64,000 nt of DNA from Siphonodentalium dalli (Eukaryota; Mollusca; Scaphopoda; Gadilida; Siphonodentaliidae): the NCBI GenBank assembly GCA_032622095.1, contig CP136063.1:76609980-76673979 (forward strand), in the 5' to 3' direction. Positions 1 through 64,000 of this stretch are shown one piece after another. Position 1 is the first letter of the stretch; each line of letters begins with the position of its first letter. The notes under the pieces are model-generated. The model ran no database searches. It was given only the letters and a program-made list of their open reading frames with translations, and was not told the origin of the DNA. A program made the position numbers and the translations under genes.

Positions 1-880
1 CCTATATAGACACCCTACCCTCATCCCTGGAGGGTACCACCCTGCTGGGGTGAAAATGGGGTATGGAGCATTTTATTCATTATTCGCAAAAACACGCCTC
101 TATTGGTCAATATTACGGCATGTGTAGGTGGCCCGCCCCACTTACCCCATAGAAACACCCCACCCCTCACCGGGTGTCGGAATGGGGTATGGACCGTTAT
201 CGAGAACGGTAAGGATTTCGGCCAATATGACGTCATTTGTGGGCGGCCCGCCCTCAGATATAGTCCATAGAAACACCCCCACCATCACCGCGGGTGGTTC
301 TACCAGAGCGGGTGAAAATGGGGTCCGGGTGGCGGTTGGGGTGTTTCTATGGGGGGCATTTGGGATGTGCCACCCACCGTTCTCGAAAATGGTCCATACC
401 CCATTTCACCCCCTCGGGGTGCTACCCCGGGTGAGGGTGTTTCTAGGGGGTAGTTGGAGCGGGCTACCCACACTGCTGACGTAAAATTGACCGAAATCCT
501 TACCGTTATCGAAAATGGTGCATACCCCATTTTCACCTCCTGGGGTGGGCTGTTTCTATGGGACATTTGAGCGGGCCATCCATCCATGTCGTCAATTGGC
601 CGAAATCCTTACCAGTCTCGAAAATGGTCCATATCCCACGTTCACCCCCTCGGTGGTACCCCCCCCCCCGGATGTGAGGGGTGGGGTGTTTCTATGGGTT
701 ATTTGGGGCGAGCCACACAGCCGTACCATCAAATTGGCCGAAATTCTTACAGTTCTCCAAAATAGTCCATACTCCACCCCATCAGGGTGGCCGTTACCCT
801 CCCCCGGGTGAAAACTGGGGTGTCTCTGATGGGTATCTTGGCGGGCCACCAACCCATGCGTCAAATTGACCGAAAGAGAC
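1..880. repeat. Foldback-type G/C-rich minisatellite, copy A
   Basis: Units of roughly 100-130 bp contain the core GAGAACGGTAAGGATTTCGG, a GGGTATGGACC segment and a variable C- or G-rich tract. Units up to about 350 read in the forward sense. From about 375 to 870 they read as the reverse complement (CCGAAATCCTTACC followed by CGAAAATGGTCC). The array is therefore an inverted pair of minisatellite arms, as in foldback elements. Several open frames of 60-200 codons run through it on both strands, but they follow the repeat period and contain no domain, so I do not call genes here. Confidence 0.8.
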
Positions 881-1224
881 CTTTTTGTGAATAAGGAATC
901 AGTTTCAAAAGTCATGTTCGTGTCTAACGTGTCAATCTGATCAGTCCGATCCCGCCATGCTCTCAGCCGCCAAACCGACATCCGAACGAGCGAATTGCAA
1001 ACAGACATATATAGCAAGAAATCATCCATCACACTGGCACATATTTTATTAGAATTTATCTCATAAGTACCGACATCTCCTCCCCGAATTCCACTAAGAC
1101 TCTCCTGCTTGTACATTGAGTGACAAACGCCCGCGCATAAACGCCTCCCCCCAATTCAAAATAAACACTCCCATATACGGGAAGAAACAACATCAATACT
1201 GGGCGGAAAAAATCGGCCGAATAA
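881..1224. other. Short non-repetitive spacer, copy A
   Basis: Between the foldback array and the AAACCTAGTTT minisatellite no convincing gene is seen. A minus-strand open frame covers 592-1116 but consists mostly of translated minisatellite. The same spacer is in copy B at about 7530-7884. Confidence 0.5.
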
Positions 1225-1616
1225 TTAAACCCAAAAAACTAGGTTTTAGTAAAACCTGGGGTAGGGTGGTTTAACTTTGATGTTTTTTCAAAGTATATTT
1301 AAAGGTATATTTTCGAGACGAGACGTATGGTACGTATAAATCATATATACCTAAGCTTATACTGATGATTATATAGCCAATTCACCACTAACAATTAGTA
1401 ATATTACCATATCTTTATCACGTCAATAAAACCTAGTTTCAATTGAGATCGAACTTAAACTGAGTTTATCACAAAACTGGGTTTAACTACACTAAAACCC
1501 AGTTTCACTCCCATCAAACATAGTTTAACTACAGTAAAACCAAGTTTAAATCCTACTTAAACCTAGTTTAAACTGGAGTTAAACCTGGTCTAGAATAAAA
1601 CCTAGTCTAAACCAGA
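1225..1616. repeat. AAACCTAGTTT palindromic minisatellite, copy A
   Basis: Imperfect repetitions of AAACCTAGTTTAA and variants (AAACCCAGTTT, AAACTGGGTTT, AAACCAAGTTT) are spaced about every 15-25 bp, densest from 1435 to 1616. Each motif is itself close to a palindrome, so the tract could form many small stem-loops. It abuts the CXC protein fragment directly. The duplicate lies at about 7885-8271. Confidence 0.75.
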
Positions 1617-1617
1617 G

Positions 1618-2415
1618 ATGCCGATCGGACCTTGGAGTCTAATCATCCACGAAGAGGCTTACACTAGACTTATCCTTCATTCATTTGATTCCAGCATGGG
1701 GTGCAATCTGAAACAAATTAGTGTGGTGAGTAGGGACGTCGATGTTCTAGTGTTATTGCCTGCATATTGTGATGTGTTCATGATGGCTGGAACTTCCAAA
1801 AGCCCTAAAATTATACCCATCAGTGATGTTGCCATCCAAATATCGACCGACGCTCTGAACTATATTCTAGCGTTTCATGCTTTAACGGGGTGTGATTCAA
1901 CTTCGTTCATATATGGGGTGTCTAAACGATCCGCATGTAAGATTTACCTGAAATGTTGTGAACTCTTAAAGGGTATATGTAATATTGCAATAGCCACTGA
2001 AACAATTGAAAGTGCTGAACATTTTGTATGCAAGTTGTATGGAGTTTCCGATGCAAAACTCAACGATGCAAGATTCAGGATGTTCACTCGGACTGAATCT
2101 CCTGAAAAGCTTCCACCAAACAGTGACTCATTTCATTACTACTACCTTTTGAGAACAAACTACCATGTTTTAGTTTGGAAACAAGTAACCATTCCTGTGC
2201 AAACATTACCGGATCCTTCGACAATGGAATGGAAAGAAGAAAATGGTCGATTAGATCCAACCATGATGTCACTAGAACCCATTCCAAAATCATGTCTCGA
2301 AATAATCAAATGTGGGTGCAAACAGGGGTGTGTAACAGCAAGGTGTGCATACAGAAAATCAGAGTTACCCTGCACACCACTCTGCAATTGTGGAACTGAC
2401 TGCAATAATAAATAA
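1618..2415 (+). pseudogene. C-terminal fragment of CXC-type transposon protein, copy A
   Basis: An open frame of 265 codons corresponds to the C-terminal part of a protein family found repeatedly in marine-invertebrate genomes. The minus-strand gene at 13.5-17.6 kb is a longer relative. Visible motifs in order are HEEAYTR near residue 11, SRDVDVLVLL near residue 40, HALTGCDSTS near residue 87, and a cysteine-rich tail (CGCKQGC, then CAYRK, then CNCGTDC) resembling tesmin/TSO1-like CXC motifs. The HEEADTR and DTDVLVLL pattern resembles XPG-type nuclease acidic motifs, which is inference. The family's usual Asp in HEExDTR is Tyr here. About two thirds of the relative's length is missing upstream, where a minisatellite sits instead. 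The ATG at 1618 is linked to the frame only by a 4-bp insertion absent from copy B, so it is probably fortuitous. Confidence 0.7.
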
Positions 2416-3423
2416 GGCTTTTTTGTGACCATTTTTGGCTATTTGATGGCAAATTGTGTCGCATTGGGTGTTGATGAACCAGTTTCATAATACTACTGAT
2501 GATTTTCGAATTTTTAACTGATTATTATATCAGCCATTTTGAATTGTCAATTTAGGTCAGAAATAATTATTTGTCGAGTTACCAATATTGTTTTTTGGAA
2601 TCAGACTACAAATTACATTTAGACACAACTGTCTAAACCATTTGAAGGATATATTTCCAGCATACTTCACTTTCTACCATTTAAGACCGCAATAATTTAT
2701 AAAATTTGCATTTTTTGTAATTTTTGGGCATAAATTGGGTTAAATGTCAAACATGTTCACTTTAAATTACCACATATGTTCTGTGTATAGTGTCTCTTGT
2801 CACAATTCGTTCAAAAGTACGGAAATGCATAATATTCAAACGTCTTAGAACAACATATAACAGTAAACGAAAATCTATACTTTGTTCTGATGGCGGCCAT
2901 TTTGAATTGTCATTTTAGTTCAGAAATTATTATTTGTCGAGTTGCCAACATTGTTTTTTGGAATCAGATTACAAATTACATTTAGACACAACTATCTATA
3001 CCATTTGAAGGATACGTTTCCAGCATATTTGACTTTCTGCCATTTAAAACCGTAATAATTTATCAAATTCGCGTTTTTTGTAATTTTTTTGACATAAATT
3101 GGGTTAAATGTCAAACATGTTCACTTTAAATTACCACATATGTTATGTGTATACTTCTTCTTGTTCCAATTCGTTCGAAAGTACGGAAATACTCAATATT
3201 CGAAAGTCTTAGAGCAACACATAACAACAATCGTAAAGTTAGACTTTGTTTTGATGGCGAATTGTAATTTTTGACCAGAAATAATAATTTGTCAACTTGC
3301 CAACATTGGATTTTGAAATCAGCATAAAAAATACCTCTAGAAACAATTCTCAAAAGCTTTTGAAAGAAAAATGCCTGCACCTTTGTTTCTAGAAGCTTTG
3401 TTAGATTTTCGAACCTGACTATG
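2416..3423. repeat. ~360-bp tandem repeats, copy A
   Basis: The phrase CAGAAATAATTATTTGTCGAG returns near 2560, 2920 and 3275. It is followed each time by the same order of blocks (GTTTTTTGGAATCAG, CATTTAGACACAACT, GTTCACTTTAAATTACCACA). This gives about 2.4 units with a period of roughly 355-365 bp. It starts just after the stop of the CXC fragment and may be that element's 3' region. There are no genes. Confidence 0.75.
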
Positions 3424-3640
3424 ATGCAGCGACGAGTATTCTTGGCAAAATGGTCATGCTATGATGATTGTACATGTATATACACTGCTGTACATGCAGT
3501 CATGTCGTTAGCGCAGCCAGTATTAAACTAATTTAAAACGATATAATGTGTTCTTGAAAGTTTCACACAGACACTGACGTTGGTGGGGGTGCAAATACGC
3601 TTGGAAGTATCGCTACGTGCACGTCACTATTAACGTATAC
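3424..3640. repeat. Dispersed repeat (GCAGCGACGAGTATTC family), copy A
   Basis: Starts at GATGCAGCGACGAGTATTC and includes GTACATGTATATACACTGC and TTTGGTGGGGGTGCAAATACG-like blocks. The same sequence is found at 10075-10290 (duplicate) and, independently, at 62770-62985. It is therefore an interspersed repeat that pre-dates the tandem duplication. No coding capacity. Confidence 0.75.
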
Positions 3641-4848
3641 CGTATACGTATTCTATAACCGCACACGTTAGGGCACCACCATGGGTTGTCGAATTCAATA
3701 ATTGTTGAATTTCACTATATATTGTCACTCATAAATTCCCATGCATCGCACTCTATATACTATCTATGTATAACTATAATGTAATTATCCATATACTCTG
3801 TAAAATCTAACATGATGAAGAGTAATTGGTATTGATAATTAAGGGCTCTTTTTGGTTTTGAGTTAGGAATGATTTTGACAAATGTATTGTCAACGGTGCT
3901 GAATCTACAAAAATACCGTCGAACAATAGGCTGATAATTTCCGTCGATTACATGACAAGATGGTGTCTCGATAATGGAGATGGTGAGTGATCCGATGAGC
4001 GCATGTATATGAGAGGCTTAGTGATGCATTTTCGGTTTGTCGCTTCCTGGGGGATCTACACAGACAATATGCAGTATTGTTATAGCGTTAACGGCATGTA
4101 GCTGCGAGAAAATATCAGGCACAAATATAACCTGATATGTTATTGCTGCAAAGATTACACACGTGATAACTCGGTGATCTATATGGCGATGATTGGGATC
4201 AAACAGACAGTATTATTCATGCCGGTTCAAGCTTCGGGTAAACAACCTTTAGTCCATATTGGCAATTCATAGCATAATTGAATTTCCAAATGTTGAAAAT
4301 GTTTAGCGAAATTAGAATGGGGTGAAACACCCCACCCAATATCGCCAAGTTAGTGCACTCATATATAATATTTTTTTGATTGAACATATTTATTGTGACC
4401 CACAAATATATATACAAATTAAAAATATTATTATAGACATAATATAGATATAGATATAGGCACAGAGGATCGGAGCACAAGTTACGGAACTTATCAGAGC
4501 CCCTCTCCTCTGGCATTTGGCTGCTAATAAAAGTAATTAGAGATAGGTTCAAAATTTAAAGTGGAATGCTGCATGCTGTAGCTGTTTGGAGAGGCTATGG
4601 TCTCGCGGTAGGGGGTAGGGTAACATTTATGAGAAGCGGTCAGTCGAAGAAATAAATGAATGGACTGTCTCGAAAATGCGCGTATTTATTGTTTCACTAT
4701 AGTGCGGGATGCCGAACAGGAGATCTTTTTCAGAGACGATAGATACATTAAGTTCATCCAAACCGAGCGAAATGAGAAAGTGGTCACCTTATTTGGAAAT
4801 ATGTACAAGCCTATCTTATAATGTAATGGTACATGCATATATGGGGTG
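3641..4848. other. Gene-free part of duplicated unit
   Basis: AT-rich sequence without a convincing open frame. The last ~90 bp (from about 4750, AAACCGAGCGAAATGAG) is the start of an interspersed repeat that is complete only in copy B. The minus-strand open frame at 4217-4552 has no recognisable domain and is broken in copy B. Confidence 0.5.
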
Positions 4849-5229
4849 CTCAAAAGAGCCTTACGTCAGGTGTAATGCGTTTTCGGTAGCACCTCGCACA
4901 GTGCTGAATTTCCAACACTTCTACGGACTCATCGTTTCGGACAAGGACCATTTTGATTGGACGTCACTAGATTCGACGTCACTAGTCTGAGACTCAATCA
5001 CAGATAAAGTTTTTTCCACGCGGTCAACTGGTCGCCATTTTGATCAACTGAAGTGAAAGTGACTGTGACGACCATGCAGCTTCTTTCAACAATTTTTCAA
5101 CAAAAACAACATTATTTCACTTTGGATCACTTTGGTGAGTATTGAATGTTGAATGCAGTGAGTATTGGACTAAGAAGTGTTTTAAGAAAGAGGTAAAGTG
5201 TGCTTCAGACATTTCCAAATCGGGACCAA

Positions 5230-5455
5230 GGTAGTCATAAGGTGTTATTTCTACACTTGTAAGTGCATCTCTACATATCCCCAGGTGCAGTAGTATTACA
5301 CTTCGGGTGCTGCAATGTAAAACTTGGTAAGTGCTATATGTTTAGCACCTGAATAAGTGTTGTCCGCGCACTTCGGGTGCTGTCCCTATTCGAGCACTTG
5401 TTTAGTGTGATATACAGCACTCTAAAGGATAGGTTTAGCACTTCGGTTTTTTTGT
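5230..5455. repeat. GCACTTCGGGTGC palindromic minisatellite
   Basis: Several imperfect copies of CACTTCGGGTGCTG, AGTGCTATATGTTTAGCACC and AGCACTTCGG, each capable of a small hairpin (GCACY...RGTGC). The tract ends in a T-run followed by GTGTGTG near 5447-5460. It has the same build as the tracts at 1225-1616 and 27830-28195 but an unrelated motif. Confidence 0.7.
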
Positions 5456-5824
5456 GTGTGAATTCGGTCAATGGTGACGTATCCGCCGAATTCGAAATCG
5501 ACATGCGTTCGGGCGGTATTTTATGGATGGAATTATGAAATGGACATATGAAAGTGACAATCAACAATGATTTGCAATTGCTTCGCCATCAACCGAAGTG
5601 CTCCCCCAGCGTTACTATCAATAGCGTTATTATTTGGCTAATTTCATTAATATTCTCCCAGTTTACATTCAATAAAACAAATTTGTCTCCGCATTTAAAA
5701 TTCTTAGATATAGATCGTTTATATTCTGCAATAATTTGTACACAAGAGACGGATTCTTATGTTTTATTGTGTTTTTAAACTCCGAGGTGGCGAAATCTCG
5801 GTTTGTTTACATTACGAACATTTG

Positions 5825-5990
5825 AGTCCGTAATCGGAATCCGAATCCAGATTCGGATTACCACGAAATTGAGACTACGGTCTGTTCGTTTACTGATTCT
5901 GCCAATTTCTGGTCTGTTCTTTTGCCGAACCAAGTCGTACGGGGACCAATCTGTAATCTGAATCTAGATTCTGAATCAGGATTTTAGCGA
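5825..5990. repeat. Two short palindromes in AT-rich spacer
   Basis: AATCCGAATCCAGATTCGGATT-type and AATCTGAATCTAGATTCTGA-type palindromes lie about 120 bp apart, with similar flanks (CGGTCTGTTCG near 5880, CTGGTCTGTTC near 5910). This may be the remains of a palindromic MITE. No genes are seen from 5460 to 6100. Confidence 0.5.
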
Positions 5991-6099
5991 AATAACGCCT
6001 CTGGGGAATAACCCGTGCGCTTTGAGAAATCACGACGAATGCACGGTCTGTTGTATAGCGGTTAGATATTATATAATATCATGGACGAACATGACTTTT

Positions 6100-7530
6100 G
6101 GAACTCAAAAATATCTCTTGAGGGCATGGGTGGGGGCCCGCCACAAATACCCCATAGAAACACCACCACCCCGGTGGTGCCATCCGGACGGCTGAAAATG
6201 GGGTATGGACCATTTTTGAGAACGGGAAGGATTTCGGCGAATTTGACGGCATGAATGGGTGGCTCGCCCAAAATACCCGATAGGAACATCACCTCTCACC
6301 CCGGCATAACAAGGGTATGGACCATTTTCGAGAACGGTAAGGATTTAGGATAATTAAGTTGGCAGCAGGAGTGGGTGGCACGATCAAAATAAACCATAGA
6401 ACCACCCATACCCACCCCTCACCCGGGGGGGGGGGGGTGCCACCGAGGAGGTGGAAATTGGGTACTCCCAAATACCGAATAGAAACACCCCAACCCTCAC
6501 CCCCGGGCAAGGGTACCTCAAATAATTCATATAAACACCACACCCCTCACATCCGGGCGGGTGGGGGTTGGTTACCACCCAGGGGTGAAGATGGGATATG
6601 AACCATGTTCGAGAACGGAAAGGATTTCGGCCAATTTGACGACAGGGGTGTTTGGCCCGCTCCAAATATCCCCTATATAGACACCCTACCCTCATCCCTG
6701 GAGGGTACCACCCTGTTGGGGTGAAAATGGGGTATGGAGCATTTTGTTCATTATTCGCAAAAACACGCCTCTATTGCTCAATATTACGGCATGTGTAGGT
6801 GGCCCGCCCCACTTACCCCTTAGAAACACCCCACCCCTCACCGGGTGTCGGAATGGGGTATGGACCGTTATCGAGAACGGTAAGGATTTCGGCCAATATG
6901 ACGTCATTTGTGGGCGGCCCGCCCTCAGATATAGTCCATAGAAACACCCCCACCATCACCGCGGGTGGTTCTACCAGAGCGGGTGAAAATGGGGTGTTTC
7001 TATGGGGGGCATTTGGGATGTGCCACCCACCGTTCTCGAAAATGGTCCATACCCCATTTCACCCCCTCGGGGTGCTACCCCCGGGTGAGGGTGTTTCTAG
7101 GGGGTAGTTGGAGCGGGCTACCCACACTGCTGACGTAAAATTGACCGAAATCCTTACCGTTATCGAAAATGGTGCATACCCCATTTTCACCTCCTGGGGT
7201 GGGCTGTTTCTATGGGACATTTGAGCGGGCCATCCATCCATGCCGTCAATTGGCCGAAATCCTTACCAGTCTCGAAAATGGTCCATATCCCACGTTCACC
7301 CCCTCGGTGGTACCCCCCCCCCCCGGATGTGAGGGGTGGGGTGTTTCTATGGGTTATTTGGGGCGAGCCACACAGCCGTACCATCAAATTGGCCGAAATT
7401 CTTACAGTTCTCCAAAATAGTCCATACTCCACCCCATCAGGGTGGCCGTTACCCTCCCCCGGGTGAAAACTGGGGTGTCTCTGATGGGTATCTTGGCGGG
7501 CCACCAACCCATGCGTCAAATTGACCGAAA
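6100..7530. repeat. Foldback-type G/C-rich minisatellite, copy B with longer left arm
   Basis: Same repeat as at 1-880, with the left arm visible in full. Forward units occur near 6190, 6310, 6595 and 6855, and reverse-complement units near 7030, 7150, 7255 and 7390. The arms meet at about 7000. Runs of G or C lie at the same place in most units. The last unit decays near 7520 (TTGACCGAAAGAGACC). No transposase is visible between the arms, so this is either a non-autonomous foldback element or a satellite that inverted by itself. Confidence 0.8.
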
Positions 7531-7884
7531 GAGACCTTTTTGTGAATAAGGAATCAGTTTCAAAAGTCATGTTCGTGTCTAACGTGTCAATCTGATCAGT
7601 CCGATCCCGCCATGCTCTCAGCCGCCAAACCGACATCCGAACGAGCGAATTGCAAACAGACATATATAGCAAGAAATCATCCATCACACTGGCACATATT
7701 TTATTAGAATTTATCTCATAAGTACCGACATCTCCTCCCCGAATTCCACTAAGACTCTCCTGCTTGTACATTGAGTGACAAACGCCCGCGCATAAACGCC
7801 TCCCCCCAATTCAAAATAAACACTCCCATATACGGGAAGAAACAACATCAATACTGGGCGGAAAAAATCGGCCGAATAATTAAA

Positions 7885-8271
7885 CCCAAAAAACTAGGTT
7901 TTAGTAAAACCTGGGGTAGGGTGGTTTAACTTTGATGTTTTTTCAAAGTATATTTAAAGGTATATTTTCGAGACGAGACGTATGGTACGTATAAATCATA
8001 TATACCTAAGCTTATACTGATGATTATATAGCCAATTCACCACTAACAATTAGTAATATTACCATATCTTTATCACGTCAATAAAACCTAGTTTCAATTG
8101 AGATCGAACTTAAACTGAGTTTATCACAAAACTGGGTTTAACTACACTAAAACCCAGTTTCACTCCCATCAAACATAGTTTAACTACAGTAAAACCAAGT
8201 TTAAATCCTACTTAAACCTAGTTTAAACTGGAGTTAAACCTGGTCTAGAATAAAACCTAGTCTAAACCAGA
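7885..8271. repeat. AAACCTAGTTT palindromic minisatellite, copy B
   Basis: Duplicate of the tract at 1225-1616, with the same motif variants in the same order. It ends immediately before the copy-B transposon-protein fragment. Confidence 0.75.
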
Positions 8272-8272
8272 G

Positions 8273-9066
8273 ATGCCGATCGGACCTTGGAGTCTAATCA
8301 CGAAGAGGCTTACACTAGACTTATCCTTCATTCATTTGATTCCAGCATGGGGTGCAATCTGAAACAAATTATTGTGGTGAGTAGGGACGTCGATGTTCTA
8401 GTGTTATTGCCTGCATATTGTGATGTGTTCATGATGGCTGGAACTTCCAAAAGCCCTAAAATTATACCCATCAGTGATGTTGCCATCCAAATATCGACCG
8501 ACGCTCTGAACTATATTCTAGCGTTTCATGCTTTAACGGGGTGTGATTCAACTTCGTTCATATATGGGGTGTCTAAACGATCCGCATGTAAGATTTACCT
8601 GAAATGTTGTGAACTCTTAAAGGGTATATGTAATATTGCAATAGCCACTGAAACAATTGAAAGTGCTGAACATTTTGTATGCAAGTTGTATGGAGTTTCC
8701 GATGCAAAACTCAACGATGCAAGATTCAGGATGTTCACTCGGACTGAATCTCCTGAAAAGCTTCCACCAAACAGTGACTCATTTCATTACTACTACCTTT
8801 TGAGAACAAACTACCATGTTTTAGTTTGGAAACAAGTAACCATTCCTGTGCAAACATTACCGGATCCTTCGACAATGGAATGGAAAGAAGAAAATGGTCG
8901 ATTAGATCCAACCATGATGTCACTAGAACCCATTCCAAAATCATGTCTCGAAATAATCAAATGTGGGTGCAAACAGGGGTGTGTAACAGCAAGGTGTGCA
9001 TACAGAAAATCAGAGTTACCCTGCACACCACTCTGCAATTGTGGAACTGACTGCAATAATAAATAA
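8273..9066 (+). pseudogene. C-terminal fragment of CXC-type transposon protein, copy B
   Basis: Near-identical to the fragment at 1618-2415, with the same HEEAYTR, SRDVDVLVLL, HALTGCDSTS and cysteine-rich C-terminal motifs and the same stop. Copy B lacks the 4 bp near 8297, so the ATG at 8273 is out of frame. The conserved frame reads ESNHEEAY with no upstream ATG. The homologous position of the minus-strand relative reads SSHEKADTR, so copy B looks like the ancestral state. One further change turns SVVSRD into IVVSRD. There is no sign of a promoter or complete protein. I regard it as a captured gene fragment carried within the duplicated block. Confidence 0.7.
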
Positions 9067-10075
9067 GGCTTTTTTGTGACCATTTTTGGCTATTTGATGG
9101 CAAATTGTGTCGCATTGGGTGTTGATGAACCAGTTTCATAATACTACTGATGATTTTCGAATTTTTAACTGATTATTATATCAGCCATTTTGAATTGTCA
9201 ATTTAGGTCAGAAATAATTATTTGTCGAGTTACCAATATTGTTTTTTGGAATCAGACTACAAATTACATTTAGACACAACTGTCTAAACCATTTGAAGGA
9301 TATATTTCCAGCATACTTCACTTTCTACCATTTAAGACCGCAATAATTTATAAAATTTGCATTTTTTGTAATTTTTGGGCATAAATTGGGTTACATGTCA
9401 AACATGTTCACTTTAAATTACCACATATGTTCTGTGTATAGTGTCTCTTGTCACAATTCGTTCGAAAGTACGGAAATGCATAATATTCAAACGTCTTAGA
9501 ACAACATATAACAGTAAACGAAAATCTATACTTTGTTCTGATGGCGGCCATTTTGAATGGTCATTTTAGTTCAGAAATTATTATTTGTCGAGTTGCCAAC
9601 ATTGTTTTTTGGAATCAGATTACAAATTACATTTAGACACAACTATCTATACCATTTGAAGGATACGTTTCCAGCATATTTGACTTTCTGCCATTTAAAA
9701 CCGTAATAATTTATCAAATTCGCGTTTTTTGTAATTTTTTTGACATAAATTGGGTTAAATGTCAAACATGTTCACTTTAAATTACCACATATGTTATGTG
9801 TATACTTCTTCTTGTTCCAATTCGTTCGAAAGTACGGAAATACTCAATATTCGAAAGTCTTAGAGCAACACATAACAACAATCGTAAAGTTAGACTTTGT
9901 TTTGATGGCGAATTGTAATTTTTGACCAGAAATAATAATTTGTCAACTTGCCAACATTGGTTTTTGAAATCAGCATAAAAAATACCTCTAGAAACAATTC
10001 TCAAAAGCTTTTGAAAGAAAAATGCCTGCACCTTTGTTTCTAGAAGCTTTGTTAGATTTTCGAACCTGACTATGA
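9067..10075. repeat. ~360-bp tandem repeats, copy B
   Basis: Duplicate of 2416-3423, with units starting near 9211, 9571 and 9926. Only scattered substitutions separate the copies. Confidence 0.75.
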
Positions 10076-11411
10076 TGCAGCGACGAGTATTCTTGGCAAA
10101 ATGGTCATGCTATGATGATTGTACATGTATATACACTGCTGTACATGCAGTCATGTCGTTAGCGCAGCCAGTATTAAACTAATTTAAAACGATATAATGT
10201 GTTCTTGAAAGTTTCACACAGACATTGACGTTGGTGGGGGTGCAAATACGCTTGGAAGTATCGCTACGTGCACGTCACTATTAACGTATACCGTATACGT
10301 ATTCTATAACCGCACACGTTAGGGCACCACCATGGGTTGTCGAATTCAATAATTGTTGAATTTCACTATATATTGTCACTCATAAATTCCCATGCATCGC
10401 ACTCTATATACTATCTATGTATAACTATAATGTAATTATCCATATACTCTGTAAAATCTAACATGATGAAGAGTAATTGGTATTGATAATTAAGGGCTCT
10501 TTTTGGTTTTGAGTTAGGAATGATTTTGACAAATGTATTGTCAACGGTGCTGAATCTACAAAAATACCGTCGAACAATAGGCTGATAATTTCCGTCGATT
10601 ACATGACAAGATGGTGTCTCGATAATGGAGATGGTGAGTGATCCGATGAGCGCATGTATATGAGAGGCTTAGTGATGCATTTTCGGTTTGTCGCTTCCTG
10701 AGGGATCTACACAGACAATATGCAGTATTGTTATAGCGTTAACGGCATGTAGCTGCGAGAAAATATCAGGCACAAATATAACCTGATATGTTATTGCTGC
10801 AAAGATTACACACGTGATAACTCGGTGATCTATATGGCGATGATTGGGATCAAACAGACAGTATTATTCATGCCGGTTCAAGCTTCGGGTAAACAACCTT
10901 TAGTCCATATTGGCAATTCATAGCATAATTGAATTTCCAAATGTTGAAAATGTTTAGCGAAATTAGAATGGGGTGAAACACCCCACCCAATATCGCCAAG
11001 TTAGTGCACTCATATATAATATTTTTTTGATTGAACATATTTATTGTGACCCACAAATGTATATACAAATTAAAAATATTATTATAGACATAATATATTA
11101 TATAGATATAGATATAGGCACAGAGGATCGGAGCACAAGTTACGGAACTTATCAGAGCCCCTCTCCTCTGGCATTTGGCTGCTAATAAAAGTAATTAGAG
11201 ATAGGTTCAAAATTTAAAGTGGAATGCTGCATGCTGTAGCTGTTTGGAGTGGCTATGGTCTCGCGGTAGGGGGTAGGGTAACATTTATGAGAAGCGGTCA
11301 GTCGAAGAAATAAATGAATGGACTGTCTCGAAAATGCGCGTATTTATTGTTTCACTATAGTGCGGGATGCCGAACAGGAGATCTTTTTCAGAGACGATAG
11401 ATACATTAAGT

Positions 11412-11963
11412 TCATCCAAACCGAGCGAAATGAGAAAGTGGTCACCTTATTTGGAAATATGTACAAGCCTATCTTATAATGTAATGGTACATGCATATAT
11501 GGGGTGGCAAAAGCGTTGATAATTTGTTTGGCAAATCAGTGAACACACCCCAATCGAAACCCCATATGAAATATTATAGAGTTGTATATTTGGTTTGGTT
11601 CATGGGGCTGTCGTGTATAGCACGTGTCTGGCTACCAAACACAGGGGTGTGGGGCTTGGGTTGATGGTCTCCCCCAACTGTGGTCAAAATTTCCAACAAT
11701 AGAACATTTCATGCCTCACACAACAGTTGTTGAATATTGCACACCACATGAGGTTGAAAATGTTCCATTGTCTGATATCCCATCCATATAGTGGGGAATT
11801 TCTGGCTTTTAGACCAGTAGCATATCTTTCTATTTTAGTCCAAATTTTAGTCTGAAATTGATATAGAATTGGCAATTTTTCAACGTTTGATGTATTAGGT
11901 GGGGATTTCTAACAATTTGAAAGTTTGAGGTACAAGTCCAAACCCAAGGGGGTTCAAATGGTA
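11412..11963 (+). repeat. Interspersed repeat R1, copy spanning the duplication edge
   Basis: From AAACCGAGCGAAATGAGAAAG to about 11963 the sequence aligns by eye with 18893-19640. Shared blocks include GAGTTG.A.ATTTGGTTTGGTT, CTACCAAACACAGGGGTGTG, TCTCCCCCAA and a GGGGTTCAAATG block near the end. The element crosses the right border of the tandem duplication, which shows that copy A was truncated inside it. No coding frame. Confidence 0.65.
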
Positions 11964-12594
11964 AGTCGGGATTTGTTTTACCCTGTGCCAATGCATTCTC
12001 TTATATATGCGAGTCGACCATAGGTCGCCTCGCATATATAAGAGAATGCATTGGCCTAACAATTTTTTACAATTTTAATAATTTTTTCTTGTATTCTTTA
12101 ACAATTTGATAATTTTACCCATACAGAGCCCCAGACAAACATGAGCAGACGACAGTCTTCTATATGCTTCTATATATGTGTGGAGCTCCCTGCAGGGTAA
12201 TGGATTTTTTTTATTTTACGTCCTAAAAATGGTAAGAAACATTTATTTAAAAAAAATGATAGAAAATTGTTAGGCCAATGCATTCTCTTATATATGCGAG
12301 GCGATCTATACTCGCATATATAAGAGAATGCATTGGCCTTACAATTTTTTACAATTTTAATAATTTGTTCTTGTATTCTTTAACAATTTTATAATTTTAC
12401 CCATACAGAGCCCCAGACAAACATGAGCAGACGGCACTCTTCTATATGCTTCTATATATGTGTGGGGCTCCCTGCAGGGTAATGGATTTTTTTTATTTTA
12501 TGTCCTAAAAATTGTAAGAAACATTTATTTAAAAAAAATGATAAAAAAAAGTCGACTCGCATATATAAGAGAATGCATTGGCACAGGGTAAAAA
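11964..12594. mobile_element. Cluster of ~69-bp palindromes (two full, one half) with A/T spacers
   Basis: Palindromes lie at 11987-12055 (69 bp) and 12274-12337 (64 bp, shortened centre), with a half copy at 12551-12587. Each arm reads GCCAATGCATTCTCTTATA then TATGCGAG, and the centre is GACCATAGGTC-like. The spacers at 12056-12273 and 12338-12550 are near-identical to each other (both contain GAGCCCCAGACAAACATGAG), so hairpin plus spacer was duplicated in tandem. The outer edges carry TTTTACCCTGTGCC and its complement. The cluster is bracketed by a 17-bp direct repeat AGGGGGTTCAAATGGTA at 11947-11963 and 12595-12611, which looks like a target duplication within repeat R1. No protein is encoded. 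Confidence 0.75.
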
Positions 12595-12611
12595 AGGGGG
12601 TTCAAATGGTA

Positions 12612-13514
12612 TTTACACAAACATGGGGGTTTGGTCTGGTTATGGAAATGTTAGCAGGAATTCTGGTGGTCCTTGTGGCTTAATTTTCTATAGAGATTTA
12701 AATGGCTTTCGTTCTCGGTATGATTGCGTCCATCGACAGAATATTTGCCAGGCAAGACAAAAATAATTTCGTCGACATCGGAATGTATATAACTCAAACC
12801 ATTTTTTTCTATTAGGCAGTGTATCTGTGGACCATCCAATATCGGTAGTCAACAGTTTAAGGTGTGCAGCGACTTTTTTGGTCAAATATGTAGATTTGAC
12901 TTCCAAAAAACACTATTTAAAAAAAAAAGTTATTTATCCAATTTTTTGAATACTTAGAACATCCAAATTGTTTTCATGTGTAATACTATGGATATTCTAC
13001 CTGAAAATGCATCCAAATAATTAAATAATTTAGTAGAAATATTTTTTACTAAGTTCCATTATTTGGAAAAAAAATCAGAAATGTGGATATTTTTCAAACT
13101 TAAAATTATTTTTTCCCCGAGAATATTTTATCCTTACATGGAGTTTATGGTCTCAAAATATGCCTTGAATTATTCCCTTAATAATAGGATAGAATATAAT
13201 GTCATACATACAATAATTTGAACATTATTAGAAATATACTACCCCTCCCCCTAAAAAAATAAAAATCCCGAAATTTTCTACATTTTGGTATAATCCGATA
13301 AAACATAAAAATATGTATAATATGTCATTCCTGGATGTCTGCTTATATTTATATCAGATTGTGGTGGGTTCATTGAATAACAAGATCACTTCAAACAATG
13401 TGACTATTCACTAAAATATGCAAATTTGATACAAAATTGTTTGAATTTGAGATTCATAATTTATATTTTCATTTTAAAATTTGAATACCAGAATCTCACA
13501 TTGTTTTAAACAGT
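12612..13514. other. AT-rich gene-free stretch
   Basis: Homopolymer-rich sequence downstream (3') of the minus-strand transposon pseudogene, probably including its 3' flank. Open frames here are short and run through A/T tracts. No signal was identified. Confidence 0.5.
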
Positions 13515-16500
13515 TCAATCATGTGTATCATCCAAAGATGAGTCACTGTCACAATTGTCCACTATATTTTTCAGATTGTATGGGTTTAAACAATTCAGCT
13601 CACATTTACAGGCGAGTGAACAATTCAAGTTGGATTTTCGGCAGCTACATCTGGACGAAGAACACATGGAACTTGAACATTTACATGTTGTGATTTCTTG
13701 AAATGTTTTCGGTAATGGCTCGGCAGTCATGATAGTCGGTGTCATGCCTCCTTCATCTTCTTTCCAACCGTAACTGGTAGGAGATGGTAACTTTGGAACA
13801 GACGTGAGGGCTGCACACCACACCAATGTTTGATATTGACTGCGGAGTAGATGTTGATGCAAACAATCGTTAGTTGGTGGAAGTTTTGATAAGTCTGCTA
13901 GTTGATGGAACATTTCAGCCCTGAGTTCATTCACACCACATGCATTTGATGATAGAGAATAAAGTTGCATGATAAACTTTTCTGCCAGAAGTTTATCAAA
14001 CTGACCATATAGGTCAATAGGTTGTAGCAGGGAAGGGGTCTTCATGTATTTCTTCCACGTAGACTTCTTCCCTTTTCCTTGTATCACATCCTGTAACTGC
14101 ATGGTAAATTGGCAAACCATTAATTACTGATGCAGGAAAATTCTTTTCTATATCATTAATTGGGAGGTATTTAGGTTTCTTCACAGTCCCTGCACTCATA
14201 ATAATTTCCCCATCAAGATTTCGCAGGTGGTAGAGAAGCAATACAAGGACATCTGTGTCACGACTTTGGACTATTACTCTAGCATTTCATTTTGTTGCAG
14301 CATCTTGAACATGTAATAGCATTCTGGTATCAGCTTTTTCGTGAGATGATTTTAGATGATCTAATGGGGAATCCAGTTGATGTTCAGAGATAGCTATCTG
14401 ATAGTCAGCACAGCCACCAGCTACAATAACAGTATTTCCTATTGGTAGATCAACACCTTTCTTGAGTAATTCACTGGTCAGGAACTGCAGAAGGCTTTTG
14501 TTATTTTCTGATGATCCAATGAACATTACCCAGGAATGTGGCAGTGGAAGATCTCTTCTATCAACAAGTTTGTGTATGTATCTGGTTGACTGATTTCTCT
14601 TTTGGAGTGTCCCAAATTTTGTGGAGGCTGCTGAATAATTGTCAAAGACAATATCGACTCGTTTTACATCCATTTGTCCTGAAGTATTTCAACACTATAT
14701 TTGTGAAGACATCTGCAAGATCTCCAAATGTTTCCGAGCGGTTTGGTTTACCAATAGCTTGAACAAGTGCCATACCATCAATTACATAGCATGTTGTCTT
14801 AGGAGAATCTGGAAGTTCGTTCAATGAGTATTGGTCGGATAGAATGTGAAGTATAATGCAGCTTTATTTGTGGAATGGAGCTGTCCATCTAGTGAAGCGA
14901 GTGACGTACTGCAACCAGTATTGAAATGTGCTGTTCTCGGAATTTAATTCACAGAATAAATCAAGCTTGTTAGATAATTTCCCCATCTTCATTGTTTCCG
15001 ATACCTGTCTACAGCTGTCCATGTCCTTCCCTACCTCAAATATGTAGATAACTTCTTTCCCTCATTATCCAAGACATCAAATCTTGTATCCTCATGCTCT
15101 CGAAGCCAGCTCTGATATTCCTGGAACAATATTCTGTACACCGCCTAGAACGTTAGCTTGTGTGCATGAACAGACCTGTTCCACAACTTTCCCTTCATTA
15201 TCTATCTAGTCAGATGTACATTCACTATATATCCCAGAGTCTATCCATATGTCAGTCAAGCCAGAAAAAGCAAAATGTTGCCCAATTACTCGAATGAAAT
15301 TTAGAGCTATATGAAAACTTCCCATCCTGATAACGACATTTGAGAATTTTTCTGGCAACAACCAAACAATTTCCTTTGCCTTGCAATAAAGTGCCTGGTC
15401 AAATGTAATAACAGTATTTGGTTGTGAGAAATATTTAGAAATATGGCAGCATCGTAGAAGAACGGTAAGAATTGTGTCCATATCATTGGCTGGGGCAGGT
15501 ATGATTGGTAAGTACCCGATAACTGATTTCTCTGATTGTACAGTGGATATTTTCTGGTTGTAGCCTGTCCAAGAAGGAACATACTGTTGATCACCATGAT
15601 TCCGTGATATTAAGTAGACTAAACCCTTGTATTTGCTTTTCTGATTGCAGGTCATCATTTGGTTTAACATCAATCCTGCCAAGCCCTCGTGGTGAAACAT
15701 GGCATGAAACATTTACATACTCGACACTATTAAATGCTGGTGGGACAGATTTAAGAACTTTATCCCGTTGTATTCTATCACTCCTCTGTATTTTGCATGA
15801 AGCAGTACTGTCATCCGGTTTGTCTACGGCTCTCTGAAAAGCTGCCATTTATGTAACATGGTAGGCTCCTTTTCCATCTAGAGTCTCCTCAATGATGTCC
15901 TGGTTATCTGCAGCAAATTGAATAAATTGACCTTTCTGTAAATTGTTGGGAATGAAAGTTGAATTGTTTAAATGGAATCTCTATATCTGAGCATTTGCTT
16001 CCGTAGTGTCAATTCGCTGAACAGTTTCATAAGAAATGCTATGACCACCAGCATGTATAAAGTTCACAAGAAACTTGACCTAGATATATGGTGAACAACT
16101 AATCCAGTAGCTATATGCTTTGGAGTATTCCGATTACCATTGAACATAGCATATACAATATCTTAGCCAAGATTTAGAATATTTTGATGAGTATCAGACT
16201 TCTTCTTGTGACTAAGAGTCAACTCATCTTGATTTGGATCCAGGATTAAGCTAAGAAGAGGATACAAGCTATCAGGAATACAGTCCTCAGCTGCCTTTGT
16301 AGAAATAGAGTAACCTATGTGTTTTGACGATGATTTCATATCGGAGTGAACTCTCAATGCTACATGGTAGAATTCTTTCATAATACTAGTATCACTATCT
16401 TGATCCACCGATGCATCAGATTGAAATTACATAGAAGTTCATTGTCTGTTGATTCAAACAAATTGTTCAGCTCCTCGATACTATTATCGTTTGTACATGA

Positions 16501-17637
16501 AGAAAACACCAAGCTTGTGACTGTCTTATTTAGGCAAAAAAAAAGGTTGTGGTTCTCAGGCCTCGTCGCATTGAATAAAAAGGGCCGCATTAGGCCTTTT
16601 TATTGCAATGCCTGATGTTATCAACATGTCCATAGCAGATATGTGTTGAATATTATTGTGCATTGAGCTCTAACATGTAATGTGTTAAAAAGTGACTTGC
16701 AGGCTTACAACATGAATAGATGACTACAATTAAGAAAATGATTAGCTGATCCTCATGCTCTTCTTACAAATAGTCATTATGAACAACTTACACTAATTGT
16801 AACTCCATACAATTAATTGACAGGCACAGGATTAAATTCAGGATCACATATTAGAATGGGGAGGTATAAGTTTTTAGACAACGATAACAGTAGCTAATGT
16901 CAGGGGCATTATATATTGTTAGGTAATCCCAGTCAAACACTGGTAGTACAATGTCATTTTTATATAAGACTAAATGAGTTTATATGCATAACAGTTCCCT
17001 CTACATTTCTGGTTATTACTAGACAGAGGAATGTATCTTTGTCCATGCTTACTATGTGCAGTAAAAAATAAAAATAAAACCCTCCCTCATTGTTTTGAAA
17101 AATAAATTGCCCGAGAACCAAAAAACTTTTTTTTTTTGGCCTTATCTGTCTGCGAAATATAATTTCCGGGCCATAGTGGGCTTGGATTTTGAGTTTCAGT
17201 GTACCTGAGCGAATATTGTTGGCACTTGTTGGACAATTCTTAGATATGAGCTCTTCATATTTTTGTTCGACTGCATCCATTTGAAACACCTGTCCTTGCT
17301 GAAAGCCAAAATCGACCAGACTGATGAGATTATTCAAGGCAGAAGTATCCGAAGCCATCACTGATTCATTTTCTTCTGTGGATAATGGAGTACTATATAT
17401 TATCTGTCGGTTATTTATTTTTCCATGACATCCATCCAGATGAATAATGGACTTTTTCAATGTATACATTATAACTGAATGGTGGAGTCCACTTATTTCA
17501 TAACTGAAACGTTGAACAAAAACAAACTCTTTATTTCTGGATTTATTCAATATTATATAGTACTGGATTTGACTGTTGTGATATACGTCCGAAAACTGTT
17601 CTCTGTAAGTGACTGACAGAGAATTATGAAGACACAA
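13515..17637 (-). pseudogene. Decayed CXC-type transposon protein (longer relative of the fragments at 1.6 and 8.3 kb)
   Basis: Read on the minus strand, fragments of one protein appear in order. 17637-17100 has the N-terminal region ending RQIRPKKK. 16590-16410 has SLVFSSCTNDNS, after a plausible intron with acceptor AAATAAGACAG. 16408-16163 has IPDSLYPLLSLIL. 15848-15590 follows. 15700-15206 has WTGYNQ, ITFDQALYCKAKEI and RMGSFHIALNFIRVIG. 14824-14642 follows. 14673-14287 includes SSHEKADTRMLLH. 14280-14100 has QSRDTDVLVLLLYHL and YHAVTGCDT. 14120-13515 carries a cysteine-rich CXC-like tail (CKCSSSMCSSSRCSCRK). Breaks include an in-frame TGA at 14287-14289, a frameshift near 14100 right after GCDT, and further frame changes near 14650, 15650 and 16410. 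The segment 15205-14830 is badly decayed. The motif order matches a widespread uncharacterised invertebrate family. A nuclease role (XPG-like acidic motifs) is inference. Confidence 0.75.
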
Positions 17638-17639
17638 TT

Positions 17640-18890
17640 AACACCTTAGCAAATGTCCAAAAAGCATTTTTATTTAAAATTTTTTCCCGACCGACCCTAC
17701 CAAAACAATGTTAAAACAAATCTGTAAAGCAGAAAAATAAAAAAAGTTGGCCTTATCTGACATACCAAAGGCTAATAGTATTTTTATGGAATACATGTTG
17801 CTTTATAATATGTCCTGCAGACAAAAATACATAATTTTAAAGGAATATACAGTAGAAAATGACTAAAAATTACAATGTTTCCTATTAAAATGTCTGAAAA
17901 TGACATTAATGTTTAAAAATATATAATTTTACAGCTCAATACATATTAGTATATCTTTACTTCTATATATTTAGAAGAAATCAGCTAAAAAATCTCATCT
18001 TTAATAAGTGTTGTCAATGGATAGAGACCAATTATGTATTTTTAGATTTTTTTTCTATGGGCGACAGAGTTATGCCCCTTGTGTGGCCCCGCACACCTGT
18101 ACGGTTTGACTACCGGGCGTGGAGTGACCCCGAGGTGTCCCTTTATATATTAGAAAAGGTTTCAGTTATATACATTCATATGTCGACAAAAATGACTTCT
18201 AGAGGTTTTTTGTGGTTTTGGCCTCTGTACTATGTGCCCGGAGCTTCATGAAAGATGCATGTGAACAGAACGTAAAATAGATCGTGCCCATATTCGAAAC
18301 GAATGGCAAATCGCTTGGGGTATGCTAACATAGAGTACAGCAATTCACCAGCCTTTGCCCATTAGATACCGGCGAGGGTATGTGGTGCGGAATCATTATT
18401 TCAACCACAGTGTCGGATAATCAAGAAGAAATTTCTTCAAAGATATTGGTTTATTTATTACTATTGCAGCCTTTTGCGAATTGTTTACGGTCTGTGACGG
18501 CCACAGAGGATTTGGTTTAAAAGTTCACCAACGCATCATCCCTGGTGGCCTCCGCTACAAATTAACCCCGATTTCATCTGGAGAAAATTTCGGCATAAAC
18601 CAATGCAAAAAATGTCAAAAATGCCTCATAATGTTTTATTGTAATTTTTAAGAATATACCATTTCGCTGAATACAAACATCAGCATTGAAACATCTACAG
18701 AGTACTAAACTGCAAGGATAATTAGCCGACGAAGGAATGGCTGGATACAGTACAGGTATCTGGAGGATTAAGGGTTATGATCAAGGTACCACATTTAAGA
18801 TATAACTCATTCGATTAAGGTTATGTAGTTATATCCGAAACGTTTGACAAATTATATAACTCGCGCCAAGTTGCTGCTCTCATGTATAAA
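17640..18890. other. Gene-free stretch
   Basis: AT-rich to 18050, then a slightly more G/C-rich patch (18057-18250) with a short open frame lacking any domain. No gene or RNA is recognised. Confidence 0.5.
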
Positions 18891-18892
18891 AT

Positions 18893-19700
18893 ACATTCCA
18901 AACCGAATGAAATGAGAAAGTGTCACGTTATTTGGAAATACAGGCCTATGGTATAATGTAATAGTACATGCAAATATTGGGTGGCAAAATCGATTAAATT
19001 TTTTTGCAAATCGGATGATCCCACCCCATCGAGACCCCATATATGTTCTATAGAGTTGCAGATTTGGTTTGGTTAACAGTACGCGTTCGGCTATCAAACA
19101 CACGGGTGTGTCGACAGGGGCAGCGTGTGTGTCTCCCCCAAATATGGCCACATTTCTCAACAGTTGGACATTTCATACCTGACACAATATTAGTTGGAAA
19201 TTTCACACCAACATTAGGTTAAAATTGTTCTCGTATTTTGATTTGGCAACCAGTAATGAATGTGGAATTTGTTGTTTTTATGCTTCCTACTTTTGGTCAA
19301 AATATTGGTTTGAAACGGGTTTCAGCTGGACAATTTCCAACTTTTGGGGAGTTTCAGGTGGGTATTTCCAAAACTTGGGGATTTGGAGGCCAGTCCGGAT
19401 GCTAGGATGTTCAGTGAGTCAAGGGCTGCTAATCAAATAAAGAAAAACAAATCGTGGTCTGATTTATACCTGATTTATGTTAGGATTATGCGGTGTTCAT
19501 TGACATATAAACATACTCTCTATAGGTCCCTCTCCGGTATACAGTCAAAATTAAAGTCAATGAACCGAATTAAGGCATGTGAGTGACCAGGAAATTCAAA
19601 ACCCATGGGGGCGGGGTTCAAATGCAATACTGGCAGTTTGTGCTGGTTCAAGGGGGAGGGTGCAATTGGAAATCCAACGGAGACCATCTATAGCCATGTC
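18893..19700 (+). repeat. Interspersed repeat R1, second copy
   Basis: Aligns by eye with 11412-11963 (AACCGAATGAAATGAGAAAG, GATTTGGTTTGGTTAAC, GTCTCCCCCAAATATGGCCA) and extends further right through repeated ATTTCCAAC and AACTTGGGG phrases to a GGGGTTCAAATGC block at about 19612. Open frames across it are shadows. Confidence 0.6.
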
Positions 19701-20274
19701 CCTGCATACATATCCATAAAATTCAAACATTCTCACAACCCATCTAAAATGCAATTACGAAGACAGTTGTTGAAACAGACGAAAATATTGATGGATCGAG
19801 ACCCGGGCACAGGAACGATTACTATCATATCCCTTAGAGATTATTTAACGGATATCAATGAAGTTCAATCAATGTGATCACAGATCACCTGCTATGTCCA
19901 AGTATCACATAACATTGCACAGTGAGTTTATGTGGTCAGCCATTCAAAATGTATCCACATGGAACATATTACTAATTAGCCCCTTCTAGATTTCATTCAA
20001 TGCTCAAAGGGGCTCAAGAAACACATAGTGAATAAATTTGCAAATAATATAAAAGTCCATATAACCATTAGTACATCTCATATAAAAGTAATAATACCCT
20101 GTATCTCCTACGATATGTGCCCGATTGGGTTATGGTATGTGGTAAATCCAGTACATTGAGTGAGTAAATTATCCAATTTGATTTTCTAACTTTCTTCTAA
20201 ATATCGCTTCATTTGAATTTTTGCCATTATCAAAAACAAGTCTGGAAAATGTTTGTCATTACTCCCTATGGCAG

Positions 20275-20302
20275 ACTCGCATGTATAAGATAATGTATTG
20301 GC
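20275..20302. repeat. Half copy of the ~69-bp palindrome
   Basis: GACTCGCATGTATAAGATAA followed by TGTATTGGCACATGG is one arm of the palindrome family seen at 11987, 31797, 38142 and 63128, with three or four substitutions and no partner arm. Neighbouring sequence (19.7-20.77 kb) shows no gene. Confidence 0.6.
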
Positions 20303-20773
20303 ACATGGTTTTTTGTAAAATTTCAAGAAGCTCCATTCATGGAAGGGTTGTACAGTAACGTCATTGAGACAATTTCGTTTTTTTATGATCGGTCGTCCGT
20401 ATCATTTCTACAACACAATTATCACCTTATATTTACTTGGCTAAACAGTTTTACTGTGTGATCGCCACAGAACATTTTTTTTAATAGTATATACATGTAT
20501 GTCCATATTTTGCTGTGGGTGTAGAGTATTCTCGGATAGAATAAATATATATACCCAAAGCGAAAACTAAGCGAGGGCACCTAATGGTTGAGTCTGGGAT
20601 ATTTGGCACTTAGAACGTGGCTAGATGGTTTGGTGGGGAGGGTCGACATCTTGGTACTTCCAACTGAAGCCCCCCCCCCCCAACCCCTTGAACGACACAA
20701 ACAAAGTTTGCGTAATTCAATTTGCAAAACCCTATGGGGCTTGATTTTTCCGAACTTTTCCATCACAGACTAC

Positions 20774-20964
20774 TATAGTAATGCCCTAATTAATGGACTC
20801 CATAACCACAGCATGATTTAGTCGGAAACATGGCTTGTTATTCATTGGAAAGCTCTCAGAGAGCTTTCTGATGAATGGCAACAAGCCACATTTCCGACTA
20901 AATCCTGAAATTTACCAATAATTCTGCTGTGGTTACGGAGTCGATTAATTAGGGCATTACTGTA
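20774..20964. mobile_element. Palindromic MITE (TACAGTAATGCCCTAATTAA family)
   Basis: A near-perfect ~190-bp inverted repeat. The left arm opens TATAGTAATGCCCTAATTAA, the centre is GAAAGCTCTCAGAGAGCTTT, and the right arm closes AATTAGGGCATTACTGTA. Internal blocks include GCTTGTT.TTCATTGGAAAGC and CATTTCCGACTAAATCC. Family members are at 24263-24368, 38445-38573 and 45550-45790. It is non-coding and shows TA at both ends. The superfamily is not assigned. Confidence 0.8.
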
Positions 20965-21244
20965 AATGGTAGCATATTCTAAATGGATCAGTAGTCTTGT
21001 GGCCACTATCCATGCAGGGATGAAAAGGGTGGTTCGGTCCAGTATGCGAATTTATTTAGATCTGAACCTGAAAATTACAAACTCCTAACACCTAATTGTC
21101 TGTGATATTGATGAATGCCAGGAAAATTCGCACCCCAATTTGTTGTGTTTAAAAAAAATTAATTAAACAGCTTTAACTGGCCACTGAGAACATCACAGGA
21201 CAAATAGGTCGGACGGCCCGGTGGTTCTGAATATGAAAATTGTT

Positions 21245-21490
21245 CATTCTTAGCATCTAGACTGGCCTCAAGATGTTCAAATTGGGGGAAATTTCCAACC
21301 TGATACCCACCCAAATGTTGGAAAATTGCCAACTAATGGCCATTTGAGTCCAAAGTTTTGCAAATGAAAGGAATATATGCAAATGTTCTAAAATAAACAA
21401 ATATGTCACTAATAAATTGAACATTGGAAAATAAAACCTAATTTTGGTATAATTTCCAACTAAATGTTTTGTGAGGTTTGGCTTTAGGGG
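21245..21490 (-). repeat. Partial inverted copy of repeat R1 right part
   Basis: Phrases such as TCTAGACTGGCCTC, GGAAATTTCCAAC and TGATACCCACCCAAATGTTGG are the reverse complement of the 19320-19410 region (GGAGGCCAGTCCGGATGC, TTTCAGGTGGGTATTTCC). The copy is diverged. Confidence 0.45.
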
Positions 21491-21499
21491 GGTAAGACC

Positions 21500-24250
21500 C
21501 CTACATAACCAGCCCATGTCATAACGCCCCTGTCTGGCACCCCATGACAAAGGTGTGTTTTTGCATTCACTGATGATGAGAAATCATCAATATTAGATTT
21601 TGTTGGAAAACAGGGTGGGGCTACAACCCCTAGCTTGTCCATGAGGGTTGGCCCCATCCGCATCGGGGAGATCTGCAGTAGTCTGCCCGGTAGATATAAT
21701 TGGGAGATATCCTGGTGCCACCCATATTGGAAAAGATATATTTTTAAAGTAGACAACATACAGAAATCAGGGGGACAATAAGAATGTGCTCTCATAACCA
21801 CAAAACTACAAAACTACAAAACTACACGAAAGTCACGAAAGTCATCACAATCGACTCAAATACTATATACCGGTACATATATAATTTCATTATCTCTATA
21901 TCATATATATTCGGTCTCTAAAAGCCCTTAAAAATAGAAGTGGAGAATAATCTTGTTCAAAGTAGTTATTTTTACAAATGTTATATCTAAATTGACAACA
22001 CACACTGTCATTCTTATATACTAATGCAGTGACTGCCGATGGCGAAATCGTTTTCGTTAGTTTACCGCCGATAGATGCGTCCCGATTCTAGTAGTAAATA
22101 TTTACAATTTAGCCCAGTTCAGACGATGCTTTCAATGGAGTGGTACGGTAGATTTGCTTGAGAATTTCGATGATGTTAGTAGAATGTTACATTCCTCCAG
22201 TTGGTCTAGCACCTGAATACTAACTTATCAGTTTCACGCACCCGAACAAGTACATAATATGTCTTTAAACACACTGGACATGCGATGTCCTTGCGCTCCT
22301 GTTGCGCCAATTCTAATATAAAAAGTGTTTTCTATTTCAGACAAAGCTCAAACATACCGGTAACATCTGACCAGACAAAACATAGAAACCGCTAAACTAA
22401 TTACCAGTCAAACAAGATAACCCTTAAAAAAATAATATAACACGGCCAACCACAGCAACATACACCATGGATAAATACACTGTCAAAAGCACAGCGTTTT
22501 TTAACGGTTATATCTGGCATATACCCATAGTTATATATAAACAGGATACAGGCATCTGACCACAGGTCATTTGCATAAAAAAAATTATATAATTCTTTCA
22601 TTCTTTCATTCCCTCAAGGTACATGTATCTTCAAAGGATTAAGTTGAAGTTTTGGGGCTGAGTAAGATTCTAAGAGAGAAGGTGGAATATTGACTTGAGG
22701 GCATAAACTATGACAAGAAAATGACAATCATGGCCCAAATTGCGAAAAGTTGCCAAAGTTATTTTGACACCACATGTGCTGTAAGTATAGCTAGGCCTAA
22801 AACAAAATTTTGTTGTTTCCGGTAACATATGGTAGAAAAGTAGGGCAGGTGGAATTCAATTGTTTCATTGTGTTTTGGAAACGACCACAATAAGATCATA
22901 TGTGGATTGAGGAATATATTCATTCTGAAAAATATGCCCATGGCAGCACGAAGTATATAATGGGACACAATTGGGCTGAATGGGCATATCGCACATGTAT
23001 TGGGAGGAATAAATGAAACCTATTATTTTTAATCAAAAATGATTGCGACATCAACCTCAGATTGAACCATGCTTATCAGTATGGCACCACTGTAATTTAA
23101 ACACTGACTGTCAGAGTAAATAATATAGATGATGACTGATCGGCACATGTATTAAGTACTTCGATCTGAGATATTTGCACCAACATCATAAGGATCTCCT
23201 GGGCATTATCTCTAGTTGGGAGCGAATGATAGCTTCCGAAATTTGTTAAAGAATATGGTCGCCAGTGGCCATCTTGGATTTTACTCTTTTCATGACTAAT
23301 TTTATTGGCACACACAACAAGCCACATCCCTCATCACTCATTAACTACAACACACATAATTATTCTCCTCATAGTCATACTTGAAACCATTTTAATTCAG
23401 CCCTTTCTATACCAAATATTCACTAGCTACTAGTAGTAGTTTCCTCATATTATGTTTCAACAAAATTTCAACAATTTGGAGTTTTGAAAATTACATACAA
23501 GTAGATGAGGTGGGTGCCAAATGGTACATGCTTACCTCCCCAGTCAACAATAAAATTATATGGCATGAATTTGTGTCAAGATGGCAAACACATACCCTCA
23601 TTCAATCAGGTCTGAGTATTTTCAATTTATAGTGAGAAATAGTAGGAAGTGAAAATGAAAAAATAGAGTAGTTTCTATGGTGTTGAATTGAAGGGGGAAT
23701 TTGAAGAGTGCGAAATGTTTGAATGTTTGACCTTTGTTATTTCCAGGAAAAAGGACACATATGCTATATACGTAGTTGTTCCAAAATTGAAGCTGCATGC
23801 ATTTTAAAGAATGTGATCAAAGGATTGTAGACTTGTTTTTGAGTTTTCATACAGTAAGTATACATTTATACTTTACCATTGGGACAGGCACACCACCGGT
23901 AGCTTTACCTCTTTTTATACTAAATACTCATTGATGAATAGTTCCCTTAGAAAATATAGAGATAATAAGGTCAATAAACAACATCAGGTTTGTTGGAACT
24001 TATTATCTGAACATTTCCTTCAATTAAATAACTATTTTGGCCCTGATATTATCTGTTATTATGTGCTTATTTTTCATGAACACCCTCCAGATTAATAACA
24101 AGGAATTCCAATGTATACTTTCATAACTGATTAGGGAAAAGACATTAGTATAGAAAGGGTTAATGCTCTGCAAATAATACTGAGTAACAACTGACTTTCA
24201 TGTCAAATCCCAAAATCATCAACAAATTCTTGGTCTACTAGCAATGGAGC
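21500..24250. other. Gene-free stretch
   Basis: AT-rich with a few degenerate short repeats, for example a CCAAGATGGCC-type block near 23265-23285 related to 47.1 kb. Open frames are short, lack domains and show no paired splice signals that I could support. Confidence 0.45.
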
Positions 24251-24262
24251 AAATATATGCCT

Positions 24263-24368
24263 GAGAGCTTTCCGATGAATGGCAACAAGCTATATTTCCG
24301 ACTAAATCCTGAAACGTTACCCATATTCTGCTGTGTTTAAGGAGTCGATTAATTAGAGCATTACTGTA
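24263..24368. mobile_element. Right-half copy of the TACAGTAATGC MITE
   Basis: Begins at GAGAGCTTTCCGATGAATGG and ends GATTAATTAGAGCATTACTGTA. It matches the right arm of the 20774 element, and the left arm is missing. Confidence 0.75.
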
Positions 24369-24369
24369 C

Positions 24370-26270
24370 CACCGCAGCTCCCGTCATGAAAGGGTTAAGT
24401 TCCCTTATATTCAGAGTGTGTGTGGTCACATTGTACTGTCAGAATAGCTATTTAATTTATGTCGACAACAGATATCTGTGTAGCTATCACTTTGTCCGAG
24501 TAATGATGTTCAACAATATAATTAGTAACTACAAAACATAATTATTGATGTATTATTCTACCCATATTATAAGTTACAGATGCTTAGTGGTCGGATATGT
24601 GGTCATGTTTTTGATTCAATGTTTATTATTTTATGCCCTGGAAACTATATACAACTTATTCTCGAAGAATATATCATCATTAAAATTGAAAATTTACCCT
24701 TTTCCACTTTTTGGGATCAGATGTGAGGGCCCAGATCACTCTAAAACTGTTGCATGTCACCTTGAAGAGTTTTTTTCTATTATTTCATATATTAATTGCA
24801 GTATCATCGAGATGTGTGAAGCGTGTGTATTACATATATACACCAGTTCTAACTAAATTACACTCTTGAACAAGCTATGCATTAAAGATTCTGAAGAAAA
24901 TATCTGGTATTTCCATTATCCCCAAGAATCTTTACATCAATGTCAGTCAATCACAACATTTAACAGTAAAGTGATGAAGCCAATCAGTATATTGACGAGT
25001 TTCCTGTCATATCTGGTCACAGTGCTTATTTCACGGTGTTCACAAATTGGTGATTACAACTAATTTAACACTAATGTGTGTCCATTTGAAGAGTCCAGAA
25101 ATTATCAATAATAGCCATCAAGGAGAATAGAATTAAGTATTTCAGAGACTTTCAACAGTTAGCACCCGTTTTTCTTATTCGCCAAAATTCAAGTAACAGG
25201 AGATAACATTCTGTCAATCGTAAAACTGCGTTCTTTTGTATTGACAAGACACAACAGGTGTATCCTCATGTCATGGCTGATTTGTCATCTGTATCAGTTG
25301 ATAGCACATGCATGTCATGAACATCTGATTAGAATCAGGGACATTTTCATTGACTTTATAAGCTCTTTGTAACTATACCAGAAATAAAAAATTCTGAATG
25401 CAAAACATTATGGGCGCAGTGCATGTTCAGCTGAAGTTAGATTGAGATAAAAATAATATTATTCATCCTGGCCTGAGGTGTGGGGATGGAAAGATCTCAC
25501 CCCGAGGGGCAAGATATTTCGGCCGATTTTCCTGACCCAATATATAGCTGGTCCCGAAGATGAGATTTTGCTATGCCCACATCCCAGGTCATGGATTTTT
25601 TTTCTCCCAAACCCAAGAGCCACATACTCAATGTTTTGTCTTATACCCAATTTTGGCACATTTCAGTAGTTTCATAACGGTACATCAGGGGAGAAATCTG
25701 ATGTCACATTTATGATTTTATTTGATGATTTTAGTATATACTGTAAAAGCAAAGCACGATACCCACACAAGCTTGGTTAATTGGTTTGAGTGAAATATAC
25801 ATGGCTAGTGAAAACGACATGGCTGTCATCATTGTTCCTATCATGAATTACAACACATCTAGTTATATATTTAGACTGCCAGTCATTGTTAAATTTTCGG
25901 AAAGACGTGTGGTACCATGTCATTGACCAATATGGTACTAAAGGTGTCCTCTACCTGGACCAATTACCTCGTTTGCAGCGGTTGTCCACAATTCTGGGAT
26001 CTCCAAGAGATCTCGCTCTACTATCAGATGTCAGATCACTGACAACAATTGAGTCGCTTGCTGGTTAGGTCGGCCCCATTTATGTGGAAACAGTTTTCTT
26101 TTGATAATGGTGATTGGTGATGATGTTCAATTTCCCTTATACATTTACTTGTTGGCGAATCTGTACCCTGCGTAATTGATCCCCAGAGAATAGCGACATG
26201 AGGGGAGAGAGGTACGACTGCTGTCACTCCCGGGCAGCGCATCGGTGAGTTGGTTGAATGGTTGAATATA
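24370..26270. other. Gene-free stretch
   Basis: No supported gene. A plus-strand frame at 25886-26068 looks somewhat protein-like but lacks a recognisable domain, and a G/C-richer patch at 25460-25660 likewise shows no domain. Confidence 0.4.
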
Positions 26271-26272
26271 GA

Positions 26273-26427
26273 ATATCCATACAGTTTGGTGAGATACAAG
26301 GTTTGTTTTCGTGAGTATGATTCAGCAAATGCCAAATGGGGAACCAAGCTTTAGCAAGGTCCCCATTTGGTGAATTATATATAGGAGTGAAAATAAGCCT
26401 TGTATCTCGTTAAACTATATGGGTATT
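26273..26427. mobile_element. Diverged palindromic element
   Basis: The left arm (ATATCCATACAGTTTGGTGA, ATACAAGG, CAAATGGGGA) pairs with the right arm (TCCCCATTTGGTGA, CTTGTATCTCGTTAAACTAT, GGGTAT) over about 70 bp with several mismatches, around a loop near 26345-26358. Probably an old MITE. Confidence 0.6.
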
Positions 26428-26829
26428 ATTTTTATCCATTGTCAAATTTTAAATATCATAATGAAATTATTTTCAGCCTCTGTGCAATTGTTGGCAAAAA
26501 AAGTATGTTTTCCTTGCAAACATTAAGGCAAATAATATTTTTTTCACTGCATATAACAACTAGAGTGGTGTGTTTTACCTCAAGTGGACTACACAAAATT
26601 ATAAAATTATCTGTTGGCTAATGACTATGCGAGGTGCGAGGGCTGTTGTGACTCTACTCGACTGAAATGGTATTAAATAGACTATAATACTCCAATGCGA
26701 CATTTTTTGGAATAGAATAAAGACCCAGTATCTGGGATAAACAGCAGCTGCAATATAACTCCGGATAAAGTTACATCTATTAAGTGGATAATAAATGCTC
26801 TTTATTGCTGATTAGTAGCGCATCTTTAA

Positions 26830-27335
26830 ATAATTTGATGCCCACAGCACCAATCATATGATATTAACCATGCATTATTTTACTTTTGTGCAATTTTCCT
26901 CACTTATATCTTCTGAACTGATAAAAAACGCTCTTTATTTGTCACATTTTTTTTTGCCCACCCCCACCCCCCTCCACTTCATTTGAGGGACAAAGGCGCT
27001 TTTACCTGCAATTTTCCTACATATTTTCTAATGTGATAAGGAACGCTCTTTATTGCGTCCTTAAGACGTCAACAACATCGATGAAATGACACTGTCACAG
27101 TGTGATATAGTTGTCAATAATTTGATGCCAACAGCACCTATCCCATGACATTAACCATGCATTATTTTACATTTGTGCAATTTTCCCCACATCTTTTGAA
27201 CTGATAAGAAGCGCTCTTTATTGGTTATATAATTTTTGGAAATCCCCCACCCCTTAGTCATCTGGGGGTCAAAGGCGTTGTTAACCGCAATTTTTCTACA
27301 TATTTTCTAATGTGATAAGGAACGCTCTTTATTGC
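26830..27335. repeat. Tandem pair of ~290-bp repeats with ACGCTCTTTATT motifs
   Basis: AATTTGATGCCCACAGCACC at about 26834 recurs as AATTTGATGCCAACAGCACC at about 27117. The shared blocks that follow are CATTATTTTAC, GAACTGATAA, CGCTCTTTATT, a C-rich tract and TTTTCTAATGTGATAAGGAA. Each unit contains two copies of the CGCTCTTTATT motif that also marks other elements in the window. Confidence 0.7.
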
Positions 27336-27829
27336 TCATTTTGCTTCTTTAAGAGTGATTTCAACAGAATCTACGAAATTTCACTCCATTTCAGTTTATC
27401 GCTGTTTTTAAAATTTGACGACCCAGATCGCAACCATTTTGGGTACATTATCAATTATTTAGATAAAATAAGTTTCAGTGTCTGCGGTCTGATAAGATTC
27501 CCTTGATCAAATTTTCAACTCTGAGAATCCATCGATTTTCACGAAATTTACATTGTTTTTTTTTCTTTTTGTGTAGGCTAATGTACTTATTCCTGGTAAG
27601 AAGCCTTGTGTTGCAATTTATTTTAAGCTAAAAGCACAAATGCTCTGAACTATATATATATATATATTTATGTTTTTGTTTATTTTGAATAAATATTGAA
27701 ATTATTTTCTCCATTGTCATATTTTGTGGTCCACATGTCATTAATATCTTTAGAGGCAAGATTATCCACTAAAAGTTGATCAAATAGCTACTTTGAGTGA
27801 TTAGATTGGACCCCTTTGAATACCTATTA

Positions 27830-28195
27830 AAATAGCTAGAACAACCACTCGAGGTAGAATAATTTCCCACCAATAGTAGTTATCAGATTAACTACCCACA
27901 GGAAGCAAAAATTCCAACCACTCGCAGGTATTAAATTTAAATACTGGGTAGTTCGTATTCATCCCACTACCAAAAGTAGTTAAAAATTAGCCTACTGTTG
28001 GGTAGTTAAAATAGCCCCAATAGGTAGTTATTTCGACTACTGAAGGTAGTTATTTTAACTGCCAAAGGTATTTAATTTTTTAACTACCCACCAGGTAGTA
28101 AAATTAACCTCCCAAGGTAGCGGGATTAGTACGAACTACCAAAAGTAGTAAACATTAACTACTTTTGGGGTTAATTTAGCAACTTTGAATTTAGT
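27830..28195. repeat. AACTACC/GGTAGTT palindromic minisatellite
   Basis: About a dozen variants of ACTACCAAAAGTAGTTAAA spaced 20-35 bp apart. The two halves of each unit are complementary (ACTACC with GGTAGT). The tract ends AATTTAGTGTGTAA near 28185-28200. It has the same plan as the 1225 and 5230 tracts with a different sequence. Confidence 0.75.
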
Positions 28196-28199
28196 GTGT

Positions 28200-30636
28200 A
28201 ATCACTTGAATGCGATTTGGTCGAAGTTCGGTTCTCGGAATTTATCAGTCAGTTTTCGACGTGTATTTTGTTCTACGCCGCAGATGTAAAAAAAAATACG
28301 AAATGTTTTCAAAGTAATTAGATGGTTTCGTTCTTCCACCAAATAGATCCGCCACCAGTTTCATGAAATCAGCTTTTAACGAACGTGTGTTTCACGAACA
28401 AGACCTTAACTTACGATTGTCTCAACTTTGGTCTTTTCCATAAGTCTGATGGTATGTGTCATAAGATAATCTTGAAGGTAAAAACATTTGGACGGCCTTT
28501 TGTCGGAAATGGTTCTAGTTCCTGTTGCCAACATGGGTGAATGAGTGGTGCAAGGGGATGTTCCAGGTATACAACTATTTTTAAAACCAACATGCACCAA
28601 CGTGACCAGAGGTTCTCGATTGACGGTGTGTCAACTCCGAATTGTAAACCACCCATACCTGACTAGAAATTTCTAACGCCTGTGAAAGGTATACCTGTCC
28701 TAAAATGTGTGACGTCAGTTTTGTTTTTAATTCCAGGAGACCCAAATCTCACTATCTACTCGTGGTCACCAATTCCACATCATTTAAGCGAGAAATTGCG
28801 TGATCGCGCCCGTGGTTATGCAGGATATGTGCGTGTGGACATTATGAAAATATTCGTCTTCATTCATAGAATAATTCGCTCCAAATTTCAGATTACATAT
28901 GATCAGCAACCCCACTTGATATGATTATGAGAGTTGTCGTGAGACATTTCACAGCATGAACATGTTCTGGCACGCGTTAGATTGGACGAGAAGTTGATTA
29001 TTTATAAAACGTTTTTGAAGACGCGGGCGTTTGGAAACGAAGGCACCTAAGTGATTTTCTGAATGTCTTTCAGAAGTAGAACGGCTCTTCTTTCTAAACA
29101 CACGACCCACTATATAACGTTCCTGGTTAACACAAATTTATTCGACTCGGTGTGGTTAAAACCGTTAAAGACACCTGTATCTGATTATAATACATCGGTC
29201 GAAATGTATGTGATAGCCGTGTATATGGCTAACTGTAAGCACTTATTTATCACCTTGTGGTGTTGTAGTTGCACATGTGAACGTATTGCTTAAGGTGTGG
29301 CCATATAAGAAATACAAATAGCAGTTAGAACTTACATTTACTCGTTTCCAATTTTCAGTTACCTTCAAATAGTAAGCTTGCTTCAAATGGGCATGGCTCG
29401 TTTAAAGTTCCAAATTATGCCGTCGCAATTTGCAAGGAGGTATAAGATATGTTTATAAATACACTAAATACTGAAATACTCCCTTAATAATCTCTGAAAA
29501 ATAATTGCCATGGTCACAGCCATTTTTTAGCTGTTTTCAATTCTTCGCAAAGAAGTGAGACAAACGCTCTTCAGTTTGGGGGGGGGGGGGGTTGTGGAAC
29601 CAAGCACCGTGTTCAAAGTTTTTTATTACTTCAATGCGTCTTTCTGTGACATATCATGGTCGTTGAAACGTAAGTAAAGTATTTATCGACTTATTTCGAT
29701 ACTGGGCAAACAATATTAAGATATCGTGTTAAAATCGCATAAACATCCCCTTCCACATTTAGAATCGGAAGTGCTTACAGAGGTGTGATAGTTTTCTTCC
29801 GCGGTGTTGGATCTAGCTTTCATGGCAATGTTATGTACTCGCAACATACAATAGTTTATACACACATGCATGCACGCATACATAAATCTAAATTAATCTT
29901 ACATATGTCCTATTATTATTAGTATTCACGTTCATGTCCACGTTTTGCAACTTACTCGTGAGTTCGCCTAGCATTCGTCACACATTATCTGACATTCGTG
30001 GATTATACAACCAATGTCACATCCGCATCGACCTTAGTACGATTTGATTTTTTGCAGTACATGTACGATTCTGCTGTGTATGACCACCCACTTGAAACAC
30101 AAACACCGACTAAACGTGGCACTTAACCGACACATCGTTTCCCTTAACCTTGGACAACAGGTTCTCACGAAAAATGAGTAGGCACTCTCACACGACTTCC
30201 CCTTCGAGAGATTTTGGGCTGACGTTTGTTAGAATGTAATGCTATCCTCACCCAAGCCCACCCACCCTGTCAGGTTTTGTCTTATAGTGTTCTCGAAATG
30301 TGTCTCTCTGTGGTGTAATTCTTTCGGTGTGTCCGTTATTTGGTAAAGGTGACTTTTTACTAAATAACGGGAATACTAGAGTTATATTTCTTTGAAAAAC
30401 GCAAAACATTGGGCGACGAAGGGGAAGTCGTATGATATTGCCCATGGGTACCACACCAACATGTTACCAACATGTTGAGTTATCTTTCCGCGAGTCCAAT
30501 TATTTTCAAACGGGAAGGCTTATGAGGTGTGTCTTAGTGTAGTCAGAAAGAAGAGAAGTTCTACTTCAGAAAGATATTCATCAAACTCGCTTGGATGTCA
30601 TCGTTCCTAAACGCCCGCCTCTTCAAAAATATGTAG
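28200..30636. other. Gene-free stretch
   Basis: No supported gene. It contains a poly-G run at about 29578-29590, a small inverted repeat (CCGTTATTTGGTAAA with TTTACTAAATAACGG) at 30333-30372, and a weak relative of the second TTAA-flanked repeat near 29385-29480. Confidence 0.45.
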
Positions 30637-31138
30637 TTAAAGGTACGGTTGGCCTTGGCGGTGGGTATCCTGTGAAAATATTTCCACCCGTCAAAAACCG
30701 CCACAAACAGAAAGAACATCAAAATGTAGACAGACTTTGTCCGTATACAAATAAGAAATATCGCATAAACAGTATGTTATTGTCATATTTTTTACCATTG
30801 TTATGTAAACAAAGGCATAACAAGTTACTTTTCTGGTGTTTGTTTATATTATGATGGTAAACATAAGGAGCGTTCTTTGTGGGTGAATTCCTGATATGGA
30901 ACGAATAAAGAGCGTTTATGCCATTTGAGTGTGATTAGCCAGCAGCATTGTGTTGTATTCTGTAACACAATCAGGCTCTTGCTTAGGTAAAATATAGTAA
31001 ATCTTTATGATAACATGCTGTTTACGAGATGGTCATGGTATATATGAACGAAACTGTATGCGTTTTAATGTTTTTCTGTTTACGGTGATTGGAACAAATA
31101 TGAATATTTTCGACAACTAAGGCCGCACGTGCCTTTAA
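30637..31138 (+). mobile_element. TTAA-flanked MITE family 1, copy 1 (502 bp)
   Basis: Begins TTAAAGGTACGGTTGGCC and ends GGCCGCACGTGCCTTTAA, so it has short imperfect terminal inverted repeats and the tetranucleotide TTAA at both ends. TTAA ends are typical of piggyBac-type and some other cut-and-paste transposons. A copy of the same length, close to identical, lies at 31926-32427. A longer inverted relative is at 37075-38020 and a decayed piece at 46780-46985. The interior contains AATAAAGAGCGTTTATG and no transposase. Confidence 0.85.
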
Positions 31139-31796
31139 CACAACTTCTCGTCCAACTGAACGGGCCCAGAACGTATTCAAGTCATGGTGAGAAATTTGAC
31201 ACGATATTCGTATGAACGCTGAATGTTGATAAGAATGAAACACCTATTATGCATATCACTGAGTAGCAAACAGACGGCCAAACTAGAATGCCTATTTCTC
31301 ATACAAATGGATACGACATGTGAACTAATAAAATATGTCCAAGTAGCAAAACAGACAACGAATAACCGTATCAGCAACCAATACATGTTAACAAATTACT
31401 AATGGAAATTGTAGAATGCAATAAGTAAAACACACACGTTGGCGGGATATATCAATACAAACAAATGTCATTTATTATGTCAATAGTTTTCCGAAACCAG
31501 ATCCGCCGTCCAATGCTGAGAATGCTGCTAAAACTATTTTATCAGGCTCTCTTTATCGTCACCATCTATTGGTCGTTCCACCACTCGTGGTGCATGGGTG
31601 ACCTTGGTTTACTCCGGTGTAAAAGCTACTGTTTGATCTGCTAACCACCTATTAACAGGAAATGTATATGTCGGACCCGCGGCTCCCATCTGCAATGTCA
31701 TCTGCAAGTATACAAGAAAAGGCTGATGTGATAATTATATGACCTACCGTTACTTATCCTCGAAACGATTTCAAACATATGATAAATTTTTTTTAG

Positions 31797-31865
31797 GCCA
31801 ATGCATTCTCTTATATATGCGAGGCGAACTATGGTCGACTCGCATATATAAGAGAATGCACTGGC
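31797..31865. mobile_element. Single ~69-bp palindrome
   Basis: GCCAATGCATTCTCTTATA... with centre GGCGAACTATGGTCGAC and the complementary arm ending CTGGC. The flanks TTTTTTTTAG and ACGGGGTAAAAAAAATCCC match the outer edges seen at 11964. There is no second palindrome nearby. Confidence 0.8.
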
Positions 31866-31925
31866 ACGGGGTAAAAAAAATCCCATTGATGAGTAGTTAT
31901 CCACAGCAATGTTCAGATAATAACT

Positions 31926-32427
31926 TTAAAGGTACGGTTGGCCTTGGCGGTGGGTATCCTGTGAAAATATTTCCACCCGTCAAAAACCGCCACAAACAGG
32001 AGGAACAACAAAATGTAGACAGACTTTGTCCGTATACAAATAAGAAATATCGCATAAACAGTATGTTATTGTCATATATTTGACCATTGTTATGTAAACA
32101 AAAGCATAAAAAGTTACTTTTCTGGTGTTTGTTTATATTATGATGGTAAACATAAAGAGCGTTCTTTGTTGGTGAATTCCTTATATGGAACGAATAAAGA
32201 GCGTTTATGTCATTTGTGTGTGATTAGCCAGCAGCATCGTGCTGTCTTCTGTAAGACAATCAGGCTCTTGCTTAGGTGAAATATAGTAAATCTTTATGAT
32301 AACATGCTGTTTACGCGATGGTAATGGTATATATGAACGAAACTGTATGCGTTTTAAAGTTTTTCTGTTTACGGTGATTGGAACAAATATGAATATTTTC
32401 GACAGCTAAGGCCGCACGTGCCTTTAA
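31926..32427 (+). mobile_element. TTAA-flanked MITE family 1, copy 2 (502 bp)
   Basis: Same termini, length and interior as the element at 30637-31138, differing by scattered substitutions. It lies about 790 bp downstream in the same orientation and directly follows a 69-bp palindrome (31797-31865). Confidence 0.85.
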
Positions 32428-33160
32428 TAAACGACGACCATTTATGTCTAGTAAATAGGACTCATGCTCTGTTATTATCTGTCGTCTGTGTACCTGTCCT
32501 GAACATCCACCTATATGAATTGGAGACTACTTCAAACTATACTTTTATAACTGAGTGGGAGGATCCATTTACATGTAGTTACGGAAGAGATGTGTAAATC
32601 ATAGTATCGTGCTTTGAGCAGATCAAATAAAAACTAAATTGCATGTATACACTGATCAGTAGTTTGAGCCTGTGTTATTTTAGTGCAGCCATTGAAATAC
32701 TATATACTCAATATATCCTCATGGAGATAGGTTCGTATGGGAATGCATATATTGAGCTTATTTAAGAATCAAATAAGTTCCAAACGAACCTATATGAATA
32801 GTTAGGTCCTATTTGAACCTATTTGCATGAGGATATGTTGCGTACAAATAGGTCGATGGCTCACGTGGTACGGTCACCCTGGTACCACCGGGACTCCTAC
32901 GCCACACTTCGTGGAATGCACCCCGCGGCAAACATGGTGCCACATTAGGGGTTCTTATACCCATCGCAGTAGGGTGGTTGGCCCTTCAACTCATACGGGG
33001 CTTGATGGACATGTACTGCCGATTAAAGTGTTAGGGAACACGTAGGTATGTTGGTGCCTTACTGGTTGCATTGCCACCTCCCATAATGTGTACATAGCGG
33101 TTTTGGCCTCTCCGTGAAAAATCGAAAACAGGTGAATACTGAACTGGAGTCTATTTGCTG
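32428..33160. other. Gene-free stretch with G/C-rich patch
   Basis: An inverted pair (ATATCCTCATG.AGATAGGTTCG near 32714 with complementary phrases near 32785-32835) precedes a G/C-rich patch at 32830-33045. The patch's plus-strand open frame has no recognisable domain. Nothing firm is identified. Confidence 0.4.
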
Positions 33161-36100
33161 ATCAATCAATATATTTATTGTGTGCCTCCTATGTGGAGAA
33201 GAATATAAAGGTTACAATATGGTATATACGTGTACATGGTTATCACAACGTCGTTGAAAACACACCAACACAAATCTGTGGTATATTGTTTTAAAGTAGC
33301 CATATGCGTGTGAGTTGAGAGTGCATGTTTATACTGTATCAGTTATAACATGGTATGCGAGGGCTGATCAATGACAACAATATACTGGCTACCCTAATAT
33401 AAATTTGAGTTCCCGCGAATAAAGCGACACATGGTGAGCAAGTAAGTTGATGAGTCCAGAATAATAAGCTCCATTTGATGCAATAATACGTCGGGAATGG
33501 TAACGACCTCTGTTCCAAGAAGAAAAGCACATAGTGTAGAGTCACTGATTGTGTCCAGATATAGGTATGGTGCTATCACATAGTGGTTGCGTATATGGTC
33601 TAAATAGCCATTCCTCATGCAGGTGATGTGGTCGGAAGTACCATAGCGCATCGCGTGAAGAAGTTCATTATCATAACACCTACGACAATTGTCACACAGA
33701 AGGTTATTTTTGTATGTCGTTTTGTTCAAAAGCAATCCGAGATTTTTCAACTTTTCGCCATAATGGGGGTATTTCCTAAGTAATACCCATATACTCCAGC
33801 TTGTTGATGGATTTGAGTGCGTTGTCTGGAATGTTTTAAGACTTGTGTCTCCGGAAACAGAAGCTAGCCATTCTCTCTCATAACTTTCCCAAACTGATTG
33901 CTGAATCAGACCTTTCCAAGAACACTTAGATGGGAAGTTACCAGTTTCCACGAATGAGTCCAGATGAGTTCGTAGATCATACAGCTGTAGCAGTTCAATT
34001 ATATCTGGAACAAATCCTGGGGGGGGGGCTAGGTGTGACTCGATCTGTCAGCCAGTCCTCCATTCTGAGGGGAACCTGGCGATCCTGTGGTTGATGTATC
34101 AATGAACATAAAACAGAAAGTTTCTTAATGTGAATTTGTCTCTCGAGTGGCAGAAGTCAAAGCAAGCTCGGGGAAATACACGTGAGAGAGACTGGATGTG
34201 TTTCACGCACACTCGGTAAGATTTCTCCATTGTGTACATGGTAGTTTTGTTCGGGAGTTCCATTAGTTCGCACCCATATAGGGCTTTGGGAAGTGCAACT
34301 GATTGTAGCAGACTTGTCATCGTTATTGGAGTGCAAATTTTGAATAAGATTTTGCCAGCCAAACTGAGATAAGATTTCCTCAGTTTTTCAGATAATAGAG
34401 AACAACGGGTTGGCACGCACTGAAATTTTGCACTGCTTAATACCAAGATGAACACATTCTGTCGATTCTGTTAGTGGACTGTCACCGAGAAGCCACATCC
34501 TGTTGCTTGCAGAGTTTTGATGCTTTGTCTCATTGAAGACGACGACGACGCTCTTTTTATTTGAGAATTCGAAACGCCATCGCTGGCTGTATTTGTAACA
34601 AACGTCAATCAAACACTGGAGACCGGATTTGGACAATGAAACGAGAGCAATATCGTCAGCAGCTGAAGGTGACCCACACGAGGTGTCTCCTATATGTAGA
34701 CCGTGTTCAGAATCGCAGAGAGAGTTCAGTAGTTCATTTATGAATACCAGATAGAAGAAGGGAAACGTTACTTTCCGTTACTTTCCCCTGCCTTGTTCCT
34801 TGTAAGATGTCGAAAGGCTCTGAGAGCGAGCCGATGTACATTACACGGCTGGTGCAATTTTTGTGCATGTTTGCCACAACACGCAGAACTTTACCTTTTA
34901 AACCTATATCGTATAGTTTCACAAGAAGGCCTTCGTGACACACACGACCAAGTGCCTTCGCAGAGTCCAAAAAAACATACAAATGCTCTTGAATTTAAGT
35001 CGCTCGCATAGGAAACTGCCTCCTGGAGGGCAAACGATGTCACCAAACAGTTCACTCCTTTCTGAAAACCATTCTGAAGCTCGTTTGGAAATCTGGTAAA
35101 ATTCCCATCCTTCAGAAATCTGTCTAACACATAATACTTTCGAATGTCTTGTAGATCACCGACATGAGTGTGATAGCACGTTGTTGAGTCGTTTCCGGTC
35201 GAAGGCCGGGTAGGGTGGTCGGACTGCAGTGTGCAAGTCCCTTCACCCTTCCTTGGTTTTTTCCGATGAAAATCGAACATGTTGGCTGTCGTAGGTGTTG
35301 TGGTTGGAGGCAAGGCGGCGAAAGCGTGGTGGAGGAGTCTTAGCGGCGGTTGTTTTGTTTCTTTCTATTTCTCTTTCTCTTTTTTTGGCGGTGGTTCGGA
35401 TGGTGATGTTTGCAAACTTGGAGTCGGACGATTCATGCGCTTTTCGGTTTCGGCTTGTACTAAATCGGATTTTCTTAATGCTTCTTGTGCTCTCGCTAAA
35501 ATTTCCATTAAGTTCTTTTGTCTTTCTTCTTTTTCGGAGTCGGATGTGTCGTCGGAGTCGGAGTCGCAGTCAGAGTCGGAATCAGATGTGTCGTCGGGGT
35601 TGGAGTCAGATGTGTCGTCGGGGTTGGAGTCAGATGTGTCTTCGGAGTCGGAGTCAGATGTGTCTTCGTAGTCGGATGTATCTTCGGGGCGGATGTTGGT
35701 GCTTCGTTTGCTGTAGGAGAGGCAGGTGAAGACTCCGGTTCGGTGTAATCCGGCGTCTTCGGGTTAAAAAAGGGGATATCCGCGTCTATCCGTGGCGATG
35801 GAGATTCCATTACCACTTCGGGCGGTGCATCGATCTCGGCTGCGCGGGAGGTGTCGCCTGGTGTGGCATCAGTCGATTTCCTCTTTTTCCACGCAGCCAA
35901 TATCTATGTGTCTCTCTTTTTCCTGGATGGAGTCTTTTTATTTCGCTTCTTCCTGGCTGGTTTGGTAGTTTCCAGACCTCTCCCGGTAGAGAGCCCTGAT
36001 GAGGGATTTGCCGGGCAAGACTGGAAGTCCAAAACCAACTGGTATCCGCCTTTGTGTGCATGGAGTGACCAGCCCACACAAGGCGCGACATGCATGGAGT

Positions 36101-36420
36101 CCAGCATTGTTGTGATAGCATTAGGTGGCGATCCTACTCTCTGGTGGTCCGACCAATTGTGGTGTGATAGCACGGTAACTATCTGGAACATTTATAGGTT
36201 TTGGTGACCCCTTGAATAGGGGAACAATGATGTCAATTTTCAAGGAAGGTGGTATCCATTCCAAGTCTAACATACTACTGTAAAGGCGACACAATATTGA
36301 TTTGAAGGAGTCACTTCCATGTAAGTGATGTTCGTTAACTACATTGTCAATACCACTAGATTTCACACGTTTAAGATTTTTCATGACATCTGTCAATTCA
36401 GAAACACTATAGTTAATACA
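33160..36420 (-). pseudogene. 5'-truncated LINE reverse transcriptase A, interrupted
   Basis: On the minus strand the reverse transcriptase starts near 36400 with KRVKSSGIDNVV and runs through VPDSYRAIT at about 36180. There a ~980-bp insertion with a 13-bp target duplication breaks it. It resumes at about 35165 (MSVIYKTFESIM) and continues through the insert-free palm: NGFQKGVNCL, FFDSAKAL-type motif A, GTRQGK-type motif and AADDIALVSL (the xADD box, about 34655). The thumb and C-terminal part end with CDNC...H...C-type cysteines near 33680 and a stop near 33394. Frameshifts occur near 34950, 34740 and 34390, and an in-frame stop follows ESIMC. No endonuclease domain is present upstream. The 3' end near 33160 shows ATTGATTGATC-like short repeats. 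The clade is not assigned (jockey/I/CR1-like by general look). Confidence 0.85.
35181..36161 (-). mobile_element. ~980-bp insertion inside LINE A, with 13-bp target duplication
   Basis: GTGTGATAGCACG occurs at 35168-35180 and 36162-36174, exactly where the reverse-transcriptase frame is split; it continues on either side. The inserted DNA is more G/C-rich than its surroundings and looks coding on the minus strand. One stretch (about 35900-35690) contains KRKSTD and IPFFNPKTPDYTEPES. After a probable frameshift, a second frame (about 35680-35390) is an acidic repeat of EDTSDSDSED type followed by KEERQKNLMEILARAQEAL and a lysine-rich end. This resembles the N-terminal half of a retroelement ORF1 or gag-like protein, but no zinc knuckle or enzyme domain is visible. 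Its minus-strand 3' edge ends CTCAACAAC. Probably a retrotransposed, truncated element of unknown family. Confidence 0.75.
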
Positions 36421-36477
36421 ATATCATAATATTGAGCCGCGTTACGTAAGCGGGCGGTGATCAAAGCTATTTATAAC

Positions 36478-37078
36478 TTAAACGGACATGGCTCATTTGA
36501 ACCTCCAAATTTGTCTATGTAATTTGGAGCGACAGATACGATAGATCGATAAATAAACGAAATATTCTTATGTACATTATATCTGTTACTCATCTTGTTT
36601 GAACATTTGTGTAAATATTGTCGGGAAAGGGGCCACCTTAAGTTGTTATAACTTGTCCCCCAATCCCTTGTAAATTGTGTTACAATAAATATGTTTAAAC
36701 CAAACTAACGAAATATTGATATACCGGCTTCATATACTCTGAAAAACACTTGCCAAAGTCAGAGCCATTTTCCAGCCGTTTTCAACTTTTCGCCAGAAGC
36801 CAGACTAACGCTCTTTATTGTTAACTACCACGGAACGCTCTTTTCTGTCCCATGTCGCGCAAATGGCTGTTTTGTACGTGTCTGGGACCCTTTTGTGTTT
36901 GGGACCCAAACACCGTATTCGCAGTTTTATTTTTCATTGCTTCAATGCGTCTGTTTGGGTTACACAATACTCGTAGAAAGGTAGTTCAGATATGTATCGA
37001 CCTATTTCGATACTAAGAAAAATTCAAAAGACAATAATATCATGTGTATTTTGGAGCGCAAACCCCATGTGGCTTTAA
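36478..37078 (+). mobile_element. TTAA-flanked MITE family 2, copy 1
   Basis: Starts TTAAACGGACATGGCTC and ends CCATGTGGCTTTAA. These ends are imperfect inverted repeats, and TTAA is present at both. It contains CTCCAAATTTGTCTATGTAA followed by TTTGG (a partial palindrome) and two CGCTCTTTATT-type motifs. A shorter relative is at 47511-47825, and terminal pieces are at 49041-49103 and 55975-56035. Its right TTAA (37075-37078) is also the left TTAA of the next element. Confidence 0.75.
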
Positions 37079-38020
37079 AGGCACGTGAGGCCTTAGTTGT
37101 CGAAAATATTCATATTTGTTCCAATCACCGTAAACAGAAAAACATTAAAACGCATACAGTTTTGTTCATATATACCATGACCATCGCGTAAACAGCATGT
37201 TATCATAAAGATTTACTATATTTTACCTAAGCAAGAGCCTAATTGTGTTACAGAAGACAGCACAATGCTGCTGGCTAATCACACACAAATGGCATAAACG
37301 CTCTTTATTCGTTCCATATCAGGAATTCACCAACAAAGAACACTCTTTATGTTTACCATCATATATTTACATACACCTAATATCTCTTCCGATTTCCCCA
37401 TAGCGTTACGGTAGACACGCCCCCCTTATTCAATGCGTTCATAAACCTATGAACGCAACGTGACGTCACTTCCAATGTCGTTCATAGGTTTATGAACACA
37501 TTGGTCCCGGAGATTGTCGGACATTGCCGACTGCTTGAGTATCTATATAGTATACGTCCGGATTTGGCAAGAAATTTATTTTGGTCTATAATCAGTGCTG
37601 TTGCCCGGTGTTACTGAGCGTTGATGTTCAAAAAGCCCGCTACTCAAAGCGTTTTATCATTTTCCTTACCGCTACAAATACCACCCCCCCCCCCGAAACT
37701 TAATTGTTAGTTTCAGATGTCATTCTTGAAATCAACACGTCTACATTAGTTACCAGCTAAACAAGACAGTTTGTCATATGTGTATACTTAACTGTGAAAT
37801 TGCGTTTTTTTTTTGTTCTCCGTGAACGGATTCTCAAAATGTTTGGTTTTCCAAAAAAAACAGGATTCAAACTCTCTTAACTGAACCCATGCGTTCATTT
37901 AAATAGATGAATAAATTGTGGAAAAGACAGACAATCCTAGTTCATAATGTTTGTGGCGGTTTTTGACGGGTGGAAATATTTTCACAGGATACCCACCGCC
38001 AAGGCCAACCGTACCTTTAA
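37075..38020 (-). mobile_element. TTAA-flanked MITE family 1, long inverted copy
   Basis: Reverse complement of the 502-bp elements. The left part, 37075-37370 (TTAAAGGCACGTGAGGCC), matches their 3' half and the right part, 37948-38020 (GGTTGGCC complement, ending GTACCTTTAA), matches their 5' end. About 575 bp in the middle is different. That interior includes an 18-bp palindrome GTTCATAAACCTATGAAC at about 37438 and again, inverted as part of a larger inverted repeat, at about 37482. It is either a longer master-like version or a copy carrying an insertion. Confidence 0.75.
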
Positions 38021-38141
38021 CACATGGACATGTTTACCAAATGTTCCCAATTTCACATACCAATCGTGTCTTTACCGTGGCACACAATAACCAAACAACA
38101 AAATCGTAAATTTAACCCTTTACCCAACAGAAGGGCCCTGT

Positions 38142-38358
38142 GCCAATGCATTCTCTTATATATGCGAGTCGACCATAGGTCGCCTCGCATATATAAGAGA
38201 ATGCATTGGCTTAACACATTAAAAATTATAAAATTGTTAAAGAATGTAAGAAAAAATGGTAAAAAGTGTTAAAAAAAGATTTTTTTTAGGCCAATGCATT
38301 CTCTTATATATGCGAGGCGACCTATGGTCGACTCGCATATATAAGAGAATGCATTGGC
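38142..38358. mobile_element. Paired 69-bp palindromes with 79-bp spacer
   Basis: Palindromes at 38142-38210 and 38290-38358 are each 69 bp, with centres that are reverse complements of one another (GTCGACCATAGGTCGCC versus GGCGACCTATGGTCGAC). The spacer is A/T-rich (TTAACACATTAAAAATTATA...). The same pair and spacer occur at 63128-63345 in the opposite orientation, including ~60-80 bp of outer flank on one side (CAGGGTATAACTGTAACTAT). That flank shows the mobile unit is larger than the palindromes. Confidence 0.85.
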
Positions 38359-38444
38359 ACAGGGTATAACTGTAACTATCACAATGTGGTCAAGGAGCCG
38401 GTTCCAATGCTATCCATATTTGTATGGTCAACATCTGGTTTATT

Positions 38445-38573
38445 TACAGTAATGCTCTCGGGGAGAGCTGTCCTATATATGAATGGCAACAAGCCATATT
38501 TCCGACTAAATCCTGAAAAGTTACCCATAATTCTGCTGTGGTTAAGGAGTCGTTTAATTAGAGCATTACTGTA
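38445..38573. mobile_element. Internally deleted copy of the TACAGTAATGC MITE
   Basis: The left tip TACAGTAATGCTCT is kept, most of the left arm is missing, and the right arm runs from GAATGGCAACAAGCC to GAGCATTACTGTA. Confidence 0.75.
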
Positions 38574-39005
38574 TGTTTGTGCAATATGCTGTTGCCTTTG
38601 TTCTGGTCGTAGATGACTATTGTATAGTGTTAACATATGCGTAAATTTTTAAATAACTTTAAATATATTTTTATAGATGTCAAGTGGGATGCCAATACAT
38701 TTTGATTTATGTTATATATGTTAATTGTACATAAATACAGAAGGGAGGTATTTAAATCCATTTTTTGCAGGGTATTATCAACTTTACAAGGGAGATACGA
38801 GATTGTTATTACCCTTGTAAAACATTTCTTCTCTATATAACGACGGGATTTTTTTGCGGGCTAATACGAAATAATTATTTCCTGTTTGGTTAACATATAT
38901 CGAACAGGAACACCGGGATACGGCGTGGTATGGTCCTAGGGGAACAATGATGCCAAATAAGTCTTACAATTCTACATAGGGGATAAAGTGCGGTATATAT
39001 ACTGT

Positions 39006-39092
39006 GCAAAAGCATTCTCTTATATACGCGAGTCTCCCTATATATGCGAGTCTCCCATGGGAAGCCTCGCATATATAAGAGAATCCATTGGC
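39006..39092. repeat. Degenerate ~69-bp palindrome with a duplicated arm segment
   Basis: AGCATTCTCTTATATACGCG, then AGTCTCCCTATATATGCGAG, then a centre CCCATGGG and the complementary arm CTCGCATATATAAGAGAATC. One arm carries an extra ~18-bp repeat, so the palindrome is asymmetric. Confidence 0.7.
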
Positions 39093-39200
39093 TTTACGAT
39101 ATTTACCTTGACATTGTAAGCCAGTGCGCTGGCACATAATGTGTAATGCTGCACCAGCGCAGCTCCCGTCGGTCAAGTGTTAACTTAGGCGTTTACTAAC

Positions 39201-39457
39201 CTTCGTCGCATACCAAGCGTTCCCTCCAACGAATCTGAGGACAATTTCTGTCGGTATATTGAAGATTTTACTTATTGTCATCGTATCGACGTTGCCTCTC
39301 TCGAAGTCGTCTCCTGGGGTGTCGAATGAAAACTCACTTGCGGTGATGACGTTCGTGTCACCTGATCTCACTACGCCCTTTAATGTCACATAAACCCAGT
39401 CATCGGTAGCGGCATCAATAATGTTAGCCGTGTACAAGCTCATATACACACTATCGT
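39201..39457 (-). CDS. PLAT/LH2-like domain exon (partial gene)
   Basis: A minus-strand exon with acceptor TCATTTCAG before 39457 and donor AAG|GTTAGT after 39201. It encodes about 85 residues. TANIIDAATDDWVYVTLKG, then FSFDTPGDDFERGNVDTMT, then EIVLRFVGGNAWYATK match the first beta strands of PLAT/LH2 domains, which typically read as TDD-VYVTL-G, DDFERG-VDTF and W-KV. The exon starts in phase 1 and ends in phase 0, so the domain's last strand must be in another exon further left, which I could not locate. PLAT domains mediate membrane or protein contacts in extracellular and membrane-associated proteins such as polycystins and lipoxygenases. It is phase-compatible with the upstream EGF exon at 47868-48203 on the same strand and may belong to the same gene, though no transcript evidence is available. 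Confidence 0.75.
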
Positions 39458-39459
39458 CT

Positions 39460-40940
39460 GAAATGAGTTTTAATTATATATATACACACTCCTGGTTAAG
39501 GTGTGCTACTAATTTGCTATGATGTTGGTGGGTCCTGTTGATATACTATCTCTGTTATAGTATATATTGGTACAATTGTATATCTGGTATTTTCCCCAGG
39601 GGCCTGTGTTTAAAGGTACTCAATCCGATTCGATGCTCCTCATATAATCAGATTCCAGCAAGAACAAACATTTTTTATAAATGCTGCTTCAATTATCAGA
39701 ATCGATTAATTGCCCAAAAATAATTCTAACCAATGTCAACTATAGTATAAAATTGCCCGAAACGTGTTATTTATCAACATGTTTTTCGACGAAATTTGGC
39801 CTTATTATTAACACAGTTATCCATCTTCATCCGCAATTTGGTCCGAGACCATCAGCTCGTCGACTTTTTATTGAGCCACTAATAATACTCAAATACTTTT
39901 TACACCCGAATAAAAAAAAAGAAGAAGTAGTAATTGAGGTAGTACTGGCCCCACCATAGACCCAAGTAGGATTTTCATGTGGAGAACTGACTATATGTGC
40001 ACTTCAATCAGTAGGTTATATGCTTTCAAAACATTTGGGTAGACATCACACAAAGTTGTTCGGTTGCCATGGCAGCGGCTTAAATATACATGACAAATAA
40101 TCGGATTGTGCATCTTTAAGTAGACAGAATGTTTATTCCTTGTCAAGTTTTCATTTTTGGCGGTCTTTGGCTGAACGATTGGACGAAAGGCCATTATCTT
40201 CATAAACGCTTTCACGAGCATATTTATTGTATAACTGATTTAATAATAACCATACTCCAGATGCCGATTCCAATCATTTTGCAAACACCTGCACAGCCAT
40301 TATCGAAATATCTTTAAATATATATAGATGTTCTTGATTAGTTCACACAGACACTGGCCTGTTTTCAGATCGCTCGTAATAGCCGGACCCCGTGAGAATT
40401 ACAACTTTAGAAAACACAACAGTGTCGTTCTAGTGTGACCAAACTGTATGAATATACAGCCACACAAATTTAAATGTATAATGATTGTATTAGTTATTGA
40501 AACAACTCACTTATATCTACCTTTAACATAGTGACGACCCCTCCCCCAGACACCATCCCATCAATAATCCAATATATTCATTTGACCCAGTTCGCAGTCG
40601 GTGGGAGAGATGTTCTCAGTGCACGTGCTAAGCGTTCAAAAAACTCAGGCGACACCGATGGACGCATCTTGATATAAACAGTTCAGATCTCTTTAGGTCA
40701 GTGTCGCGAAGTTCGACTTGCGTTAAGATTGTGTGTTTTCGTTATCTACCTGAATTGTTGCCTTTCATCCATTTACCTTCTTAGTGCATGGATATATTAG
40801 CACCCTGACACTTGGCGATTGAGAACAACCTCCCAGCATAACGGTACATAACGGTGCACCGCTGGGCGGAGGTAACGCCCCCGACTGTACAATCAGAGAG
40901 GATTTTACTTATTTTTTGGTTTTGCAAATAAACAATCCAA
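39460..40940. other. Gene-free stretch
   Basis: No supported exon or RNA was found. On the gene model proposed here this lies in the intron upstream of the PLAT exon. Confidence 0.4.
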
Positions 40941-40945
40941 AATCA

Positions 40946-41414
40946 AGTTATCATCTGGAAACCAAAAAAAGTAGCAGAAAACCTGAATTTTCTAAGTCCA
41001 AAAAGAGGCGTAACTCTGGAAAAAAAATGGGCGGACGAAACCACGGCTATGGGGAAATCTTGTCCCCCCGGCTGGTCTATTGGCATACCAAAGATCAACT
41101 GAATTGAAATAGCGAAACCAAAGTTATGAGTTGAAACGTTCGTATGCCACAGAAAACTGAATTTTCTAAGTCCAAAAAGGGGCGTAACTCTGGAAAAAAT
41201 GGGTGGACGAAACCGCAGTTATGGGGAGATCTTTTCCCCCCGGCTGGTCTATTAGCATACCAAAGATCAACTGAATTGAGTTAGCGAAACCAAAGTTATG
41301 AGTTGAAACGTTCGGACGGACGGAAGGACGGACGGACGGAAGGACGGACGGAAGGACGGACGGACGGAGGGCTCCACTATATACCCCCAAATCTCCATCG
41401 GAGATCGGGGGCAT
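40946..41414 (+). repeat. Interspersed repeat with (GGAC)n tract and terminal hairpin
   Basis: A ~170-bp unit (TCTAAGTCCAAAAAGRGGCG, TGGACGAAACC, CCCCCGGCTGGTCTATT, CCAAAGATCAACTGAATTGA) occurs twice, at about 40990-41160 and 41165-41310. It is followed by a GGAC/GGAA microsatellite (41313-41368) and then CTCCACTATATACCCCC. The end is a hairpin CCCCCAAATCTCC/GGAGATCGGGGG. Confidence 0.75.
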
Positions 41415-41454
41415 AATAAGACTGGTGAGTATGACTTGTTACTGTATAGTCGAC

Positions 41455-42302
41455 AAAGTGTTACAAAGTGTTACGAAGTATTACTTTACATGATTTCTGA
41501 GATTCTCAGAGACCGCTCGTTGACAGGTCTTACAAATGATATAAAGTCCATGTGAGAAAACTGCAGTATATAACTCGTCTCAGTGTAGCGATAAATTATG
41601 TTACAAAGTGTTACGAAGCATTACGTTACATGATGTATGAGATTATCAGAGACCGCTCGTTGATGGGTGTTACAAATGATATAACGCCCCTGTGAGAAAA
41701 TCGCAGGATATATCTTCAACTCGCCTCAGTGTACGATATGTTAAAAAGTGTTACGAAGGTTTACGTGATTTATGAGATTCCACAGATCGATGTACTGCTC
41801 GTAAACGGGTGTTCAAATTATTGTACCATACAAATGCTACAAAGTCCCCGTGATAAAACAGAAGAATTATCGCAGCGTAGCAACATGTTTATCGTTAGAC
41901 TGCAAACAAATGAATATTTAAAGCATTACGGAGCATTTTGTGATTTCTGAGATTCCACAGAAACTGTTCATAGTCATATTCATGTCTGCATTGTCTGGGC
42001 ACAAGTGTTTTAATAATCACTTTAAATTTTACCAAATATATTAGTTTTTGAAAAATAAATTCCTTAAATACCATGATTCTGATTCCTTAAAAATAATTCT
42101 TCTGAAAACTTGTTTCGCGGTAAAATCACAATGACACAAAATGACTGTGTGCGAAAACTCGAAATCGAAAAATATTTGGCTCAATGCCGACAGACAGAAG
42201 AATTCATGTAAGAAAATGTTCACTAAACTTATTGATTATCTCCTTTCATGATTCCCAGTTGACATGGAGACTATGTTTTCCTCTTCCAAAATTCTGCTGA
42301 TA
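41455..42302 (-). repeat. Interspersed repeat R2, left part (host of LINE B)
   Basis: The left portion is a ~140-bp tandem repeat (GTTACAAAGTGTTACGAAG, GAGACCGCTCGTTGA) in three to four units from about 41455 to 41950. The right portion (41950-42302) aligns in reverse complement with 63388-63720, for example GCAGAATTTTGGAAGAGGA and GAAACAAGTTTTCAGAAGAA. The continuation of the element is found on the far side of LINE B at 45202-45235, showing that the LINE split it. Confidence 0.75.
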
Positions 42303-45201
42303 CTTACTTACTTCTTACTTCTGTAATCCAACCGTCCAGCATCGGACAACCTCAACTTGTTGAGTAAACTGTACATATTTACAGGTACCATAACGTCACC
42401 ATATTAGGGGATAACATATATAGGTTAAAATACACCATGCATGGTCATTCGTCGCCACCAATGTTCTTTCTGTCGATCGAATACTTCTTTCTGGCACAGT
42501 GCAAGCGATAGCATAGATGCATTCAGTTTTGATAGCAGAGCTGCAACCTCTTCGCAATCCTCAATCTGCAATATGTGAATCCCATTACCCAGGGTGACTG
42601 TGAGTTTATCCTTTGTCGACAAGTTGTTGAAATCCTCTTTCGTTATTTCATCATATATGTTCTTGATATGTTGAAGACAACCCCCTCTGACCGACTCTAA
42701 AATCTCACATTCCAACAGTAGGTGTTCAATAGTCTCTCTCTTCAAGTTACAGCAACGGCATTTCCCTTCTGACTTTGAGATGTTAGATTTTTGGCTGTGT
42801 ATTTCTAGCGTATATGTGTTAGTCAGCATCTTCAGCTTCACCGCAATCTTTGCTGTGATGTCATTAGCTGAATTCATACCACCAATGATGTTGTTGATCT
42901 TTCCTGGTGTATAGGTAGTGTGATCCAGTAGTTGTAAGGTGCTGTACAGATCTTGTAGTAAGGTAGTTCTTCCAGTAGCGGTTGACTGAGTCTTTAATAA
43001 TTTTCTTCCAGGCATTTTTCTTCACGGGGTGATGTAATAAGTTCAATGGAGATGGTAGCTCGTATTTATACAATATTCTCCTGACATCATAAAACCAGCT
43101 GTTGCTTTTCTCATCTTTCAAGATTAGTTGACGGAATGCCAGTTTTTTCTCTATTAAGGATTCATCTTGATGAGTGAGATTGTTGAAGAACGTGAGAGCC
43201 TTCAAGTCGATTTGTGCCTCTATCGGGAGGAGACCTGACAGTATGTATATAGCAGGTTCGGCTACGTTTGGTAGTAGAGATAGCAGCTGCTTAACGAACT
43301 TCTTCTGATATCCCTCCAGCATGTTGACGTGTCTTTCTTCTGGTAGCAGGATTTCACATCCATATGTCAAAGTGGGAATAACATATGTCCTATAAATATG
43401 AAGGCATGTCTCTTGGTCCAATCCGTTCTCCCCATGGAAGCCAAGCGGCATTAGACTATAAGCTGTTCTTCTCGCCTTTTTGATATTATTTTGTATGGTT
43501 TCCATGACTGATTTGGTGGCTGTTGTTGAGCGGAGTATACCAAGATGGGCTGCCACATCGACATTGGGCATCTGTGTCCCAGCCAGATCCCATGTTTTGT
43601 CAACAATATTTTTTCTTCCGTTTTGTGAAATCTTCAATATTACACATTTCTTCGGTTGAAGGAGATAACGATGTAAATTACTGTATTGATATGCAGTGTT
43701 GATCAGGATTTTGAGATCATTTGGATCACTGCTCATCAGTGCGATATCATCTGCGCATGATGTGGAGTTCATTCGGGTGGTTCCAATGCTGCTACCCAGT
43801 CTGTTCGCCAGCAGTGAATGCAGTAGATCCTCTATATATAGATTGTAGAGGTCGGCGCTTAAGATACCACCCTGTCTCACTCCTTGGTGTGTCTCGAATG
43901 GTTCCGATCTTTGGTTGTCCCACTTTACAACGGATACACAGTCTGTGTGAAGGTTATCGATCACTGACCAGCAAACAGCGTGAGTGCTTGTGATGTATGT
44001 TTTTCTCATCAGTATTTCTTTTGTGACAACGTCAAAGGCTGACTGCGCATCCAGGAATGCTACATATATCGGTGTGTTGTTATCCAGGGCTTCTCTGACT
44101 ACCTCCTCGACCATAAATGCACTATTACGTGGAGATGCGTTGGCGGTGAATCCTCTTTGAGTTGGAGCTTGTGTAGAGTACATTTTCGTAGGAATTCACG
44201 CATGATGACTTCCACAACTTTCAGGATAACTGGTAACACAGTGATGCCCCGATAATTGGAAGAGTCTTGTCGCCTTTACGTTTATATATCGGATTAAGTA
44301 GGCCGATCTTGAGATTTGCAGGCACTTCTTTATTTATCAGGATACAGTTGATTATGCTCGTTAGAATACCTAGCAGGTCTTCGCCAGCAAAGATAAAATG
44401 CTCCACTGTTAGCCCAAAGATGTCCTGGGCTTTTCTTCTATGTAAAAATCCTAATGCATTGATCACGTCCCCACAACTGACCTCTTCTAACTTATCGTCT
44501 GGTAGACATTCTGAGATGTGTTGATAGTCCCTTTGACATAGTTTCAGGAAAGTGTGATTGTAGCCATTGGCTGCTGGTTTAGCGAGATTGCTGAAGTGCT
44601 GATGCCAGCCTTGTAGTACTTGCTCATTACTGTACACTTGTCCGTCCACATTAAGGTAAGATATCATTGCGGCTCCCGAATTTCTCTGTTTACTTATTAA
44701 TTTATAGAATGTTTCAGAATCAGATGCCCTTGTTGTCATGATCTTGTCCTTATATCTTGCATCCTTCACGCTGACTGCTTCTCGATCTTTCGTGCGGTAG
44801 ATCCTTACGAGATTCTTTCTTTTGTACTAAAAACATGTTATCGTGGTCTGATGGTCTTCCAGCTTTTACCCAGCTACTGTGCGCATTTCTATTTGAGTAT
44901 AGGGCTGCGGCTATCTCTCTGTTCCAGACTTCAATATTTGGTTTATTCTCTGATGGTTTTTTCGCTATGGTTGCCTCATTTGCACACTGCTCGAGCACCG
45001 ATGATAATTTAGTCACAGCATGTTGCAGTTGAACTGTGCTTGTAGAGCCGGGGATACACTTCAGCGTTGCAGATTTGTGTGTTACAGTGCTTGCGTATAG
45101 TTCAGTGTTGATCTTTTTCCAGTTCACTTTCCGTGAAATGACAGGCGTCTTATTTGTTTTTGCTATTTGTATTCTTTCATGCAGTTCCAAGTAAACTGGT
45201 A
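42303..45201 (-). pseudogene. 5'-truncated LINE reverse transcriptase B
   Basis: On the minus strand four overlapping frames together make one LINE ORF2 lacking its endonuclease. 45190-44750 holds a linker. 44769-44221 holds fingers and palm start, with LGFLHRRKAQDIFGLTVEHF. 44183-42864 carries the core palm with FLDAQSAFDVV, GVRQGGILSADLYN and CADDIALMS, plus thumb. 43015-42425 holds the C-terminus with a CRCC...H...C zinc-knuckle-like motif. Frame breaks lie near 44760, 44200 and 43000. The 3' end is a short (AAGT)n tail at 42303-42320. TATCA flanks both ends (plus-strand TGATA at 42298-42302 and 45202-45206), a likely 5-bp target duplication. Reverse transcriptases of this type copy their own RNA at nicked target DNA. 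This copy is inactive. Confidence 0.88.
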
Positions 45202-45476
45202 TGATAATGTTTAATTTTCATCAAAAGTTTATTAATTTTTGTCAATGTTTTGTTTCGTCCTTGACATACGCTTCAGGAAAAACCCGCTCGATCTACAGAT
45301 GGATCAATATTATTCGGACGGGAATGGGGCGAGTTGGCTTCGGCTCAAGTCGTCACCGATCATATTGGGACAGTGAATCTCTTTCGGTCCGTTATTTGAG
45401 AACATATAGTTCCTTGTTTCAACCGTCTTTTAAGGGTGAAAATGTTTTTAAAATCAATAAATGGCATAGTTATAAT
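45202..45476. other. Continuation of repeat R2 and gene-free spacer
   Basis: 45202-45235 (complement reads ACTTTTGATGAAAAT) matches 63360-63385. The rest holds a short plus-strand frame without domain evidence. Confidence 0.45.
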
Positions 45477-45478
45477 GA

Positions 45479-45862
45479 ATAATCTCGGTTTCATAATGTA
45501 ATTACACAGTCTAAAGGCATACCTATAAATCGCTTCAATGCCTAAATAATCGACCTCTTAACCACAGCAGAATTATGGGTAACTTTTCAGGATTTAGTCG
45601 GAAATATGGCTTGTTGCCATTCACCGGAAAGCTCTCACCGAGAGCTTTCCGATGAATGGCAACAAGCCACATTTCCGACTAAACACCGAGAGCTTTCCGA
45701 TGAATGGCAACAAGCCATATTTCCGACTAAATCCTGAAAAGTTACCCATAATTCTGCTGTAGTTAAGAGGTCGATTATTTAGGCCTTGAAGCGATTTATA
45801 GGTTTGTGATTCGACATATGCCTTTAGACTGTGTAATTACATTAGGAAACCGAGATTATTCC
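45479..45862. mobile_element. Large composite palindrome containing a TACAGTAATGC-like MITE core
   Basis: The outer arms AATAATCTCGGTTTC...ACACAGTCTAAAGGCAT pair with ATGCCTTTAGACTGTGTAA...GAAACCGAGATTATT. The inner arms carry the GATTTAGTCGGAAATATGGC, GCTTGTTGCCATTC and GAAAGCTCTC blocks of the 20774 family. The inner right arm segment (GAGAGCTTTCCGATGAATGG to GACTAAA) is duplicated in tandem near 45640-45735. The total inverted repeat is about 380 bp. Confidence 0.8.
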
Positions 45863-46779
45863 TTAAGCAGTTTGCTGTATGTCTATATAATTAGGATTTG
45901 AAACAGTGGACACGCATTTGGTAGCCTACATAATATATGCATCACAAAACAGATTAGAAACTTGTTCCCAGCCTATTTACATAAACTCACACCGGACATT
46001 GCTCGTGCTATTCTCAGAATTTCAGCTGAACTAATTGTTATATTCTTTGATGTTTGTATCGTTTAGCCTACTTATAACATTTAGTGGTGAAACACGAATT
46101 ATAAACCCGTGAATATGTACCCCAACTTTATGCGCTATGAGTATGGTGACGTCACGGTGTAAATTTAATATCCGTGGTTGTAATTGCGACGCCGTAAACC
46201 CACAGGTATCCGGAGCAACAGACCGCACAACCCTAAAGACATATCTACACTACGATAGTTAAATTATGCATGGTGTTCCGAAGCTGACTATGGTTTTACT
46301 TTCAGGTATGATGCATGGCTTTATCGTGGTTCGTTGCAGCTCATGCATTCTGCATATCTATACTCATCAATACAGTTATATTATAGGTAGCAACGGTCAT
46401 GTTGCTTTATGATACACCGATTAAACTACATGTTTTGTGACAGTGTTCTATATTGCTATGATCAAACCTTAAAAGATGGATTATCTCTTTAAATAACAAA
46501 TTTGAAATAGTTGCGTGGGTATAAAATAATAATAATGAATTAACGACCCCTGGTCGGAAAGTCTTCTATCAATTAATATTGATTTTGTTTCCAATATTGT
46601 ATTGTGAAATAAGATGATTTATTGCGACACATTATAGGTCTATTGTTAGAACAGACCATTCGGATGATACCATATATCGATAGAGGGCATTAGGATGTTC
46701 CTATAACCGATGTACAGAACGTCAAGTGTCCCAGATTGATTGATTGTATTGTTTTATTATATAGTTATGAGCTATAATA

Positions 46780-46985
46780 AGTATAATTAACGTTTTTTGC
46801 TTTTGTATACATAACAAAGGAGAAAAAAATTGACAATAACATACTGTTTATGTCATATTTCTGATTGGTATAAGAACAATTTTTTTTTTTACTATTCTTT
46901 CTGTTTATGATGGTTTTTGACGGAGGCGAATATTTTAACAGAATACCCACCCCAAACGCCGCCCGTATCTGTACGTAAGAAAAAC
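46780..46985 (-). mobile_element. Decayed fragment of TTAA-flanked MITE family 1
   Basis: TGACAATAACATACTGTTTATG, then GTTTTTGACGGAGGCGAATA and GAATACCCACCCCAAACGCC correspond in reverse complement to the 5' half of the 502-bp elements, with many substitutions. Neither end is intact. Confidence 0.6.
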
Positions 46986-47084
46986 TGACCGCGCTATGAA
47001 ATGAAAGTGTTAATGACACTGCAGCTCAACTTGGGGGGGGGTAATTTTTGCTGAGCAATGAAACGAATGATAAAGAAGAAGTCA

Positions 47085-47350
47085 CGCTGAAGATCCATAT
47101 AACGTTTGATCATGATCGGATGAGGGATATGGTCTGAAAGAGTGCGCCAAAGGATTTAGTCACACACGTAGTAAATTCCAAGATGGCCGCTGGCGGCCAT
47201 ATTTTCAACGAATTTCGGTCAAAATAGAGGCTGCCATCTAGAGGTCACCCCGAAATTCCATATGATTTGGTGATGATCGGGTGAGTGATGTGGTTTGTAT
47301 ACGATGCGCTCAAGGATTTAGTCATACAAAGAGTAAATTCCAAGATGGAT
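47085..47350. repeat. Two ~170-bp repeats of CCAAGATGG type
   Basis: TGATCATGATCGGATGAGGGATATGG-like and AAGGATTTAGTCACACACG...AGTAAATTCCAAGATGG occur at about 47105-47190 and again at about 47268-47350, joined by a GGCCGCTGGCGGCCAT palindrome. A related reversed block is near 23215-23285. Confidence 0.65.
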
Positions 47351-47510
47351 TACTACCCAACTCGGTCGTAACGTTTTACATCCATGTTTCTCAAGATCAT
47401 TCTGTTGAAATGTGGTAGTAGTGCTGGTAACCAGCGTAATGTATCTTTCTGCTGTATTTTTTGTTGGCACTTATTGTTTTGTAGACGTATTTGACTATAA
47501 ATAAATATGT

Positions 47511-47825
47511 TTAAACGGACATGGCTCATTCGAACCTCCATATTTTGTCTACGTAATCTGGAAGGACGGTACGATAGGTCAATAAATACACGAAATATTG
47601 ATATGCCGGCTTCATATATGCTTTGAAAAACACCTGCCAAAGTAAAAGCCGTTTTCCAGCAGTTTTCAATTTTTCGCCCGAACACCTTGTTCATAGTTGC
47701 ATTTTTCATTACTTCAATGCGTCTTTTTGGGTTACAGAATGCTCGACCTATTTCGATACCGGGAACAATTCAAAAGCTAATAATATTATTTGTATTTTGG
47801 ACCGCACACCGCCATGTGGCTTTAA
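47511..47825 (+). mobile_element. TTAA-flanked MITE family 2, short copy
   Basis: TTAAACGGACATGGCTC at the left and CCATGTGGCTTTAA at the right, with interior blocks shared with 36478-37078 (CGAAATATTGATATGCCGGC, CCAAAGTAAAAGCCGTTTTCC, ACTTCAATGCGTCTTTTTGG). It is about half the length of the other copy. It sits 43 bp from the EGF exon's donor site, within the proposed intron. Confidence 0.75.
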
Positions 47826-47867
47826 TCTAACACAACAAGCCAATACGCATGCACAGTTTATACTCAC

Positions 47868-48203
47868 ATGTTTCGCAACGTGCTCCGGAGTAAGGTATCG
47901 GACATTCACACTGGTATCCAAATATCTGGTTCCGACAGGTCCCACCATTCAGGCAAGGCCATGATGCACAGAAGTCATATGTTTCGCAACGTGCTCCGGA
48001 GTAACGTGTCGGACATTCACACTGGTATCCAAGTATGTTGTTCCGACAGGTCCCACCATTCAGGCAAGGCGATGATGCACAGAAGTCATATGTTTCGCAA
48101 CGTGCTCCCAAGTAAAGTATCGGACATTCACACTGGTATCCAAGTCTGTGGTTCCGACAGGTCCCACCATTCAGGCAAGGCGATGATGCACAGAAGTCAT
48201 TTC
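47868..48203 (-). CDS. Exon with three EGF-like domains (partial gene)
   Basis: A minus-strand exon of 336 bp with acceptor TGTTTACAG before 48203 and donor CAT|GTGAGT after 47868. Both borders are phase 1, the classic symmetrical phase of shuffled EGF modules. It encodes three consecutive EGF-like repeats of exactly 37 residues (111 bp). Each has the spacing C-x4-C-x5-C-x8-C-x-C-x8-C, seen in CASSPCLNGGTCRN and CECPxxYxGARCE. The repeats are highly alike, pointing to recent internal duplication. The calcium-binding consensus (D-x-D/N-E before the first Cys) is absent, so these are probably not cbEGF domains. They would act in an extracellular or secreted protein. The next exons were not adjacent. 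The same strand and phase suggest linkage to the PAN exon at 60.8-61.1 kb and the PLAT exon at 39.2-39.5 kb. Confidence 0.88.
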
Positions 48204-48455
48204 CTGTAAACATCGAAATAAACTCATCAGATAATAATGATGGCGTATCTATTTCAATTGTAATAAAATCCAACTTTAAGACTACAATTAGTATATTTTG
48301 TAAATAAAACAGACATAATTTGTATAGAGTATTTGTCTATAAAGTCATACTATACGTATAAATATCTAGTGTAATCGTTTGAGCTGTATATTGATGGGGA
48401 TTTGAGCATATACTGGGCGATGCTCTACAGTTTATAGCCACTTGGAGGAAGTTGG

Positions 48456-48703
48456 TATGTCCTTCATGTATGAATACCCAAACCCTAACACTATCCCTAA
48501 CCGTAGCACTAAACAGCATAATCCCAACCCTAACCATATAGCCCTAACCCCGACCCTAACCATTTAGCCCTAACCCCGACACTAACCATTTAGCCCTAAC
48601 CCCGACCCTAACCATTTAGCCCTAACCCCGACACTAACCCTAACCATAATGCATATGGAGAATGCAGCGGTGTGGTTTCGTGTATTCTTACATGAAGGAT
48701 ATA
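48456..48703. repeat. Telomere-like minisatellite between inverted repeats
   Basis: 48476-48645 is a degenerate CCCTAA array with a regular 26-bp higher unit (CATTTAGCCCTAACCCCGAC plus MCTAAC) repeated about four times. It is bracketed by TATGTCCTTCATGTATGAAT (48456) and its approximate complement ATTCTTACATGAAGGATATA (48684). The array is therefore an element with terminal inverted repeats rather than a plain interstitial telomere. Confidence 0.75.
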
Positions 48704-48704
48704 C

Positions 48705-50440
48705 TGTAAATTACTTGAGCAAACTTTCTACGAGCTTATATCTCCCAGAATGACGCATTGAAGTCATACAACAACATAAAACTTTGAACAGGATGTATGG
48801 GTCTCAAACAAAAACAGGATGTATGGGTCTCAAACAAAAACAGCCATTTCCACGGCATTGAACAGAAACGAGGATTCGTGTTAGTGTATTCCGGATATGT
48901 TAGAAATAAAGTTCGTTTGTTTCACTTATGTGCGAAAAAATGAAAATGGCTAAATAAAAAATGGCTGTGACCATGGGAAATACTTTCAAAGCACGGGAAA
49001 CGGGTATATCAATTCGAGTATTTGTCAACCTATCTTATACCTCCTTCCGAATTACGTAGACAGAATTTGGAAGCTCGAATGAACCATATCATGTCTGTTT
49101 ACTCGACTGCATTAGCTTCATACGTTATTTGTCGCACAACGCTTGGCCTTTGTTAAGGAAAGTGTCATTACGCGCGCCGCGTGTATACTAATGTAGGGAT
49201 TCTCGTTTCGCGTGGGCGCTGACATTAACATGGGTGTTTTATTTATAGTATGGGAATTGTTGGGATGATTAAAAGTCGAACTGCGAGCCGGAGGCCGAGT
49301 CCGGTAAAAGGTGTTGTTCGGAATTTCAATTTCGTTTATTGTCGTTAATCAACGTTATGTCAATAATGTTGATTTTTGGTTTGTGATATGCTATATTAAT
49401 TACAAATCAAAGAAATGAAAAAGATAATTTGTAAGTCTTATATTTCAACTTGTATAGACTTTTTTCGTTCTGCAGCCCACTGGGGGGTTGTGGTCGGGGA
49501 CGGCGGAGTCGACCGTCGGTTCGTTAATTAGGTGCTGGTTGTTGTTATTTTATATTCGCGAAAACAATATATTTTATATTATATAATTACAATCATGGGT
49601 ATATAATATATTATCTTGAACGCGTTACCATTTCTGACATTGGTTTTCTTGTTAACTAATGTATTTCACTAGCTTTACCGACGACGCTCCCGCATTTGAA
49701 TCCAGGGAATCTAATGTGTATGCGTGACGTTACGTGGGCAAACCGGATTTTAGCATAAAAAAATATATACTTTTTGAAATTGTCCATGTTCTGCAGTTTA
49801 TGGAAATTTCACGACGTCAAAATGTGGGCAATACAGTTTGTGAGCAGTGGATAAGGTGTGTTTTACATATGCAGTGGTGTCTTCGTGACGTAATATATTC
49901 GAGTCGAACTGACCTTGCCCTTGACATTGAGTGTGCTAGCAAGATAGTTCTCCCTCTTAGTACGCTCCGACCGGTTCCGCGAGGTCCCCTGTTATTTCTA
50001 TTCTAAAATAGCCCATATTTATGTCCAGTTAGAATGTTGGAATTTTTGGAGAACAATTCAAACATTCTAGATAAGATCGGTAATATAATTGATCCAGAGA
50101 CACCCTTCTTTCGGACAGGTGTCCTCGATATTAGAATAAATTTGTAACTATAATTATTGCCTGAACACAAAACACATTGGCCGTTATCCTGATGACGTCG
50201 GCCAACCTATACATACATATATGCGTCGCCGGCAAATGGATCGGGAAATGCGGGCAGTGGTCCCAAGAAATGCAAGACGAACAGATGTACATGTAAGTGC
50301 TTTATATCAAAGAAGTTATGCAACAGCCGTTGTTACCACGGTTTGAACTGGTCGACCAAGTGAACTACTGTGTTGTTTCATCATTAAGTGTAAATACTAT
50401 AGTAGTTTTAAATGTTATTATGTTTATATACAATTGGGTG
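48705..50440. other. Gene-free stretch
   Basis: It contains a direct duplication of CAGGATGTATGGGTCTCAAA near 48790-48840 and, at 49041-49103, a reverse-oriented end fragment of TTAA family 2 (ATTACGTAGACAGAATTTGG). No gene is supported. Confidence 0.45.
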
Positions 50441-50442
50441 CA

Positions 50443-50575
50443 GGACGTTTCGGCACCTGGACGTTTCGGCACCAAGTTTCCAGGACGTTTCGACACCTGT
50501 CATTTCGGCACTTGATTGTTTCGACCCAAGCCCTTGGACGTTTCGGTACCCCATCAAAGACATTTCGGCACGTGA
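50443..50575. repeat. GGACGTTTCGGCACC minisatellite
   Basis: Six to eight imperfect copies of GGACGTTTCGGCACC at irregular 15-30-bp spacing. Open frames on both strands through it are repeat-driven. Confidence 0.75.
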
Positions 50576-50579
50576 TTCA

Positions 50580-52475
50580 TTTATTATTTTTTGCATTAAT
50601 TAGTACACAGTCGAGCATTCGTAGATGTAGTAATGTATTCTGCCGCCCCATGGTACAAATGAGACGGTAATGCAATGTTTCTCGTTGTGTGTTATGCAAA
50701 GTGCCTTACATTTTGCCTCTTATATAACTATGGCTCAAGATACTTTCTTAGATCTCTGATTTTGGACACCAAAGATATAAAAATTCTCAAAGTCGATATG
50801 ATCTCTGCTGTATAATAAGTAAGCTATGTTCTTTGAAGCTTTGTCGTACGAGACCGCGTACACTATGTGACAAAAACGATATAAGTTGATACATTGGTTC
50901 TACGTTGTTTTGTCGGCAGGCACTGGCGAATTCGGTTTGTAATAATGTAATGTTAGCTGCACTAATGAAAAAAGCCTCATGGAAGCCATCGTCTCTAGGT
51001 TTATTAAAATTGGTAAACATGTCCAAATGTCGTTAAATTGGTTCATTATTGACAAATATACATATACATCTTGTAATTTAAAATAGAAGTAGATATATCA
51101 ATGCATAGAAAGTAAATAAATGTCGGCTATACTAACACGCGGACTATGCATACCATGATAAAGCTAAACCCTTCAAAAATATTTGTGAAATTCTTTTTAG
51201 ATATGCTTATCAGATAACTACTACACCATACGGATTAAATAGTTCGACATTATCGCAATATCCGTTTGAATGATAATGTTTGAAAAACGATACTTTTGTG
51301 AAAAAGAGCGATTATACAAAATTAAATGTTTCGGTTCCAAATGGCAGGAAAATCCAGATTAACCAACACTTTTTCCTATCAAGTGGATGTATGGTGTGAT
51401 GTAGTAATTTAACACAAACAGTGTTGGCAAATAAGTCAGGACTTGGCCTCGGGGCTCGCCTTACCAAAATCGTTAATTTCTGGGAAAAGTCACTGGTGGG
51501 TATTGTTCATCGGCGTTTTGACAATAGCCGCCACCGATTTCGTTATTTGTACAACTGTCGTTTGGCGGCGACCAAATAGCTTGAACGAATGTACAACAAT
51601 TATAACGCAGCTGTTTGACAAACATTAATATTGTTGTGGAAATGCAATTACCAATAACATGTAATATATGTAACTTAGTTTTGAAATTATCTTGGATATC
51701 ATGTCACCAGTGCTGTTAAACATACATGTTGTGATCGATCTGTGTTCGATGGACCCTCACTCTATATTCAAGAGCATGCAGTCAGTGTATGCCCCCTTTC
51801 CACGCACGGTTGGCGTGTCATTGTCCAAAATATGGACTGTGTATAATTCCAGCAGTGAACTGGGGCTGATAATAGGGTAAACAAATAAACTCATATTAAG
51901 ATTAGACCAAACTAAGTCCATCTGATCACAAAATTTCGAATCTACATGTTATCATGGTGGTTGAGATATGTTGACCCGAAACTATAAAATATTATTTCAA
52001 AGTCGAACAAAACGGGCGATACTTTTTCCATAATATCAGACATATCTCATAATAAAAGTTAGAATATCATAGCAGTACGAATTTTATAAGCAAACGAGGC
52101 ATCAGTGTTCTCAGTGAACATTACTGAAAATGGAGTTTGCTAGTAGGTAACTCATGTTTATATTTGATTCATGCCCATCACTGTAATACATTCACATTTT
52201 ATTGTAATGAAACTTTTGTATATTTCTAATGACCATCACAATATACAAAGATCATGGAATAGACAAATATATTGATTTTATTGTCCAATGACCGCTTAAC
52301 AAACAACAACCGTATATAAAATGAGTGTCACGTTGTCACAGTTCCGAGACACCATTGTGAACCAGAGGGCGAATTACATATGTGCAAATATGAATACGCA
52401 TGGCGTGCCAATTACCCTCAATTGAAGGTCGGCGCAACTCGGGTTATTGTCATTTATCTTCTATATCTATATTTG
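50580..52475. other. Gene-free stretch
   Basis: AT-rich with short frames only. Nothing is recognised. Confidence 0.4.
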
Positions 52476-52481
52476 CGAATG

Positions 52482-54450
52482 TCTTTCTGTCTGTCTGTCT
52501 GTCTGTCTGTCTGTGTTCTATAGAAATTCACAGGGGACCATCTAGATGATGCCAAAGGGGTCTACTAGGAGTAACTTTTTACGAGAAAGATAATGGTCGG
52601 GGTTAGAATTTTCGAAAGTCACGCCGTTGTTGTCAGGGGCAGAAAAGGGGGGTGGGGCATAAGACAAAAATGTCGCTGATTGTCACCAAACTTATATATA
52701 ATCATCCTCATAATATGAGAAATATAATGGTGTGGTTTAAATATGGCAAAAGTCGCGCCGTTCGCGTCAGGTGTGCCCGGAAGGGGGAGGGGCAGAATGT
52801 TTTTCTGTCGCCGATTGCCACGAAACTTACATATAATCATACCTATGATATGAAGAATCCAACGGTGTGGTTTAAATATGTCAACAGTGGCGTCGTTCGA
52901 GTCAGAGATGCACGGAAGGGGCACCCAAATTTATAAAACTAAATAGCGCCGATTTCCACCAAATTGATATATATTCTTCTTCATGATACAAGGAGTCTAA
53001 TTTAACAACGCCAAATTGTTGTCGTTTGGATGAGGGATTGGGAGGGGTGCGCACTAAATCTGATAATAATTGGTTTAGTAGCCGATTGCCACCACACTTA
53101 TACAAAATCATCCCCATGGTATGAGAAGTCTAATGGTTTGGCTTATATCTGTCAAATTTGGCCTCATTCGAGTCAGGGATGCATTGAAAGGGACAGGGGC
53201 ACCACAATTGATGCACAATTGTTTTAGCGTCAATTTCCACCAAATTAATGCACGTTCTTATCCATGATACGAGGAATCTAATCGTGTGATTTAAAGACGC
53301 CATAGTGGTGCTTTTTGTGTGAGAGATGGGGAGGGGACGGATTGGCACCAAATTTGATAAACAAAATTGTTTCGTCGCCGATTATCGCCAAACTTATAAA
53401 CTATCATCTCCATGATATCAGGAGTGTTATTGTGTGGTTTAAGGATATCACAAGTGGGGCCATTCGAGTCAGTGGTGTATAGAGATGAGAGGGACACAAA
53501 AATTATATCTATATGTTTAGTGCAGATTTCCACCAGATTGATACACATTCTTCTCCGTGATATTAGGAATCTTATCGTGTGATTTAGATACACCAAATTG
53601 GTGCCCTATGGGGACCTTAAATTTTATACAAATTTGTATACTCGCCAATTTTCACCAATTTCATATATATGCATCTCTATAACTCTAATGAGCCTTAGTG
53701 TGTGCAGCTTGAGTCCGAAATAGGGACGGGAGGGTCACCAAAACTGATTTATTATTTTTAGTACCAATTACCATCAAATTCAGACACGTTCTTCTCAGAT
53801 GATACAAGAAATAAAATCGTGCTGTCTGTCTTTCTGTCTGTCTGTGTGCGATCTATACATAACTTCACGCGGTACAATCGAGATGGCACCAAGGCGTTCT
53901 AAGGGATGTAACTTTTTACAAGGAAGTTAATGGTGCGGGTTTAAATTTTCTAAAATGACGCTGTTGGTGTCAGGGGAAGAAAAAAAGGGGGGGGGGTCAG
54001 CAACATTAAATAAATATGGTGAAATAGTTTTGTCGCCTATTTTCACCAAACGAATACATAATCACCTCCGCAATGTCGCGTTGTTCGAGTCAGCGTTGCA
54101 CCAACAATTGATTCAATAAACAATTTTAGCCCAGATGTCCACCAAATTGATATATTATTCTCCTATATGATACGAGGAATATCATCGTGTGATTTAAAGA
54201 CGCCAAATTGCCGTCGTTTGGGTGAGAGATGTGGAGTCATAACTATTCTCATAATTTGTTTTGTTGCTGATTACCACCAAACATATAATCATCGCCAGTA
54301 TATCATGCACCCGTGAGTCTAATGGGCGTGGTTTAAATATGTCAAAAAAAGGCAAAAGCTGATACAAATATATTTGGCACTAATTTCCACTAAATTCATA
54401 CACGTTCTTCTCAAATGATATACCATGAATTAAATCACATTAGGTGTCCT
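52482..54450 (+). repeat. ~140-bp tandem array with (TCTG)n leaders
   Basis: It starts with a (TCTG)n microsatellite at 52482-52513 and a leader (CTATAGAAATTCAC, GATGATGCCAAAGG, AGTAACTTTTTACG). About nine diverged ~140-bp units follow, marked by GTCGCCGATTGCCACCAAAC, TAATCATCCYCATGATATGA and GGTGTGGTTTAAATATG. Near 53822 a second TCTGTCTG run and a second leader (GAGATGGCACCAAGGCGTTC) restart the pattern for several more units. All open frames follow the period. Confidence 0.75.
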
Positions 54451-56240
54451 TTGCGTCACGGATTGCGAGCGGATATGCACTATTATTGATCAGATTTCTA
54501 TTCGCCTATATCCACATATAAGTTATATATAGTCACCCAGGCCATCTCCATATCATATTAAGGAGTTTTGGGAGTTCACATTTCACAATCCCGACAAATG
54601 GTGACCAACTCAAGTCACTTGAACAATTATATCTTCTTAACTGTCATATGTATATGGGGATGATAATCAGGGCATTCACACAATGAGCTAGCAAAAAGAT
54701 ATACATAGAAGAAGCATTAAACGTATATTGATCATTCTATTGAAGAGATACTTATATTTGTGCAAACTGAGAGACATCGAACTGTCAGAGGATTGCATAT
54801 ATATTATAACAAAATTGAGTCTGTTCCATTCAATACAGTTTCCAGAAAAAAGTTACAATTTGTCAAGAGATATGGATGGCCTGTTCGAAAATAGTGGCCA
54901 CAGTGTGCAGTCAAATATATATAGTTTCTTCTGATATACAAGAAATGCAGTTAGTAGCACAAGACTTTTCAGGATCCCCCAATACTGACATCTGACAAGG
55001 ATTTTAGAACAGACTCATCGACTCACATAAACAACTCAAAATCTCGCTTTGTGCCTGGCACATATAGCTGATATACGTACGCAACAACAGTTCATTTAAA
55101 CTGAGAATATTTAGCCAATGCATGTATATAGCACCAATATATAGAACCTGGAAATTTCGTTGAAACATATGTATCTTCATGGAGATATGATAGACAGTCC
55201 TCGAGATCTTAGTCCAACCCACTAGATTGACTGGTACATCTCAATATGTAAAACCCAATTGTCATATATTATTTATGCGAACTAATGTGTTTATGATGTT
55301 CATGTATCATATTATAACGTCTGATGTATACGCAGTTGTAAATAAATAAATACTTCATTATTGGTGGAACGGATTAATCGAGACAAACAGAATGACAACT
55401 GACAAGGTGAGCCACTACTTATATTCCATGACTGTAATAATCATGTTTTGTGATGCTATTTGAATATACAATTTATGAGAAAACGTATAGTACTTTAAGC
55501 GAGAGTATTCTCTATTCCCAATACATATCCACAACATTCAGAGGGTTTCACATCGCATTAACCTGGGCAACGCCGGGTACCCTGCTAGTAATTAATATAA
55601 GCGTACCAATGATGATGCAAATACAGTTCCAATACAATTCATTCCCGCTGTTCTTACAGTATTATAACCACCAAACCATGAGTTCATGGCCATTAACCAC
55701 TGTCAACAAACAGTCATGTGGTTTCCATGGTTATACATTATCATATGCACGATATTTGTTTAATGAACTTAAAATGGGCTGTATTTGGCTGCAACACATG
55801 ATATCCAAATATTTAACCTTTTAATTGACTGAATGCAACCCGTTAATGTTGCATTCATTAATGATATAAATGAATGGATCCTGTTGTTTTAATGGTTTTG
55901 TGCGGCGTTTTATGCCATTTTATTTTGGCCTGCGTGTAGAGGTGTATGCACCTACGTGTATGTTATAGCTCCGTCCATATTACGTAGACATAATTTGGAG
56001 GTTTAAATTAGCCATGACCGTTTAACCATTTGACAACAGATCACTAATACAGATAGCCCGATTGTGTACGGTTAATTTGTATGATAATGTAACTGTTTCT
56101 TCTTTCTAAATTCTTGCCGATGTAGGCCATGAGGCAGAACGCTTAAAGAGAGAGCATCCGTTTGTTTATATATGTATTACACGATTCCTGCTTTGCAATT
56201 ATAAGTAACTTTTTATATGACCATTTGATATTTATATATG
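54451..56240. other. Gene-free stretch
   Basis: No domain-bearing frame. 55975-56035 is an end fragment of TTAA family 2 (ATTACGTAGACATAATTTGG ... GACCGTTTAA). Confidence 0.45.
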
Positions 56241-56367
56241 CAATCAACGTCGTTTTCGATGCATCTGTCGGCGTATAGAAGTGTCGGATGCCGAATGATA
56301 CTATGTATGTAGTTCGGCATCCGACACTTCTATACGCCGACAGAAGCATCGAAAACGACGTTGATTG
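56241..56367. repeat. Near-perfect hairpin, 55-bp arms and 17-nt loop
   Basis: Arm 56241-56295 (starts CAATCAACGTCGTTTTCGAT) and arm 56313-56367 (ends ATCGAAAACGACGTTGATTG) are complementary over 55 bp with a single mismatch. The loop at 56296-56312 is TGATACTATGTATGTAG. Such a structure could be a very young palindromic MITE, a cruciform, or a precursor of small RNA if transcribed. Confidence 0.9.
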
Positions 56368-57070
56368 GTTATAATTACGACAATCCGCATATTAGTTGAT
56401 GATTAAACAAGTTTTTTTTAAAGAAACTATATTAAAAACACTAAAATAGTAAAACGGTCCAAGTGATATTGGTGTCTGGACTTCAGCTGCTCTTTTAACC
56501 GACATGGGAAATTGGGTCGATACTAAATTAGGCGACCGACTGGAACTTGGAAGTTCGAGATGAACACACACAATACGATCTCTGTTTCGAACTACACAAA
56601 AGCAAGACACCACACCCGTAAACTGTTAAACTGTACTTGCGGGTGTATATTTCACTTATTTAAAACGACTCTAGATGATCTATTGTCATAAAGACAATCC
56701 GATTCGATAGCAATTCCGAAGCGGTGTTCCCAAACTTCCCCAACAAATTTGCGGTCTCCGGTGACATTCTATGCTCTCGTAACCACTGCCGTGTCATATT
56801 AGTATTGGCACGAAGCTGGATAAATGCTAATACTAATACTCACTACATGACCACAACACTAGAAATACAATGAAACGCCCCCCCCTGATAGTAATAATGA
56901 TTACTATATGCAATCCTTTCTTCCGTGGTCTGTCCGTTCGTGGAATGTACTCCCAGACTCTGTTAAAGATGCAACTTCAATAGGCGATTTCAAACGCAAT
57001 CTTAAACCTGATATATTAAAGCCTAAATACTACTTTACCTGCTATTCTAGGACAGCTCAAATTTACCACA

Positions 57071-59085
57071 CCAGGGGCCTGTTTCATGAAGCAATGTCAT
57101 AAGATTATCTTAAGATGGACTTAATCTAAGATCTAAGGTGGATCTTATGATGTAACTTTTCCGTTTCACAAAACAAGATTAAGTCCTACTTAAGTAGTAA
57201 TTTAAGTTCGCGCGCTTTTAGACTGGCTCTCGACAATTTATTACAGCTATGCACAGAAAATGTTGGTTCTGTGTATGTTATATGCCTTGGTACAGTGTCT
57301 GGTGACAGATACTAGGGCGTGTCTAATTATAAGAATAATTATGATATTTTAATGCAAGGGCGATAATCAGTATAATGACTGGTGCATACTTAACTGCACG
57401 AGCGCGCTTTTTAACTGTTTTCGCGTCAGACCCCATCCACACATAGCTGCATTCTTCCAATGCCTATTTTATACAAACGTAACGAGCTCAAATATATTAT
57501 TTCAGTTATAATATTAAAGGGACTTATACATCGTAACTCAGAATGTGAATTTTCACCCATATAACATACCATTAAGGCGACGCGAGACATATGTTCGCTC
57601 CTTTCAATGCTGATATTAGGTTCTAATACATTATACGTCTTTGAAGCATCTATAATTCCAGGAAACCGAATATGTCGCCACGACGGCATACACATACAAT
57701 AAACCACAACGGAAGCACTGAGCTAAACGCTCTTTATTGATTGCCAACATTCATGGAATACCAACACAAAACGCTCTTCATATCGTGCTCCAAATAGACT
57801 TATTTCCAATCTGAGACATATACTTGTAGAAGCCATATATAAATGATGTTAATGCCATTTGCTCTGGTTCTGTTGACAAATGTGCTAAACGCCTGTTATA
57901 ATTAACAAACTGCGTATAAACTTCGAAAGTACGTTACGTTGAACGACATTCTGCATATATGTTTTAATAAAAACCAAATCAACGACTTCTAATAAAGAGC
58001 GTTTATAATTAACAACACGTGAACAGATGTAGGTGTAAAGGCACGGTATAAGTATAAACGTTTCCCATACGTTTGAACGGCAAAGTGATATACATACAGT
58101 AAGCAATTATTTCATGTGTCTTTTGGGAACAGTCAAAATTTACAGGCCACTGTGGAAAATTACTAAAATACCAATATAGACTATACCACTGGTATAGTCT
58201 AGATTGGTATTTTAGTAATTCCCCCAGGGACCTGTGGGCCGGTTCACAGTGATATTATATGTTCTTTCGCGGTTCCCGGTGTGCCCGCGCGGTCCGTATA
58301 CTATATACATGCTATATATCTTTTTATTTCATAGTTAATAGATTATGATAATATACATAATAATAATAATAAAATAACACATATTATGTATTATTATCTT
58401 GCCGATATATATACGGGGTACATATACGATACATTTTACAATCAAATTATAACATAATAATATATAAAGGCAAGTAAATAATAGTCATAATAGCTGACAT
58501 AAGCATTTATAAAAAAAAACTGAGTATAAGTCATTCACTATTATCCTCGATGTGAAAATGTTCGGACTAATTGTCTCAACATGATTATTGTCTACAGTGC
58601 GATTGGGTGATTTGAATTGCAAATGGATGTTCAACTCTATGTAAATATATTCTTTTTGTTACAGCAATTAGAAATATATATAGTCCGGTCTTGGCGGTTT
58701 ACAGTTAGTAGCGGACACCCCGCCAATCTTGCAACCACTGGCCACGTCACTGCTATAGCTTACCAGTTGGTTATTAATTACTACCATTTCTGAATGAAAC
58801 ACCCCTCCGTGCTAGCAAGGTGTTATTCAGTTAAATGTGTTTATAATAATATATACATGAACTAGATCCCATCCACATTTCTGACCAACTGCGGATCACA
58901 ACGTAGGTCTTAACTTTAAGATTATCTTATGACACCTCACACCAGTCTTAAAGTTAAGACCAAAGATAAGACCATCTTAGGTTAAGACTTTGTTCGTGAA
59001 ACGCACTTATGACTGAAGTTTGAACTTATGACCATCTTAAGTCCCAACTATGTCATAAGTTGCCTTCATGAAACAGGGCCCTGGC
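57071..59085. mobile_element. 2-kb element with CCAGGGGCCTGTTTCATGAA inverted ends
   Basis: The left end CCAGGGGCCTGTTTCATGAAG pairs with the right end CTTCATGAAACAGGGCCCTGG. Further inside, both ends carry TCTTAAGATGG/CCATCTTAAG-like subterminal repeats (TCTTAA, CATAAG motifs at 57090-57160 and 58905-59050). GGGGCCTGTTTCAT termini recall Harbinger/ISL2EU-type DNA transposons of animals (inference). No transposase frame is visible, so the element is non-autonomous. It includes a nested palindrome at 58142-58236 and CGCTCTTTATT motifs at 57727 and 57768. Confidence 0.75.
58142..58236. repeat. Nested ~95-bp palindrome
   Basis: ACAGGCCACTGTGG.AAATTACTAAAATACCAATATAGACTATACC is followed by the near-complementary GGTATAGTCTAGATTGG, TATTTTAGTAATT, CCCAGGGACCTGT. 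The arms are about 45 bp around CACT. It has its own CAGGKMC-type ends, so it is probably a small MITE inserted in the 2-kb element. Confidence 0.75.
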
Positions 59086-60269
59086 TGAGATTAAGATGTA
59101 GCAATCTTAACAGCGATCTAAAAGATAACCAAGACTTGCCTTATTGCATGTGTGGTTGCATTGAAACTGCTAGACATTTTTTTCTGGAATGCGCTCAATA
59201 TACCTCTCACAGAGAAGAACTTTTTAATACCCTATCTGATGTAACAATAACTAGTGAATTATTACTATGGGGATCTGATGAATTATCCTATGAAACTAAT
59301 AAGAAAATCTTCATGGCAGCTCAGAAATGTATAATAACAGGTAATCGCTTTCAACGATTCTTCTCTTAAGCTGTTCCAAAATTGCAATATTGAATTGCAT
59401 GGTACATCATAAACCGAGATGCTATTGATCTCTCCAACGTGGGTCGTCGGGTCGATGGACCACTGCATATGTTCACATGGTTATTTTTCCAATCACAAGT
59501 TATGTATAAATACTTTTTATTTCCTTGAAATGTGTTATTATATATCTTTTTGGTTTATTTGAAATTAATTATATGCATGTTCAGATATATAATTACACCT
59601 CACACTCTGTACTCTCTGACCTTCTCTATAAAATTCTGACATTATCTTCTGTCCCTTTGTCTCGCCTCCACCTCATATTTCTTCTTTCTATGGATCTTTT
59701 TTATGCCTCTATTATTTACCCCTACTTGACTTGCAGTCAACTAGGGCTGTGCCATTGTCAAGGGAGAGGGCTTCAAATAAGCCTAACCCTAATCCCATTT
59801 TTCTTCTAAATTTGTATCTATTGTAATTATTTATCTGAATGTCCATAGAGGGAAAAATAAATACTGTTTAAACTAATACTAATGGTGGAATAGTTATGTA
59901 ATAATTGCTTTACCCCCAACTAAATTAATGTACTATTTTGCTGTTTAATCGGCGATAATGTTTCGCTGAGAGTTGGCGTCTTAGATTACCACTAGAAACG
60001 GAAGTTTTTTCTTGCGATTTGATTGGTGGACTAAATAAAATTCCGGGTAAATTCGCCCCATGGATATTCGACTTTGTTTGCGAACTTTTTAAAGTATCAC
60101 TACACCCAGTGATGCGGGAAACGACACTTCCCTCGGCTGATAGAAATTGTCGCTACCACGTGTATCTAACGGCCTTGACCAATCAAATGTACGCATTTAA
60201 GTAAAAGCGAAAGTAGTTGTAATTATATATACATATACGTTTTACATCAATATGCCAATACTTAATTTG

Positions 60270-60569
60270 TTTTGTTTTAAACAGCCCGGGGCCATTGCGG
60301 ACCACTCTTTCAGGCTGGGCATCCCCACTTTCAGGGATGATGCCCACCCTTACGAGATGGTCAAAGTGCCCGTCGGACGTCAGACCCAGCAAGAAGCGGC
60401 AGTCAGTCAGTAAGGCCCACTCGTCCTCCTCAAGCTGCGAACCCATACCGTCGAAGTCCCATCAGAAACGTATCTCAAATAAGGGCTCGATCAAAGCATA
60501 GAAACCATGTTCACCGCCAAAATAAAGATACTACACTTTGATCTTAGCCAAAACGCCGAGAAGCCATGC
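60270..60569 (-). mobile_element. U2 snRNA-headed SINE with 9-bp target duplication
   Basis: On the minus strand the element starts at about 60568 with ATGGCTTCTCGGCGTTTTGG, then CTAAGATCAAAGTGTAGTAT. That is nucleotides 1 to about 42 of U2 snRNA with a few changes (metazoan U2 opens ATCGCTTCTCGGCCTTTTGG). A ~230-bp unrelated body follows, with a strong hairpin GGGCATCATCCC...GGGGATGCCC near 60310-60345, then a short A-rich tail (GTTTAAAACAAAA). The exact direct repeat CTTAATTTG (plus strand) at 60261-60269 and 60570-60578 is a target-site duplication. This matches snRNA-headed SINEs (SINEU type) rather than a plain U2 pseudogene, because the body replaces U2 sequence. Short frames on either strand, although protein-like, do not cross the element ends. 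Confidence 0.8.
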
Positions 60570-60816
60570 TTAATTTGGGGTTTCCAATGAGTCATGCATG
60601 CTTATATAGCAGCACTGGACATGCCTGTATGCTTATTCTTGTTGTATTAGTGTGTATGTGCAGTGGGGTGTTCTTGATTCATGTGTGTAAGAAATTACGT
60701 TGGTTGCAATTAATTACATGGTTTATTCGCTTGTTAAGCGGACATTGGCTTATGACATTTTTATTAATTTTGGTGTTACATTATCCATAGCACATCTCTA
60801 ATACACACATACAGAC

Positions 60817-61144
60817 CTGTCAACACAAGTTCGTATTTAAATCCGTTTGACGCATCCAGTTGTTCTGCATGTGCACTGATAAAGGTGGTGTATAGTCTGC
60901 ATTCCTGTGAGCCCCGATGGTACAAAAACGACAAACATGTAGCTATGTTTATACATGAGACTACACATTCTAACTTTGAGCGAACTGTCCATTCAGCGAA
61001 TGGTAAAGTCTTCGTTGGAACAAGATTTTGAAATTCTATCTCGGTCCTGTAATTCTCTGTTGCTTGACATCTTGTCAGATCGAACGCGACAATCAAGATG
61101 ACTAGTAACAACCCCATGCCAATGTTGTTGAAGTGAGGTGACAT
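60817..61144 (-). CDS. First coding exon: signal peptide plus PAN/apple-like domain (partial gene)
   Basis: On the minus strand the ATG at 61144 opens a secretory signal peptide (MSPHFNNIGMGLLLVILIVA, then FDLTRCQA). A PAN/apple-like domain follows, with TVRSKLECVVSCINIATC, FLYHRGSQECRLY and GFKYEL, showing the C-x3-C-x5-C...C layout typical of PAN domains, which bind proteins or carbohydrates outside the cell. A donor CAG|GTCTGT after 60817 ends the exon in phase 1, fitting the phase-1 acceptor of the EGF exon at 48203. An alternative donor at 60826 would give phase 0. The frame is open further upstream, but the ATG at 61144 is preferred because it leads directly into the signal peptide. A 12.6-kb intron to the next recognised exon is implied. 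The SINE lies just inside it. Confidence 0.75.
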
Positions 61145-62766
61145 CCGTATCGTGTTGTTGGGACAAAACCAACAAGTATTCCTCGTGGCACTGGTGTTTT
61201 CTGAATGCACAATATCTGCGCAGGTAACCACTTGAATGATTATGATTCCTGGGTCGCCGTGTTGATCATGATGTGGTATATTAGTCGGTCGCAATCAATA
61301 CGCCCACAACGTCACAAACGAAGGCGTGTGCAGCCATACATAACCCCCATAGCTCATCCTGCAATCCAGCTTTAATCGGGAATAATAGGTATATACGGAG
61401 CCCCCAATCACACTGACCTGGGTGTAACCCAGAATACCCGCCACGCCTGGTCCGAAAGTATCTATATGCATATTAAATATAGGCAATTTAACTCGAATAT
61501 CTACATTCCTTTCATGGATGTGTGGACCGGTCGTCGTCGGCGGCGGATGTGGTCCGGGCACCGCATGTACTGGACATTTGGCCATGCATGGGGAAGTCCG
61601 GGATATCAGCCGACGCCGACGTCATGTTTCGCACATCTATGGGGAATGCTAATAATCAGCACTATATACATAAATTATATATATAGTAATCCATATTATT
61701 TAATATATGCTATTTATTTATAGCTATTATACCGTTTATGGTCGGTCTGTCTATATATGTACTGTCTTTATATCATACGATGTATGATTTATAAGAAATA
61801 AGCTATTGTACAATACCCCCCCCCCCCCCCCCCCCCCCAGACGAAGCCTCGATCCGCTCATCGCTGCGATCGGTCCACCTATTCACCTAATGTTATGACC
61901 ATGATCCTATACATAAAACGATATATCTTATAATTGACCAGTTATTCTATATAATATACAAAGATATCACCACAGATTTCAAAGCGAGTGGTGACTCGGG
62001 ATACTCGGCGGATGCTATAACTCCGTTTTTTTCTTTACATTTTGATTCAATACACTGTTGATTATAATTTGTTGTTAATAGGTTTTAAAAAATAATTTAT
62101 TTTTAATAAAATGTTTTAAAAGATCAAAACACATCAAGAAAACATAAACGCTCTTTATCGTTTGCGAAATTTCTGATTCATTTTCTACATATATACAAAT
62201 ATATCGTGCACTCAAACAAATCAAAAAAATTTAATTATTTTTTTTAAATATTTTTTTATTAATCAGAATTGTTTTAAGTTCACAATGCCAAACCGCACTT
62301 ATATTATAGACTCCGGTACGATTGTGTCAAATTTATATTGTCTGCGCGTGTATATTAGCAGGGGAAGTCACATCGGTCGCCTTACCGATTCAATGCACGC
62401 CGACCACAGGGTGCTGAATCTACAAAGAAACAGAAAAATTGAACGTTTCAGACACTGGCTTTGCGCAAATCACTCGGATTAGCCTAACCCCGCGTAAATG
62501 AAAACTGTAAAAAAAATAGCTGTACTTTTTCGTAACAGCATCAGTTTTCCCTACCAACATACCATTGATATTCATCAGGACCCCAGCATCATAGCAGACT
62601 AGAAGGGCCACTTGATCAGTGGTGTGTATATCTTGCATTCATTATGACGCCTCGGTTTGTCTACCAGAGAATATTGAAACGGTCTATGTATCGTACACCT
62701 TAAGATTGAAATAAAATATAATTGAAACACACATAAGTAATTTGTGTATCTATCAACCTGTTTTGT
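61145..62766. other. Upstream region of the PAN-exon gene; no gene seen
   Basis: Contains a G/C-richer patch (61430-61630) that may be promoter-proximal, a 23-base poly-C run at 61816-61838, and AT-rich sequence with a CGCTCTTTATC motif at about 62149. No second gene is supported. Confidence 0.4.
61816..61838. repeat. Poly-C run (23 bases)
   Basis: A homopolymer of 23 C on the plus strand. Its length is prone to sequencing and assembly error. Confidence 0.9.
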
Positions 62767-62985
62767 TATCTCAACGTGACGCAGCGACGAGTATTCGTGG
62801 CAAAATGGTCATGCTGTTATGCTATGATGATTGTACATGTATATACACTGCTGTACATGCAGTCATGTCGTTAGCGCAGCCAGTATTAGACTATTTAAAA
62901 ACAATATAATGTGTTCTTGAAAGTTTCACACAGACACTGACTTTGGTGGGGGTGCAAATACGTGCACGTCACGATTAACCCTTTA
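62767..62985 (+). repeat. Dispersed repeat (GCAGCGACGAGTATTC family), third copy
   Basis: Matches 3424-3640 and 10075-10290 through GATTGTACATGTATATACAC, GCAGTCATGTCGTTAGCGCA and TTTCACACAGACACTGAC, with one short insertion (TGCTGTTA) and a deletion near the end. Confidence 0.75.
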
Positions 62986-63127
62986 CCCAACAAACCGGCC
63001 AAAATCGGCCAAATAAAGCTTCAACAGCCTAAAATATATTCGGTCTGTCTCAATAGAACCATACAAATATGGATATCATTGGAACCGACTCCTTGACCAC
63101 ATTGTGATAGTTACAGTTATGCCCTGT

Positions 63128-63345
63128 GCCAATGCATTCTCTTATATATGCGAGTCGACCATAGGTCGCCTCGCATATATAAGAGAATGCATTAGCCTAA
63201 AACAAATCTTTTTTTAACACTTTTTACCATTTTTTTCTTACATTCTTTAACAATTTTATAATTTTTAATGTGTTAAGCCAATGCATTCTCTTATATATGC
63301 GAGGCGACCTATGGTCGACTCGCATATATAAGAGAATGCATTGGC
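63128..63345. mobile_element. Paired 69-bp palindromes, inverted copy
   Basis: Palindromes at 63128-63196 and 63277-63345 with an 80-bp A/T spacer. The spacer is the reverse complement of 38211-38289. On the left, the flank 63030-63127 (complement of GTATAACTGTAACTATCACA and GGTTCCAATGCTATCC) matches the right flank of the 38142 element, so a longer unit was moved or copied in opposite orientation. The right flank runs into repeat R2. Confidence 0.85.
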
Positions 63346-63359
63346 ACAGGGCATAACTG

Positions 63360-63885
63360 TAACTTTTGATGAAAATGAAACATTATTAGCAGAATTTTGG
63401 AAGAGGAAGATATACAGTCAGTCTCCATGTCAACTGGGGATCATGAACATGCAATGATCAATAAGTTTAGGGAGCATTTTCTTACAGGAATTCTCCTATC
63501 AATCGGCAGTGAGCTAAATACTTTTCAATTTCGATTTTTCGCACAGTCATTTTGTAATTTTGTGTCATTGTGATTTTACCGAGAAACAAGTTTTCAGAAG
63601 AATTAAATCATCATGGCATTTAAGGAATTTTAAGAAGATTTATTTTTCAAAAATTGATATATTTGGTAAAATTTAAAGTGATTATTAAATCACTTGTGTC
63701 CAGATAACCCAGACACGTCAACCTTTGTAACACGTTTTACTGTAACATATCGCTACACTGAGACGAAAAGAAACATACTGCGGTTTTCTCACAGGGACAT
63801 TACATTTGTAACACCAATCAACGAGCGGTCTCTGTGGATCTCAGAAATCATGTGTAGTGGTCGCGTTGTAAATATAGAAGGCCGA
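63360..63885 (+). repeat. Interspersed repeat R2, uninterrupted copy
   Basis: Aligns in reverse complement with 41455-42302 and, across the LINE B insertion point, with 45202-45235. Here the two halves are joined (GAAACATTATTAGCAGAATT), giving an empty-site reference for LINE B. It ends with a block containing AACGAGCGGTCTCTG, the complement of the 41.5-kb tandem unit. Confidence 0.75.
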
Positions 63886-63904
63886 TGACTTCTCTGATCA
63901 AGAG

Positions 63905-64000
63905 GTCTAGGTCTCCTGGTCACGGTCGTTAGATGCTTTGTGTGATAACCGAAGTTAAGCAACGTCGGACTCGGTTAGTCCTTGGATGAGTGACCAGCTT
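63905..64000 (+). rRNA. 5S rRNA-like sequence, cut by the window edge
   Basis: CCGAAGTTAAGCAACGTCGG, ACTCGGTTAG and CCTTGGATGAGTGACC match the internal control region of animal 5S rRNA (box A, intermediate element, box C), followed by the window end. The ~45 bases before it are only weakly 5S-like (GGTCACGGTCGTTAGATGC), so this is either a diverged 5S gene or pseudogene, or the head of a 5S-derived SINE3-type element. The right half is outside the window. Confidence 0.7.

Follow-up and report, generated by a model that had tools for sequence, protein, structure and literature searches.

Short interspersed elements (SINEs) that begin with pieces of small nuclear RNA (snRNA) are an already known class. 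Kojima reportedly described in 2015 the crocodilian families SINEU-1, SINEU-2 and SINEU-3, with 5' heads derived from U1 or U2 and repeated 5' addition of snRNA pieces; these families are also said to insert preferentially into Mariner-N4 and to have a Tx1 partner. They are the closest named elements known for the family described here, which was traced from one copy in a window of 64,000 nucleotides of the Siphonodentalium dalli genome. The two groups share snRNA heads at the 5' end and the successive addition of heads. They differ in that the present family also carries a U4 head and two unnamed heads, has copies inside donor genes (U4, U3 and a unit here called X1) and often has an extra G before the head. 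The host U2, with its ATCAAAG, is presumably of a protostome-like type, as opposed to that of the crocodilian hosts of SINEU.

With the classical tRNA-, 7SL- and 5S-headed SINEs the family has in common its size, its tail, 5' truncation and dispersed copies with duplications. The head of these classical elements is an internal RNA polymerase III (Pol III) promoter, whereas the present evidence points to a borrowed external one. Since the promoters of snRNA genes are external, both the transcription of snRNA-headed SINEs and the successive addition of heads have been a puzzle. Two further systems link snRNA with retroelements. Mammalian U6/LINE-1 chimeras, described as independent events, likewise join a small RNA to the 5' side of a LINE-mobilised sequence and have duplications; in S. 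dalli, by contrast, every head has been passed on to a family of copies (PMC13174262). Keno and Utopia are endonuclease-encoding LINEs that target U2 genes and insert there; the link between retroelement and snRNA gene is similar, but the SINE carries the start of U2 along, and Keno and Utopia have no U2 head (PMC4640811). Insertion inside U2 genes was not seen in our family, for the window copy and the dispersed copies that were read stand at unrelated sites. Among the literature matches listed, none named a U4-headed SINE or copies inside donor genes; these matches consisted of abstract beginnings and did not cover the key SINEU paper, and we make no claim that such elements are missing from print. 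Nor was any mention of the unnamed heads or of the cap-like base encountered in these searches.

The window copy is a complete U2-headed SINE of about 300 bp on the minus strand (60270..60568), delimited by profile search and direct reading, and was the sole match in the window (nhmmer, 260.9 bits, positions 2-307 of a 308-position model). Read along the minus strand, it consists of the 5' target-site duplication CAAATTAAG (60569..60577), a single C (60568..60568), the head beginning ATGGCTTCTCGG, the body (60285..60525, common to the dispersed family according to genome matches, alignment and profile), the A-rich tail GTTTAAAACAAAA (60270..60282) and the 3' duplication CAAATTAAG (60261..60269). 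The head (60526..60567) begins with the A at 60567 and corresponds to U2 snRNA nt 1-42. It is identical to the host U2 at 40 of 42 positions, or 41 of 46 if extended; divergence from U2 sets in after nt 42 in this copy and after nt 46 in the family consensus. Rfam RF00004 (U2) gave 39.5 bits (E 1.5e-5) without reaching the gathering score of 46, and only the head aligned in earnest. The body contains a strong hairpin, GGGCATCATCCCTGAAAGTGGGGATGCCC (60317..60345, minus strand), in a region that is also paired in the consensus fold of 28 copies, and a motif resembling a Pol III B box, GGTTCGCAGCT (60433..60443, minus strand), recognised by eye and of putative function. When folded, the 300-nt strand was unusually stable (z -3.15), with one of 200 shuffles equally stable.

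The sequence-only reading of this locus had proposed a SINE with a U2 head of about 42 nt, a hairpin-bearing body, an A-rich tail and a 9-bp duplication. All of these could be read directly on the minus strand, and the coordinates it gave were correct to within one base. The head does not lie flush with the duplication, as one base, the C at 60568, separates them. Against the control distribution described below, the 9-bp exact duplication of the window copy lies at the edge and is by itself modest evidence; it is the evidence from the family that settled the identity of the element as a SINE. The best other matches (40 of 640 candidates scored) were C3:76598099 and C3:76590276, with 96-97% identity and both less than 80 kb from the window copy. 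They were excluded as independent copies. Locus L003 has the same 5' flank and duplication site as the window copy. The window copy and C3:76598099, with their common flank, go back to a single insertion that was duplicated locally; C3:76590276, not far away, is 97% similar to the window copy.

Several other features of the window were recorded. An open reading frame on the same strand about 200 bp upstream of the SINE (60779-61294, minus strand) matched PAN_1 (E 6.7e-7), and the SINE may lie in an intron of the corresponding gene or just 3' of it. A reverse transcriptase frame (42867-44183, minus strand; Pfam RVT_1, E 1.6e-15) probably belongs to a non-LTR element. A near-perfect palindrome of 61 bp (58159-58219) with weak microRNA matches in Rfam has the look of a small inverted-repeat element, and two pairs of open reading frames about 6.6 kb apart (592-2415 and 7187-9066) appear near-identical by eye, a local duplication.

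The genome searched comprised 2.23 Gb in 9 contigs. A 26-nt body motif had 494 matches when as many as 3 mismatches were tolerated, and the U2/body junction had 194; the reversed control gave none in either case. Among the junction matches listed, 18 belong to one tandem unit. A search with the element itself returned at least 70 matches, again with 40 of 640 candidates scored. Thirty-six full-length copies from 27 loci, a few of which duplicate one another, could be aligned from the U2 start to the tail, and the head of their consensus, ATCGCTTCTCGGCCTTTTGGCTAAGATCAAAGTGTAGTATCTGTTC, equals host U2 nt 1-46 at all 46 positions, including the host-type AAAG. A duplication score of at least 9 was reached by 23 of 85 arrays or singletons, with differing duplication sequences, although L086 repeats L085 and L092 repeats L066. 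In the control of 416 mismatched flank pairs the 95th percentile was 7, the 99th 9 and the maximum 35, some loci having common flanks. No clear duplication at this threshold was seen for the other 62, many of which are truncated, old or rearranged. As judged by reading, the duplications tend to start with A's beside the A tail, as expected for poly(A) priming at a T-rich nick, the rule for L1-type elements. Dispersed copies with separate duplications, 5' truncations (L060, L061, L067 and L068) and A-rich 3' tails mark the family as a SINE. The condition that the sequence-only reading had set for a SINE family, many full-length copies with a U2 head, a shared body and different duplications, was thereby fulfilled, and its refuting alternative of a single copy was ruled out. 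A comparison of the element with an E. coli collection gave no match, as expected. The sequence-only reading had contained none of the further heads, nor the SINE copies in U4, U3 and X1 units, the tandem arrays or the extra G.

Two or more head-to-tail copies were present in 22 of 89 units, many with the same target duplication between the copies. This sample is biased, as L115-L118 were chosen for clustered matches and the others came in through top-scoring matches. Near-identical copies make up the array at L115; mixtures of subfamilies were found at L022, L027 and L079. A look of simple duplication, with segment means of 0-7%, was noted at L094, L115, L116 and L117; at L022, L027, L035, L041, L062, L079, L087 and L097 the most divergent segment of the copies differed by 16-27%. 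One target site, AGAGAATCTTC, was used at three loci (L094, L117 and L061). The arrays seem to arise both by duplication and by repeated insertion at the same site. The idea that array copies are hybrids, with a 3' half from new RNA and a conserved 5' half from the resident copy, was rejected, as no polarity of divergence was seen beyond the generally conserved head. Two minisatellites have grown from the SINE (L024 563-1258 and L038 26-610), with units of 59 bp from the head/body region and of 33-48 bp from the 3' part.

The body had also been taken to be unrelated to U2, and this holds for the most part. Rfam found nothing except the head in the window copy and in five others, and none of these copies is a complete U2 gene with stems III-IV. 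A second U2-like piece, TGATACGTCCCC, comes from the region of stem IIb; two of 500 shuffles reached its score, and the piece was picked after it had been seen. A derivation of the whole element from a diverged complete U2 was considered and rejected: the similarity of the body to the rest of U2 remained within that of shuffles (136 of 1000), and although the two appear collinear by eye, Rfam recognised only the head in the copies tried. The apparent collinearity remains unexplained. In the consensus fold of 28 copies, two-sided changes affected 7 of 57 predicted pairs and the covariation term was small (-1.58), which is not strong evidence for the fold. As to promoter signals, a B-box-like motif is present in the copy alignments, the head contains TTTT and an extra G often precedes it; no transcript data are available. 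No LINE with a common 3' end was recognised in a search with the 61-nt tail, in which 40 of 459 candidates were scored and the surroundings were read for part of them. At L104 and L105 the SINE is reduced to its last 100 nt, and these two loci have no long upstream sequence in common (0.58). The SINE copies at L104, L105 and L097 adjoin the same repeat (TTAACTCTTGGAGACT.AAGTCTAATCG).

Within the family, the window copy is assigned to the U2 stage. Other subfamilies carry additional 5' heads before a shortened U2 head, namely X1 and X2, both unnamed, and U4 nt 1-61. A shorter subfamily has retained only U2 nt 1-22, joined to CGAGCC; the lost segment is flanked by two arms that pair with each other in the fold, GGCT..GATCAAAG and CTTTGATCGAGCC, and the further heads stand in front of this 22-nt remnant. 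The X1 head reads ATCATACGCTATTTCGCTGTTGCGAAATGGGTGATCATTCG. The junction of GTGATCATTCG with U2 nt 1-22 (the CATTCG-U2 junction) had 141 matches. The X2 head ends with CCATTTGGCTGGGGTTCCGGACCATAGGGATGG and is followed by a remnant ending in ATCATTCG or CTCATTCG, and the U4 head, nt 1-61 by hand count, is followed by GTCTGATGCTCATTCG. Rfam recognised U4 in the U4 heads with 57.7-58.8 bits at a cut-off of 46; neither X1 nor X2 had an Rfam match with an E value of 0.1 or lower. The 5' ends of spliceosomal snRNAs are thus established as heads by the complete agreement of the consensus with U2 and by the above-threshold scores for U4.

The junction of U4 with U2 had 13 matches, comprising nine dispersed copies, one rearranged copy (C6:133611288) and three copies in U4 clusters. 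The latter lie inside U4 genes, L111 and L112 on C9 (C9:75470609 and C9:75484570) and L113 on C5 (C5:31178243). In all three the SINE follows U4 nt 61, and past the A tail U4 resumes with a repeated stretch of 25 nt (L111, L112) or 33 nt (L113) before the rest of the gene. The 200 bp upstream of L111, L112 and L113 agree with those of a SINE-free U4 gene of the same cluster (identities of 0.92, 0.98 and 0.965). The nine dispersed copies are found at eight loci, which amount to seven loci with distinct flanks as L066 and L092 have common ones, and their upstream sequences show identities of 0.45-0.62 to the seven SINE-free U4 copies compared. The upstream sequences of U4 genes from different clusters are equally unlike each other (0.51-0.65). 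The dispersed copies are therefore separated only from the sampled clusters, and one with the upstream sequence of an unsampled cluster would escape recognition. A clear duplication outside the U4 head was seen at L066, L090, L093, L094 and L095, and not at L091 nor for the first copy of L097. Given the same U4 5' junction but unequal duplications, one or more of the U4 loci probably received an RNA that was U4-headed already, or else underwent gene conversion; homology-guided re-entry must therefore be part of the story. An A-tailed U4 copy (L096, C7:96934232; 104.3 bits) is an apparent U4 retropseudogene, and the machinery that moves the SINE may also move plain U4 RNA.

X1 units without the SINE, that is without a profile match, are present at L144, L145, L146, L150 and L154. 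Six loci have the SINE within an X1 unit, four of them (L122, L125, L133 and L135) with common flanks. Upstream identity to the SINE-free units was 0.83-0.99 for these six loci and 0.51-0.63 for eight dispersed X1-headed loci; 5 of the 24 loci in this comparison had no X1 match within 5 errors. By reading, a TATA-like ATATAGG lies 33 bp before the apparent start of the X1 unit, and a few to about ten bases appear to be missing from X1 loci in place of a duplication. Two different junctions, CGTT|GCTTCTC (L142 and its dispersed relative L153) and CATTCG|ATCGC (other loci), suggest two or more captures of X1. X1 itself is dispersed, with 266 pattern matches with and without the SINE, and has two hairpins with paired changes of ATCA/TGAT to ACCA/TGGT; it is possibly an unknown small-RNA gene or a repeat. 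X2 (L129, L136, L137, L139, L147 and L148) is an unnamed unit with 71 matches and a long stem, in which the SINE is found at one 5' junction with duplications of differing length.

In a U3 array on C5, three genes that carry the SINE scored 68.9 bits and three intact ones 151-154 bits. The SINE-bearing loci L074-L076, one of which was read in detail, are probably a single insertion copied with the array. At L074 the U3 5' end extends to about nt 30 and is followed by the SINE body from about the point at which U2 stops in the consensus; about 110 bases of other sequence separate the SINE tail from the resumed U3. In the 200 bp upstream of this locus, identity reached only 0.67; judged by eye, conservation is confined to about the last 50 bp. 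Native upstream sequence is accordingly clear for U4 and X1 and weaker for U3. In the U4, U3 and X1 units alike, the SINE is placed a few tens of bases past their start. No source copy in a U2 gene was found; none of 41 search matches lay in the U2 places recorded, and 100 of the 194 U2/body junction matches were listed. On C3 (L110, 85.11-85.18 Mb) a tandem unit of 3.9 kb with a U5 gene accounts for 18 junction matches and contains a 3'-broken U2-headed copy about 350 bp downstream of that gene.

Among 25 loci at which the base adjoining the head could be read, 19 had an extra G (15 a single G, three AG and one AGG), for which P is 1.9e-8 at a background G frequency of 0.224. The remaining six had another base or none, and six further loci were undecidable because the duplication itself ends in G. 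To be counted, a locus had to have its complete head and to score at least 9 for the duplication; where a locus had several rows, these were merged manually into one. Omitted were L116, L117 and L094, whose head starts are altered and which, if counted as misses, would make the result 19 of 28; L136 and L137, in which U2 is internal; and L143, L086 and L092, which repeat another locus. The window copy has a C in place of the extra G. The G was seen with U2, U4, X1 and X2 heads alike. In the gene copies read, the base before the start is T (C5, C6, C9) or C (C8) for U2 and T (C5, C9) or C (C2) for U4; before X1 and X2 it is mostly C. With T or C as the base preceding the readable donor genes, the extra G was not copied from the donors. 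An untemplated G of this type is usually read as coming from the RNA cap, and its presence is as expected from capped RNA.

We consider it probable that the SINE has no promoter of its own and is transcribed from the Pol II-type small-RNA genes that it enters, whose leaders become its heads. The marks of insertion suggest that the family is mobilised by a LINE machinery which recognises poly(A) and works by target-primed reverse transcription, the window element being an old copy. If a copy landed a few tens of bases past the point where a small-RNA gene of the Pol II type starts, it would be transcribed from the promoter of that gene into a capped chimeric RNA, an inference made in the absence of transcript data. 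Retrotransposition of the chimera would give progeny with the leader of the host gene and an untemplated cap G at the 5' end, and repeated rounds would stack the heads in the order U4, X remnant, U2 and body. The copies in donor genes would then be the sources of the dispersed progeny, with capped RNAs starting at U4 nt 1 (L111-L113) and at ATCATACGC (X1 loci). The fuller account, in which U2, then X1/X2 and then U4 promoters, and also that of U3, were captured in series, so that the stack records the genes passed, and in which the U4 loci of C5 and C9 would be sources that are still active or were so recently, is favoured only slightly. Direct observation covers the snRNA-headed family with its stack of heads, the extra G, and the difference between copies in U4 and X1 units, which have native upstream sequence, and dispersed copies, which lack it. 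The direction from source to progeny is not proved and is the weak point, the U4 junctions being identical and their duplications unequal. No source copy in a U2 gene was found. It also counts against the borrowed promoter that X1 loci seem to have missing bases rather than a duplication, that the extra G is lacking at six of the 25 readable loci and in the window copy, and that an RNA ending at the A tail, while the U4 gene continues, is unexplained. Because of the weak upstream match in U3, and because U4 clusters are as unlike one another as they are unlike the dispersed copies, the explanation is held a little less firmly.

A different origin of the heads, which we regard as unlikely without dismissing it, is template switching, in which the reverse transcriptase jumped from the 5' end of the SINE RNA to U2, X or U4 RNA and lucky copies founded the subfamilies; the copies in U4 and X1 genes would have come later by homology-guided re-entry. 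The identical U4 junctions with duplications of 25 and 33 nt fit re-entry of a U4-headed RNA, and the extra G is accommodated as well if the snRNA was copied up to its cap. Such a founder would nevertheless be promoterless, and amplification to seven distinct-flank U4-headed loci and 141 CATTCG-U2 matches would still require a source equipped with a promoter; SINE copies that have native upstream sequence do exist for U4 and X1, and more weakly for U3. There is precedent in mammals, where chimeras of LINE-1 with U1-U6 snRNA, U3 and 5S have been attributed to template switching or RNA ligation (PMC13174262). Less likely again appears an ordinary SINE with an internal Pol III promoter, composed of a tRNA-derived B box in the body and an A-box-like TGGCTAAG in the U2 head. 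SINEs are by usual definition Pol III units, and GGTTCGCAGCC is mostly conserved in the alignments; the head, however, contains TTTT, a Pol III stop signal, with T15-T18 invariant in 28 copies. The G before the head is difficult for this reading too, as a Pol III RNA of this kind would not have such a cap, and Rfam, tRNA models included, gave no tRNA match at E up to 1 in the window stretch and none in five other copies. Virtually no weight is left for two further readings. One takes the element for a LINE of the Keno/Utopia kind, seen with the 5' part of its target U2 gene as left flank. Insertions of this type seem to be present in the genome, with U2 genes cut at about nt 31 on C5 between 203.8 and 204.8 Mb, yet what comes after the window copy is an A tail of its own and a duplication instead of the remainder of U2, and the copies stand at unrelated sites, which refutes it for the window copy. 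The other, a lone U2 pseudogene beside an unrelated exon or repeat, which the sequence-only reading had itself named as a possible refutation, could appeal to the match of only the first 42-46 nt to U2; it is refuted by the joint recurrence of head and body in 194 junction matches.

At six places read on C5 between 203.82 and 204.76 Mb (L052-L057), an A-tailed element (..AAAAAAA|GTGTAGTATCTG) interrupts the U2 genes near nt 31. The interrupter seems to be a U2-targeted non-LTR element of the Keno/Utopia kind, and similar U2 matches occur elsewhere.

For the borrowed promoter, the SINE copies in U4, U3 and X1 units, beside dispersed copies with U4 or X1 leaders and a cap-like G, look like the missing intermediates in the growth of snRNA-headed SINEs. 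If this is true, a SINE can do without any promoter of its own by borrowing one, and the borrowed promoter can be exchanged as time passes. U4 would be added to the types of SINE head, and snRNA-headed SINEs would extend beyond the crocodilian case.
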